Assembly: GCA_946699065.1 (NCBI GenBank)
Contig: CAMPDV010000939.1
Span: forward strand, 91,903-155,902
Direction of reading: 5' to 3'
Length of the DNA: 64,000 bases
Origin: Loxodes magnus
Lineage: Eukaryota > Ciliophora > Karyorelictea > Loxodida > Loxodidae
Shown: positions 1 through 64,000 of the stretch, in pieces
Layout of the letters: each line of letters opens with the position of its first letter
Numbering within the stretch: position 1 is the stretch's first letter
Made by a program: the position numbers and the translations under genes
The notes under the pieces: model-generated
Databases searched by the model: none
The model's input: only the letters and a program-made list of their open reading frames with translations
Told to the model about the DNA's origin: nothing

Positions 1-49
1 TAGACTTGAAATGAATACCATTTAAAAACATTATGATAAAATGCTTTTT

Positions 50-905
50 CCATTTCTAGTTTAAAATACGGAAATAATCTATGAATTATCCAGAATCTGA
101 CATAAGAAAATTATTTTAATGTAATTGGAACTAAAAATCTTTATAATTTAGTAAGTAAAGAAGATGTTTTAGTTTTATGGAAAAAACTATGAGAATCTAA
201 TAAGATTTCCAACTTACTTTCTATTGAGAACTTTATAGAAGAATAAATAAGAAACTAATTTTATTAAGAAGCAATTTTACGCTATAGAGACATACACATC
301 TTATAGATATTCAGAGATTAACTTGGAGGATTTTAGAAATTTCCTGAAATAAACTACACTAAATTTAGCAAGAAATATAGAAAAGCATTTATCTCAAACT
401 TAAGTTGCTAATTCATTATTATAGTTTTCAAATTATTTACATTTGCAGCATTATCTTGTGAAAAGTTATCCCTATATTAGTGAAGGAAAAGGAATTTTTA
501 GACATATCTTCAAATGTGTCTACTATTTGGAACTTAATTAGACATTTTTCTGATAAATTTCCTGGTAAAAATTAGTTAAGACTAATAACATACAACTATC
601 TACTTAAACTAATACTTTACTTCTAATCAATAATCAGAAAAAGACCTTCGGATTAAAAATTTTCACTAGAATCTGCATAGTAAAAGAATTAATATTTAGA
701 TAAAGCACATCGAATTAGGTAGAGCTATAGGTAGAATAAAAAGAAAGCTTTAGAAGCGATGATGAAAAGTAAGAAAATATAAGAAGCCAAATGAAAAGAG
801 AAGGCTGACATTAATAAACTTAAACTTATATAAATGTAGTATCTGAAGTAAATAAGAAGCTTCATACAAAAACTCTTTTATTAAAGTGAAACATTATTAT
901 AAGTT
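50..905 (+). CDS. Broken coding region, unknown protein (partial at left edge)
   Basis: Read with TAA/TAG as Gln and TGA as Trp, this stretch gives well-composed protein in blocks, but no single frame carries throughout. One block near 80-410 reads like a helical protein (VSKEDVLVLWKKLWESNK, then FYQEAILRYRDIH). Another frame takes over around 425-690. A third block near 737-850 (KALEAMMKSKKIQEAKWKEK) is a clear paralogue of the start of the gene at 52,143. After about 830 this copy needs a one-base shift to keep matching that gene. The frame changes may be unrecognised tiny introns or pseudogene decay; the one-base shift relative to the paralogue favours decay at the 3' end. The product is not recognised and the start may lie outside the window. 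Confidence 0.4.
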
Positions 906-1576
906 AAATAAAAAGGGTTAGTTTATTATATTTTTTCAGTATTCTTTGAGATATCTTTTTAATATTTTAGGGAGAACTTCTTTCTGCACTTGAATAATAA
1001 TAGATAGTCTTCTGCATCCAAAAAGAATATAGGATAGAATATAATGTTTTATATAATCACATAAAGTTCTTGCTTAAATAGCAAAAGCATAAATAATTAA
1101 AGAAATCTATCATAGAGATCTAAAAATGAAATATAAATTGATTTCTATTTATTGGATATGGATAAAGCATCTAGAATTATTTAAATAAATGTTTATTTAC
1201 ACTAAATATAAAAGATACTAGCATTAATATTATCCTACTTAGTTATTTAAACAATAAGCATCTAGTAAGCATTATAACTAAATATCTATTTACTACTAAC
1301 AAATATAAATAATAAACACTAATTAATAAATAAATAATCTTAACTAAATAGTCTTAATAGCTACTAATAATAACTATTATATATAGAATTAACTAACTAA
1401 CTTTTAGTTAAAGTATTAACTAAATGCTAATATTTAATTAATAAATTAACTACTTTATTTTAGAAATTAACATCATAAAAGTAACTATCTTCCTTATTAT
1501 TATTTCATCAAACAATATTAAATTATTATTAAATATTAAATCTTAAATCTTATTATTAGTCTATTAGCATTTAAAA
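906..1576. other. AT-rich spacer upstream of pseudokinase A
   Basis: Very AT-rich DNA, with short runs of TTAATTAA-like and TAACTAACTAA-like sequence. I see no domain, RNA fold or repeat family. It probably holds the promoter and 5' leader of the gene at 1577, but no motif can be named. Confidence 0.5.
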
Positions 1577-4500
1577 ATGTCAGAAGCAACTTAGTATAAT
1601 CGAAAAGGAATCTAACTATTCAAAGAGGGAAATTATCTTTAAGCTATTGAGTATTTCAATATAGCTATAATATTAGACCATAATGATGCAGCTGGACATA
1701 ATAACAAAGGATCGACATTGGAAAAGTTAGGGAAATACTAAGAAGCGATTTAGAGCTATGATGTAGCTCTTAAACTAGACCCTAATAAAACAGCTGTACA
1801 TGGTAACAAAGGATTGGCATTGGGAAAGTTAGGGAAATACTAAGAAGCGATTTAGAGCTATAATGTAGCTCTTAAACTAGACCCTAATAAAGCAGCTGTA
1901 CATGGTAACAAAGGATCGGCATTGGAAAAGTTAGGGAAATACTAAGAAGCGATTTAGAGCTATGATGTAGCTCTTAAACTTGACCCTAATAATGCAGCTG
2001 CACATAATAACAAAGGATAAGCATTGGAAAGGCTAGGGAAATACTAAGAAGCGATTTAGAGCTATGATGTAGCTCTTAAACTAGACCCTAATAATGCAAC
2101 TGTACATAATAACAAAGGATTGATATTGGAAAAGTTAGGGAAATACTAAGAAGCAATTTAGAGCTATGATGTAGCTCTTAAACTTGACCCTAATAATGCA
2201 ACTGTACACAATAACAAAGGATCGGTATTGGTAACGTTAGGGAAATACTAAGAAGCGATTTAGAGCTATGATGTAGCTCTTAAACTTGACCCTAATAATG
2301 CAGCTGCACATAATAACAAAGGATAAGCATTGGAAAGGCTAGGGAAATACTAAGAAGCGATTTAGAGCTATGATGTAGCTCTTAAACTAGACCCTAATAA
2401 TGCAACTGTACATAATAACAAAGGATTGATATTGGAAAAGTTAGGGAAATACTAAGAAGCGATTTAGAGCTATGATGTAGCTCTTAAACTAGACCCTAAT
2501 AAGGTAACTGTACATGGTAACAAAGGATTGATATTGGAAAAGTTAGGGAAATACTAAGAAGCAATTTAGAGCTATGATGTAGCTCTTAAACTAGACCCTA
2601 ATAAAGCAGCTGTACATGGTAACAAAGGATCGGCATTGGAAAAGTTAGGGAAATACTAAGAAGCGATTTAGAGCTATGATGTAGCTCTTAAACTTGACCC
2701 TAATAAGGTAACTGTACACAATAACAAAGGATCGGTATTGGTAACGTTAGGGAAATACTAAGAAGCGATTTAGAGCTATGATGTAGCTCTTAAACTTGAC
2801 CCTAATAATGCAGCTGCACATAATAACAAAGGATAAGCATTGGAAAAGTTAGGGAAATACTAAGAAGCGATTTAGAGCTATGATGTAGCTCTTAAACTTG
2901 ACCCTAATAATGCAACTGTACACAATAACAAAGGATCGGTATTGGTAACGTTAGGGAAATACTAAGAAGCAATTTAGAGCTATGATGTAGCTCTTAAATT
3001 AGACCCTAATAAGGTAACTGTACATAATAACAAAGGATTGATATTGGAAAAGTTAGGGAAATACTAAGAAGCAATTTAGAGCTATGATGTAGCTCTTAAA
3101 CTTGACCCTAATAATGCAACTGTACACAATAACAAATGATCGGTATTGGTAACGTTAGGGAAATACTAAGAAGCGATTTAGAGCTATGATGTAGCTCTTA
3201 AACTAGACCCTAATAATGCAGCTGCACATAATAACAAAGGATAAGCATTGGAAAGGCTAGGGAAATACTAAGAAGCGATTTAGAGCTATGATGTAGCTCT
3301 TAAACTAGACCCTAATAATGCAACTGTACATAATAACAAAGGATTGATATTGGAAAAGTTAGGGAAATACTAAGAAGCAATTTAGAGCTATGATGTAGCT
3401 CTTAAACTTGACCCTAATAATGCAACTGTACACAATAACAAAGGATCGGTATTGGTAACGTTAGGGAAATACTAAGAAGCGATTTAAAGTTTTGACAAAG
3501 CTATTCAGCTAAATTCTATTCTCCCAGACTTTTACTAACATAAAGCTTATTCACTTTATTAGCTAAATAATTTTTCTGAAGCAATTTAGTGTCTTAACAT
3601 AGTTATTTAGCTTGATTCAAACTGTGCAGTAGCTTATTACTACAAAGGTTTATCTTTGTAAGCTTTAAATAAAACTATTGAATCTCTCTAATGTTTTATT
3701 GAAGCCAACAAATTAAACCCCTAGTTTAAAATTCCCTAAATAGATATTGTTTCTTTAGATGTTTAATAATAGAGTTCCATTACTATAGATCATATATGAC
3801 AGATTTTATATTAAAATGGTGCTGGTTATGATAATAATTCTAAAATTAGAATATTAAACTATAGAATCTTAATTCCTAATATATAATTTCTAGATGACTT
3901 ATAAGTACTAGCTAAAGATTAATATGGAATTGTCTATCTTATTACTATTGATGGGTCTACTTATGCTCTTAAAGTATTTCACTAAAATACTGATCTTCAT
4001 ATTTTATTAGATTAGTTCTATTTCGAGTGTAAAGAACTTCTATTAATAAACAGCTTAAGAGTTTAAAGACTTACAGGAGTTGCTATTGATACTTAAGAAC
4101 AAGGAAGTTACAATTTATGCCTCTTAACAGATTTTTAGTGATTTGGTAGTTTATTCTAATAAACTTAGACTAAGTAGCTATTCAAAGAAAGTCAAATAGG
4201 ATCTCCTTTAAGATATTACTAGAAACTTAATTTACTTAGTTAAATAGCAGAAGGTCTAAAGGCTATTCACTCTAGAAACTTAATACATAAAGAACTAAAA
4301 TCTTTAAATATTCTACTAGATAAGCAATATTAACCCAAAATAGTTATTTTAGGATTATTCGATTCTACTCATTGGTTAACAACAATAGAATAAAAAGGAT
4401 TTCATTAATGAATGGCTCCTGAATAATTTGAAAGAAATGTGACTATTAAAAGTGATATCTGATCTTTAGGTTGCATCGGAATAGAGATATTCAATGAAGA

Positions 4501-4912
4501 AATGCTTTATCCAAATATAAATGAATAAGAATAACTAAAATAAATAGTTTATATTAATAAAATGATTCCTAGGTTTTCAAACGAAATACTATAAGAACCT
4601 GAATTAACTGATCTATTTTACAGATGCTTAGCTTTCGACCAGAACATTAGACCTGATATAGATTATTTTATAAATTAGATAGAAAGACTTAAATAAAAGT
4701 GAAATCCATAAAGATAAGATGGAGATATAAGTTAGTAGGGTCAAACTAAAAAAATGAAGTAAGAATAAAGTATAAAATAATAAAGTTAAGGTTAAGCTTT
4801 TTTATTAGAGGAAGACTCATAAGAATTCAAGTTTGAAAGTTTAAAAATAAGTAAGATGGATGAGAAGAAGAGTTGAAGGAAGAAACTTTATATAAACGAT
4901 ATAATTTTATAA
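1577..4912 (+). CDS. TPR-repeat pseudokinase A
   Basis: One uninterrupted frame of 1,112 codons under the reassigned code. The ATG at 1577 begins MSEATQYN, as in paralogue B. Residues ~15-640 are TPRs: a divergent first unit, then 18 near-identical 102-bp units (34 residues, KYQEAIQSYDVALKLDPNN), then about two divergent units. A protein-kinase-like domain fills ~780-1040. The VAIK-type lysine (YALKVF), WMAPEQF and DIWSLGC are present. However, the glycine loop is degenerate (LAKDQYGIVYL), HRD is replaced by HKE, and DFG by ILG, so catalysis is unlikely. TGA encodes the Trp of WMAPE and DIWS. The basic tail (EKKSWRKK) is shared with B and F. A scaffold or signalling role is inferred. The TAA stop at 4910 was chosen by aligning the ends of A, B and F. 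Confidence 0.9.
1679..3490 (+). repeat. 18-copy 102-bp in-gene tandem repeat (TPR units)
   Basis: The landmark GGGAAATAC recurs every 102 bp without exception from 1730 to 3464, giving 18 units with no indels. Units differ at only a handful of sites, mainly LDPNN/LDPNK, the AAA/HGN variants and EKLGK/VTLGK. Higher-order duplications of several units are visible, because the same unit order recurs. The frame is never broken, so the array is coding and has been homogenised by unequal exchange or gene conversion. One unit (around 3136) has AAA TGA TCG where the others have AAA GGA TCG; with TGA as Trp this is only a Gly-to-Trp change. Confidence 0.93.
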
Positions 4913-5019
4913 GTTCTTTATGAAAGTTAATAAACTAATTTAAGTTTCTATATTTATAGTATTTGTAACTTTATTGAAATAAATATTCTATAGTAACTTT
5001 ATAAAATAGATAAATAAAT

Positions 5020-5560
5020 GAAGAGGTTGAGACATAATTAGATAGAAAGAAGATAAATTAGAGTTATTATTTTATAAGCAAAACAAAGTAGTTAAGGTAT
5101 TTGAAAATAATAAGAAAAGACTTATATAATTGTCTATTATATATAAAATAGTTGGTTATAAACTTAACGGAGTATTTTTATTTACCAATTTAGTATAACT
5201 AAGACTTTTATACTGCTTAAACTTAGTTTACAGAAAGCTATACGTTTCATCAAACAAAATTTATCTATATTATTCAGATTAAGCAGTAGCTAATCCCAAG
5301 TTACTATATCAGTCACTTTATTAACTCAATTTATTAAAAGATTATCCTTATCAAGCTCTATATTTGAATCTTCACCATAATTTACACTTTTAATTAGCAG
5401 GTATTTCAAACCACTTATTTCTACCTTAAAATTGATTAAGCATTATTTCCTTCTTATTAATCTGATATTAATCAATTAATAGAAATGCTAAAGGTAATTC
5501 TTTATTTAGATCATTTATACTGGGATTCAAGTGCAACTTAGTCTACAGATATGCATTATG
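5020..5560. repeat. Dispersed degenerate repeat family 1, copy 1
   Basis: This segment downstream of pseudokinase A is clearly related at the base level to 30,340-30,710. Shared blocks include GATAAATTAGAGTTATTATTTTATAA, the stretch around TATTATATATAAA, and AAATTTATCTATATTAT. Its 3' half is also related to 41,860-42,130. No frame reads as a convincing protein in all copies. It may be the decayed 3' part of an old gene or element that tends to lie next to TPR genes. Confidence 0.6.
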
Positions 5561-5719
5561 CTTATTAAGGAACTTATTTAAACCATTTTAATCCTTTTTT
5601 TGCTCGCTTAATAAATGTCTTATGCACAGTTTTATTTAAAGCTTAGATGATATACTTTAGAGTTTTATTCATCTTACATCTTGAAATAGAAAAAGAATAG
5701 CTTTGTCTTCTTAGTTGCA

Positions 5720-6715
5720 ATTATAAGGTGATTGTTCTGAAGGGAAAGTATAAATTATACTCCTATTTTAAGTTCCCAAAGCCTTCTCTCTTAAATTTAT
5801 TAGATATTTATTTCTGAGGATATACGTATAATTTTCCGCTTCTATATTGTATCTAATGAGTGAAAAAATTGATAAAAATAGGATTGTTTAACTATTCCAA
5901 GTTCGATTTGTCCAGCCGTTAGTTTTTTGTAAAGATAGAAAATGGAATATTATTTAAAATAATCCAAGTAATTATATGGCTTTTTATAGTCATTATGAGA
6001 CTAGTTTCGATTTAAATGGTGTAAGTTGCTTTATTTATAGTAGGAAATATACACTCCTAAAGACGATGTAGTGATATTAAAGAAAAGAGAATTATAATAG
6101 CAATAAGACTAATAACGAGCAATACTATGGAAACCTAATTTTACTATTCAGGGATAAAAGGAATGGAATAAAGCATCATTACTTAAAAGTTTTGTTTATA
6201 GAATTTCTTTTTAAGATTATAGATGCAAGGCTTTCTGAAAATTACGGAGAATATGTATTTATCTTAGTAAAATAGCTATAGTAATAAACTGAAAAATAAG
6301 TAAATACAACACCAACTTTTGTATCATACTTTACATTAATATGCTCAAAAGAAGCTTTTTAATTTAATATGCTGCCAGGTCTATATTAGGTATCTTTCAT
6401 TAGTTTTTAGTAGTAAATAGAGATGATGCGCTAAACTATTTTCTTTAGAATATAGTTATGTTGTTAAAACACAAAACTGACAAAACTTCGCTTAAAACTT
6501 GAGAAAATTTAGTAGAAACAATTTATTACAAAGAGAAGCTTACGAAAATTCCTTAACTTTTGAGTAAAAAATTATATCACAATTTGGAGACAAATGCTAT
6601 GTAGAAAAACTAAGTAAAAGAAAAAGCAAACTAAAACTTTGCCTGTTGAATACTACTCTGAAAACTTAAGTTTTTTTCTTAGTAGTAGAAAGACAAAAAG
6701 GTGTTATAAAAACTA
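5720..6715 (+). repeat. Dispersed degenerate gene-like family 2, copy 1
   Basis: About 1 kb related to 17,220-18,080 over its length and in part to 35,280-35,640 and 42,380-42,775. Shared landmarks are CTCTCTTAAATTT near the start, TTGTATCTAA, AGAAAATGGAA, GTAGTGATATTAA and GAATGGAATAAAG. Conceptual translations agree over short stretches: one frame gives NGVSCFIYS then RNGIKHHYL, another gives LLYLQQEIYTPKDDVVIL. The latter has the look of a kelch-like blade, but that is only an impression. No frame is intact across a copy, so these are most likely relics of one protein family. Confidence 0.5.
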
Positions 6716-6975
6716 GATAAAAATAATGATTCTATTGAGTGTAATACCAAAGCTTTACAGAAAAATCCTAGTGATGTAACTGCCTACAACACAAAGGGTT
6801 AAATTTAGAAAATTAATGAAAATTTGTTGAACCTAATGATTGCTGAGACAAGGGAATTTAAATTGATTCAAAGATAAGAATATCTCCCACTAAAAAGGGA
6901 TTTGCTTTGCTAATAATGGAAAACATAACGATTCTACTAGTGCTAAAACATGACTATACAACTCGATCTTACTTT
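6715..6975 (+). pseudogene. TPR gene relic, related to kinase D
   Basis: This stretch matches the TPR part of kinase D near 31,800-32,060. Shared runs include GATTCTATTGAGTGT, GATGTAACTGCCTAC with ACAAAGG, and GGGAATTTAAATTGA. It covers about two and a half TPR units, with several small insertions and deletions that break the frame. No start and no kinase domain follow, since the 99-bp array begins directly after it. It is a decayed fragment of a gene-D-like paralogue. Confidence 0.8.
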
Positions 6976-6999
6976 CCATCGATTAAGTTTTTATCTTTA

Positions 7000-9900
7000 T
7001 CGCGACTCAGTCTTTTTCTGAGAAATTGAACAGAGATCACGAAAAGAGCTTTTTTAACTCTAGGCTTTATTTCATACTCTTAAATTCTTCGGTTTAATCG
7101 AGATTCAATCTTATTTTGAGAAATAGTTAAGAGCTTCAAGTAGAATTCTTTCATTTCTTTAAGTTCAAGTTTCCACGATACGAAAACTAGCTTTATCGCT
7201 TATCAATATTTTTATGAGAACTAAGAATGAGAACTCAAGTATAATGGTTTAGAACGAAGCAAAAATTAAGTAAATAAGTACTTCCGCTTTTTTGCTTCTA
7301 TGACTAATTTTGAGAAAAAGAACTTAGTTCTTAAGAAAAACGGAGTCTTAACTTCTAGTTCGACTCAAAGTCTTAAATTACGACAGATTTATTGTTTCTA
7401 AGAATTTTCATTTGATCTAGAACAGAGCTCTCGAGTAGAACCGAGTCTTGACTCCTTATTACACTAATATTCTTTTAGTACTTAATGTTACAAGCCTTCT
7501 CGACCTTAAATGTGATCTAGAACAGAACTCTTAAGTTCATCGAAGTTAAAAAACCGAAATACTTCTTTCATTCTTAAATTATTTCAGATTTATGATTTCT
7601 AAGACTTTATATTAATCCATGACAAGCTATCGAGTTTAACGGAATTTAAATTAAAGTTAATTTTTAAGCTTGTAAGTTTTAAGCTTTAAAACTTCCAAGA
7701 ACTGCCATGTCATTTAGAGACGAGCTCTAAACTAAAATCGAAACTAAACTCCTTTTTCTACTCCAAGTCTCAAAGTATTTCCGCTTTATCGCTTATTTGA
7801 TTTGGTTTTAGTTTTATAAAGAGATTTCGAGTAGAACCAAGACTTGAATTTTGATCTGCTCTTAGTCTTAAAATATTTCCTCTTTATCGTATCTAAGATT
7901 TTGTTTTGTATTTATAAAATTTTTTTGCGTGGAACTATACTTGACTTCTTATTTTTCTCCAAGTCTTTAAGTACTTCAGATTTGTAACTTCTAAGAAGTG
8001 CAATTCGATTAAGTGCAAAGCTCTCGACTTTGCACGAAATTAGTTTCTTATTATCTACAAATCTTAAATTACTTCAGATTTGTTGAATCTCAGACTTGTC
8101 ATTTTGCTTGAAAAGAACTCACAACTTAAATCGAGACTCGACTCCTTTTCTACTCCAATTCTTATAGTAATTCGTTTTATCGCATCAAAGATTTAATTTT
8201 AGGAATATAAAGAGCTATCGCGTTGAAACTATGTTTGGATCCTTGTTCTTTCTAAGTATTTAAGTACTTTATATTTGTAACATCTAAGAACTACAATTTG
8301 ATTACGAGAAGAGCTCACGATTATATCCGAGACTTGTTTCTTGATTCATCTTCAAGTCTCAAATTGATTAGACATTTGTTTCTAAGAATATAGCATCATA
8401 TGGAACAGAACTCTCAACTTAAATCGAGACTTGACTTCTTTTCCTACTCATAGCCTCAAAATACTTCCGCGTTATCGCTTCTAAGATATGATTTGAGACT
8501 AAAAATAGATCTAAATTATAAGCGAATCTTGACACCTCGTACTACTCCAAGTCTTTTTGTATTTGAAATTTTTGTCATAAAGAACTGAAAATCGATTAAG
8601 TGCTAAGCTCCCTACATTACTCAAAACTTCTTTCTTATCTATCTCATAGACTTAAATTACTTCCGATTTGTTAAATCTCAGATTTGTCATGTTATCTGGA
8701 GCAGAACTCTCAATTTAAATCGAGTTTTGACTTCTTGTTATACTCATTCTCTTTTAGTATTTCCGCATTCTCGCTTCCAAGTTTTTATTTAAGAAATTTA
8801 AATAGCTCTCGATAGAAACAGTACTCTGATATTATTCTTCTGCAATTAGTTAAGTAATTTTGTTTTGAACTTCTAAGAACTGCAATTTGATTACGAGAAG
8901 AGTCACGTACTTGCACTTATCTATCTCCAAATCTTAAATTACTTCAGATTTGTTTTTTTTCAGACTTGTAATGTTTTCCGGAACAGAACTCTCAAATCAA
9001 ATCGATACTTAACTCCTTTTTCAGGTCATTGTCTTCAAGTACTTCCGCTTTATCTCTTCTAAGATATAATTTGAGAACTATAAATAGTTCTCGAGTGGAA
9101 GCTAGTCTAGATCCTCGTATAACTCCTAGTCTTAAGTCTTTCAGATTTTTATCTTAAAGAACTGCTTTTTGGACTTGAGCAGAGTCACGATTATAACCGA
9201 GACTTGTAACTTATCTAATTCCAAGTCTCTCAAATTACTATATAGTTTTGTTTCTAAGACTTATTGCGTTATCTGGAACAGAACTCTTTACTTAAATCGA
9301 GTTTTGACTTCTTGTTATACTCATATTCTTTAGGTACTTAATTTTAAAGCTTTCTCGACCTTAAATGTGATCTGAACAGAACTCTCAAGTTCATCGAAGT
9401 TGAATATTTAAATTCTTCTTTCATTCTTTAAATACTTCAGATTTATGATTTCTAAGATTTTATATGTTATCTAAAGAGATGTCAAGTATCACGAATTCTT
9501 AACTCAAAGTTAAATTTTAATTCTGTAAGTTCTTCAGATACTAAATTTCTCAGAATCGATATGATAGATAAACAGAGCTCTCGAGTAAAACGGAAACTTA
9601 ACTACTAGTTCGAATTCAAAGCTTTAAGTACTTCATATCTATTGTTTCACAGACTTGATATGTGATCTAGAACAGAGCACAAGATCAGAACCGAAACTTG
9701 ATTCTTAGTTTATTTTTAATCTTTAGTACTTCGAATTTATCGCTTTATAGGCTTATTTAGATAATAAGACAGAACTCCTAAACTTCATCGAAGTTAAAAG
9801 CCAAAATTTATCTATCATTCTTTAAGTTCTCCAGCTTTTTCGCTTTTCAGATTTTATTTTAGAAACAAGAACAGAGCTATCAAGTTTTTAGTAGTCTAAA

Positions 9901-12010
9901 CTTCAAGTTCTTCTAACAGTCTTTTAAGTTCTTTAGCTTTATTCCTAATTAGACTTATATGATAGATAGACTAGAGCTCTTAAGTAGAACGGAGACTTAA
10001 CTCGTAGTTCTACTCCAAGTTTTTTGTACTTCCGCTTTATCGCTTCTTGGATTTGCTTTGATAGCAAGACAAAGTTCACAAGTTCAACTAAGTTTAAAAC
10101 AATTTTCTTCATTCCTTCTTTAAGTACTTCCGATTTATCGCTTCTCAAACTTATTTTAAGAACTTGACTCTAAACTATAACGGAATCTAAGCAAAAAGTT
10201 CAACTTTAAGTATTTAAGTTCTTCAGCTTTATCGTAACTTTGACTTAATATAAGATCTCAATTATAACGGAATCTTAACTCAAAGTTCTTCTTTCATTTT
10301 TTATTTTTTTAGTTTTATTTATTCTCAGACTTGATTTTATAACTAGATAGGTCTTTTTATTAATTTGAGGATAATTCAAGGTTTAGCCCCCGAAATTTTA
10401 AATTTTGGCTTTTCTCGATACTTAAACTTGCTTTTCGAACTATTTCACTTTCAAGCAGATCTTCGTTATACTTTAATTTTCTACTTCAAAACCTTTGAGA
10501 TTTTCGACTAGTTTCTATATTCTGACTTTCTTTCAGAGCTTGCTTCTAAGATCTAGTTATACTGAGTTTTACTTTAAGTTTAACTTTCAAGCTTTTTATT
10601 CAATTTTCAATACTCATATTGTTTCTAAACTAGATTTTTCTCTCAATTTGAGCATAGTTTTTTCTTCAATATTTAATTTTAAATTCTTTTTACTGATAGA
10701 CTTATTTTTTCCAACTTAGTTCCAGGACTAAATCAAGTTCTTAAGTTGAACTAGTTGAACTTCAAGATTTAGGTCTTCTTTGATTTTTTGATATTTATGC
10801 TCAGACTTATTTTCAGGACTAGATCAAAATTTCAAACGAATCTTAGTTTTATCTCAAAGTTTTCTTTCAAGCCATATTTCAACATCTATTTTCTATACTC
10901 AGACTTTGGATTTAGGAAATAAATCAAGTTCTTTAGTAGAGCGCAGTTTTAATTCAAGGTTTAACTTTTAAGTCTCCACGATTAGGCTCTTTTCGATATT
11001 CAGACTTGATTTCAAGTTCTCAAGTTGTCAAAGAAAAGTTTTACTTTCAAGCCTTTATATATCGTCTATTATCGATAGTCAGACTTATTTATAGAACTAG
11101 ATCAAGCTTTCAAGCAGATCTCGGTTTTACCTCCATGCTTAAATTTCAATCCTTTTTATTTAATCTGGTTGTTTCTTTTCTCAGTCTTATTCTAGAACTG
11201 GATCAAGTTTTACATTAGAATGAAGTTTTTCCTTAGGTTTAACCTTCAAGGTTTAATTCTTTTGCTAGTAACGCTACTTATTTTTATAACAGAATCAAGC
11301 TTTAAAGTAAACTGATTTTTTTCTTTAGAATACACTTAAAAGCCTTAGATTTTCTCCTAATTTCGATACTCAGACCTAACTTTTAGAATTAGATAAAGCT
11401 TTACAGTAGAACGAGGTTTTCATTTAAGTAAAGGCTTCAAGGATTAAATATTTTTCTTGTTTCCCTACTCAGACCTAATTTTTAAAACTAGATAAAGTTC
11501 TGAAGTAGAACTAAGTTTTGTCTCAAGGCTAAACTTTCAAGGATCAAGTCTTTTGCTAGCTTGCTATTTCGACTCATTTATAGAACGCGATTAAACTACA
11601 ATTAGAACGAGTTTTACCGCCACGTTTAACTTTCAAGCTTTCATATATGGCTTTTTTCGATATTCTATCTTTATTTTTAGAACTAGTTCAAACTTTACAT
11701 TTGGACTAAGTTTTTTCTTAGGCTTAACTTTTAAGTCTCATTTCTTATCTAATATCATTACTCAGACTTGTTTTCAGTACTAGATCAAGTTCTTAAGAAG
11801 AGCAGTCTTTTTCCTTTTTTTTTACTTTCCAAGCCTTTCATTTCTTTAGCTAGTTTCATTTTTCAGCTTTTTTTTTTAAATAGTTCAAACTCTACTCTAG
11901 AACTAGTTCTGTCTAGAGATTAAACTTTCAAGCATTAATTCTTTTGCTAGTTTCATTATTCAGACTTAATTTTATAACAAGATTAACTCTTCGCTTCTTC
12001 AAAATTATCT
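7000..12010. repeat. Degenerate 99-bp tandem array, locus 1
   Basis: About 5 kb built from ~50 diverged units of roughly 99 bp. Measured spacings of one landmark in 8,311-8,804 are 97, 99, 99, 98 and about 99. Two subfamilies are visible. To about 10,350, units carry CTCGAGTAGAACCGAG, CTCCAAGTCT and TTCCGCTTTATCGC. From about 10,400, units carry ACTCAGACTTATTTT and AACTAGATCAAG. 99 bp is 33 codons, and minus-strand reading gives Leu/Lys/Glu-rich text such as SDKAEVLKDLE. However, unit lengths drift by one or two bases, so no frame persists. It may be a satellite or a long-dead coiled-coil gene. Confidence 0.8.
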
Positions 12011-12380
12011 AAAGTAAATACTTATATTTCTTAACTCACCTCTCAAGACTTAATCTAAATACTAAATGAAATGCCTCTAAGTTTGCTTATATTTATAAAG
12101 CAAGCAAAGTAATTTTTGCTTATAGATACAACCCTTAAGATGTACATTCTTACTCCCTATAGCTTTTCAAAGCACTCTTTAACATTTAAAATTTATCATC
12201 AATACAGCATGTCATTTTCATATTTTATATGTTAATATTACTTATTTTACGTAGACATTTGCTTGACCTATATATTTAATTAAATAAAGTCCCTTAAGTT
12301 ATAAAAGCTATTAAATACCCTTAAGCTAGTTTAGGCTGCTTCTATAATACCTTATTCTCTATATTTAAATATATTTAAAA

Positions 12381-14507
12381 ATGCTTTATTTTTAAAGCTA
12401 GTGCTAATATCATCGATAACGCTTATTAAAGGTTAATATAGAAGTGTTTTGATTCTTAGCTGCCATTCTTTAGTTTTAAGTAGTTGTTAATCTAAGATCT
12501 TAACAAGCTACTGTTACTATCTTTAAGGCTTATTTTGACCGCAGATTGTTTTTCTTGTATACTTAATGTTTCAGTTTTATTAAGGAAGAAACAGCAGGAT
12601 AATGAGATTAATTACTTAGATACAATGAAATAATAGATGTAAGTTTCATTCTTCTAATCATAATTCTAAAAACCCCTAAAAGATCATCAGCAATCTCCTC
12701 AGTTTAGAAGATCAAAATACTTTAAGCTAATAAAGAGCAATTTAAAGAAAGAGAGAGATATTATGACTCTAGTAAAGTCTTTGCTTTGACTGCCTTATAG
12801 ACTATTAGTAAGCTTATCATTTACCCTATAGAATAAGTCGTTTAGTTACTCGTTAGCAACGATATTGGAAAGACATAAATTACCATATGATAGAAGTAGT
12901 TATTAGCTGGAGATTGAAAGACAATCTTCATTAAAAGAGTTTCTGCTTTGTATTTTGTTTTGAGCGAATTTTATTAAACTTAGACCTTATAAATTTTACA
13001 GCTAATGAAGAAAATCAACGAGATATGGAGCGAAAAAGTTGAAAAAAACTTAAGCAGAAAGGAAATCAAGCACATAAATTGGAAGGTTAGATCGTATGTC
13101 TCGATCTACTTAGCTGAGCTAAAACATGAAATGATTTTATCTTAATCATGCAAAAATCTTTATTAGATAGCAGAAGAGAGCTTTGAGGGCTTGATTAAAT
13201 TCAACTTTGTAGTATTAAAACTAGATTTCTAGCTACTGTCGCTTTGTAGCATACAGGGTTTTATTTTTTTCTACAATTAAGTTGAGCAAGCTGCTCTATT
13301 TTAAAATATTTTCTAGAGAGATTTAACTATCTTTCCTTTTTTATTCCTGAATAGAGTCTTAGCAGCAAGCCTGACAGTCTAATTTCTTTTTTATTAACAA
13401 TTTTTTTGTTCAGCATCAGGTTAAATGCGTTGAGAAATAGCTACTTTGATTAAGCTGAAATACTCGAGAAAAATCCATCTGGAAAAGTTTGGCTGGATTA
13501 TTCAAGCCTTTTGGCAAGGAATCTCAATCAGTGCAAGCTAATTAGTTACTCTCTTGTCGATCACATGTAGGTTAGAAAAAAGATCCTGATCATACCCAAC
13601 AAGAAGTGTTGCTATCAAAGTTCTACTTGATACCCAATAAAATAATAAGTCTAATCTAGCATCTTAACTCTATCTTTTCTCAATTATAACAGTAAATAAA
13701 TGCTTTATAAGTAAATTTAGATATACAAACTAAAATAAAAAGTTAATATATAAGTATAATAATTGAAAAAAATACTTAAGTTGTCATTAAGAGCACAGAA
13801 GACAAAGAATCTATTAAGTAAGTTAAAACCAGTTTTTCTAGTACTCTTTTGCTTTCAAATATCCCTTAGATTGAAGGGTTGGAACTTAGAACGAAAATTG
13901 GAGCTTCAATTTTTTTGAAGAATGAAATACTGAATTTTCAGCTAAGAAGATAATATAATTCTAAGCAAAGAAAAGAGTCTTGGGATTGAAAAGGTAATCT
14001 AAGAGAAGAAAAGATTAGAAGGATAGGTCAGCTACTAATTAAATTGAGGATTGCAATTATAGTATAGGGATTAAAGACTGTCAGTATTAAAATCCAGTTT
14101 TAGAATTGATAATTATTATTCGGTCTAGTTCTAAAGAAGACAGAAAAAGAGTTATTTCATAGCAGTAACAAAAATATTACGCTAAGATTAGCTGAAATTT
14201 TTCTCTGAAGCGTAAGCATGAAAAAATTATTTTGATTGGTCTTAAATCTTGACAGTACTCCAAATAGAATATGAAGACACTCTCTCACTTATATTAGCGT
14301 AACAGAATCAAAAAAATACAAAGCTATGTTAAAAATGTCTTGGAAAAGAAAAAAAACCGAAATCACTAATCAGAAGGAAGGAAAAACATCTAAAAGCCAT
14401 CCTTTAGTTCTACTAAGACATATGATTGAGGGAGTAATTTTAAAAGCTACTCTTTTAAGTAACAACACTAAAAGAGACTTGATTTACTCAAGCATTTATA
14501 TTTATAA
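12381..14507 (+). CDS. Unrecognised protein with hydrophobic segments
   Basis: One frame of 709 codons from the ATG at 12,381 gives consistently protein-like sequence; the other two frames give Trp- or Lys-clustered text over parts of it. Hydrophobic stretches lie near residues ~18-33 (EVFWFLAAILQFQVVV), ~90-100 (VSFILLIIIL) and ~255-290, suggesting a membrane protein. The middle contains charged helical text (LTALQTISKLIIYPIEQVV, INEIWSEKVEKNLSRKEIKH). The last third is Lys/Gln-rich and soluble in character (WNFSLKRKHEKIILIGLKSW). Many TGA codons fall where Trp is plausible. The end at TAA 14,505 is the first of two consecutive TAA codons before AT-rich spacer. No domain is recognised. Tiny introns cannot be excluded. 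Confidence 0.5.
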
Positions 14508-14859
14508 TAATTTTAATTGATTTTATAGTTAAATGATATGATCTATTTAAACCTATCCTTGTATCTTAACATTAAATCTTATTGAGAACTTAAAATAAAA
14601 ATAAATTTATAGAGTAAAACACTTAATTACTTAAACTGTTTATCTTAGTAATTAATTATTAGTACTACTATCTTCTTATTTAAATTAGACTTGAAACCTC
14701 AATTTATTAATTTAAGATATATCTGAATAATTAATTATGCTTAGAATTAAAGAGACTAATTAATAGACTTTAATATGCTAGCTTCTATTTAAAAAATGGT
14801 GTATCTTATTTTCATTTAAGATGTGTAAATAATAAATTAACATAACTTGTTAAAATATC
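14508..14859. other. AT-rich spacer between convergent genes
   Basis: Lies between the 3' end of the plus-strand gene and the likely 3' end of the minus-strand gene. Nothing recognisable is seen. Confidence 0.5.
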
Positions 14860-16611
14860 AGCACATGGACCTTAGCAGAGGCATTCCTTTATATTCGAAT
14901 ATTTTTGTATCTCTAACATTCTTACTGCGTAGTCGTAAATGTTCTTCTAGTTTTATCCAATATCCCCGTAAGCTCTTTGTAAATACAGCATAAGATCTTA
15001 TTCCTACAGCGTTACTATCAAAATTTTGTACTAATTGGTCTTATATAAATGCTTCGATAATAGACTAGGAACTTCAGGCTTTTGTCGTTTATCTTGTGAG
15101 AACTCTTATAAATAAGGTGACTGTTGTATTTCATAAAATCTATCTGTTAATCTGAAAATTCTATGTTGTAGAGGAATTTATTGATTAGCTCACTTCTATC
15201 CATACTGGTCTTTTCCTTTGAGTTCTAAAAGAAGATTGACTATCTTATGTCTGTTTCTTTATTTTTCATATAAATTAGAACTCCATTTGTGTTAAGTAAA
15301 TCTAGGGTATTTATTTTGATCGTACAAGGTTTTTCACTGATTGAAATTTATAACTCGTCTTAATCTAAAACTTCATCTTAACTATTTTCTACTTCGATAG
15401 ATTGCAATGAATTCTAGTCTTTAGTTTAAATACTTGCCTTGTTTTCATTCAAATTTTTTCCAATCTTCATTCTTTTTATGTCTTCATTTCTTTCCCTACC
15501 AACATTATTTTCAGTGTTTTTAGACTTTTCTTTATCCTCATTTTTTTCTGAATCTTCTTTACTTTATCATATTCCTAAATTTTTATCTCTTCTTATACTT
15601 ATTCTAAGTATTATAACCTTTCTGGTAACATTAATTTTCTCTCTATTAAGTCTAAAGTAAATTCTTTTGCTTTATATGCTAGCTAGAACCTTTCTAAGAC
15701 TGATCTACTTAAAATTAATTTTATATTACTTAGCTCTCAGTATACTAACTTTGTGTCTTTTAAATTATTCTTTCATCACTTCTTATCTCCTCAAGTATAT
15801 CTGTAGATAGAACGTTTTCATATAGAATGCCGTTAACTTCTCTTATCATGCTAATTGATTAGAAAGTTTCTTTTTAATCTTTAGCTTTCCTGATTTTTAA
15901 TTTTTAGCTTTTGATTAAGTTTTCCTCTACTTAATTCTTTATTCTATCTTCACCTCCCTAGCAATGCTAAATACCTCGCTATTCTCTGTTTCAAAATTAT
16001 TAGCAAACTAGTTTAAATAGTTAATGCTAAAATCTATGAAACTTTACTTTCTTTTAAAAGTTTTTTACTTTTAATTGGCTTGGCTATTCTTTATTCTCCT
16101 CCTTGCAAACTTCTGTTGCTCATTTTTACCATAAACTTCTCATCCTTTTTACTAAACTACTTTAAGCTCTCTATTCTTTTTTAAATATATTATCCTTTAT
16201 AAAGCACTCATGATAGCTCAGCTGAAAAGGATTAAGTTTCTTTTTAAGACTACGGGATTCCTTTTCGTCTACAATTCTTTAAGATTGGGATTTATCCTGT
16301 TAGTCTAAGAACTCATTAGATAGTAACTTCTTTAAGTTATTTTTTATTATTGAGGAAGAGAGTTCAGGGTTTAGTTCCTAAATATTTTCTAAAGCCACTT
16401 AATTTATCACTGATGAACTATTCTTCTCACTTAGAATTATCTCACTTGCAGTTATAAACAGGAACTAATTAGGTTTTATTTACTATCTACCATTATAAAA
16501 CACAAGAGTTTCTTAGTCAAATTTCAAGAAGGAAAGAAGCTTTTAAAAACTGTCCTTGAAATGCTGTTTATTTTAGTAGTTTATAAAGGTATTATATTAA
16601 TTAAGTTACAT
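14860..16611 (-). CDS. Unrecognised protein, interrupted by at least one tiny intron
   Basis: The minus-strand ATG at 16,611 opens an exon of 294 codons ending at 15,730. It contains FDQETLVFYNGRQ, ITASEIILSEKNSSSVINQV and EVNGILYENVLSTDILEEIR, with no long Trp runs. A 22- or 25-nt GTAATA...AAG(TAG) interval at 15,729-15,708 (or 15,705) joins this frame to the only frame that looks coding downstream. That frame is Glu/Lys/Asn-rich (SKNTENNVGRERNEDIKRMK) and then ELINKFLYNIEFSD. Further frame changes after ~15,150 suggest more introns; the last coding-looking text is YWIKLEEHLRLRSKN near 14,930. The short YNGRQ context recalls ubiquitin-like folds, but I would not assign a family. The 3' end is approximate. 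Confidence 0.55.
15708..15729 (-). other. Probable tiny intron (22 nt, or 25 nt with TAG)
   Basis: The minus strand reads GTAATATAAAATTAATTTTAAG, followed by TAG. Upstream exon length is an exact multiple of three (882 nt). Removing 22 or 25 nt shifts into the downstream frame that reads as protein. Both options keep that frame, differing by one Gln codon. Confidence 0.55.
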
Positions 16612-17219
16612 TTAAAACCTAAAGTAAGTGTCTTAGCTTATAGGGATAATTTCTATCTAAATTAATTATTTGCTTATTAACTAGTTAATGGATACTCCTA
16701 ATTACCTATATATGCACTAAAGTTTAAATTTAGTAGTTCTTTATTAAATTAGTTAAATAAAAGGAAAGTATCTAGAGTTAATGATTGATATTCAACTATT
16801 AAATTAAATAAAAAATAGTATTTCTCTATAAGCATAATAATAATACAGTCTATAACCATTAAATCAAACTCTAATTATTCTACATTATATTACCTAAATC
16901 TAAACATTTATAAGTGCAAGAATTTATAAAAGATCATTATAGCTAATTTTCTTTTCAAAACTCAAGAAAATATCACTTACTATCTCCCTAAGCTATCATT
17001 GATTATTAATGAATATATAACAGATAAGGTTTTTCTTATGAAAGATAAGTTTTCCAAAGTAAATAACTTATTTATTATTTTAAATAGCTTAACCAAATTA
17101 AAGATATAAAAGATATAGAGAAGCTTACCTTATTTAAGCAGATAATTCTAAAGCTATATGTGCTTAGGATATTATCAAAGATTATACGGATTATAGAGCT
17201 TTCTTAGCTTGTCCTTTTT
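16612..17219. other. AT-rich intergenic spacer
   Basis: Upstream of the minus-strand gene at 16,611. No domain, repeat family or RNA fold is recognised. Confidence 0.45.
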
Positions 17220-18080
17220 CAGGCGATTGTTCACAAGAGTACAAGTAAAGAAGCATATTCTTATTTTAAGTTTCTAGAGTTTCTAGAGTTTCCTCTCTTA
17301 AATTTCAAAGATACTCCTTTTTAAAAGAGAAATATAAATGTTCAGTCCTTCATTGTATCTAAGAAGTGGGAAAATCATTAAAGCTGGAATAGCTTATCAA
17401 TATCATATTCGTTTTAATCAGCTAGTTATTCTACGAAATTAGAAAATGGAAATATTAGCAAAGTTATCCTTAGGTAGTTAACGTTTTATCCATTCCTCAC
17501 GAGAAAAACTTAGATGTAAATAGTGTGATTTGCTTGATATTCAACAAAGGTACATTCTTAAGGCCTAGGTAGTGATATTTAAGAAGATAGAAATTAGAAT
17601 AAGAATAAGAATAAGACAAAAAAAGCAATATGATAAGAACATAACTTCGTTGATTAGTGATATAAAGGAATGGAATAAAGTATATTACTTATTTTATTGA
17701 TGGAAGCTGTCCTTCAAATTAATTAATAACAGATCTGCTAAAATCTACAGAAAGATAATTTTAAAATTAAAAAAGTAACTTGCTCTAAAGCAGCTTAAGA
17801 AGAACCGGAATTTTAATAAAAGTATTTATTATGAAGCATTACAAGATTCATCTGCAGCCTCTAGAAAGAATTCAAATATGTAGATCAAGATTCATTTTAG
17901 GTTCTTAGCAGTTGCGAAAATTATTTAAGTACTGAATATTAAACTAATATCGTGATATATAAAGACTATGGTTAAACAGAAAGACTAATTAAGAATAAAA
18001 AGAAATAGTAAATTTCTTTCTTGCCTGCTTAATACAGCTCAACAAGATTAAACTTTCTCATACAGTAGAAAGATCAAAAA
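17220..18080 (+). repeat. Dispersed degenerate gene-like family 2, copy 2
   Basis: Related to 5,720-6,715 along most of its length. Shared landmarks are TCTCTTAAATTT, TTGTATCTAAGAAGTG, AGAAAATGGAAATATTA, GTAGTGATATTTAAGAAG and GGAATGGAATAAAGTAT. Near the 3' end, TTGCCTGCTTAATACAGCTC parallels TTGCCTGTTGAATACTACTC of copy 1. Conceptual text such as IPHEKNLDVNSVICLIFNKG aligns with SHYETSFDLNGVSCFIYSRK of copy 1. The frame is not intact end to end. Confidence 0.5.
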
Positions 18081-18389
18081 ATGATGAGCAGTATTAATTT
18101 AAAGACGTGAAAACTATGTTCTATTACTTAGACCGATATAAAATTTAGTTTCAAAGTCAAGAGTAAACTTTCCTCCAATTATCACGTAATTTACTTGCAT
18201 TTAAGAAAATAATTTACCGATATTAATATTAAAAAATTGATTGCAAATTCAGAAAACGAACTTTATAAGCAAAGTAAGGTTTCTCAAGCTAGGCCTCTCA
18301 GTAAAAGACGAATCAAGAAAATCCTACATTAAAATACTGAACTCAGAAAATACTGATTGTAGAATACCAATCTAGAACAAAAATGCAAG

Positions 18390-18480
18390 AAAATATTTAC
18401 ACTGGAAACTCTTAAGATAACCCAAATAACCTCATTAGATAAATACTCATGTTCATCCTAGATCTAGAACTATCTTTTTA
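18390..18480. repeat. Short dispersed repeat shared with 30,760-30,890
   Basis: Both places contain a block like ACTGGAAACTCTTAAGAT...ACCTCA.TA..TAAAT, followed by a CATCCTAGATCTAGAACTA-like or CATATCTCTAGAACCAGAACTA-like run. Function is unknown. In both places it lies downstream of decayed repeat copies. Confidence 0.4.
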
Positions 18481-18985
18481 GTTTATTTTCTTCTATTCTT
18501 GGTTACCTCTCATTCGAATTCGTTTATTCAGCATTATTTAGCTTAAACTATTTACAATTGCTCAATAACTAAATTTTAATTTATTGTTCTACCTTTTTTA
18601 CATTTTCTTACTAAATCTATTATCTTATAGAAAACTTATTTAGTCATATTTTAACAAAGAATCCATTACTCTCGTTTGAATGAAATCTTATTCTCCTTTC
18701 TTTATTTAGTATAAAATCATATGTATTTCTTAAACCTTCGATCTCTCCTAATTTTCTTAGAGTTTATTTTAAATCTTTCAATTACTTCCTATTTGAGATT
18801 ATATATAATTTTCTACTCAGAAACTATTATTATTTTGTTGCTCTTCAATTTTTTACTAAATTATATTTCATAACTAGCTTTTACTCCTACTATGCTTTTT
18901 AAAAATTTAAATCACTTTACTGATTTCTCTAATTTTTCTTATTATTTAAGAGTCAAACTAAAATTTTACTAATAAATCTTCAAAC
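18470..18985 (-). CDS. Possible coiled-coil protein fragment
   Basis: Minus-strand reading gives Lys/Glu/Gln-rich helical text in one frame: RKQLKDLKQTLRKLGEIEGL, then NTYDFILNKERRIRF, then QENVKKVEQQIKIQLLS, ending in EENKLKR. The spacing of Leu/Ile residues suggests a coiled coil. No start codon can be assigned, and a second frame is nearly as plausible in the upstream third. It may be the 3' part of a gene whose 5' exons are not recognised, or a relic. Confidence 0.35.
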
Positions 18986-19149
18986 TAGTTTTAATATCTA
19001 TTAAAGAGTAAGTACTTACTTATTTTATTAAGTTTATTGTTTTATTCTTTTTTATATTACTTGGTTAGAAATTCTTATCATTTTTTAACCTTCCCTTCTC
19101 AACAAGAAATTTGTAATTCAAAAGATAAATATATGCTCATAAACTTGTC

Positions 19150-20100
19150 ATAGATCACTGTTGAAAAGTCCTAATTTTAAAATAAAGTACAAATCTATAA
19201 TGTTTTTGCTCCATAGTTTATGAATTTAACAGCATTATCTATATTGACTATTCCTCTATTTAAAAAAATACCAATATCAATAATACATTTTACTACATCA
19301 GAGCATTTTCTTAATGCCAAATATCTCAACATTTTTACTGATACTTTGCCACTAGTAAAAAGACATTCTTCAGCTATCCTCAAAATTTAATTCCAGAGGG
19401 CAAATGATCTTATAATTCTGGAATTGAAAGTCAAAGTAACTACTTAAGTTCCCCTTCTTTAGCAGAATTTATGATAATCTCAGAGTTTCAGTAATTTGGA
19501 GTAATTTTAATGATAACAAGAATTTTTTTATTTTATACTACCCATCTGTCGATTTCTTTAACGATTTAAGCTCTTCTCATTGCTTTTTATTTTCTAAGTA
19601 TGGACGAGAAAGATTGATTTAAAAGCATTGAAGTTAACACTATAGAGCACTCTTGTACTTCTGGGAATGTTTTTTGTATATAAATATAGAAAAGTGGGGA
19701 ATGTTATGAGTAAAGTGTTTCTTAGTATAATTAGCTCCTTCTATTAAGCATTTTAAAGTTTTATCTCTTATCATCTCTAGATTTAAAAATGAAGCTTCTT
19801 GTTTTTTTTGTCACATAATGCTTTAAAAATTCTTAGTGAAATATCAGAAATTAAATTTTAGTCCAAAACGAAGGATTTTATTTATTGCAAATCCTCATCT
19901 ACATTAAAAAGGTCTTCGAATAATGGGATAAGAGATTGTAATTTGAGGGTAGTCTAAAGCTAAAGGATTTAGCATTTGAAAAGCCACTATCTGAGTTGAT
20001 AAATAAAGTTGCTGTATATTAGTGAAAAAATGTAGTAACTGCGGTTAATTTGGAACTATATTATATGTTTTCTCTTATGTTTATGGATATACCAAGAAGT
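19150..20100 (-). CDS. Unrecognised protein, ankyrin-like C-terminal part
   Basis: Minus-strand text is protein-like in successive blocks. The first is LIPLFEDLFNVDEDLQQIKS and FKALCDKKNKK. The next is EASFLNLEMIRDKTLKCLIE and YKKHSQKYKSAL. The last is SVKMLRYLALRKCSDVVKCI followed by LNRGIVNIDNAVKFINYGAK. The last block has the rhythm of ankyrin repeats (ALRK..DVVK..ID.G), but conserved TPLH-type residues are missing. The blocks lie in different frames, so one or more tiny introns or frameshifts are needed. Start and end are approximate. Confidence 0.4.
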
Positions 20101-20520
20101 TACACTAGGATAAATAATCTACAATAATAAGTACGATTATACTGACTAATGATATTTGAAGTCATAAATAAAAGATTAAGTTGTAACTAAATGAAAACCT
20201 AATTAACTATAAATAAAGCATATAAAACATTAAAACTACTGTACATCATAATTCTAAGCTAATAACATATTTAAGTTATAATGATAGATGATTAAACTTC
20301 TATTCTAAAATGCTATCACTTGTATATAATAGGTAAGATATTTGAGATTCTAGTTTTACATTTACACTTTTTAACAGTGTAATCAATATTATCCAAATAT
20401 AAGAATAATCAAACCAATACAACTATTTAAATATATCATCTTCAAATAGAAACATTACTAGTATGTCTTTAATATACTTTTAGTTAAGTTACTAAAACTT
20501 TCTCACTATCATTAAGTTCA
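20101..20520. other. AT-rich intergenic spacer
   Basis: No coding character, repeats or folds were recognised. Confidence 0.4.
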
Positions 20521-20605
20521 TCTTAGTTTAAACCAGCTTGACATCCGGAATAGGTATCTTCCTCGCAACCAGTTATACTGGTTTAGACTAGGAAATTATA
20601 TAAGA
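20521..20605. ncRNA. Candidate structured RNA or regulatory hairpin
   Basis: A GC-richer island in AT-rich DNA. AACCAGT (20,567-20,573) and ACTGGTT (20,577-20,583) form a perfect 7-bp hairpin with loop TAT. The 3' arm can alternatively pair with an upstream arm: AGTTTAAACCAG (20,525-20,536) matches CTGGTTTAGACT (20,578-20,589) in 11 of 12 positions. Two mutually exclusive folds are therefore possible. It does not resemble a tRNA and no known RNA family is recognised. Confidence 0.3.
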
Positions 20606-21499
20606 CAAAAAGTCTCGTAATGTTTAATTAAAATCAGTGAGATAGAATTTAAAGTAAAAAATAATTATTTTATTAAGCTTTTTAGAAGATACAGTGATAA
20701 AAATATAATTCAAATGCTATGTTTAATAGAAGTGTATAACTTCTATTGTTCTAGTTATAGTATATGATAGCATGTTACTAAGCAAAGTTAGGCATAAATA
20801 TTTATAGATAATCTTACCTAGTAATTTATAATTTTGACTTTATTCTTAATAACTAAAAACGAAATGTATTTGAAGTTTTAACTCCAAATAATTTAAGCTT
20901 GTAATTTAATATCTATTTTTCTTGCTATTTTATGTAAGAGCAGTGATCCTTTAATAACTTTTAAACTTTTGGACTAATTTTTAAGATCAAATTAATGAAA
21001 ATGGTATTTATTTTGGCTTCATTGCTTTTTTACTTTTTAACCAATTTAAATAATTGTTAGAAACTATAGAATACACAAATTAGGTTCTTAAATAAATATA
21101 GATTCTTAGAATTTATATTCATTTTAAAATACAGCTTTATTAGCTTGAGTTTATTGAAGATTCAACAATGATTTAATTCTTGAGAATTGAGTTTTTAAAT
21201 TGAACTAACTATTAACAAAATTAAGAACCACTTTCATTAATTCATCCAATTATATTTCAAACTAAATCCTTTTTAATAAGCTAATTTATTGAAAGTATAT
21301 CCTAAATCTTTTAGCTTGCTAATAGTATTTTTACTGGAATTATTATTATACTTCCCTTTATCTGAAAATAAGTTTCATTAATGGAACTTACTTCGTTATA
21401 AGCATTTTAATTAACTAATTTTTAATATTGAGTGTACTTCTAAAAAGGAGTTGCTTTAGTCTTCATAACTATAAAAATTACGCTATTTAACTACCCAGA
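20606..21499. other. AT-rich spacer before the second 99-bp array
   Basis: Nothing recognisable. Very low GC, no persistent coding-like frame. Confidence 0.4.
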
Positions 21500-23540
21500 T
21501 AAATGTTAATTTTATTTATTTTAGAGCTCAATCAAGATCTACAAGGTAAAAAGTAAAGACTAGAGTCTTTTCTTAAGGATTGCTCTTTTCATCAGAAAGA
21601 TTCGTTACTTCAATTTATTATAGAAATCAAATAAGCTCTTCTAGGAAATAAGTTCAGACTTAATGTTGTTCATTGGATCATTCATTTCATCAGCTACATT
21701 CTTTGCTTTATATGAATATAGAGCTCAATCATTCTTTTCAAGGAAACAAATTCAGACTTAAGGATTTTCTTAATAGTGACTCATTTGTTTAGCTTGATAC
21801 GTAACTTCCATATTTTTTAGAGTTCAATCCATCTCTTCAAGAAAAAAGTTAGGCCATGATCTTGCTCTTAAAGATCAATAATTCGCATGCTAGATTTGTT
21901 GTTTTGCCTTATCTACAGAGCTCAATCAAGCTTTCAATGAAAAAAGTAAAAACTTGAGGATATTCTTAAGCGCTGCTCATTTCATCAGCAAGATTCGTTA
22001 CTTTGACTTAATTATAGAGTTTAATCAAGCTCTTTTAGGAGACAAGATCAGTTTTGAGATTGCTCTTTAGATCGCTCATTTCAACAGCTAGATTCTTTGC
22101 TTTACATAAATATAGAGCTCATTTAAGCTCTTCGAGGTAAAAAGTTTTGAGATAAGGACTATCTTAAGGATCACTCATTTCATCACTAGATTCGTTACTT
22201 TTACTTTTTTTAGAGATCAATCAAGATCTTCAAGGAAAAAAGTAAAGACTTGAGTCTAATCTTAAGAATAGTTCTTTTCATCAGCTAGATTCGTTATTTT
22301 GATTTAAATATAGAGTGTGGCCTATCTCTTCAATTAAATAAGTTTTGACTCTAACTTGATCTTAATGATCATTCATTTCATTTGATTCATTACTTTGATT
22401 TAATTTTGTTCTCAATAAAGCTCTTCAAGTGAAAATTTTTTTGTCTTTCCTTTGGGTTTTATACATAAAATTCGTTCTCTTTTTTTCAAAAATTTTCTTA
22501 TTTTTTCATTTCTAACTATTCCTTTTTTAAAATAAAGTTTACTCATTTAATTTTTTTTCTTTTTTATATTTTTTTAACTTGAAATAGCTAGAAATTCATC
22601 CTAGTATCTTTTTTTGCCTTTCTTAATCATATTTTTCATATTTCTACTTTAACTTTTTTGATTTTTTAAACAACTTAAACTAGCTCTTATATGTTATTAT
22701 TTTTGATTTAAAACATTTTTACTCATTCATTTGCTACTTTATTAAACTAGAACAATCTTTCAAAGTTTACTGGATTTTTTCTTTTTTTTATCTTTCAACC
22801 TGTTTCTTCATCTTCATCTTCTTTTTCCTTTTCCTAACTAAATTTATATCTACCTCTCACTTTTTCCTTAAGCTTAGTTTTAATTTTTCCTTTTTCAATT
22901 TTTTATTTTATTTTCAACTTTCAACACATTTACTTTTTTTAACTTGATCGAGATTTTTAAGATTTCAGAATTTTGCTATATCTTTTATCTTCCAAAGATT
23001 TTTTATGATTGTTTTCAGCATACTTAACTCTTTTTAAAACTAGAATTAGATCTTAAAGTTAGCTGAGTTTATCCTTATCTTTTTTAAGCCTTCCGGTCCT
23101 CAGGCTTCTTTCTTTCCTTCAATTTCTTATTAATCTTGATCAAGTTCTTAAACGTAACCAAGTATCATTTTTGCCTTTATAATTTTACTCCTTTATTTCT
23201 TCAACTACTTTCATTATTTCGACTTATTTTTAAACCAATTAAGCACTGCTTTATTACTTGGTTTAACCTTATCTTTCTTCGAGACTTTCTCATCACTTCT
23301 TCTTTCATTCCTTTGTCTTCTATTTAAAACTATTTTCAGTCTCTTAAGAGTAACTAAATTTCGGTTGTAGATTTTAAACTCTCAAGCCTTTCATTTTTCA
23401 GCTAATTTCATTCCTTCGACATCTTTTTAGTGCTAGTCCAAGCTCTTTAAGATTATAGAGTTTAGTCTTATCTCACTTCAAGCCTTTGTATTCATCAGCT
23501 TTGATTAACCTTAGAATATACATTTTCACTTTTTCCATTT
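21500..23540. repeat. Degenerate 99-bp tandem array, locus 2
   Basis: To ~22,440 the units carry GAGCTCAATCAAGCTCTTCAAGG, GACTTGAG, and CATTTCATCAGCTAGATTCGTTACTTTGACTTAA. Landmarks near 21,522, 21,621, 21,721, 21,820 and 21,918 give spacings of 98-100 bp. From ~22,440 the units become T-rich and resemble the second subfamily of locus 1. Minus-strand reading of the clearest units gives a 33-residue heptad-like text (VTNLADEMSDLKSNLKS...LFSLKSLIEL), as expected for a coiled coil. Small indels stop any frame from persisting. Confidence 0.75.
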
Positions 23541-24349
23541 AGAGTAATCATTTAAATTATTGTAAATTTAGAAGGCAGTGCTAGTTCTTTTCTACGTATT
23601 AAATGACGCATGATGATTCATTTTTCCACTGAAATCTCAAAATATATTTTTGAAAATTTCAATATACTTAAATATCAGGCCTAGTATCATCAAATCTTCT
23701 CTTAGTGAAATTCTAAGAAAAATCCTAAATAAGTGTATCATAGTAACTATAGATAAAAATTACGATGACATAATGAAGAAAAAGGTATGATAAATATCAA
23801 TAAGCTAAGTTGAGCTTTAAATCCATAAAATCAGTCTGAGTAAGAGGAACTTTTTAACATTTCTATTGATTCATATTTTGTTAGTTAAATAAAGTGGAAA
23901 TAATGCTTTAATAAACTTTATTTTGGGATATTAATCAATAAGTAACTTAAAATACTTTCAAATTATAGAGGTAAGATTGAGCTTGAGTTGAAATATAGAC
24001 TCAAATAAGAATTATGATGTAAGATAAACTAAGAAATTAAAGCTGAAATTTTATTATAGAATGGGATGAGTTATCATAATATAGATTACTCTTGTTATGT
24101 ATGAGCTAAAGATTTTATGCTAAGTAGTATAAAATGGTAAAATTATTTTACTTGAACTAAATGATAGCTAGGTATATTCAACTAATTTCAGATAAAACTT
24201 TTTACATTCAACTGAATAATGTAGAAATCCTTTCTTTCAAGATTGGAACTAAGATTATTACTTTCTTTCATTTGCAAGACCAAAAATCAACATTATGATT
24301 ATTTTCTATGTAGATATATTTCTACATCGAGTTAATTAATAAGCATTAT
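23541..24349. other. Spacer 3' of pseudokinase B
   Basis: AT-rich. No convincing coding frame or known repeat was recognised. It includes the 3' flank of the minus-strand gene ending at 24,350. Confidence 0.4.
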
Positions 24350-27300
24350 TTAAAAAAGTATTAAAATTAATAATATCTTCTTATAAAAATTGTATTTCCT
24401 TCAACTCTTCTTCTCTTTCTTCTCACTTATCTTTATATTCTCCAACATTATCTCTTGCAATTCATTTTATGAGTTACTCTAATATTCTCCACTTTATCTT
24501 TATATGTTTTATCCCTATACTTCCTTCATCATTTTATTCCTTTCTTACTAACTTATATCGCCATCTTATCTTTATGGATTTCACTTTTATTTTAGTCTTT
24601 CTATCTAACTTATAAAATAATCTATATCAGGTCTAATGTTCTGGTCGAAAGCTAAGCATCTGTAGAATAGATCAGTTAATTCAGGTTCTTATAATATTTC
24701 GCTGGAAAACATAGGAATCATTTTATTAATATAAACTATTTATTTTAGTTATTCTTATTCATTTATATTTGGATAAAGCATTTCTTCATTGAATATCTCT
24801 ATTCCGATGCAACCTAAAGATCAGATATCACTTTTCATAGTCACATTTTTGTCGAATTGTTCGGGAGCCATTCATTGATGTAACCCTCTTTATTCTATTG
24901 TTGTTAGCCAATGAGTAGAATCGAATAATCCTAAAATAACTATTTTGGGTTAATATTGCTCATCTAGCAGAACATTTATAGATTTTAGTTCTTTATGTAT
25001 TAAGTTTCTAGAGTGAATAGCCTTTAATCCTTCTGCTATTTAACTAAGTAAATTTAGTTTCTTAAAGAATTTTAAAGTAGAGTCTTATTAACTTTCTTTG
25101 AATAGCTACTTAGTCTAAATTGATTATAATAAACTTGCTTTAAACTCTAAATCAGTTAAAAGGCATAAATAGTAACTTCCTTGTTCTTAAGTATCAATAG
25201 CAACTCCTGTAAGTCTTTAAACTCTTGAACTATTTATTAATAGAAGTTCTTTGCACTCATAATAGAACTAATCTATTAATTTCTATTGATCAGACTTTGA
25301 GTTAAATTGCTTAAGAGCATAACTATATCCCTCGTTAGTAATAAGATAGACAATTCCGTACTAATCTTTAGCTAATTCTTATAAGCTATCTAGAAATGCA
25401 ATATTAGGAATTAAGATTCTATAGTTCAATATTCTAATTTTAGAATTATTATCATAACCAGCACCATTTTAATATAAAAGTTGTCAAATTTCTTCAATAG
25501 TAATGGTATTTTTAGCTTGGATGACTTAAAATATATTACTTGCTTAGGGAATTTTTAGTTAAGGATTTAAGGTTTTAGCTTTAGTAAAACATTAGAGTGC
25601 TTCTTGAAATTGATTTAAAGCCTAATGAACTAGACCTTTATCATAATAAGCTTTTGCTAAATTAGGATCAAGCGAGATAGCTAACCAAAAACTTTAAATA
25701 GCTTCTTAGCATTTTCCTTGCTTTTGCAATGTCAATCCTTTATTATGATGTATTCTTGCATTATTGGGATCCAGTTTAAGAGCTTTATTATAGCTCAAAA
25801 TGGCTTCTTCTAATTTGCCTAAATCATGCAATGCTGACCCTTTATTATAGTGTACAGCTGTATTATTAGGATCTATTTTAAGAGATATATCATAGCAACA
25901 AACAGCTTCTTAGTATTTTCCTTATTTTTGCAATGCCAATCCTTTATTACATTGAGCAGCTGTATTATTAGGATCTTATTTAAGGGATATATCATAGCAA
26001 CAAATAGCTTCTTAGTACTTTCCTAATTAATGTAATACCGACCCCTTAATTTGATGTGCAGCTGCATTATTAGGATCCAGATTAAGAGATATGTCAAAGC
26101 TCGAAATAGCTTCTTAGTACTTTCCTAGATTTTGTAATGCTGATCCTTTATTACAATATGTAGCTGCATTATTAGGATCCAGTTAAAGAGCTGAATCAAA
26201 GCTCGAAATAGCTTCTTAATATTTTCCTTATTTTTGCAATAACGATCCTTTATTATGATGCGCAGCTGTATTATTAGGATCCAGCTTAAGAGCTTTATCA
26301 AAGCTTGAAATTGCTTCATCTAATTTTCCTAGAATTTACAATGTTGATGCTTTATTACAATGTGCATCTGTATTATTAGGGTCTAATTTAAAAGATTTTT
26401 CAAAGCTCTAAATAGCTTCTTGAAATCTTCCTAGATTTTGCAATGCCAACCCTTTACTTTGGTGTGAAGCTGCGTTATTAGGATCCAGTTGAAGCGCTTT
26501 ATCAAAAAACTGAATAGCTTCTTAGTAGTTACCTTATTTTTACTATGCAGAGCCTTTATTATGATATGTAGTTGCTTTATTAGGATCCAGTTTAAGAGCC
26601 TTATTATAGCTCTAAATAGCTTCTTAGTATTTACCTTGATTTTCAAGTGATAAACCTTTATTATGATGTGGAATTGCATTATTAGGATCTAATTGAAGAG
26701 ATATGTCAAAGCTCTAAATAGCTTCTTAATCTTTTCCTTATTTTTACAATAACGATCCTTTATTGTGATGCGCAGCTGTATTATTAGGATCCAGCTTAAG
26801 AGCCTTATTGTAGCTAGAAATAGCTTCTTCGAACTTTCCTAAATATTGCAATGCCGATCCTTTATTACAATGTGCAGCTGTATTATTAGGATCCAGTTAA
26901 AGAGTGGAATCATAGCTCGAAACAGCTTCTTAGTACTTTCCTAGATTTTGTAATGCTGATCCTTTATTACAATATACAATTGCATTATTTGGATCTAGTT
27001 AAAGAGATATGTCAAAGTTCGAAATAGCTTCTTCAAATTTACCTTATTTTTGCAATATCGAACCTTTAATTCAATATGTAGTTGCATTGTTTGGATCCAG
27101 TTTAATAGCTAAATCAAAACTCAAAATAGCTTCTTGAAATCTTCCTAGATCTTACAATGTTGACCCTTTATTACATTGAGCAGTTATATTATTAGGATCC
27201 AGTTAAAGAGCTTTATCAAAGCTTGATATAGCTTCTTAATATCTAGCTTATTTTTACAACGCCAAGCCTTTGTTACAATGTGCAGGAGCGTAATTAGGAT

Positions 27301-27400
27301 CTAATGAAATAGCTATATTGAGGTACTCAATTGATTCAGAATAATTGGCTTCTTTTAATAGTTTGAATCCTTCAAGATTATATTAAATTGCTTCTGACAT
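24350..27400 (-). CDS. TPR-repeat pseudokinase B
   Basis: One intact frame of 1,017 codons on the minus strand. The ATG at 27,400 starts MSEAIQYN. About 20 TPR units follow; these are diverged from each other, unlike those of A. The C-terminal kinase-like domain is almost the same as A at the DNA level (for example ELTDLFYRCLAFDQNIRPDI). It keeps the VAIK lysine and WMAPEQF, with TGA as Trp, but has HKE for HRD and ILG for DFG. In APEQF this copy uses CAA where A uses TAA, which is direct evidence that TAA means Gln. The conserved tail EKKSWRK precedes the inferred TAA stop. It is probably a non-catalytic scaffold. Confidence 0.9.
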
Positions 27401-27481
27401 TTTTAAAAATGACAATTAAATGATTAATTGATTTTAAGATGCTATAGTTATTAATTATAGCTTTCTTTATTTTAGAAAAAA

Positions 27482-28120
27482 ATGGAGCAAAACATTAGAC
27501 TTTCAAGAAACCAAATTAAAAACGCTAAAAAGAAAGCCACTAGAGAATTATTGAAAAAATAACTAAAGCAAGAGCATTCAAGTTCTTCACCTGAAGGAAT
27601 AATTATGATCGGAACAGTTGAAATGAACGAATCTAAATCTGACAATGACCCACAACTGTAAGATCTACTACAAAAAATGAGGAAGTAAATATCTAATTAT
27701 GAGGAAGTTATCTATAATCAAGGAGAAAAAACCAGAGAACTTATGAATAATATAGATGACTAAAACAACGAATTATTGATATTAAGACGGCAATTAATCT
27801 AAAACAATTTGGTTACAGAATAGTAACTATATGAATAGTCTTAATAAAACCTTAAATAAGCTCAAAAAAAGGACATTGAAAATGTTATTTTCTTAAAATA
27901 AGAAAAAAATAATTAAAATGATTTAACTCTAGATACAAGTATAATAAAGAGAATTGAAAAAATTGAATAAAAAATCTTTTTAAAAATATTTATGTAAAAT
28001 CAAAAGAAGAAATGTTGATACTGTAATTAAGATAATCACATTTTGCGGAAATGTCAAGAATGAAAAAAATTCAAAATATTTTAAAAAAAATGTGAAGAAA
28101 TATTAAAAAATTATGATTAA
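27482..28120 (+). CDS. Gag-like ORF1 of a non-LTR retrotransposon (zinc knuckle)
   Basis: 213 codons in one frame from the ATG at 27,482. Residues ~1-60 are basic and Ser-rich. Residues ~65-150 are a Gln/Glu/Leu-rich coiled coil (RELMNNIDDQNNELLILRRQ). The end carries a CCHC zinc knuckle CWYCNQDNHILRKC, spacing CX2CX4HX4C, whose first Trp is a TGA codon. This layout is that of retroelement nucleic-acid-binding ORF1/Gag proteins. A related copy lies on the minus strand at 61,738. Both are followed by the same structured element, and a reverse transcriptase lies 1.3 kb downstream here. The gene starts 82 bp from the divergent start of pseudokinase B. Confidence 0.85.
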
Positions 28121-28170
28121 CTAAAACTTGTATTCACAGGCAGAAATTGAACATAAGAAACACCGAAAAA

Positions 28171-28270
28171 TATCCGTGGTAACCTCCACCATAAAAAAAG
28201 AGGTTGTGGTATACATCCACGTATAAAAAAATGGCGGAGGGAAACTGGTTGGAAGCCCAGGGAACTCCAA
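28171..28270 (+). ncRNA. Conserved structured element after Gag-like ORF, copy 1
   Basis: Compared with the reverse complement of 60,940-61,026, the blocks GTGGTAACCT-CCAC, GTGG...CCACGT, AAAAAA, GGAAACTGGTTG or GGAACTGGTTG, and CCAG.GAA align in order. Two stem-loops are conserved in position: GTGG-TAACCT-CCAC, and GTGG-TATACAT-CCAC, which in the other copy becomes the longer ACGTGG...CCCACGT. Conservation of arms while loops and spacers vary suggests a functional RNA, for example a packaging, translation or RT-recognition element. Confidence 0.55.
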
Positions 28271-29439
28271 ACACTTAACTTTTAGTTCATGTTATTATTA
28301 TTAGCTTTCTTAATTTTGTAAGATTAAATGCTTTATAGTAATTTATTAGCTTTTAATTGCTTATCTTTCTAGCAATGCTTTTCTAGTATTTAAGTTAATT
28401 TTTTACTACCTAAAAAAAAAATTTGGATCTGAAGATAATTCTTATATTAGTAGTAATGAATGTTAAGCTTAAATCCTTAAGATTATAGCTAGTGTTTTTG
28501 ACTAATAATAACTCACCTTAAATAGAATATATATTATTAGATTTGTGACACTTAAGTAAGGATTTATATGGATATAAAAGACTAAGTTAGTGACAAACGT
28601 ATTAAGGAATGAAAATAATAATCTATTAATGTTCTCACATAATTACATGATCTCTCATTTAATCTTATATAAAACAAATCTCATGGTTTTAAATTCTAAA
28701 ATCCTCACATTTGATTATTACTTGATGCCTGTAGTATCCTTATGGATTGAGCAGACAATAATATTAAGTTTTTACTTATATAGATACATTTAGCCTTACC
28801 TTATTTTAATATCTCTGTAGATTATTTATCATTTTTGAAAGAAGCTATATAATGACTAAGATTTCTAGCTAAAATTAATTTCCTATATATTTCTTTTATT
28901 AAATAAACATAGCATAATTATTACACTATTTCCTACAAACTTATCTAGAATTAGATAGATTAAGATTATCTTCAACAATAATATTAATGCATCAAAAGTA
29001 CCAAGACTATGCTCATTAAACATTACCTTTATTCCATACTCAAATTATAACAAACTTACTCCAGATCTTACAAACGCTCAAATCAAATAAAAATAAACTA
29101 ACAAGTAACTAATCTTCATCAGACAGCGAAACTACTTTGGAAAGACTGAAACTATAATCTGTCAAAATTAATAAAAATAAAGCAAATAAGAATCTTCTAC
29201 TTCTTAATGGAGATTACAAGGAAATGTTTTCACATGCTAAGAAAATTATAAATCCTAAGAAGAGAAATAATATGAACCCCAATCAAGAAATCAAACATAA
29301 ATTAATTGATTCACGGGAGAATTGTTATTTTAACAATCATTCTATCTAACTCAAAAAAAGATAAATCTTAGTAATTAAAAAATACCTAAAATATACCATA
29401 GTATCAACAAATTAAACATTATCCACTCTCATATTTATA
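28271..29439 (+). other. Uncertain stretch inside the retrotransposon
   Basis: Lies between the structured element and the RT motifs. From ~29,050 the text becomes protein-like (ETTLERLKL, LLLLNGDYKEMFSHAKKI), perhaps the N-terminal part of the RT polyprotein. No endonuclease motif was recognised. The part before ~28,900 shows nothing I can name. Confidence 0.35.
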
Positions 29440-30330
29440 AGGATTTTATCTCCATACAACAAATCTAACTAATTATAAAACTAATTCCCAATGGAAAACC
29501 ACCTGGTCCAGATGGAATAAAAGGTGAACTTCTAAAATATGGTAGTATTTGCAATTAATTCTTCGCTATTTCTGAATAATATGTTAAGACTTGGAAGGAT
29601 TCCTTAAGAATTAAATACTTCAGTAATAATTCAAATATTTATAAAAAGAAAAAAAGATGATTGGAAAAACTAAAAACCTATTTCTCTTATTAATACTATT
29701 CTAAAGGTATATGATAAAGCTTTAACAAAAAGACTATACAATCTGATTTATTAGAGAAATTTGATTTACCCTTCATAAATGGGATTTATGAAAATTAGAT
29801 AACCAACTTAATAGATTTTAATAATATAGCAAATAATTTATAACTATCGGAAATGTGCAAAAGGAGAAACTAAATTGATCGCAACTTTGATAGATGTTTA
29901 AAAAATGTTTGACTCAATAGAAAGAAGACTTTTATTTGATTAATTTAGAAAGTCATGCTACCACTTGGACTAATAAAAGCCTTAGAGGCATTTTATTAAA
30001 ACTTAAATTCTTCATTTATTATAGATGAAATTAAAACTAGAACATTATAATACAAAAATGGAGTTATATAAGAAAAAAAAGTTCACATGAACCAGTTTTA
30101 GCATTGCTGTGTTATGAAATTTTAATTAGATATTTTGAAAGTAAAAGTATCTAATCGGGATTCAAATACCAAGGCTTAAATGTTAGCTTTACTTGCAGAG
30201 GATGGTCAGATGATTTGATTCTTCTATCCAAGTCTGCAAAGTAGATGTAGATACTAATAAATGAAACAAATAAAAGTTAAATAACTTACTAAAGCTTATT
30301 CGTATAGAGCTTTTAAACTTTATTGAAATA
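29440..30330 (+). pseudogene. LINE-type reverse transcriptase, frame broken
   Basis: RT landmarks appear in order: LIIKLIPNGKPPGPDGIKGE near 29,470; KPISLINTILKVYDKALTKR near 29,690; QMGFMKIRQ near 29,780; IATLIDVQKMFDSIERRLLF (motif A) near 29,900; KALEAFYQNLNSSFI near 29,980; and WSDDLILLS (motif C, in place of the usual FADD) near 30,205. These blocks occupy different frames, with shifts after PPGPDGI and after motif A. Either tiny introns are present or the copy is dead; the changed motif C neighbourhood favours decay. Confidence 0.75.
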
Positions 30331-30339
30331 CTGATAAAT

Positions 30340-30710
30340 ATAGAAATTGAGATATAACTAGATAGAAAAAAGATAAATTAGAGTTATTATTTTATAAAAG
30401 AAAAAAATAGTTAAGGTATTAAAAATTGTAAGAACATTCTTATATAAATGCCTATTATATATAAATTAGTTTTTCTCTAAACTTAATGGAGTATTTCTAA
30501 AGCACAATTTAGTAAAATTAAAAATGCTTTTTATCATTTAAACTTACTTTGCGCAAAACTTATGTTTCAGCAAAACTAAATTTATCTATATTATACAGAT
30601 TCTGCAATAGCTCATCTCAAGTTGCTATATATTCAAATTTTACTAATTCAATTAAATATTAAAGATTATCCTTATCAAACTCTATATTTTAGCTTTCACT
30701 ATTAATTTTC
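30340..30710. repeat. Dispersed degenerate repeat family 1, copy 2
   Basis: Matches 5,020-5,410 in order over its length with scattered substitutions and small indels. Position between the RT relic and gene D suggests it is an older component of this neighbourhood. Confidence 0.6.
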
Positions 30711-31346
30711 CTTTTTAATTAATAGACAGTAGAATAATGGTCTAAAATGAAAGATATACAAGAAAATGAAATTATTGGAAACTCTTGAGATTAAACCTAA
30801 ATTACCTCAATAATTAAATTATCTCTTTCTTTTATAAAATTATGTGCAAGAAAAGAGTTATCCATATCTCTAGAACCAGAACTAGGATATTCTTTTCGTA
30901 ACTCCTATTTTTATAGATAGTCAGATAATTAAACATTCGGAGTTATAGAATGATTTTAAATACTTTACCGCTAATTATACGGATAGCTTCAGAAACTAAA
31001 ATTAAAATTAAAAATTTTCTATCATCTCACTCTCTGCCTTCCATACTCCGCTTGAGATCTCCCATTTCTCTGTCTATACTTTTCTTCTTTGTTCATGTAT
31101 AGTTATCCTAGCACATCACAGTATAGTCTTTCTGTTACCTTCACAAATTTAATAAGTTTAGGATTATTACTAGATTTCTAATGGAAATAAATTTTATTGT
31201 AGAAAAGTGTTAATAGATAGTTAAATATAGAGTGTAAGATATAAAATGGATGTAGGTAAAATTGTTTGATAATAATAAGTTTAATTAAAGGAAAATAGTT
31301 ATCTTTAATTATAAATTAAGTAGTTCATAAACTATTAATATTAAAT
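30711..31346. other. Upstream region of kinase D
   Basis: Contains the short repeat shared with 18,390-18,480 (30,760-30,890). The remainder is AT-rich and featureless up to the ATG at 31,347. Confidence 0.4.
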
Positions 31347-33581
31347 ATGTAAGAACAGATATAATATACTATTATAGCAAAGTAATCATCCTAATTACCA
31401 AACTATTAAGAAACTATACAGTATTTCCATGTACCTTTACCACTCAATTCTAATTATAAACCTGCCTGAAACTAAAAAGGATTAGTTTTAAACCGTTTAT
31501 AGAAATATGAAGAAGCTATTGAGTGCTTTGACAAAGCTATTGGACTTGATCCTTATGACGTGACTGCCTATCACTATAAAGGATTAAGTTTAAACTTTTT
31601 AGAAAGAGATATTGAAGCTATAGAGTGCTATGATAAAGCTATAAAACTCGATCCAAGAATACCAACTGCTTATCACTAAAAAGGACTATCTTTACACTAT
31701 TTAGGGAAATATTAAGAAGCTATCGAGTGTTTTGACATATCTTTAAATCTGGATCCTAATTTAACGAAAGCTTATCATAATAAAGCATTAACTTTATAAA
31801 AGCTAGGAAAATATGATGATTCTATCGAGTGCTATAATATAGCTATATCGAAAGATCCTAATGAAGTAACTGCCTACTACAACAAAGGATTAATTTTAGC
31901 AAATTAAGGAAAATTTGTCGAAGCTATTGACTGCTACGATAAGGGAATTTAAATTGACTCTAAAGATAAGAATATCTATCACTAAAAAGGACTTGCTTTG
32001 GCTAAACAAGGTTAGATGAATGATTCTATTGAGTGTTACAATATGGCTATACAACTTGATCCTACCTACGCTATTGCTTACTATGATAAAGGATTAGCTT
32101 TAATTTAATTACAAAAATAAGCTGAAGCTTATTAATGTTTCAATATAGCAAAAAGTTTAAGTCCTGACTCAACAATTATCTACTAAAATAGTGAGTAACA
32201 ACTAGACGCTTTAGAAAAATATGATATGACTAAATAATACTAAAGCATAGTTAGTCCATTAAACTACAAACAAATTGAAGATAAACAAATCTAAGAAGAA
32301 AATATACCAACATAAAGTTAGGAACAGTAAGAAATTCAGGTTTTAAACTTCTCGTTTTAATAAAGATCACAGTAACATAGTCAGACTTAAAAGTAAACTA
32401 CTATAGATGATATTTGAAACCTTCTATTTGAAAATGGAGCTGGATTTAATGAAGGATCTAGAATAAGAATTTGAAACTTCTAATAATTAATCCCTAACTA
32501 ATAAGCTTTAAATAGCTTGAAAGTCTTAGGCAAAGGATCATAAGGCAAAGTATATCTTAAAAGTATCGAAGGCTTTAATTATGCTCTAAAAGTAATTAAC
32601 TAAGAGGAAAATATTCAAGAGTTGATAGATAGTTTTTATAAAGAATGCAAAGCTCTCCTAGAAGTAAACAGCGATAGAGTTCTAAAACTGTTAGGTGTAT
32701 CAATTGACACTTCTGTAATAGGATGCTATCGATTTTGTCATTTAACAGATTTTATGACTAAAGGTAGTTTATTTAATGCAATAAATAGCGGAAAATTATT
32801 CTCCGATTATTAAAAAGCATCTCCAATAAGATTTTATAAGAAACTGAACTTATTAAGTTAAATAGCAGAAGGAGTTGAAGCAATTAATTGCAAGAATCTA
32901 ATTCATAGAGATCTTAAATCTTAAAACATTTTACTAGATGATTATGATAATCCTAAAATAGCAGATCTTGGTCTTGTTAATGAAGCTAATATAACTACTA
33001 CTTTGAAATAAAGAGGCTCATACTAATGAATGGCACCTGAGTTATTTGATAACAAAGTAAGTTAAAAAAGTGACATATGGTCTCTTGCTTGTGTTACGGT
33101 TGAGATTTTTAATGAAAGTCTACCTTATTCGAATCAAGCTTCATCGGCATAAATAATAAAAGCAGTTAGTGTTGATTAACAAATTCCTTTCTTTAAAAGT
33201 GAAATAACATAGGAACCTGAATTAGCTAAGCTGTTATATAAATCTCTTATATATGACTAGAACTAAAGACTAGATATCTATACTTTTAAAAGTTAATTAG
33301 ATTAAATAAAGTAAAAATGAAAAGAGTTAAGCTATTAGTCATAGAATGCTTCAATCAATAGAGAATAACTTTCTTACTAGAAACATGAAATTATATAGGT
33401 AAGAATTATTTACCATAATCAGCAAAATCCACCATCCTAGAAGAATAGCATTGACTCAGTCTTTCAGAGATTGAATATCTAAACTCTTGCTCAAAGTTTT
33501 GAAAGCAAAGATACAAATATGAATAAACTAAAGCTGAATTGAATGGAATTATAGACGATAAACAAAACTTAATTAAACTAG
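31347..33581 (+). CDS. TPR-repeat protein kinase D (active site intact)
   Basis: 745 codons in one frame from the ATG at 31,347 (MQEQIQYTII). About eight TPR units cover residues ~45-275. After a Gln-rich linker, the kinase domain runs from ~390 to 655. It has a full glycine loop (LGKGSQGKVYL), VAIK lysine (YALKV), catalytic loop HRDLKSQN, metal-binding DLG (KIADLGL), WMAPELF and SDIWSLACV. It is therefore predicted to be catalytically active, unlike A, B and F. The fold is of the Ser/Thr or mixed TKL-like type common in ciliates. The C-terminus after ~655 is Gln/Asn-rich. A 24-nt GTAAG...CAG at 33,399-33,422 could be an in-frame intron. The end at TAG 33,579 (followed by TAA) is an inference. 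Confidence 0.9.
33399..33422 (+). other. Possible 24-nt in-frame intron in kinase D
   Basis: GTAAGAATTATTTACCATAATCAG has canonical ends and the same length and 5' GTAAG as the units of the array at 57,682-60,093. As 24 is a multiple of three, the frame cannot decide between intron and coding. Confidence 0.3.
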
Positions 33582-35009
33582 TAAAGTTAAAGGTTTTAAT
33601 TATTTCGCTCTTCCATTATAAAAATTAACTTAAGTTAAATATAGGTTATATAAAATAAAAGCAATAGTAATATGAATATCTCTATATAAACCTTTTATAT
33701 ACTAGTAACCTAAAAGATATTAGAGTCTAATCAAATAAAGATAGAAGGATAAATTGGGATTTATGACTTAAGATATCTTATATTATAATTAAGGACTTAT
33801 AAATTAATTTCCAAAGTCTTATTTGGGATATTTAGTCTATAAATAAAAATATTTCATAAGAAGTTAGACTGAAGAAGACTTTAATTTATGTAAATAGAGC
33901 AAACTTAAAGGAAAAAAGTACAAGAAGGGACTATAATAAGATTAATTGAAAATTGATGAGATAAAGATTATATTTAAAAAACATTTAAAACACTTACTAA
34001 CTTTCATATTAAAAGAATCAATTCTTACAGTAAAAGGCATTAAAAACTCTTTTAGTTTACAAATTTAAAAATTATAATTCATTTCTCTTAAATAGGAGAA
34101 AATCAACAGTTAAAAACACTTAAACGCCATAACTTATTATTTTATAAAAAGGACAAGAAAGTCGAAAATAAACTATCAATATAAAAATCACTCAAATATT
34201 TTGCAAAATATACCAAAGGATTTTTCTGTTTCGATAATCTAAAATATTATCTACCTGTGATTTTAATCTTCAAATTATTCCACTAAAAGCAGAAATCTAT
34301 AGTCTATATTTCTTTCTAATATAATACTAGTTTATAATGTAATTATATAATGTTTGATATATTATAACATATATATTCTAGTACCTAATTATGTTATACA
34401 ATACTCTCTTTATCTGATTATAACATTATTTTTTTAGTTTGATATTTGTTTTATTTCCTCTCTAACTCGTATATTAATATTTAGCTTGTGATTTAAACTT
34501 CAAAGCTTATTTATAAGCAAATAAGTGTTTTAAATATTTATTATAAGTTAGAAAGTATAGCTGCTTTGCTTTTAAAGTGATATATAAAAATGGATGATAT
34601 TTGGATATTCTCAAAATTATAATAGCTTTATGAAAAAAGAAGGTATAAATTAAATCTACCAATTTCAATATTCTTAATTTACTTCTGCTTAAGTTTAAAG
34701 TAAATAGTTAATTGTACTAGCAAGATTAAAAATATTACTTACTTATTGAAATGGTACACTTGAAGAATATATATCTTAAAATAATAAATCTATTTATGGA
34801 AATTTAGACAGATAAATAAAATAAGAATAAATAAAAAGATAGAAAAAGATAGTGAAATGCTATTAAAATAGCATTAAGAAGGTTGATCAATCATTTATAC
34901 TAGCTAAGTTAAATAGCTTGGTCTTACTTTAGTTATTAATACTTGCTTCTAAAAAAGATCTAGTACAATAATCTAATCACAATTAGATATGCAAATAGTA
35001 TCTAATTTT
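33582..35009. other. AT-rich intergenic region
   Basis: No domain or known repeat was recognised. Some Lys/Asn-rich plus-strand text near 33,700-34,230 could be coding but is not distinguishable from composition. Confidence 0.35.
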
Positions 35010-35280
35010 CATAGTTTAGTGTCTTTACTCAGACATCTTTTTAGAACTGGATTAAGCTTTAAAAGTGAACTGAGTATGCTATTTTTTCCTTTTAACTACT
35101 GCATATCATATAGTTTCAACACTCAGCTTTATTTTTTGCACTAGATTAAACTCTTTAAGAGAACTTTTGTTAGTCTTTATTTACTTTTTAATCAATTTTC
35201 TTTATCACTATTTTTTCTAATAAGACTTACTTTTTACTCGGACTTATTTTTATAGCAAGTTCCAGTTTTTATGTTGACCT
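35010..35280. repeat. 99-bp repeat patch, locus 3
   Basis: About three units of the second subfamily (ACTCAGAC.T.TTTTTAGAACTGGATTAAGCTTT and related blocks) at roughly 100-bp spacing. The patch abuts a copy of dispersed family 2. Confidence 0.55.
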
Positions 35281-35640
35281 TTTTTTAAGTTCTTAGAGTC
35301 TCCTCTCTACAATTTTAAAGATACTTCTTTCTGAAAGCACAACAGATTGTTTAACCCTTTTTTGTATCTAAGAAATGAAAAAGAAATATAGCTTGGATGG
35401 TTTAGTTACATCAAGTTCGATTTAACCAACTTTTTTTTCTACAAAACTAGAAAATGGAAAAAGGAAAAAGTGATTCTAAAGTAACTAGCAACTTTTTCTG
35501 CTTTTTGAGACAAGCTTAGAAGTAAATATTGCTAATTTTTTTATTGCTACAAAGGTATAAACTCGAAAGTTTGTTGTAGTGATATTAAGAAGTAGGAGAT
35601 ACTATGATAATGAGTTTCCCGGTATAAAAAATCAAAGTTG
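35281..35640. repeat. Dispersed degenerate gene-like family 2, copy 3
   Basis: Shares TTTGTATCTAAGAAATG, AGCTTGGATGGTTTA, CAAGTTCGATTTAACCA, AAACTAGAAAATGGAA and GTAGTGATATTAAGAAG with copies 1, 2 and 4. Only the 5' part of the family is present. Confidence 0.5.
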
Positions 35641-35879
35641 GGTTTTTCCTCTTATAAAGAGGTCGTTTTTGACTCTTCAATTGATTCTCTACACTTTAGT
35701 TTTAATTTTCTGTACTATCTGCCTTTTTTTTGGGTTATGCTCTTAATTATTACTTCTTTGTTTAATTCGTTAAAGTTAGCCTTTCTACTAGGAATCGCTT
35801 CCTTAAAAAATGAATAGCATTTCTTCAAAGTTTTTCTCCTTAAGTTAATATTTACTTCTCTTCTAAACCTAAAATTATC

Positions 35880-37350
35880 TCTTTACTTCCTTTTCTTCTA
35901 TTTTATCTTCTTTCATTCTAATTCATTTATCCAGCTTTATAAAGCTTAAATTAATTATCATTGGTTGATAACTACATCTGAGTTCGCTGCTCTATCTGTT
36001 CTTCATTTTCGAATATGAAAGCATCATCTCATAGCGAAACCTATTTTGACATCTTTTAATATTTACTTTCATTATTCTAAGATTAATAGATTCAAATTTC
36101 ATTTCTTTATCTGAATCTTCATTCTTATACCTTTCTTAAGCCTTTAGTCTCGGTTTAGTTTATATCTTCTCAAATACTACATATTTTTAGGGTTTATCAA
36201 ACTCTCTACTCCGGCACTCTTTTTCTTTCAATGAGCTCTTTGTTTTTTAGCTAAATTGTAGTTCAGCTTTATATTTCAATTATGTATCTTAAACCTTAAT
36301 AGCACTCTATGAAATTCTCTACTCCATCTTATACTTCGAAGATTCAATTTTAATTTCCTTTAATAAGTCATCAAATTCATTTTATCTAGCAGTTAAAAGG
36401 GTAAGCACTTGCTTCCTTTTATTTAACTTATTACTTTCCTTTCTCCTCTTTGATATTGCTCTAATTTTAGACGCTTAAAAATTTAGATTGCAAGGCATTT
36501 ATTTTTTGTTTATCTGCGGCTGCTATAATGTTTTATTCTGTTTATGTGTCTTTATACAAGCTTATCTTTTCAAAGCATAGATCTATATCTAGTCGGCAAA
36601 ACTACCATGTTCATCTTTTTTTCTTAACCTTACTATGGTTAATTTTATATCTAGTTTAACAAAAATTTTTTTAATTAACTTATCACTTCGCTTTCTAAGG
36701 TGGCTTTGTTCTCTTCATCAACTTCTATCTTAATTATCACGGATTAATTATCTTGAGAAGTTGCTACAAACTGTTTAAAGTATTAATTACGATTCTCTTG
36801 CTAGATTTATTCAATCTTTATTGGGGCAACTTCTATTACGATTTGCTGAGAGAGTTTCTTTGAAGTTTACTAACATCTTAAATTGTGTTCTTCGAAAGCA
36901 TATTATCATTACTTGGTTAATTAAAGCTATCTTAGCTCTTAATCTCGTTGTTTGATTTCTACTCAGAGGGAGATTTATTGGGAGTTTCCTCTAATTATCC
37001 CTTATTTTTCTTCGGTAATTTATTAGCTTCTCTTTTAACAAGAGATTAGGCTTTTTAAAGTTAGTCACTCTTCTATATTAACTTGCTCGTAGAAAATTAG
37101 ACATTTTTCATTCTCTTGGTCAATGCTTTTGATAGTATCTTATAGATTTCCTTATTTTTAACGTAATTTTTCAGTTCCTAAAAGACAAAAATATCAGGCA
37201 TCATGTTAATTTCTCTAGATAGATCATATTGCTGCTATTAAACTTAACAGAAGCATTTTAATTGATATTTTATGCTCTTCCTCTCCTGAAAGCCTTTTAT
37301 CCTTATTGCTCTACCTTTTGAGACAAAAATAGAAGCTTAGACTTATTTTA
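35880..37350 (-). CDS. Coiled-coil protein with a 19-nt intron
   Basis: Minus-strand coding region with strong coiled-coil character: DKQKINALQSKFLS, then NEFDDLLKEIKIESSKYKME, AELQFSQKTKSSLKEKE, and MKFESINLRIMKVNIKR towards the C-terminus. A 19-nt interval at 36,434-36,416 links the upstream frame (IKEEKGK) to the downstream frame (QVLTLLTARQNEFDDLL). Upstream text in other frames (VKLDIKLTIVRLRKKDEHGS near 36,650) indicates further introns. Start and end are approximate, and the 5' part to ~37,350 is less certain. The protein may be structural, but no family is assigned. Confidence 0.55.
36416..36434 (-). other. Probable 19-nt intron
   Basis: The minus strand reads GTAATAAGTTAAATAAAAG. 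Removing it fuses two strongly coiled-coil reading frames without loss. Confidence 0.55.
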
Positions 37351-38089
37351 GTTCATCTTTAATACTTATGAGAGGTAACTTAAACTTACCTTAGTATTTT
37401 AATACTTCTTTTATTTAATGCTAACTAATATTAAATCTATTATAAATATACTGTAATATTTGTCATCTATTACCAAGCCTTCTAAATTTAAATTTCCTTT
37501 TCTTATAATTCATTTTTTAGCTTTAGACCAAATTCTGCACTAACTCAATGCTAGTTTATCCTAATTCCTAAATATTGAAACTAGACCTTTCTTTTTCATT
37601 AAATTATTGCCTTTCTAGGTTAAAGTAGATGACATAAAATATAAATCAGATTTCAATCCTACTTTTCTTTACTTCTCTATATAACCATAAGCCTCTTATT
37701 TCCTTATTTCTGATACTTATTTTAACTATATAGATATATATAATTATATAAACTAGATTAACTAGCAAAGCTACAAATAGAAGAGTATATTTAAATATCA
37801 TAGGATTTAATAATTAACCAACTAAGTAATCTATTTAATATTTTTAAGGAACTAAAGAGTTAAAATTAATTTTTTGTTATTTAAATAATAAAACTACAAT
37901 CATAATCTAGATAGCTTATAGAAATAAAAGAAAGAGAAGTTTAAATATTTTATATTAAAGATTTGTAAGATTAAAATAAATTAAGAGTAGGAATTAAATA
38001 TTTTGCTATCAAACGAAAATTTCTTTTCTACAAAGAAATTGCCATGAAGCCTTTGTCAGCTTCATTACAGTTATAGATATTAATCTATT
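37351..38089. other. AT-rich spacer
   Basis: Nothing recognisable beyond AT-rich sequence. Confidence 0.35.
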
Positions 38090-38760
38090 TCTTATTATAT
38101 TATGCATCTTTGAAAGATCTATTTTGGAAGATTTAAATAAGATGAAATAGTAACTGAGTATTTATAATAGAGCTCTTATTTAACATCAATATTGGATCGC
38201 TTAATAAATAAGATAATCTAATAGTTTTGGCTATCATGATGTTAATGAATACCTGGACAAATCTATATTAATAGAAAAGAAACTGACTTAATAAAGGAAT
38301 TTCCTAAGTTTTCAAGGAAAATACTTAGCGAAGATATTAACTAAAGAGAAACTGCTAAGATCCAAACTAATCTTGATTCTGCTCCCTGATAAAAAGGACG
38401 TGTTTTTATCAATATTACTATGGTTGAAGAAGTAATAAATTTTTAAGCAGTGCTATTAATTTTGATTTAATCTTGTTGATGCTCGATGAAAGAGCTGAAT
38501 TGAAAAATAAAATAAAATAAGATTAAAGTGATAATTGAGCGCTTTTCATAACTATTTAGATAATTCTAATAATGCTATTGACTGAAATCACAAAATTGAT
38601 TCTTTAAGTAATTTAGGTTATTATTATTGCTAACTATTGCTTAAGCATACTTATTAATAATTATCCTTACCTGATTATAGCCTATGCTACAAAGGAAATA
38701 TTCTGAAAATTCTAGTAGAGACTAAAAAGAAATTAAATTTATGAATTTAAGCTTTAATTT
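38090..38760 (+). pseudogene. TPR gene relic, paralogue of 40,600-41,070
   Basis: Contains AATTCTAATAATGCTATTGACTG...AAATTGATTCTTTAAGTA.TTAG, matching 40,900-40,970. Other TPR-like fragments include one with a FQGKYLAKI start. The frame breaks repeatedly. The 38,440-38,760 part aligns in order with 40,780-41,070, so both descend from one TPR gene. Confidence 0.6.
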
Positions 38761-40599
38761 GAGTTCTTATACGGAAAGGTTAAAGAGGAAAATATTTCTT
38801 AAATTAAGAAATTTGAAGAAGAAATAGATTCAATAGCTTGGTTAGTAAACTAATTTTTAATGAGTTTCTTCACATAATTACAAATATAATAAAAATATTT
38901 CTAAGAAATACCAAAATAGACTAAATGGTAAGCAATATAAAAACAAAAATTCGCCAAAATCACCATTCTAGAAAAAGAAGAACAAGTTTTAGGAAAAAAT
39001 TTGAAAAATGCAAATGGTTAGAAACGGAAGAGTCTGAAATAAAAATAATTTAAATAATAGAAGATTCAATAATAAGGTAGTCAATTTCTTAATATGTTTG
39101 AAAGTAAAAATCCTTGTAAGCTTTGCAAAATATTTGTTAGCTTTATAAATAGGGAATTCTTCATAGAAAAGAACTATTTTCTTATATTTTTAGATATAAA
39201 ATTTATATAAGTTTGCTTATTCATTTTTGAATCAATACCAGATATTTTATTATGTTTGCTTATGATAAAGATAAACTAAATCTTCATTAAATTACTATAT
39301 TATCTTCCTACCTTAATCTTAGTTCTCTCTACTGCTAGATGAAATATCCATCTAAGTAAAATTAATTTAATGTAGATTAAAACTAATTAGGAACAAAGGA
39401 TAATACCTAAAAAGCATATATATTATTATCGAATCTCTCAGTTTCAGAAATTTCTTAATCCCTTTTAATTGATTTATATAGAATTGATCTTCACTCTTTA
39501 GCACTGAGTCTTTATCTATAAATCTGCTTAATTAATTACTCTGTTGACAAGGTTTAGACTTGTTGATTTAAAAGGGACTTAAGAATGTTGAATTAGATGA
39601 CTATAAATAGGCGCTGGAAATATGGTAGTTTAAAGATAATTTTGAATGAATAGTAAATATTGAATGTTTGGATATTGTAAAATATGTTAATCTTATTGTT
39701 CTCCATTATATGGTAATAATATCTCCCTTATAGAATTAGTTTGAGAGTTCTTATTTAAATATATAGATATTTTTAGAAATAAACTTAAGTACTATAATTC
39801 CATTCTTAGAACATTAGATATGATTAAATTAACTGAATATCATATAACCTTATTTAAGCAGGTTTAAAGATGAATTAACAGATATATATGGATTTAATTG
39901 ACTAGTGCGTATCTCTTAATTTAATGATATAAAAGTAAATCTTAAAATAAAGTATCAAGTAACTTTAAATAGGTAGTAAGCTAATTTAGAACTAAAGTAG
40001 ATGTAACTATAATTACAATCTTAAGAAGTGTAAGTACTAATAAGCAAGTAACTAGAACTTTAATCTAAATAGATAATACATATATAGCTATATTATCTTA
40101 AGAAACTATCTAATATAATAGCTACTATTATTATCTAAATTCATTATTCTAAAATTACTATAGTAATAAACAAGTAGCCAAGCTAAGTAATTTCCCTATT
40201 TCTTATTTTCAAATTATTCAACTAAATTAAACATTAGTAGTTAATTAGCAAGAGTAGGATTATTAATATTATGCTACCTTGCTAAAATCAACCCTTAAAA
40301 CAAATAAGAGCTTTATATAAATAACTTATCAAATATTTAAATTTACTTCAATGTACCATATCAAGTTACCTCATTTCTTTCATCACAACTTTATACACCT
40401 TTAGAAATCTCATTCCCCATTACAAATAAACTGCCTATCTAATTTACATTTATATGAGCAAGTTATTAAGTTATTAAGTTATTAAGTAATTATATCTACC
40501 TTTATTATCTAATCCTAAAAATAGAGTAAAATGGTTTAACTAAATAGACATTCTAAAGGTTATGGTTTCAAAGCGAAGTTTTTGAATTTCTGAACAAAT
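38761..40599. other. AT-rich region without recognisable genes
   Basis: Mostly A/T-rich text with TAATTA and AACTAA runs. No domain, RNA fold or repeat family could be supported. Confidence 0.35.
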
Positions 40600-41070
40600 C
40601 TTTAAAGATGAAAACTTATTCAGTAATACCTTATGATATAAAAGGCTTAAAATTCTATAGAAAAATATGAAGAATCTATTAAATACAATTAAGAAATAGC
40701 TAAGCTAAATACTAATCTTACTTCTACTTAATGTAGCAAAGGAATATTTTAACATGATTAGTAAGTTTGTATAATCAATTAAGTGTTTTAGTAGAGATAA
40801 TAGCATATGGCTTAATCTTGCTGATGCTCAATTTATAAAGATTAGTTCTGAAAACTTAAATAAATTAAAGAAGTTATTGAGGGATTTACGTAATTCTTTA
40901 GATAAATTCTAATAATGCTATTACCTGAAATAGCAAAAGGGATTCTTTAAGTAGCTTAGCCAGTATAATAAAGCTATTGATCCTATATTTATATATGAAT
41001 ATATCCTTAAATGATTATATCTATGTTAAAAAGAGAACATTTTGAAGATACTTAATAGAAATGAAAAAAA
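40600..41070 (+). pseudogene. TPR gene relic
   Basis: Begins with TPR-like EKYEESIKYNQEIAKLNTNL (around 40,660) and later INSNNAITWNSKRDSLSSL (around 40,905). The A/B helix pattern of TPRs is still visible, but frames change between units and no kinase domain follows. Aligned in order with the relic at 38,440-38,760. Confidence 0.6.
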
Positions 41071-41859
41071 TTGTAATGACTGAACTAAGCTATATAGTTT
41101 AACTCCTCAAATATTAAAAATGAAAAAGGAAAAAGCTTATTTAAAATAATTAAAACGTACATAAATAAAAATAGAGACTATATAGCTACTAAGCTTAATC
41201 CTTATTAGGTTTCTTCTAACAAAAACAAAATGAGATATGAAGAATTCTAATATTACAGTTAATCTGAAAAAAATAAATGGTAATTATACAAATTATAATA
41301 ATATTGACTTAAATTTGGTGATGTTAAAATTGAGAAGCATAAGTATTTTTTAAATTATATTAAATGAATGATAACAGTAATTTTATTGATAGTGCTATTA
41401 ATTTTGAGATTTAAAAATAGAAATTAAATAGAATCAGTGTATTTAGGCAAATAATAAAGATGAATTATAAAAGTCTAATAAATAAAATATTATCTTTAAA
41501 TAAGGAAATAAATATTAAATACTATAAATGTCATAATACAACTCAGAAACGATAAAAAAATATAATATACTAAATCAAGACTCGCATAGTATCACTTCTT
41601 TATTTCATAATTAAGTTTGAAAAAATTAACTTTAATAATTTTAGGCTAAATAAAGAAGAAAATTCTTTTTATTATATTATTATTATACTTAATATTCATC
41701 AGAATAAAAATACACCTTTTTAAGAATAAAGCATAAAATAAAAGTTAAATAAATGCTTAAGTTAGAAATAAAAATAATAAAAATTTAATGTCTTCCTATA
41801 AACAATACATCTTATTTAAGAAATTATATTTAATAAATTCTTAAAAATATTAAAACTAT
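41071..41859. other. AT-rich spacer
   Basis: Lys/Asn-rich in all frames; nothing recognisable. Confidence 0.35.
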
Positions 41860-42130
41860 CTAATATTAACTTTAGATTCAACATTAAAACTCATCGAATT
41901 ACTAATCTGCTCACATCTAATATTTAAGATTATTCTTATCATACTCTTTATTTAAACTACTCCATTAACATTTATAATTTAAAATTATCTTAAATTGCTT
42001 AAAGTTTTATACATCTAAATTAACATTTATTCCCTAATTATTATGAATTTATTTAAACTGAGAAAATATTAATCTATTGATAGAACTACTAAAAGGTTAT
42101 TCTTAATTTAGAACAATTATACTAACTTTC
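41860..42130. repeat. Dispersed degenerate repeat family 1, copy 3
   Basis: Related to 5,290-5,560. GATTATTCTTATCATACTCTTTATTT corresponds to GATTATCCTTATCAAGCTCTATATTT, and GATAGAACTACTAAAAGGTTATTCTT corresponds to AATAGAAATGCTAAAGGTAATTCTT. Confidence 0.5.
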
Positions 42131-42379
42131 AAGCTCTACTCACAGTATAGGTATGTTTATGCCTATTATTTCAATATTGATAATGTAATATTTCTAGCCA
42201 CTTCATTGTATTATTTGGGAGTTTACTTAGGAACCTTTTTACTAAGATTTCAGCTCATAGAATCTAAGTATTATGTTTAGGTATATTAAAAATTTAGAAG
42301 ATACACTTTATAAATTAAAGGAAATTTAAATTATTAATCACATCTTTGAATGTTTAAAAAAGGACTAATGCTACTTCTT

Positions 42380-42775
42380 AATATAAGGTGCATTTCTGAA
42401 GAAAAAAGTTAAAATCTTACTCTTATTTTGAGTTCTAAGTCTCTTCTCTTAAATTTTAGATACTTCTTTTGGAGAATATTCAAATAATTATTCAGTCCTT
42501 CACTGCATCTAAAGAGCGGAAAAAGCGATATAACTTGGATGATTTACCGAATTAAATTTGACTTGACTAGCTAAAAGTTCTTTGAAAAATAAGAATGTGT
42601 AGTTATAAACTAAGATATTCCAAGGTAGTTTATGACTTTTCCAGTCTTGATGCGACAAACTTCTACGTAAATAGCTTTAGTTATTTAATATATAGTAGAT
42701 ATAACTTCTAAGAGTTGGATTATGATATTTTTGTAGATAGGAACTACTAAGGTAATAAGATTTTATAATATAAGT
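42380..42775. repeat. Dispersed degenerate gene-like family 2, copy 4
   Basis: Shares the block order of copies 1-3: GTCTCTTCTCTTAAATTTTAGATACTTCTTT, CAGTCCTTCACTGCATCTAA, ATATAACTTGGATGATTTA. Its best frame gives SFSYLIYSRYNFQELDYDIF, similar to CFIYSRKYT of copy 1. Confidence 0.5.
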
Positions 42776-43523
42776 TTTAATAAAATAATATTTTATCCTG
42801 TTTGATATACTGAGTAGTACTTGGCAAATAATATATTAGAAAGGGTACATAAATATTAACTAAACTTAAGATTATAAACATTAAATAGAAACATTATAGG
42901 AACATTCTATAGAACCAATATTAAAATTAAAAAGAGTAAATAGTTTAAAATAAAGTAAAATGAATATCCATAAATAATAAATAGGAACTAAATATTTGAG
43001 AAGCAATAAAGAACTATTAATGTAAATTATCTTAAATCATCATCAACACTTCATATTTGATTATGAATAGATTTCTAAATAATTATTTTTATAGTATTAA
43101 ATATAAGCACATTAAGTAGCAAGAATAAATGCTTGTCATTAATGTTAATTTCACTATTAGTTTAAATATAAGCAGCTTCCTAGTTTACATAACTTTCTTT
43201 CACTATTTCTATAATTAATATCCTAAATACCAATATTCTAAATATTAAAATTAAAATGTGTTGCTCACATAAGAAAACATTACCTAATTTTTACTAACTC
43301 CTGTTTTCTTTTACTAAAGTAAAAGAAAATACATAAGTCTAACTAACAGTCTTTTTTTATGTATAACAAATGATAGATAAAATATTAGATTAACTAAAAA
43401 AGGATTTTAACTTAGAAACTACAATCATAATAATTAAAATTAATATCTAGCTATTTAAATTAAATTATAACTATCATCAAGCAATATCTAATCTTTATTT
43501 AACTTGTAACCTATATACTTAAA
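42776..43523. other. Upstream region of pseudokinase F
   Basis: AT-rich. The near-palindrome CTTTTACTAAAGTAAAAG (43,309-43,326) could form a hairpin. No other structure was recognised. Confidence 0.35.
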
Positions 43524-46052
43524 ATGGAAGAAACTTATTAATATTGCCAAAAAGCTGCTTAACTATATTAAGAAGGAAATTATCTAGAAGCAATCGAATA
43601 TTATGATATAGCTATTATATTCGATCCTAATCTTGCAGTTGCTCATAATAATAAAGGATTAGCACTAAATAATTTAAGAAAATACAACGAAGCTTTATAT
43701 AGCTATGATATTGCTATTAAGCTTGATCCTATGCTTACACTTGCTCATAATAATAAAGGATCTGCATTATTTAATTTAGGAAAATACAACGAAGCTTTAT
43801 AGAGTTATGATATAGCTATTAAGCTTGATCCTAATCTTGCACTTGCTCATAATAATAAAGGATTAGCACTAAATAATTTAGGAAAATACAACGAAGCTTT
43901 ATAGAGTTGTGATATAGCTATTATATTCGATCCTAATCTTGCACTTGCTCATAATAATAAAGGATTAGCACTAAATAATTTAGGAAAATACAACGAAGCT
44001 TTATAGAGTTGTGATATAGCTATTATATTCGATCCTAATCTTGCACTTGCTCATAATAATAAAGGATTAGCACTAAATAATTTAGGAAAATACAACGAAG
44101 CTTTATAGAGTTGTGATATAGCTATTAAGCTTGATCCTATGCTTACACTTGCTCATAATAATAAAGGATCTGCATTATTTAATTTAGGAAAATACAACGA
44201 AGCTTTATAGAGTTATGATATAGCTATTAAGCTTGATCCTAATCTTGCACTTGCTCATAATAATAAAGGATTAGCACTAAATAATTTAGGAAAATACAAA
44301 GAAGCTTTATAGAGTTGTGATATAGCTATTAAGCTTGATCCTAATCTTGCACTTGCTCATAGTAATAGAGGATTTATATTAAGCAATTTAGGAAAATACA
44401 ACGAAGCTTTATAGAGTTGTGATATTGCTATTAAGCTTGATCCTAATCTTGCAGTTGCTCATAATAATAAAGGATCTGCATTGGATAATTTAGGAAAATA
44501 CAAAGAAGCTTTATAGAGTTGTGATATTGCTATTAAGCTAGATCCTAATAATGCAGACTTTCATATTAGTAAAGGATATGTACTTAAAAAATTAGGAAGA
44601 CATATTGAAGTCATTGAAAGTCTAAACGAAGCTATTAAAATCGATTCTACTAATGCAAAATCCTTCAAATTGAAAGGCTTTTCTCTCTATAAACTAGGAA
44701 ATTATCTTGAAGCCATCGAGTGTTTTAACAAAGCTATCTAGCTTAATCCCTAATATGCAAAAGCTTGGCATGACAAAGGTTTAGTTCATCAAGCTTTAAA
44801 TTAGATTCAAGAAGCCCTCGAATGTTTTCGTACAGCGAATTAAATAAATCCTAATCTATAAATTCCTCAAATAAGAGATATTAATAAAGTAATCTAAGAA
44901 TAATAAGAAATTTCTATAGAAGAAATAGGAAATTTCTTATACTAAAGCAGTGCTAGTGTAAATAGCTAATCTCAACTAAGAATATGAAATTACAAAGAAT
45001 TAGTTCCTGATAATTAATTTCTTAATAGCTTATAAAAACTTTATTAAGATTAATACGGAATTATTTATCTTATTACTATCGATCAATCTAATTATGCTCT
45101 TAAGATATTTAACTAAAAGACTAATATTTAGATATAAATAAATCAGTTCTATTTTGAATGCAAAGAGCTACTGTCACTAAACAACTTAAGAATTCTATAA
45201 CTAAAGGGAGTTGCTATTGATACTTAGGAATAAGGAAATTACAACTTATTTCTTTTATTAGAATTTTAGTTTAAAGCAAGTTTATTCTAATAAATATAGA
45301 CTAAATAACTATTCAAAAGCAATCAAAAAGGATCTGCTTTAAGATTTTATAAAAAACTAAATTTACTTAGTTAAATAGCAGATGGCTTATTGTCAATTCA
45401 CTCCAGAAATTTGATTCACAAAGAGATGAAATCTATAAATATTCTATTAGATAATGAAGACTAACCTAAAATAGTACCTTTTGGATTATTCGATTAAACT
45501 AACTGATTAACTATATTAGAATAAAAAGGCGTACATCAGTGAATGGCACCTGAACAATTTGAAAAGAATGTGACAAAGAAAAGTGATATCTGATCTTTAG
45601 GTTGTATCGGGGTTGAGATATTCAATGAAGGATTACTTTATCCTAATATAAATGAATAAGAATAACTAAAGCAAATAGTTTATATCAACAAAATGATTCC
45701 TATGTTTTCAAACGAAATATTATAAGAACCTGAATTAACTGATCTACTCTACAGATGCTTAGCCTATGACCAGAATATAAGACCAGATATTGATAGTTTC
45801 CTGAGTTAGATAGAAAGATTAAAGCAGAAGTGAAATCCTTAAGAGTAAGAGAGATATATAAGTTATTAGGAATATAATAAAATGATAAAGGAAGAAGAAG
45901 GTATTAACAAACAATACTAAGCTTTAGAGAAGAAGGTTATAACAGAAGGATTTAAAGAGATAAATTTCGCAAATTGGAAGATAAGCGAAAGTAAGGAGAA
46001 GAAGAGCTGATGAAATAAGTATTTGGAAGATGATATTATTAAATTTTATTAA
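43524..46052 (+). CDS. TPR-repeat pseudokinase F
   Basis: 843 codons in one frame from the ATG at 43,524 (MEETYQYCQKAAQLY). Residues ~5-435 are about 12 TPR units, many near-identical (KYNEALQSCDIAIKLDPNLA). The kinase-like domain covers ~510-770. The VAIK lysine (YALKIF), WMAPEQF and DIWSLGC are kept, but the glycine loop is degenerate, HRD is HKE, and DFG is PFG, so it is probably inactive. It has CAG in NQFYFEC where A and B have TAG, and CAG before WMAPE where A has TAA, which supports both Gln assignments. The tail EKKSWWNK...DDIIKFY aligns with A. The TAA stop at 46,050 is inferred by that alignment. Confidence 0.9.
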
Positions 46053-47283
46053 ATAATTTACTATCTTAAATAATTAAATTATAACCTTCATTATTATCTA
46101 CTTTAATATGTATTATGATTGCTTTATTAAACTACTTACTATAAAGTCAAATATAAATACTAGTTTTCTTTTAATTTTTCTTAATAAAATTTCGTGATAT
46201 TATTTATTTAATTTTAGCTAAAAATAAAGAATCATAACTTAACTTGTTAATAATAAGCTAATCGAATAAAAGACACTAAATTTAATTTTTATTATGATTT
46301 TCTATTAAGAAATCTATTTAAAAAAGTGACTATTAAGTGCACATTTTTTGAGTTATCTAAAAGAAGAAAGAAACTAAAATGATAGATATATAATTACATT
46401 TTATAAAATAGTTTTATTAATATTCTAAGTATGAAAATAACTAAGTATACAAATAAATCAATAATCAAATTAGATATAGCATTTTAATTCCTTAGATAAA
46501 TCAAAGTTTGTTTATTTTAAGAGTAATTAAAACAGATTATAAATAAAAGCTTAATTATTGTTATAAGATTAATTTCTTTATAATAAAGAAAATCTAATAC
46601 TTATTAACTAAAATTATATAGTTATAAGCCTTTGACTTAATGGCTATCTTATCAATCTTCTAACCAATGTTTGCAAGTTTGAAGTTGTAAAGTTTAATTG
46701 ATTATAATAATTAAATATACCATAATATCATTAGATTTTTAGATAAGGAAAATTCTAATTGCCAATTTTTATAGTTTTTGTCTGTTCTTTTTAGAGATTT
46801 TTTTTCATTTTACAAATATTTTCTTATGTTTTACCAAGTAAAAATGAATAAATAAGCAATCTTAAAGATAACTTGGATGAGTAATATTAAAGCTATTAAT
46901 TTAATTAAATAATTATTACAAAGAAAAAACTTATGATTTTTAGTGATATTTAGAATAGCTAGGAACATAAATAAAGTCTATTAATTACATTGTAGAGTTA
47001 GATATAATATATGCTTTAATTTATTAAGCATATACTCTATTATAATAACTCTTACTAAAAATATTTAAAAATTATACTTAAAACTTAAGTCTTTATTAAT
47101 ATCATTAAAAATAGATTAAAAGGATTAAACTTATTTTAAATAATGTATTAAATTCTTAAAATATACTTTCAGATTAAAAATCATTCCAGCAAGCTTTAAA
47201 AAGAAACTTTAATTATTAGCATTGAATATATTTACCAATATCATCTTGAACAGATAACAATTTAAAACATACATAGTGAAAAA
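46053..47283. other. AT-rich intergenic region
   Basis: Very low GC, no domain or repeat family recognised. Confidence 0.4.
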
Positions 47284-48300
47284 ATGGAACTTTAAATCAT
47301 ATTTTGGCGAGAGCAATGGCAATTTTCTCAGCTAAGCCTTATTAAGATGAATTCAAATATACTGACAATAATATCATTGAGAGTTTTAGTCTTATTTTTA
47401 TTGGAAAGCTTGCTAGTTAAATAGAAAATAGATAATTATCACACTTACAATTTTTTTAATTTAAAAGAGAATAGCAGAGATAATTTTTAAAGAGTATAAA
47501 ACTAAAATTTCTGAATTCTGAGGAAATTATAGCTAAGTCTATAGTATATTAAAGCTGAAAAGAGTAAAAGATTTAGAACTTTTCTACTAATTGTAATTTA
47601 AAAAGTTTAAGTTTTACTTAACAATTGAAAGATGGATAAAAAATTGAATAGTCATAAACACCTGATTTGCAAGGCCTAAAAATGTATATGAGATCGAATC
47701 AATAGAGGAATAAAAATACCAAAAGAGTTTTATAACTTAAGCTATTTAATTAGAATTTCTAGTCAAAAATGATAAGCAAAGAAAACGTCAGAATAAGAAT
47801 ATTTAAGCAGAAAATAAGAATATGCAGGAAAATAAAATGAATGAAAGTTTATGAATAAAGAAAAATAATTCTAAAATGTAAAGATTAGTTCTATTTTTCC
47901 AATCTAAAAAGCTTAAACTTAATTAATATAATTCATAAATCATACAGACAAATTAAAATATAAAGAACAGCTACTAGAGAACTATACTTAAAAATAAGGA
48001 TAATTTGAAAAGATATTTATCATGAATAGCTATAAGAGCAAGAATATAATTAAAATTTTTTCTGCTAGCTAGCAAAAATTTACTAAGAACATTATGCAAA
48101 TTTTCAAATATTTAAGTCCAGTCTAAGCAACACTTTTTTATGGATATAGTAGAAACTAAAGTTGTAAAAAAATGCAGGAAAACTTCAATGTGAACATTTA
48201 AAAAGTAATTTTAAAGACCACAAAAAAGCAATATAATAAGCTAAAAATTTTTAGATTAACCAATCAACATAAAATGATTTATTGCATCTGCATATCTTTT
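47284..48300 (+). CDS. Unrecognised basic protein
   Basis: From the ATG at 47,284 one frame stays protein-like for about 330 codons (MELQIIFWREQWQFSQLSLI). There is one hydrophobic stretch at ~32-48 (ILTIISLRVLVLFLLESLL) that may be a membrane anchor. Lys/Gln-rich helical sequence follows (IKIPKEFYNLSYLIRISSQK, KYKEQLLENYTQKQGQFEKI) with a conserved-looking LSPVQATLFYGYS near the end. The end is uncertain; text degrades after ~48,290, where a TPR relic in the other orientation begins. No family is recognised. Confidence 0.5.
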
Positions 48301-48359
48301 CCATCTTTTTTTAAATTGCCTATGTTATTATTTGTAAAAGCCAATTTATATACTGCATT

Positions 48360-48600
48360 ACTGCATTATAGCCATAATAAGTAGTCTATTACTTTTAGTA
48401 TTTTCTAATATTGTTAAGAGATAATCCTTTTTTATAGTAAATGCAGCATAATTAATGTCGACCTTTATTACAATAAATTCAAGCAATTAATTTATTCTAA
48501 ATAACTTCGTATTTTAGTAAGAGAATCTGCTTTGCCAGTTTAAAGACTCTTCATATTCCAAATCTTACTAAAGTGTTATCTTTGTTACTATGTGTAATGA
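48360..48600 (-). pseudogene. TPR relic (minus strand)
   Basis: Minus-strand text keeps traces of TPR consensus. DINYAAFTIKKDYLLTILEN corresponds to DPNNAA.HNKG..L..LGKY in the intact genes, and the DNA aligns with the same part of gene B. Repeatedly frameshifted and without a start. Confidence 0.5.
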
Positions 48601-48959
48601 CTCTTCTTGATTTAAGCTAATAATAATATTAAAAAAGTTTACTTTTCTTAGAAACTTTCCAAATACTTAAGAGAGATACTGTTATTAAAATGTACCAAAG
48701 CAATATTTTGGTAAAGTTGCATAATCTTATTGTATTATTTTTTAGTTTTTTAATATTTTGTCTATATATTAAGAGAGGTAGGTTTGTTTGAAGATGTACT
48801 AAAGATATGAATAAATTAAGATATATCATAAGATAGATAATTAAAATGATAAAAGTAGATAATCAGAAAATAAAGATAATAAATGTAATAATTCTTTAAT
48901 TATATAGTTTAGAGTAAGATTAATATATCTAATTAGACTAAATATTAATTTATAATTAT

Positions 48960-49240
48960 ATATACCATAGCTTCGTCATATTTGCCTTATTTTTACAGTC
49001 TATTTCCTTTATTATTATGAGTAATTGCAAGATTAGAATCTAGCTGAAGAGATATATCATAGTTCTATAAAGCTTCGTTATATTTGCCTAACATATCCAA
49101 TGCAGTTCCTTTATTATTATAGGCAAACGCAGAATTAGGATCTAATGTTATAATTACATCAAATTAATCAATTGCTTCTTTGTAATTTCCTTCTTAAAAT
49201 AACTAAAAACCTTTGAATTATATTAATCAACTTCTTCCAT
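48960..49240 (-). pseudogene. Truncated, frameshifted TPR gene
   Basis: The minus-strand ATG at 49,240 begins MEEVDQYN, like the N-termini of A, B and F. A single missing base after YN shifts the frame. In the next frame two good TPR units follow (EGNYKEAIDQFDVIITLDPN, then GKYNEALQNYDISLQLDSNL). No kinase domain follows. Confidence 0.8.
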
Positions 49241-49798
49241 TTTATAAATAGAAATAAAGGTAATAACTTGAATAAAGATTTGATATAATATGAATATATA
49301 GCATTATAGTTTAAATTAAGATAACTAGATATTAATTTTTATTATTGTGATTGTATCTACTAAGCTACTATTTCTTGTTATTCTAGTTACTTTTTATAGT
49401 TTATCTATAATACATATTAAAGTTTACTAATAAGACTTATTCATTTTCTTTTACTTTAGTTATTGATAACTGTGATTAGTATTATTAATAGTAGCATTTT
49501 CTTATATGAAATATACACTTTTAATTAATATCTAGAAGTTTGGCATTTAGGATATTCTTTTAGAAATATTGAATGATAGTGATATAAACTAGAAGTTGCT
49601 GATATATGAAACACCGAATGAATATCATAATTATGACTATTAGTTTGAATTGCTACTCTGTATGCTTATATTTATTTCTATTAAATAGAAATCTATTAAG
49701 AAATCATAAATATGAAGAGTTTAAGTTGATTGACATTTATAATTCTTTATTATTTAATAAGCACTTAGTAGCTTCTTATTATTTATGCTTATAAAAAA
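49241..49798. other. AT-rich spacer
   Basis: No recognisable feature apart from short AT-rich runs. Confidence 0.35.
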
Positions 49799-50648
49799 TG
49801 GAAAAAAACCCGGGAATCTAAACCTTGAATTCTAACCTTAAATATCAATCTTAAGTCTCAGTTAACTAACAAGAACCAAGAATTCAAAAAAGATAAATCT
49901 ACTCCTGTTAAGAATTGGGAAATACGGAATTTCTTAGCAAACTGAAAAAGCTTGAGAAACCCCACGAGCAAGACATTATTTAGCTTTATTCATTATTGAG
50001 AAAATGAATACCGAAATTCAGATCCTGAAGGCGGAAAACTTGAATCTTCGGCTTCTTTTTTAAGATAGAAAAAAGGAAGATCAAGACTTGGTAAGTAAAG
50101 TTTAGTTTTAAATTGAAGCCTTAACTTCCTAATTTGAACTATTAGAAATAAACCTTGAAGCAAATCAATAGAAAATTAAAGAAGAAATTCAATTACCAAT
50201 CAAAAAAAACTAACTTCAATAAGAAAAGATGGAAATTGAAAAAATGTAAACAGAATAAAAATTTTAATTCAAGCCCTTAATAAAACGTTGCTATTGTCGT
50301 CAAAAGGCTGGACATTTTTGGAGGTAATGTCCGAAGTGAAGAAGAGTGCTTGAGCAGCATTGTAAATAATTTGGAACATCGAGGAGGCTATATTGTAACT
50401 ACTTTGGAGGTATTTACAGAAAGAAGTTGATATTAGATGATTCAATTGTGACACTAATCAAACAGGATCTTGGTAATTAGCAGTAACAGAATAAATAGCT
50501 TTAAAAGGACAACAATGACCTTAGAATTTGTTTAGAGAAGCTGGAGAAAAATTACAAGAAGATGGAAGAACAATTCTATGAGCTTATTGAAGAGAAAGAA
50601 GAATTATCTCAGTTTGAAATTGATTCAGATGAAGACATGTACAATTGA
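49799..50648 (+). CDS. Gag-like zinc-knuckle ORF, second subfamily
   Basis: The main frame starts at ATG 50,004 and runs 215 codons. It has a coiled coil (MNTEIQILKAENLNLRLLF, then IEALTSQFELLEINLEANQQ), the knuckle RCYCRQKAGHFWRQCPKW, and a long acidic helical tail (RICLEKLEKNYKKMEEQFYE) ending near SDEDMYN. The knuckle is CX1CX5HX4C rather than CX2CX4HX4C, so the second Cys is displaced by one. A coding-looking frame also starts at ATG 49,799 (MEKNPGIQTLNS) and stops making sense near 49,990, so a tiny intron or frameshift may join the two. No matching structured element was seen downstream. Confidence 0.65.
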
Positions 50649-52142
50649 GTATGAATATAAAAACTTTTATTGTCTTTAATTTGAGGAAACATTTCCTCTA
50701 ATTAAAGATGACCCTAACCCTTATAGTTAAAATTAATTAATTATTTATGCTTATTTATTTCTTTATTTTCTACTATTTTACTCTTTTATAAGTTTCCAAT
50801 TTGCTTTTTCTATCTTGTTTCTTAAATTCTCTAGAGATTGTTTATAGTTTTAAGTTTAGATAATCTTAGTCTAACTTTCTAAAAAATTAAATATATTTAC
50901 CTATTTTGTAAATAAGAGGTACTAGTAGTAAAGCTTACTTTATAAGTATACTAATAAGTAAAATAGAAAGTATTAATGTTGTAATAAAGTAATTATACTA
51001 ATCCTTTAGTTTTAATAATCATAAAGGAAATTATTTTAATTAGTACAGAAACTAAAATAAAATAAAATTTGTCTCTATTTAATATTAGTAAAAAGTAATA
51101 ATAAAATAGTGATAAGATGCTTAATAATAAAGAAGTGCTAATTTATTTTACTTAAAATATAATAATAACCAGTTGTTCAAGTATTAGTAAGATATTTGAT
51201 ACAAATAATACTAAAAGCTACTCTAAAAAAGGATGTTATGTATAATATCTCTTCACAATTTATCAACTATAAGATATTTAAATAAACAAATGCATATTTT
51301 TTTACCTCTAGCTGATGTATAATTAGATAGTAAATTTTTTATATTCTAAAAGATAGTAAAGCTACTAATAGCTTTCTATATATAATACTTAAGATTACAA
51401 ATCCATTATTTAATAAAGAAAAAAGTAAAATACTATTACAATAACTAGTGTCATTTTGTTTCATTCAGTTTATAATAAATTTATTCAAACTTAATTTTAT
51501 TGATTAAGTACAAAGTCTCTATATTTACATTTCAATCCTAAAGAAAAATAAATGCATTTAATATAATAAAATTTAAAGTAAAAATAAGTAATTATATTTA
51601 AGCTTTTTTCTTGGATATATTTCATTTTACATATCTTAACTATAAATTTGAGACTTCTATATAAACATATGATACTGTTTATCTCTCTTATTACTTAAAT
51701 ATCATTACTAAAAGAATTTTATTTAAATTAATATCCAAAATATTTGATAATCTTCTTCAAATATAAATGCACTTTATTTATTTACTTTCTACTTTAATTT
51801 AAATAGCACTATTTTAAATAAACTAAGTCCTCTCTTTGTTTCTAATATAGTAAAATGTAGATTTGAAGAAAAAATAAACAAGAGTATGTGAACAATGGCT
51901 AGAAAGATTTTATAGTTGCCTAACTCCGTTTTTAGTGAGTCTAGTTACATAGACTTTAACTGACTTCTATTTGAACGTATTATGGTAAAACATTTTTTCC
52001 GTTTCTACTTTAAAATAAGGAAAGAAGCTATTAATTATACAGAATTTTATATAGGAAAATTCTTTGAATGAAATTGGAATAAATAATCTTTTTACTTTTA
52101 GTAAGTAAAAAGAGAATATTATTATTTAAAAAAATCACATAA
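50649..52142. other. AT-rich intergenic region
   Basis: About 1.5 kb with no supported gene, repeat or RNA. 51,880-52,080 has some plausible coding text but no domain. Confidence 0.4.
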
Positions 52143-52589
52143 ATGAAACAGAGCCTTAGGTTGAGCAAAATGAAAACTTTAGAGGAGATGATGAAATGCA
52201 AGAAGATTTAAGAAACCAAATGAAAAGAGAAGTTTGCTATTAATAAACATAAACTTGTATAAAATGAAGTAAATGAATTAAATCAGAAGCTTCATACAAT
52301 AACTCCTTTATTAAAGTTAATTATTAAATTATATAATTTAGATAGAGAAGTGATCCTTCCAATGTGATTGATTTAAACTCTGAAACCAGGAAGTATCCCA
52401 TGTGAAGAAATGAGCAAGAATTTAGGTAGGAGTCAAGCTAGACAAAATTGAGGTATCAGGTAATGTTATGTTGTACGATAAAAGATAATAAAGTTTGTTA
52501 AGGCTGCACTCCGATACTGGCTCTATCGAAGACTTGAATTTTCAAGGGATGCTAGCACTGGAGAAAACTGTAATAAAGAACTTTTTTAA
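52143..52589 (+). CDS. Small unrecognised helical protein
   Basis: A single frame of 149 codons from the ATG at 52,143. It reads MKQSLRLSKMKTLEEMMKCK, a charged helix (NEVNELNQKLHTITPLLKLI), then CEEMSKNLGRSQARQNWGIR and ALRYWLYRRLEFSRDAST. Its first 50 residues are paralogous to the coding text at ~737-850. GC content is higher than the surroundings at 52,330-52,570. The TAA at 52,587 is taken as the end because text quality falls after it. Function unknown. Confidence 0.55.
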
Positions 52590-52747
52590 ACTTTAAAAAA
52601 TTTTAAATAGTATTCTGCTCGTTTTGTAGATGTACGTGTCCTATAATATAATTTTTTTAATTAATTTTAATATTTCAACATTATAATTATTTTCTATCAA
52701 ATCAATGAAATCTAATCCAAATAATTGAAGGAACAAGAATAACAAAA

Positions 52748-53520
52748 ATGCGAGAGAAGCGAAGGTGAAGAGCAGAATAAGAGAAAAATCAAAACTAGAA
52801 AAGAGATTTTACACTAATAATCTTAAATTAAATAAATTAGCAGACAGTTTCAAAGCTTATTAATACCTCTAAAGCTGAAGGAACCATAGAGTGTCAATTC
52901 TCCTATCACGTCTTCCCAATTGCAATAATCTTCTTAATAAATTCAGCCTTAATAACTCTTAAAGCTTGATATGAGGCAGATCAAAATTCTAAAACTTAGA
53001 ATAGAGTTAGCAAGTAAGTAGCAATAAATTGTTAAGTAGCATAAAAACGTTTCTTCGATTTTGAATGTATCAACCTGGTTACTCAGTTTACCCTATTGAT
53101 TTTCAATCTTTAAAGAAGCATAAAAGCTGAAACATGTGAATAAGAAACTTATAGAAAAGATCGAGAAGAAAAATTAGCAAGAATAATCAACAAATAAATC
53201 TTAAGGGTGTCAGATGGATACACTCTTCAATTCTCAAATGACAAGAGCCGTTGTTTGGCTGAAATAAATGAGAGAATAAATCTATAAGAAGAATACCTCA
53301 GATTTTCCAAATACTAAAGAAAAAGGAAACTGAAGCAATGTAAATGGAAATTGAAGTGAAAGCAGAAGAGACTGAAATAAAATTTATTAAACAAGAAAAC
53401 AGGGCAATCACTGCAAATTCTTACAACACTTTTTTAAAAACAGCGAAAAATGCAAAATATAGAAAACGATACAGATAGAAAATTATGAATCTAAATGAAA
53501 AAGCTTTATCATAGTAAAGA
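52748..53520 (+). CDS. Uncertain coding region, Lys/Glu-rich
   Basis: The ATG at 52,748 opens a frame with charged helical text (MREKRRWRAEQEKNQNQK, later YRKDRElike runs and RVSDGYTLQFSNDKSRCLAE). The middle contains CQFSYHVFPIAIIFLIN, perhaps hydrophobic. No knuckle or domain was found. It may be the ORF1 of the retrotransposon whose RT relic lies downstream, but this is only positional inference. Confidence 0.3.
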
Positions 53521-53639
53521 GAAGAGAATTAGGAATATTCATAGAAGAATAATGGATAATTAATTTTTAAAGGAATATTTGAAATAAAATTAAGTACATT
53601 TATGTATAATTGTAATAAAATCTAATCAAAATGATTAGA

Positions 53640-54130
53640 ATAGACTAAAAGCATTATTTTCAAAGGACTAGTTGGTATGATATAGCTGTTGATTGTTGCA
53701 ATTAGGATTATTAATTAATCAAATCCAAGAGACTTATAGTTATATAAAGGACGTATATGCAAAGGGATCTTATCTCAAATTTACTAATTATAATTCTTGT
53801 TTTAGTCCAAAAAGGCAAAAAGATAGTAGACAGAAAAAGATTAACAACAATTAATTAAAGCTTTTAACTTATCTAAATATTATAAAATAAAAAGTATTTA
53901 CAAGAGAAAGGGAACTACTTTCAACTAGAATACCTTTACTAAGTCTAAGAGAAACAATATGATATCATCTAAAAAACTTAACTAGATATCTTATATTTGG
54001 TCGATAAGTTACCAGAAAATGATGCTAAAAGATAAAAAATTCTATAAACACTACTAAAAGCATTAATTGAGGGGATTATTAGAAGAGTACTGATAAATAT
54101 TCTTCTGAATAGAAATAAAAATGTAAGATT
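53640..54130 (+). CDS. Uncertain coding stretch with helical, TPR-like text
   Basis: Reads INQIQETYSYIKDVYAKGSY and, around 53,920-54,090, YFQLEYLYQVQEKQYDIIQK followed by VDKLPENDAKRQKILQTLLK. Resembles helical repeat protein, but units cannot be aligned to the TPR genes. No start or end can be assigned. Confidence 0.25.
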
Positions 54131-54879
54131 AAAAGTTAGGATATATTTATTTAAGCAGATAATGCTAATTTATCTTTTTTAGAAGGCTCTTTACAAATTT
54201 TTAGATCTTAAATAAAAATATAAGTAAGCTATCAGATATTTATTACAATTAAGATTGATTAAGTATAGTAAAGGAAATCGTAATAAAGTACATTGAAAAA
54301 TGTGACTGTAACTTCTTCTTATGATAATCATACTGTGACAATTAAGCCAAATTTTTATGAAAACGGCAAGGAATTCTTTGAAAGTGAAATAAAAGCAAAT
54401 TAAAAACTATAGCTTAAATAGATCTAAGAGTAAATTCAGAAAGGATAGTAAAAAAGGATGAGAAAGGTAAAATAAACAGAACAGATATAGAGTTAGGTTA
54501 TTAAAATGAGAAATTGGTTAAAGATATTTAAATGTAATAAAAATTTAGTAACTACAGATTAATAAAAAACTAAATACCTTCAAATATATTTTTAAAGTAT
54601 TACTAATTAGAGCAATAGAAAAAAGGATAAAGGAAAAGAATAAGAGTAATAAAAGAAAGTAAATGTCTACTCTTTAACTACTTGGTAAGTTAGTGTAAAA
54701 TCTGTTAAAATAACTTTGGTTTGGACTAGATGACATCAAAGTCGAAGTAATAAAAATGCTAATAATGAAATTTATAAATTACTTATGAGATTTATTGCTG
54801 AAAACATACAATACTAAACAAACTCAAACAAGTAGAATCTTTCCATTTATCAAAAAAAGATTAAAGAGTAAATGAAAAA

Positions 54880-55420
54880 ATTTTAGGTTTATCGCTCTTA
54901 TAAATTTTATCCTAAAAGTATTTGAAAAATAATCACTTAAAGAATTTATGGTTACATTTACAAATCTAAGATTAAACAACCTACACAGCAAGGATTCGAT
55001 ACTATTAGAAGGGATTTACAATTTGGACACTTAAGTTATAGCTATTTATAATGAATTGTCTCTAATCATTTATTCTAATCTAGGGTTACATTTTTTTTGA
55101 GGAAATATTATCGAGAAATTTGAGATATAGCAAGAAAATTTTGCAAAAAAGTCGTATGATCTAATTATGGTCTTTATTTTTTATGGCATTTTAATCAGAT
55201 ATTTGGAGACTTATTAAAAACAACTTGACTTTAAAATTTATGGATGTTCATTTGTTTCCAAAGCAGGGCAGATGACTTATTATTACTGTCTGATGAAGAT
55301 AATATGAATTTATTCTTTTAGACATCATTTGAAGTATTTTTAGTTAAATTGAGTAATAATACTGAAAAATGGTAATTTATCTTCTTTAGAAGTAAGCTTT
55401 AAAAATATGAAAATATAGAC
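54880..55420 (+). pseudogene. Second LINE-type reverse transcriptase relic
   Basis: Near 54,880-54,960 one frame gives FRFIALINFILKVFEK, equivalent to KPISLINTILKVYDKA of the first copy. QPTQQGFDTIRRDLQ in another frame matches the QMGF motif. At 55,255 ADDLLLLSDEDNMNLFF is the catalytic motif C (ADD). Motif A is not recognisable, and the motifs sit in different frames, so this copy is degraded. The element boundaries are unknown. Confidence 0.65.
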
Positions 55421-55973
55421 TTCATTATAAAGCTAAATAATTAGTAAATTTAAGTATCAAGAAAGTCACCTATCAGGAAATGCTATTAATGAAATGAAAA
55501 CTATAAAGTTTATTGTTAAAAAGTTGCAATGAAGTACAAAAAATGTGTGAATGGATCTATTTAAAAGTTATCTAAATATTAAATTATTAAACCTTAGAAC
55601 TTTAAATACATTTTACGAATATTGATACTACCGAAGTTAGAGTATGGGCCAGAAGTAATTTCTTGAGCTATTTTTCGTAGTATAAAAAATAAAGTATGAT
55701 ATAATCATAGGCTAAATAAAAGTAGCAAGTTATGCTTTAAAAAGTGCTAATTCTACTTTTAATGAATCTTGTTTTATTGACTTTAATTGTTTACTCTTTG
55801 AATATTACATTACAATGAGTTATTTAAAATTATACATCAAATACTTTACAAATAGTCTTTAACTTATCTTAACTCTGATATATTATTTCTCTTTAACAAG
55901 ACAAAGAACGATAATTTTAGTTATTTAAAGAATTTAAAATTATTGACTTAACTCTTTCAAATAAACCTTTAAG

Positions 55974-57492
55974 ATGCTAGTAACAGCAAATGATATCTAA
56001 GCAAAATTTGAAATAGAATAGAATAAAAATTATATTAAGATAATATGGGAAGATGAGTGTAATACCAGCTTTCGAAATATTCTGAAGATCAAGATAATAG
56101 CGTTGATTAACAGAAGTTTCCATTTTATACTTTCAATATACTAAACAGACAATGATTAGAGAAATAGTGTCAATTTAAAAATTAAGGATACTTAGTTATA
56201 GCTTTTAGAATGGTTTAAAATAAAGAAACTAATAAATATAGCACTCTGAAATTTTGCATTTGTATGGGAATAAAACATATTTAACATATTTCTTAATCTG
56301 AAGATATGCAAGATCTAATCTAAGAATTTAAAGATTTCATTAATTATGATTTACTTAAACTTTTTCTTACAACCAAATTACATCAATCATAACTTCCCTA
56401 CCCGAAGATAACTTTAATAAATTGGTTTAAGAATTAAGTATTATCATTTGAAGTTGCTTCGTAGAAGAATTTAAATTTGATAGCAAAGTGACGAACAAAT
56501 GGAAAAACTGTTGGAGCAATTTGGTTATAGAGCAGATTAAGTGATTAAAGGAGATTGAATAAAGATTATTGAGAAGAAAATTGTCAAGCATTTTTATTAC
56601 TTATATGAAATATGGTAAAATTTTATTAAGATTTTGAATTAAACATACATAAAAATTAGAATACTAGGAGAAAGATAAACTCTCTTAAACAATTCCTTAT
56701 TTATACTCTGATTATAGAGATATAAAAAAACCAATAGTTAAGATACAAAAGCGTTACTTCTAATAAAATAATAATTTGATAGATGTGATATTAAGCTAAA
56801 CTGATTAAAAGCATTCATAAGTTAAGTATAATTTGGTAAACTAAGAGTTGATTTAAAGTTTGAAGTTATTGCATTAATTACTAGTTTAGTAGGAAATATT
56901 TGGAATAGAAATGAAATATTTTGAGAATATATTAATTGCATGTTTATCCCATTTAACTAATAAAGGTTTTCTATTTTCTATTCTTTGATAATGACTTTTA
57001 AAATGTTAATTCTAAAGCAGCAACAAGATGGTAGCTCTTATGGATTAAATTGTAAAGATTATACTTTAAAGTATACTTTAAAGAATAGTGAAGCAAATAA
57101 GTACTTGATTCTAAATTTGGTTAGAGGAAAGTAATTATTTAAAACTATGTATGGATTAGATTAACCAAGTAGATACTTTTAATCTACTAGCATTTATCTT
57201 CATCTTATTTATTTACTATAATGCTTATTCTATTTTCATATACTAGATACTGAGTCATTTTACTATGCTTTATATTTAATACAGCAATACAATATTTAGT
57301 AAACCATTAATAGAGGAAATCATACTATAATAAACTATCTTTCCATTAATAAAACTAGGGATACTTTAAGGATTGCCATAATATTAAAATTAAGTATCTA
57401 AAAGTATTTAGAGAATGAAAGACAAATTATAAAGAAATCTGGTAGAAAAGCAATAGTAAGTCTAATAAGAATAAAAGAAGTAATCATTTTAA
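55974..57492 (+). CDS. Multi-spanning membrane protein with a 16-nt intron
   Basis: Exon 1 runs from ATG 55,974 to 56,614; a 16-nt intron (56,615-56,630) follows; exon 2 ends at TAA 57,490-57,492. Removing the intron gives an unbroken 501-codon frame; without it neither half continues sensibly. Exon 1 is helical and basic, with hydrophobic parts (IIALINRSFHFILSIY, NIFNIFLNLKI) and LLEQFGYRADQVIKGDWIKI near its end. Exon 2 has KKPIVKIQKRYFQQ and long hydrophobic segments (ILIACLSHLTNKGFLFSILW, FNLLAFIFILFIYYNAYSIF). It closes with a charged Gln-rich tail (KLQRNLVEKQQQVQQEQKKQ). The family is not recognised. It converges on the RING gene downstream. Confidence 0.7.
56615..56630 (+). other. 16-nt intron
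   Basis: GTAAAATTTTATTAAG with GT and AG ends. Its removal joins two coding-like exons in frame (total exonic length 1,503 nt, exactly 501 codons). The size is typical of the tiny introns known in heterotrich ciliates. Confidence 0.65.
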
Positions 57493-57681
57493 AATGTTTA
57501 GTGCTAATCAAATCTAAATTTCTACATTCAAAAAGTTTAAGAAATTATCTGCTAAAGGACTAAGAAATAGTCACTAATAAGTTTAGTAACTCTAAACTAG
57601 CAAAAGATATCTAAATAGTAAATGAAAAAAGAGTGATTTAAGATAAACTTTTAAAAGAGTTAATTGTTTTCTCAATCTCAG

Positions 57682-60093
57682 CTTTAATAAAAAATTACAC
57701 TCTAAATATAAAAACTCACTTAGGTAATAATTTTACATGCTATAATTAGATAAATAACAGGCTAGCGTAAAAATCTGTTCATATAAATAATTACAAATGA
57801 CATTCTCTAATAAATAATTACCTAAAATGAGCTACTTACTTTCTTTAAAATAAAGAATTACCCCCTATAAGTATTAAATAGATAACATTCTACATAAGTA
57901 TACTTACTGACTAAAATTGAGAAAATACACTCATATAAATAAATACAACCTTAATTAAAATAAAACCATCAAATTATTTATTCGTTCAATCAAAAGTAAA
58001 AATGATACCTAGAGTAAAAAATTACATCTGAGGTATTTTATACCAGCAATTAATAATAAAAGATACCAACTAAAATAATATTTGAATACGAGCTATAATT
58101 AATTTATTACAAGCTATACAAATAAAATTAATTTTACCACCTATAAATATTTAAATTACCTTACATTCTATAAATATTTAAAATATCTCACGCTCTATAA
58201 TATTTAAAATATCTTACTCACTATAAATATATGTAAAGTTTTACCTTCTATAATATTTAAAATATCTTACCTTCTATAAATATTTTAAATATTTTACTCA
58301 CTATAAATATTCAAAAAATATTACTCACTAATGATATATAAAATATCTTACTCACTATAAATATATGTAAAGCTTTACCTTCTATAAAGACTTAAAATAT
58401 CTTACCTTCTATAAATATTAAAATATCTTACCTTCTAAAAATATCTAAAATAGCTTACAATCTATAAATAATGAAACTTCTAGCCATCTTTAAGTGTAGA
58501 ATATTACTCACTATTCATATTTAAATAGCTTACATTCTATAAACATTTAAATATCTAACCATCTATAAATATTTATATAACCCTACATTCTATACGTTAT
58601 TTAAAATGCCTTACTCTCTTTAATTATTTAAATATCTTACAATCTATAAAAAAGTTAAATACTTTACAGTCTATAAATATTCAAAATACCTTACAGCCTA
58701 AAATATTAAAATAGTCACATTCTTTGATATAGAATATTACTCACTATATATTTAAAATGCTTTACATTCTATAAATATTAAAAGAATCTTGCTCACTATA
58801 AATGTTTATAGCTTACTTACTATAAATATTTAAAACCTATTACTCACTATCATTATTTTCAATATCTTACAGTCTTTAAATCATTCAAATATTTACCCCC
58901 TATAAATAATTACATACTCGCTATAAATCTTTATACCTTACTGTCTATCAATATTTCAAATAAATTACACACTGTAAGTAATTATCAATTCTTACCATCT
59001 TAAAGTGTTCAAATATTTTACACACTATAAATATTTAAAAGTTCCTACCCCCTATAAACTTTTAAAATATCTTACATTCTATAAATCATTCTAATATCTT
59101 ACCCCCTATAAATGTCTCTAATATCTTACAATCTATAAATATTTAAACTTCTAGCCATCTATAAATATTTAATATATCTTACTTCCTTTAATCACTTAAG
59201 ATATATTACTACCTATAAGTATTCATCAGCTCTTACGCTCTTTAATCATTTAAATTATAATACTCCCTAAAAGATTTAATATACCTTACTCACTTTAATC
59301 ATTTAAATCAATTACACACTATAAGTATTTAAATCAATTACACACTATAAGTATTTGCAATATCTTACATTCTATAAATATTCAAAATTCTACATCCTAT
59401 TCATATTTAAATATTACCTTCTATAAATATTTTCAATGTCTTACCTTCTATCAATATTTTCAATATCTTACCCCCTATAAGTATTTCAAATATCTTACAT
59501 TCTATAAGTATTTCAAATATCTTACCAACTATCAAAATTTCAAATATCTTACATTCTATATTAAGTACTATGCCCTCTTATTTTCATTTCTTACCTTCTT
59601 TGTTTGTAAATGTTACTTGCTAATTCTAAGTAATTTACTTTCTAATTTGATAGATTACCCGCCTTTATTTATTTCCTTACAATCTTCTTTATATTTTACA
59701 TTCTAATTTTATGTTTTACTTCCTTTATTTAGATACCTTTTACAATCTATTTTTATAATTTTACATTCTAAAAAATTCAATTTTAATACTTTCTAACTTA
59801 AACCTTTACTCACTTTTATTAATATGTTACATACTTTTTTAAAAATTACCCTCCTATATTTTATTCTTAACTTTGCGTAAATTCCTTTTAACCTATTGTT
59901 TACATTTTTTACTTTCTCCTATTTAGATTATTTATTACTTTCTAATTATAGATTATCTTATACGTTCTATTCTAGCATTAATTACTCAACATTGCTTTCA
60001 TTTTATTAAAAACTGTTTATTTTATTCATTACTTTCTAGCTTTACTTTTTACCATCTGTATTTAATCTTACTTCCTATCAATTATATTGCTAC
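57682..60093 (-). repeat. Tandem array of ~80 intron-like units separated by single triplets
   Basis: On the minus strand the array reads GTAA(G)...(T)AG units of 13-25 nt, nearly all followed by exactly three bases before the next GT. Between ~58,090 and ~59,520 units are related (GTAAGATATTTTAAATATTTATAG, 24 nt) and repeat every ~27 bp. Between ~59,540 and 60,093 unit sequences are unrelated to each other, yet keep GTAA, AG and the triplet spacing; examples are GTAATCTATCAAATTAG-AAA, then GTAAATTACTTAGAATTAG-CAA. Triplets vary: AAT, AAG, TGA, GGG, ATT, ATG, TGT, ACT and others. A few spacers are 4, 6, 8, 21 or 22 nt. Units near 57,700-58,080 are more degenerate. Confidence 0.85.
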
Positions 60094-60606
60094 AATCATT
60101 CATCCTTAGCTCTAACTAAACTTCTCCTCAATCCTCCATTTAATTTAGACTTAGCCATCTAACTAACTTTTCTTTTTTATCAATAGAGTTCATAAAAATC
60201 AGCATCGATTCCTTCTGCTTATTCTATTTTTTATTTCAGTTATTCAATAGTTTCTCCTTCCTCTACTATTAAGTTAATTTCTTCTTTATTTTAAGTGTAA
60301 ATCTAAACTTTTATTCCTTTTCCCTCTTTTTATAAGGTTATCTCCTTTTTAGTTTCTTCAAGATTAAGCTAATTGTATTCTCTTTCCTTTTTTACTTTAT
60401 TGGTCTTACTCATCTTTTGAACTTTTACCTTCATTGAAATCACCTTTTTTACACTTTCTATTTGGACACTGGTTTGAACCGTCTCTTAAGTATTCTTCTA
60501 GAACACATTTTTGGCATACTCGATGTCCACAAGGAAGGGTCAGAGAAATGGCTATTGAATAGTCGAAACGACATAAGCATTTGGAACAGCTTTAAGAAAG
60601 CCCCAT
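57682..60606 (-). CDS. RING-finger plus ubiquitin-like domain protein with hyper-fragmented 3' half
   Basis: The minus-strand ATG at 60,606 starts MGLSQSCSKC. Residues ~6-52 form a RING finger: CSKC, CGH, CQKC, then CPNRKC, so the C3HC4 ligands are in order. A frame change at ~60,430-60,465 is solved by an intron of 22 nt (another choice is 31 nt). A ubiquitin-like domain follows: KVQIYTQNKEEINLIVEEGE then TIEQLKQKIEQAEGIDADFY, matching the ubiquitin beta-grasp pattern. Together they suggest a ubiquitin-pathway protein, probably an E3 ligase. After a basic segment (KLNGGLRRSLVRAKDE) the rest is the intron-like array at 60,093-57,682, so the protein continues only if about 80 tiny introns are spliced. 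Coding-looking text resumes after 57,682 (LRLRKQLTLLKVYLKSLFF), close to the end of the convergent gene. Confidence 0.7.
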
Positions 60607-60939
60607 ATTGGCTATAATAAAAATGGCATAAAAATGAATTTAACTAAATGAATCTATATTTAAGCTTCTAAGCATAAGCTTAAGAAGACTATTAGTTTAC
60701 ATAGAAATAGTCCTTTATCTAAATCACTACAAATATATGCTTATTTAGTCTAATTAAAAGAATCAATAATATGTAGCACCTAATAGTTAAGCATAATAGT
60801 TAATATTTTAAGGCTTTAGTATATAATAGGAATTATAGGCTTGTATAATAATCTTTAGCGTTAGTTTAAAAATCATTCTACTTCCTCAATTCTTATAATA
60901 ATAATAATAATATACTTAAAGTTAGTAGATTTTTGCATT
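60607..60939. other. Spacer upstream of the RING gene
   Basis: AT-rich leader and promoter region of the minus-strand RING gene. An AATAATAATAATAAT run lies near 60,897-60,912. Nothing else is recognised. Confidence 0.35.
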
Positions 60940-61026
60940 CTCTGGAATTGCAACCAGTTCCTGCGGACAGTTTTTTTAACGTGGGTGTGATCCACGTCCT
61001 TTTTATTAAGTGGAAGGTTACCACTG
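60940..61026 (-). ncRNA. Conserved structured element after Gag-like ORF, copy 2
   Basis: Minus-strand counterpart of 28,171-28,270, again just 3' of a Gag-like ORF. It contains GTGG-TAACCTT-CCAC and the long stem ACGTGG-ATCACA-CCCACGT, then AACTGGTTGCAATTCCAGAGAA. The second stem is longer than in copy 1 while its position is unchanged. Confidence 0.55.
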
Positions 61027-61069
61027 TAACCGTTCAAGTGGTCTTGCAAAAAGCTTTTATTTGCAGATC

Positions 61070-61738
61070 CCTGTTGGAGTTATTCATAGTTTATTGAGTT
61101 GTCTCCATGTTCTTCTTCTGCTCTTATTCGTTTATTTTCTTTCATTATCAACAGTTTTTTAAAATATGTTGATTTGATTTGCAACATCAACAAAGTTTGT
61201 ATTATTGTCTTTATTTCGTTCTTTTTTATGATAATTTATTTTCTATATTTTCTAATCTTTTAATGAAACTTGTAGCAATCATTTTCTTTTTCTGGATTTA
61301 ATTCTGTTTTTAATTCTATTGGTATTTTTTCTATTTCCATTTTTGTGTCGTATTTAAAATTTTATTATGATTAAGTTCAGAGTTATTCTTCCGTTATTAA
61401 TTTGCTACAAATAAGTTATCTTCTAAGTATTAGTAATTCGTTGTTCTAATCTTCTATGTTACTCATTAGTTCCCGTATTTTTTCGCCTAAGTTGTAAGTT
61501 GTTTCTTCATAATTTGGAGATTACTTTTTACATTTGGTCTAATTAAATTTAAAGTTTTTGATTAGTTTCGTTTTTAGGTTAACTTATCTCTATTTATCCT
61601 ACCATAACTTTACCTTCTGAAGAAGAGCTTGACTCCTCCTATTGTTATTACTTTTTCTAAATTTCTTTTGCCGCTTTTCTCTTTAGGTTTCTAAGTTAAT
61701 TTTTTGAGAGTCGAAGAGATTAATCCATTTTTTTACTT
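61070..61738 (-). pseudogene. Gag-like zinc-knuckle ORF, copy of 27,482 in decay
   Basis: The minus-strand ATG at 61,738 gives MDQSLRLSKNQLRNLKRKAA, close to MEQNIRLSRNQIKNAKKKAT of the copy at 27,482. The Ser-rich block (EESSSSSEGKVMVGQIE) matches too. A +1 shift is needed before NYEETTYNLGEKIRELMSNI, which then matches again through LLILRRQL. The knuckle CWCCKSNQHILKNC is complete (CX2CX4HX4C), with Trp from TGA. The frame shifts suggest a non-functional copy, although tiny introns are an alternative. The structured element follows 3'. Confidence 0.75.
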
Positions 61739-61790
61739 CCTCAATTCTTGTATTTTATTTTCTTATTTCAATAGATTTTCATAATGCCAA

Positions 61791-62330
61791 GCTATTTTGC
61801 TAGCTAATTTAAATTAGTTCTAGATTAAGAAGATTTATATAGATAAAGGTGATGCTTATATCTTAGAGTTTAGGTATAGAAATAAGGATTTTAATGTGAA
61901 AAGATTAGAACTTATTTAGAAGTAGATATTGTAAGCTATGCTAGGATTAAGACTAGAAGTAAGCTCTTTTAGGAATAATAAAAAGGTCTAAATGATAATT
62001 TAAGATAGATACATATAAATTATTAGTCGTAAATACCTTTTAATTAGCACTAGATAGTAAAAGTGTCTTAGCTAATTAGATAGTTATAGTAATAAGAAGA
62101 ACAATTGATAGATAGAACATAATTTTAAAATAAGTTAGATGTAGAAAGAAGAATTGAAGTGCCGATATTATAGTTATGCAGATAAAGCATTATTACATGT
62201 ACTGAGAACAGGAGAGGTAGAGGATAATTTCGATATAAAAATGAAGCATCCAAAATATTAAATTTTTATAGATATTGGCATTGATCTTTAAAGCTGATTA
62301 TAAAGTATATATCATAAAATATTATATATT
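61791..62330. other. AT-rich spacer
   Basis: Some plus-strand Lys/Asp-rich text at 61,850-62,230, but no domain and no stable frame. Nothing recognised. Confidence 0.35.
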
Positions 62331-62640
62331 TTTTAAAACCGCCATTGTTGTTCGAAGGTGAACAACAAGGTCATCTTCATCAGAGGTTGGGGAAGTTAAG
62401 TACCCATAATCGACTTTATGTCTTCGTCTGCTTTGGTTTGGCCTCGAGGACATAAGATTCTTAGACCTTCGACACTGGCTTGGCTTAGTTTATTTTTAAT
62501 TCTGGAGCGAAAAATAAATAATATTGCGAGCTTCATCAGAGGTGGGGAATTTAAGTACCCATAATTGACACATGTCGTCCTCTGCTTTGGTGATGCAATG
62601 AGACACAATCCTGCCATGTCCTTGGACCTCCAGCAAGTAT
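62331..62640. repeat. GC-rich island with a direct duplication and a perfect hairpin
   Basis: GC content is clearly higher than in the rest of the window. CTTCATCAGAGGTTGGGGAAGTTAAGTACCCATAATCGAC (from ~62,374) recurs as CTTCATCAGAGGTGGGGAATTTAAGTACCCATAATTGAC (from ~62,531), each followed by CTCTGCTTTGGT or GTCTGCTTTGGT; the duplicated part is ~75 bp, spaced 157 bp apart. TTGTTGTTC (62,345-62,353) and GAACAACAA (62,360-62,368) form a perfect 9-bp stem with a 6-nt loop. No frame gives a recognisable protein. Composition suggests a different origin or strong RNA-level constraint. Confidence 0.6.
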
Positions 62641-62659
62641 TAAAGATTACGAGTATTCT

Positions 62660-62790
62660 AAAATTATATCAGTATTGAACATTTTTATCAGTACTGAATA
62701 ATTATACAGTATTGAACAAGGTTTATCAGTATCTGATAATTTTATCAGTAACAAACATTCTTGTCAGTATGAAACATTTTTTTTTAAAGA
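62660..62790. repeat. 19-bp tandem repeat, about six copies
   Basis: The landmark TCAGTA (one copy ACAGTA) lies at 62,669, 62,688, 62,706, 62,726, 62,744 and 62,764, a spacing of 18-20 bp. The consensus is close to TTTATCAGTATTGAACAA. It directly follows the GC-rich island. Confidence 0.75.
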
Positions 62791-63074
62791 GCTGCCTCCA
62801 ATGAGAATACTACGCGCTCTATAATCAAATTTATTTATTTATTTATTTAAATTATTACATAAAGAAGAGTTCCAGTTATCAAAGTAGATGAGTGTTTAAT
62901 AAATCTAAGTTTAGATCTCTATTCAGATTGCATTCATTTGAAGATAAAATTTCTAGCGATATATAAAATACTAAAATATTACTGGATAATAATATTAGAG
63001 CTAAGATTACAGATTTAGTTATAACATAATCGAATCTAAAATATAGAAATTTTGAATCCAAGTATTGATATCTT

Positions 63075-63480
63075 ATGGCGCAAGACTCTCGAAGTTAGGC
63101 TTATAAAACTCAAAGTTATGCAATAGGAAAATTTAAAACTTTTAAGAAACGTATAAGAGCTTGAAGGAAAAATCGCCTACCTCTCACATATAAAGACTAA
63201 AAAATGAAAATTTCCAACCAGTCAATCTGAGAACTGAAGAAATAAAATCCAAATTCAATCAATTAGCTGAATTGACTGAAAGCTTATTTCTAAAAAATAT
63301 AATAATAAATCACTTCATAGATGTGGAACCAAATCTTCAACCAGCAAAAATAGTAAAGAATAAAAAATAATGTTGGTATTGCAGGAAAAAATGATCGCAT
63401 TTTAAGATATTGCAGAATATTGTAATAAAAATAAAAAATTGAAGGCTTTAAATTATGAAATCCATAAGTAATCTATACTA
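63075..63480 (+). pseudogene. Gag-like zinc-knuckle ORF, third subfamily
   Basis: ATG 63,075 starts MAQDSRSQAYKTQSYAIGKF. After a frame change near 63,220, helical text follows (TEEIKSKFNQLAELTESLF) and then the knuckle start CWYCRKKWSH at 63,371. The last Cys of the knuckle is not in the same frame (KILQN instead), so the motif is broken, or a tiny intron intervenes. It shares CWYC with the copy at 27,482. Confidence 0.55.
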
Positions 63481-64000
63481 CACTCCAGAAGGTTTACTAT
63501 ACCGAAAGGATATGTACATAGAGAATAAAATTTTGAAGAAAATCGCATTTGCTTAATAAAGAAGAAATTTGAATATGTTTGTAATCGAACTCGATTGATA
63601 CTTTTTATTAAAAAGAGTTAACGAAGCATTGAAGATATGTATTCAAAGAAGAAGACTGGAAGTGGAATAATATTTGACAAAAACTTTAAACTTTAAAACA
63701 GTGATCAACATTATTGATAGATGGAATCACTATAATTAATTATTATTATATATAAAATGACAGATAAGAAGTGGCGGAAACTCTCCAGCAATACCTCATA
63801 ACTCTTAGTAGGATTTAGTAAAATATCTTTACCTAAGAACTAACCAACAATATTGAATTTTTTAAATCTGTAATCTCTATACTATGATAGGAATTAACTA
63901 TAAAAAAAGTAACTGTATCAAATTAAAGGAAAAATTACATAAACAGATCAGATCATATAGGAAATTAATAATTCCAGAAACTGATAACAAGAGCAGTACT
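63481..64000 (+). other. Unassigned sequence to the right edge
   Basis: Plus-strand text is protein-like in places (KKWRKLSSNTSQLLVGFSKI near 63,770) and may be the continuation of the element that starts with the Gag-like ORF at 63,075. No RT motif is reached before the window ends. Confidence 0.3.

Follow-up and report, generated by a model that had tools for sequence, protein, structure and literature searches.

Predicted serial introns around codon-sized exons in a RING-UBL gene family of the ciliate Loxodes magnus

What kind of gene carries, behind a RING finger and a ubiquitin-like (UBL) domain, a long series of intron-like units kept three nucleotides apart? The question is raised by a locus on the minus strand of a 64-kb stretch of the Loxodes magnus genome, which we refer to as the window. 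According to the main text of the report on the 706-Mbp macronuclear assembly of this species, it uses the karyorelict code, in which UGA stands for Trp or stop, and its introns, as mapped by RNA-seq, have a mean length of 19.3 nt and a mode of 17 nt, with 93% measuring up to 25 nt (PMC11441545). Within the window, TAA and TAG are read as Gln, and TGA is found at conserved Trp sites of TPR-kinase-like genes, as in Q-TGA-MAPE. The reading that we favour, at a probability of about 0.78, is that the units are spliceosomal introns around codon-sized exons in a RING-UBL family, and that these exons encode a tail of conserved, variable and again conserved parts; its splicing is inferred from genomic sequence.

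A dynamic-programming parse divides positions 60121-58070 of the minus strand into 81 units with a GT or GC start and an AG end, in agreement with the original prediction of about 80 units split by 3-nt spacers. In this first parse, which favoured such spacers, 75 of 81 measure 3 nt, two measure 4 nt, and lengths of 8, 9, 11 and 27 nt occur once each; the units themselves span 16-28 nt, with 24 nt in 32 of the 81, so that the predicted range of 13-25 nt has to be shifted upwards. The first parsed unit (60121-60105) lies inside the UBL domain and is probably no intron. Judged by comparison with relatives, the array starts with intron 1 at 60093 and continues, less regularly, to about 57682. The motif AG-N{3}-GTA with a further GTA upstream at intron distance occurs 67 times in 60100-57601, against a mean of 1.6 and a maximum of 5 in 300 first-order Markov shuffles, and any other spacer length between 0 and 9 turns up there 0-4 times. 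The spacing persists among dissimilar units as well: those at 59,540-60,093 had been described as unlike each other yet triplet-spaced, and this is borne out by 17 AG-N{3}-GTA motifs in 60100-59541, compared with 0.6 expected and a maximum of 4 in 1000 shuffles. Elsewhere in the 64-kb window, no three successive GTA...AG units were found at 3-nt spacing. Across the window and its relatives, a parser that scored spacer lengths of 0-12 alike, and in which chains stop or are interrupted at broken units, these being left uncounted, returned 3 nt for 1426 of 1460 spacers and a length that is not a multiple of 3 for 15. The observation of serial GT/GC...AG units with 3-nt spacers behind a RING-UBL gene is confirmed.

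How much weight can the constancy of three bear? Per nucleotide, it is weak evidence in the 27-bp part of the window alone and strong evidence over ten older arrays, where only 2 of 393 spacers depart from a multiple of 3, compared with 20.2 expected (P = 3.7e-7), while 180 of 437 intron lengths do so (units of 20-27 nt). The original prediction had also singled out a few non-triplet spacers; in relatives, these pieces correspond mostly to ordinary longer exons of 27, 6, 21 and 21 nt.

To which gene family does the array belong? In the genome that we searched (705,730,643 bases in 7843 contigs), the head of the gene has at least 151 matches, a lower bound since only 150 of 2633 first-look candidates were scored, and the family may be much larger. 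The relatives compared comprise 26 loci of 10 kb, four of 1.3 kb, one of 3 kb and one of 1.5 kb. Of 27 sequences, 26 (the window and 25 of the 26 10-kb loci) have an array behind the RING-UBL head, the exception, L014, having neither array nor head; in L018, the head match is limited to residues 41-168. The head begins at its N-terminus with the RING finger, which is matched by several RING models, PF00097 above its curated cut-off and the others below theirs, and the RING Cys/His positions are kept in 27-28 of 28 paralog heads, a count that excludes the window and L018. Over 27 unique heads, pN/pS is 0.52 in frame versus 0.70 and 0.85 in the shifted frames. In its zinc-binding residues the head resembles a RING E3 ligase, and its role may be E3-like; a search of a set of 5.8 billion proteins gave no homolog of the head at E <= 0.001 among 48 candidates. 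In most relatives RING and UBL form one open frame, and the UBL domain of paralog L022 is complete (Pfam ubiquitin 1-70/72), unlike in the window copy, where the RING, the first half of the UBL and its second half lie, by eye, in different frames. These comparisons make the window copy a family member that has diverged and no longer keeps a continuous frame. Its defects are the head frameshifts, a 4-nt spacer (GCGG, in the 5' block) and altered 3' exons, and it may be decaying or carrying assembly errors. A more strongly decayed relative by eye, L040 (G000:C6:138000-139499), offers a natural contrast to the intact copies; a chain of six units is absent from the 1.5 kb read there. On one contig (C156 of G000), seven family heads lie on one strand, 64-116 kb apart.

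The paralogs reveal a common anatomy: a head exon is followed by intron 1, a 5' block of diverged units, a middle of 27-bp repeats, a 3' block and a tail exon (Table 1).

Table 1. Parts of the RING-UBL array gene in the window, in order along the minus strand
Feature	Position	Strand	Description	Basis
RING finger part of head	60391..60606	-	Query residues 1-72; ATG at 60606	Paralog comparison, Pfam
Ubiquitin-like (UBL) domain	60094..60407	-	Pfam ubiquitin 2-37/72 in the window copy	Pfam
Intron 1 (predicted)	60075..60093	-	19 nt, phase 1; junction codon T/GA	Comparison with paralogs by eye
5' block	59553..60074	-	About 20 diverged introns, mostly 3-nt exons; phase-1 peptide EIFNKMKAMLKQRESQKEFTQKVLKKYWKYSETKGE	Template columns
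Longer 5'-block exons	60012-59986; 59892-59872	-	27 nt and 21 nt, respectively; one further exon of 6 nt	Relatives
Middle	58114..59552	-	27-bp units: intron near GTAAGATATTTTAAATATTTATAG plus variable 3-nt exon	
3' block	57682..58113	-	Further 3-nt exons with a few longer exons among them; encodes family-conserved DYxxFKWE; irregular in the window copy	
21-nt exon of 3' block	58008-57988	-	Window copy without GT donor there	Relatives
Tail exon	57600..57681	-	Phase-1 peptide EIEKTINSFKSLSQI...; 57600 is the limit of the stretch assigned	

Intron 1, which is 19-21 nt long across the paralogs, sits by eye one base into the codon that follows '...LELKLKD'. The introns are in phase 1 by this placement, and codons would therefore be split between exons. 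A phase-0 peptide, NLNGKK..., had earlier been read from the triplets; it is not the predicted product, as intron 1 interrupts a codon after its first base. Phase-0 reading is ruled out by where intron 1 lies in the UBL frame, together with the phase tests of the 5' block described below. An automatic parse of 12 copies yields 64-130 introns per gene. The exon sum was divisible by 3 in 7 of the 11 copies parsed by a first automatic version (15 tried) and in 1 of the 12 parsed by a second (13 tried), both of which mis-cut some exons; in a manual model (9+14+22 nt), the frame closes for the L022 type.

What, then, speaks for splicing and for translation of the spliced product? One set of signals comes from the 5' block, whose introns are mostly 16-22 nt long. 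Our alignment of this block includes 26 of 31 sequences in 22 unique rows, with 111 of 499 annotated sites exonic; left out were L014, which has no array, and L029, L030, L035 and L037, which are without an exact anchor intron. In the 22 unique rows, 52 indel events are purely intronic, none is purely exonic and two span both, and the diversity of donor (0.022) and acceptor (0.015) bases is 8-12 times lower than that of intron interiors (0.176). This argues for constraint on splice sites and exon length, while the exon letters change as fast as those of the introns: exon diversity, at 0.187, equals the level of the intron interior, a point against the favoured reading. The kind of exon change, in turn, points to phase 1. 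Mean BLOSUM62 scores of non-identical residues are +0.15 in phase 1 versus -0.60 and -0.65 in the other phases (19 gap-free unique rows; column-shuffle null -0.40, sd 0.20), and pN/pS is 0.55 in phase 1 versus 0.67 and 0.70 (20 rows). Synonymous single-step changes, with 0.186 in phase 0, 0.195 in phase 1 and 0.218 in phase 2 against a column-shuffle null of 0.202, do not separate the phases.

The 3' block repeats part of this pattern. Its donor and acceptor diversities are 0.047 and 0.033 against 0.221 in the intron interior, and 48 indel events are intronic compared with 13 that are purely exonic, some of them common to several copies. The phase-1 peptide FDYAxFKWEKC...LYQDVK...KSEIEITFNSFKYLSQ is recognisable in 20 unique rows, and its DYxxFKW motif is kept in 19 of the 20 unique exon rows, which represent 25 copies; in our model, seven introns would cross DYxxFKWE and cut its core at every codon. 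pN/pS in the single-codon exons of this block does not favour phase 1 (0.55, against 0.31 in phase 2 and 1.22 in phase 0), the BLOSUM test on 8 gap-free rows stays at its null value, and pN/pS of the tail exon is 0.85 in phase 1, 1.09 in phase 2 and 1.03 in phase 0. Phase 1 is a tentative assignment for the 3' block, as is the reading of the near-tail exons of distant copies. In L029, L015, L012, L030, the window, L019, L018 and L009, two introns abut between the exons AAA and AAT, the AG of one being followed directly by the GT of the next; by eye, this resembles a zero-length exon, as in recursive splicing. A search for uninterrupted copies that would encode the spliced 3' peptide without introns gave no convincing full-length match among 58 candidates, the leading hits being the tail exon or gapped pieces only, so that no processed copy confirms splicing.

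Could the array be spliced, at least in part, and yet serve as a 3' UTR or regulatory tail, with translation ending at the first junction? The codon across intron 1 is TGA, never TGG, in all of the 26 copies checked by eye, and UGA is the only stop of the karyorelict code as described in the main text of the genome report (PMC11441545). The same text, however, has UGA read as Trp when it is far enough from the poly(A) tail (PMC11441545), and in the window TGA occupies conserved Trp positions of kinase genes. Moreover, the 5'-block exons beyond the junction are constrained like the head (phase-1 pN/pS 0.55 versus 0.52), and a conserved 3' peptide follows further downstream. We consider such an untranslated tail improbable.

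The middle of the array has the look of a satellite. It is a true tandem repeat, with a repeat 18-mer that occurs 3070+2973 times in the genome (the reversed 18-mer, being a shifted piece of the repeat itself, is no control). In the younger arrays the 24-mer GTAAGATATTTTAAATATTTATAG is nearly identical between units, with a diversity down to 0.006 in L026 and about 51 of 55 24-nt units identical in L028. Nor are the splice-site bases of the middle better conserved than the intron interior, with 0.039 and 0.031 versus 0.029 in young arrays and 0.182 and 0.197 versus 0.164 in old ones, a comparison in which the manner of picking units favours the interior. Is the array, then, a plain 27-bp satellite that starts with GTAAG and ends with TAG by chance and is neither spliced nor coding? 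In such a satellite, variation should be evenly spread. Instead, the triplet is the variable part: in 18 of 18 arrays measured (L012, L018 and L014 were left out for having too few units), its diversity is 0.56-0.70, against 0.006-0.28 for the intron, an excess of 2.4- to 103-fold over the 24-mer. The 3-nt spacing, furthermore, holds among dissimilar units, namely in the diverged part of the window, in the 5' and 3' blocks and in nearly all of L039, and the same coding head precedes the array in 26 of 27 sequences.

L039, which was located by a generic pattern search, is a distant and very diverged UBL gene (Pfam ubiquitin 4.1e-10); by eye only, a RING is suggested as well, truncated where the locus ends. 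Its 46 introns of 14-24 nt are nearly unrelated to each other (likeness 0.509 versus 0.524, sd 0.006, in shuffled sequence), and still 41 of its 45 spacers are 3 nt long; AG-N3-GTA occurs 55 times against 2.7 expected and a maximum of 9 in 1000 shuffles. Since the spacing persists in L039 among introns that have hardly any likeness left, and also in the 5' and 3' blocks, a satellite as sole explanation, which the original prediction had listed among its options, is ruled out, and we regard a plain satellite as highly improbable. Genome-wide, the pattern of a double unit with 3-nt spacers matches 38,062 times, compared with 881 for the reversed pattern. The proposed selection on splicing and frame finds backing in the low variability of paralog splice sites, the intronic indels of the 5' block and the spacing in L039. 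Highly improbable, too, is a middle that remains unspliced and codes for 9-residue repeats with two variable residues per unit between spliced flanks, for although 24 nt is a multiple of 3, so that a retained unit stays in frame, although the phase-1 translations of retained units are without a stop, and although protein repeats commonly combine a uniform backbone with variable positions, 180 of the 437 units of 20-27 nt in the ten older arrays would shift the frame if retained, and the units share their GTAAG...TAG ends with the flanking introns.

How did the middle come to vary? The idea that an intron was amplified with one flanking codon fits this part, close paralogs differing by whole units. 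In six close pairs, blocks of whole units have been gained or lost; over about 800-1500 aligned intron bases, these pairs show 0-18 substitutions, whereas 3-29 of 123-210 triplets differ. Within the middle triplets (287 array-triplet types), AG is depleted (36 versus 73.6 expected), as is GT (23 versus 51.8), as if cryptic splice sites were avoided; TA is depleted as well (19 versus 42.7). Diversifying selection, recombination that homogenises introns, or repeated insertion of introns into coding sequence are possible causes of the triplet variability. Donors are broken in some 24-nt units of L022, where GT is changed to GA or TT, and of its relatives; since 24 nt is a multiple of 3, retention of such a unit would add 8 codons in frame.

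Under the favoured reading of spliceosomal introns around codon-sized exons, one long head exon would be followed by coding sequence interrupted by introns of mostly 16-25 nt, with 3-nt exons between them. Each removal in phase 1 would make a codon from the final base of one exon and the two leading bases of its successor, and the spliced frame would run from the conserved 5' exons through the variable middle and the conserved 3' exons into the tail exon. As a 3-nt exon can hardly be defined, the introns would presumably be recognised singly, by intron definition. Intron-plus-codon units of the middle would be gained and lost in blocks, and with every such event in frame, the protein would obtain a rapidly changing segment between conserved flanks. 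All of this presupposes that each unit is spliced and the middle translated; its diversity may then be useful, for example in target recognition by an E3-like protein.

A further-reaching and more tentative proposal, which we think possible though doubtful, is that the family forms a combinatorial system for protein diversity. Recombination between 3-nt cassettes would take place at the near-identical 24-nt introns, each of hundreds of RING-UBL genes would carry a shuffled but always in-frame variable segment flanked by conserved parts, and exon skipping would add in-frame isoforms. The commonest middle triplets are ATG, AAT, ATT, TGA, GGA and TGG, and because phase-1 codons draw on two neighbouring cassettes, a few common triplets would yield mainly twelve amino acids; D, N, V, Q, E, M, K, W, Y, R, L and G make up about 92% of the predicted middle residues.

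What else does the window contain? Four TPR-kinase-like paralogs lie at 1650-4790 (+), 24518-27400 (-), 31350-33400 (+) and 43374-45929 (+), with long open stretches, no intron seen and TGA at conserved Trp sites; in the first of them, a Gly position within the TPR array is also occupied by a TGA. A 98-bp tandem repeat of about 8 copies with 65% matches occupies 21505-22315. Pfam searches with ten long ORFs and three-frame pieces (one strand, chosen regions) yielded nothing but TPR and the RING-UBL head; two more hits, antisense to the TPR gene, came from the ten ORFs and are regarded as artefacts. Neither Rfam families nor tRNAs were detected in the window, and a crude scan for coding potential showed little besides the TPR-kinase genes and the RING-UBL head.

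How does the array compare with known systems? Tiny introns are known from ciliates such as L. magnus, Stentor and Blepharisma; the array units are likewise GT...AG and fall within the published L. magnus range, while a series with codon-sized exons is not mentioned in the main-text sections of the L. magnus intron paper, one legend of which names 'orphan introns', a term that the text retrieved leaves unexplained (PMC11441545). The units have the GT...AG ends and the length of about 16-25 nt of L. magnus introns, with the exception of a few that are GC-AG or measure 14-15 or 26-28 nt. Conserved splice sites with free interior and length are a feature of the 5' and 3' blocks and not of the middle. 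Among units of 16-21 nt, drawn from related copies, 87 of 401 have a length of 3n, as do the 24-nt middle introns. Literature searches over open-licence PMC papers listed none with serial codon-sized exons described in its title or at the start of its abstract.

Micro-exon genes (MEGs) of schistosomes have exons of about 6-36 nt and long introns. The array differs in that most of its exons are exactly 3 nt, smaller than those of MEGs, and its introns mostly 16-25 nt. As in our family, judged by its predicted exons, the coding region of MEGs consists mostly of very small symmetrical exons, in families whose products evolve quickly (PMC4350168). In the parts of that study consulted, MEGs appear restricted to platyhelminths and their products carry a signal peptide (PMC4350168), whereas the array family belongs to a ciliate. 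With RING-type E3 ubiquitin ligases that contain a UBL, the head shares the RING Cys/His pattern and a full UBL, unlike the C-terminal part predicted from the array, which is without a Pfam match and has no credible match in the PDB (best E 0.33).

If spliced, the array would contain exons far below the size for exon definition, with nearly every codon split, and would test the limits of intron definition. It would also show that introns and single codons can multiply together without breakage of the frame, and would represent a new way to make variable proteins. With minisatellites and tandem-repeat genes, the family shares the gain and loss of 27-bp units in blocks between close paralogs; it departs from them in that its units combine a conserved, intron-like part with a variable, coding-like remainder of 3 nt, and in that the architecture persists without the repeat in L039. 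Such conserved introns next to hypervariable exons would turn the usual pattern of genes around.
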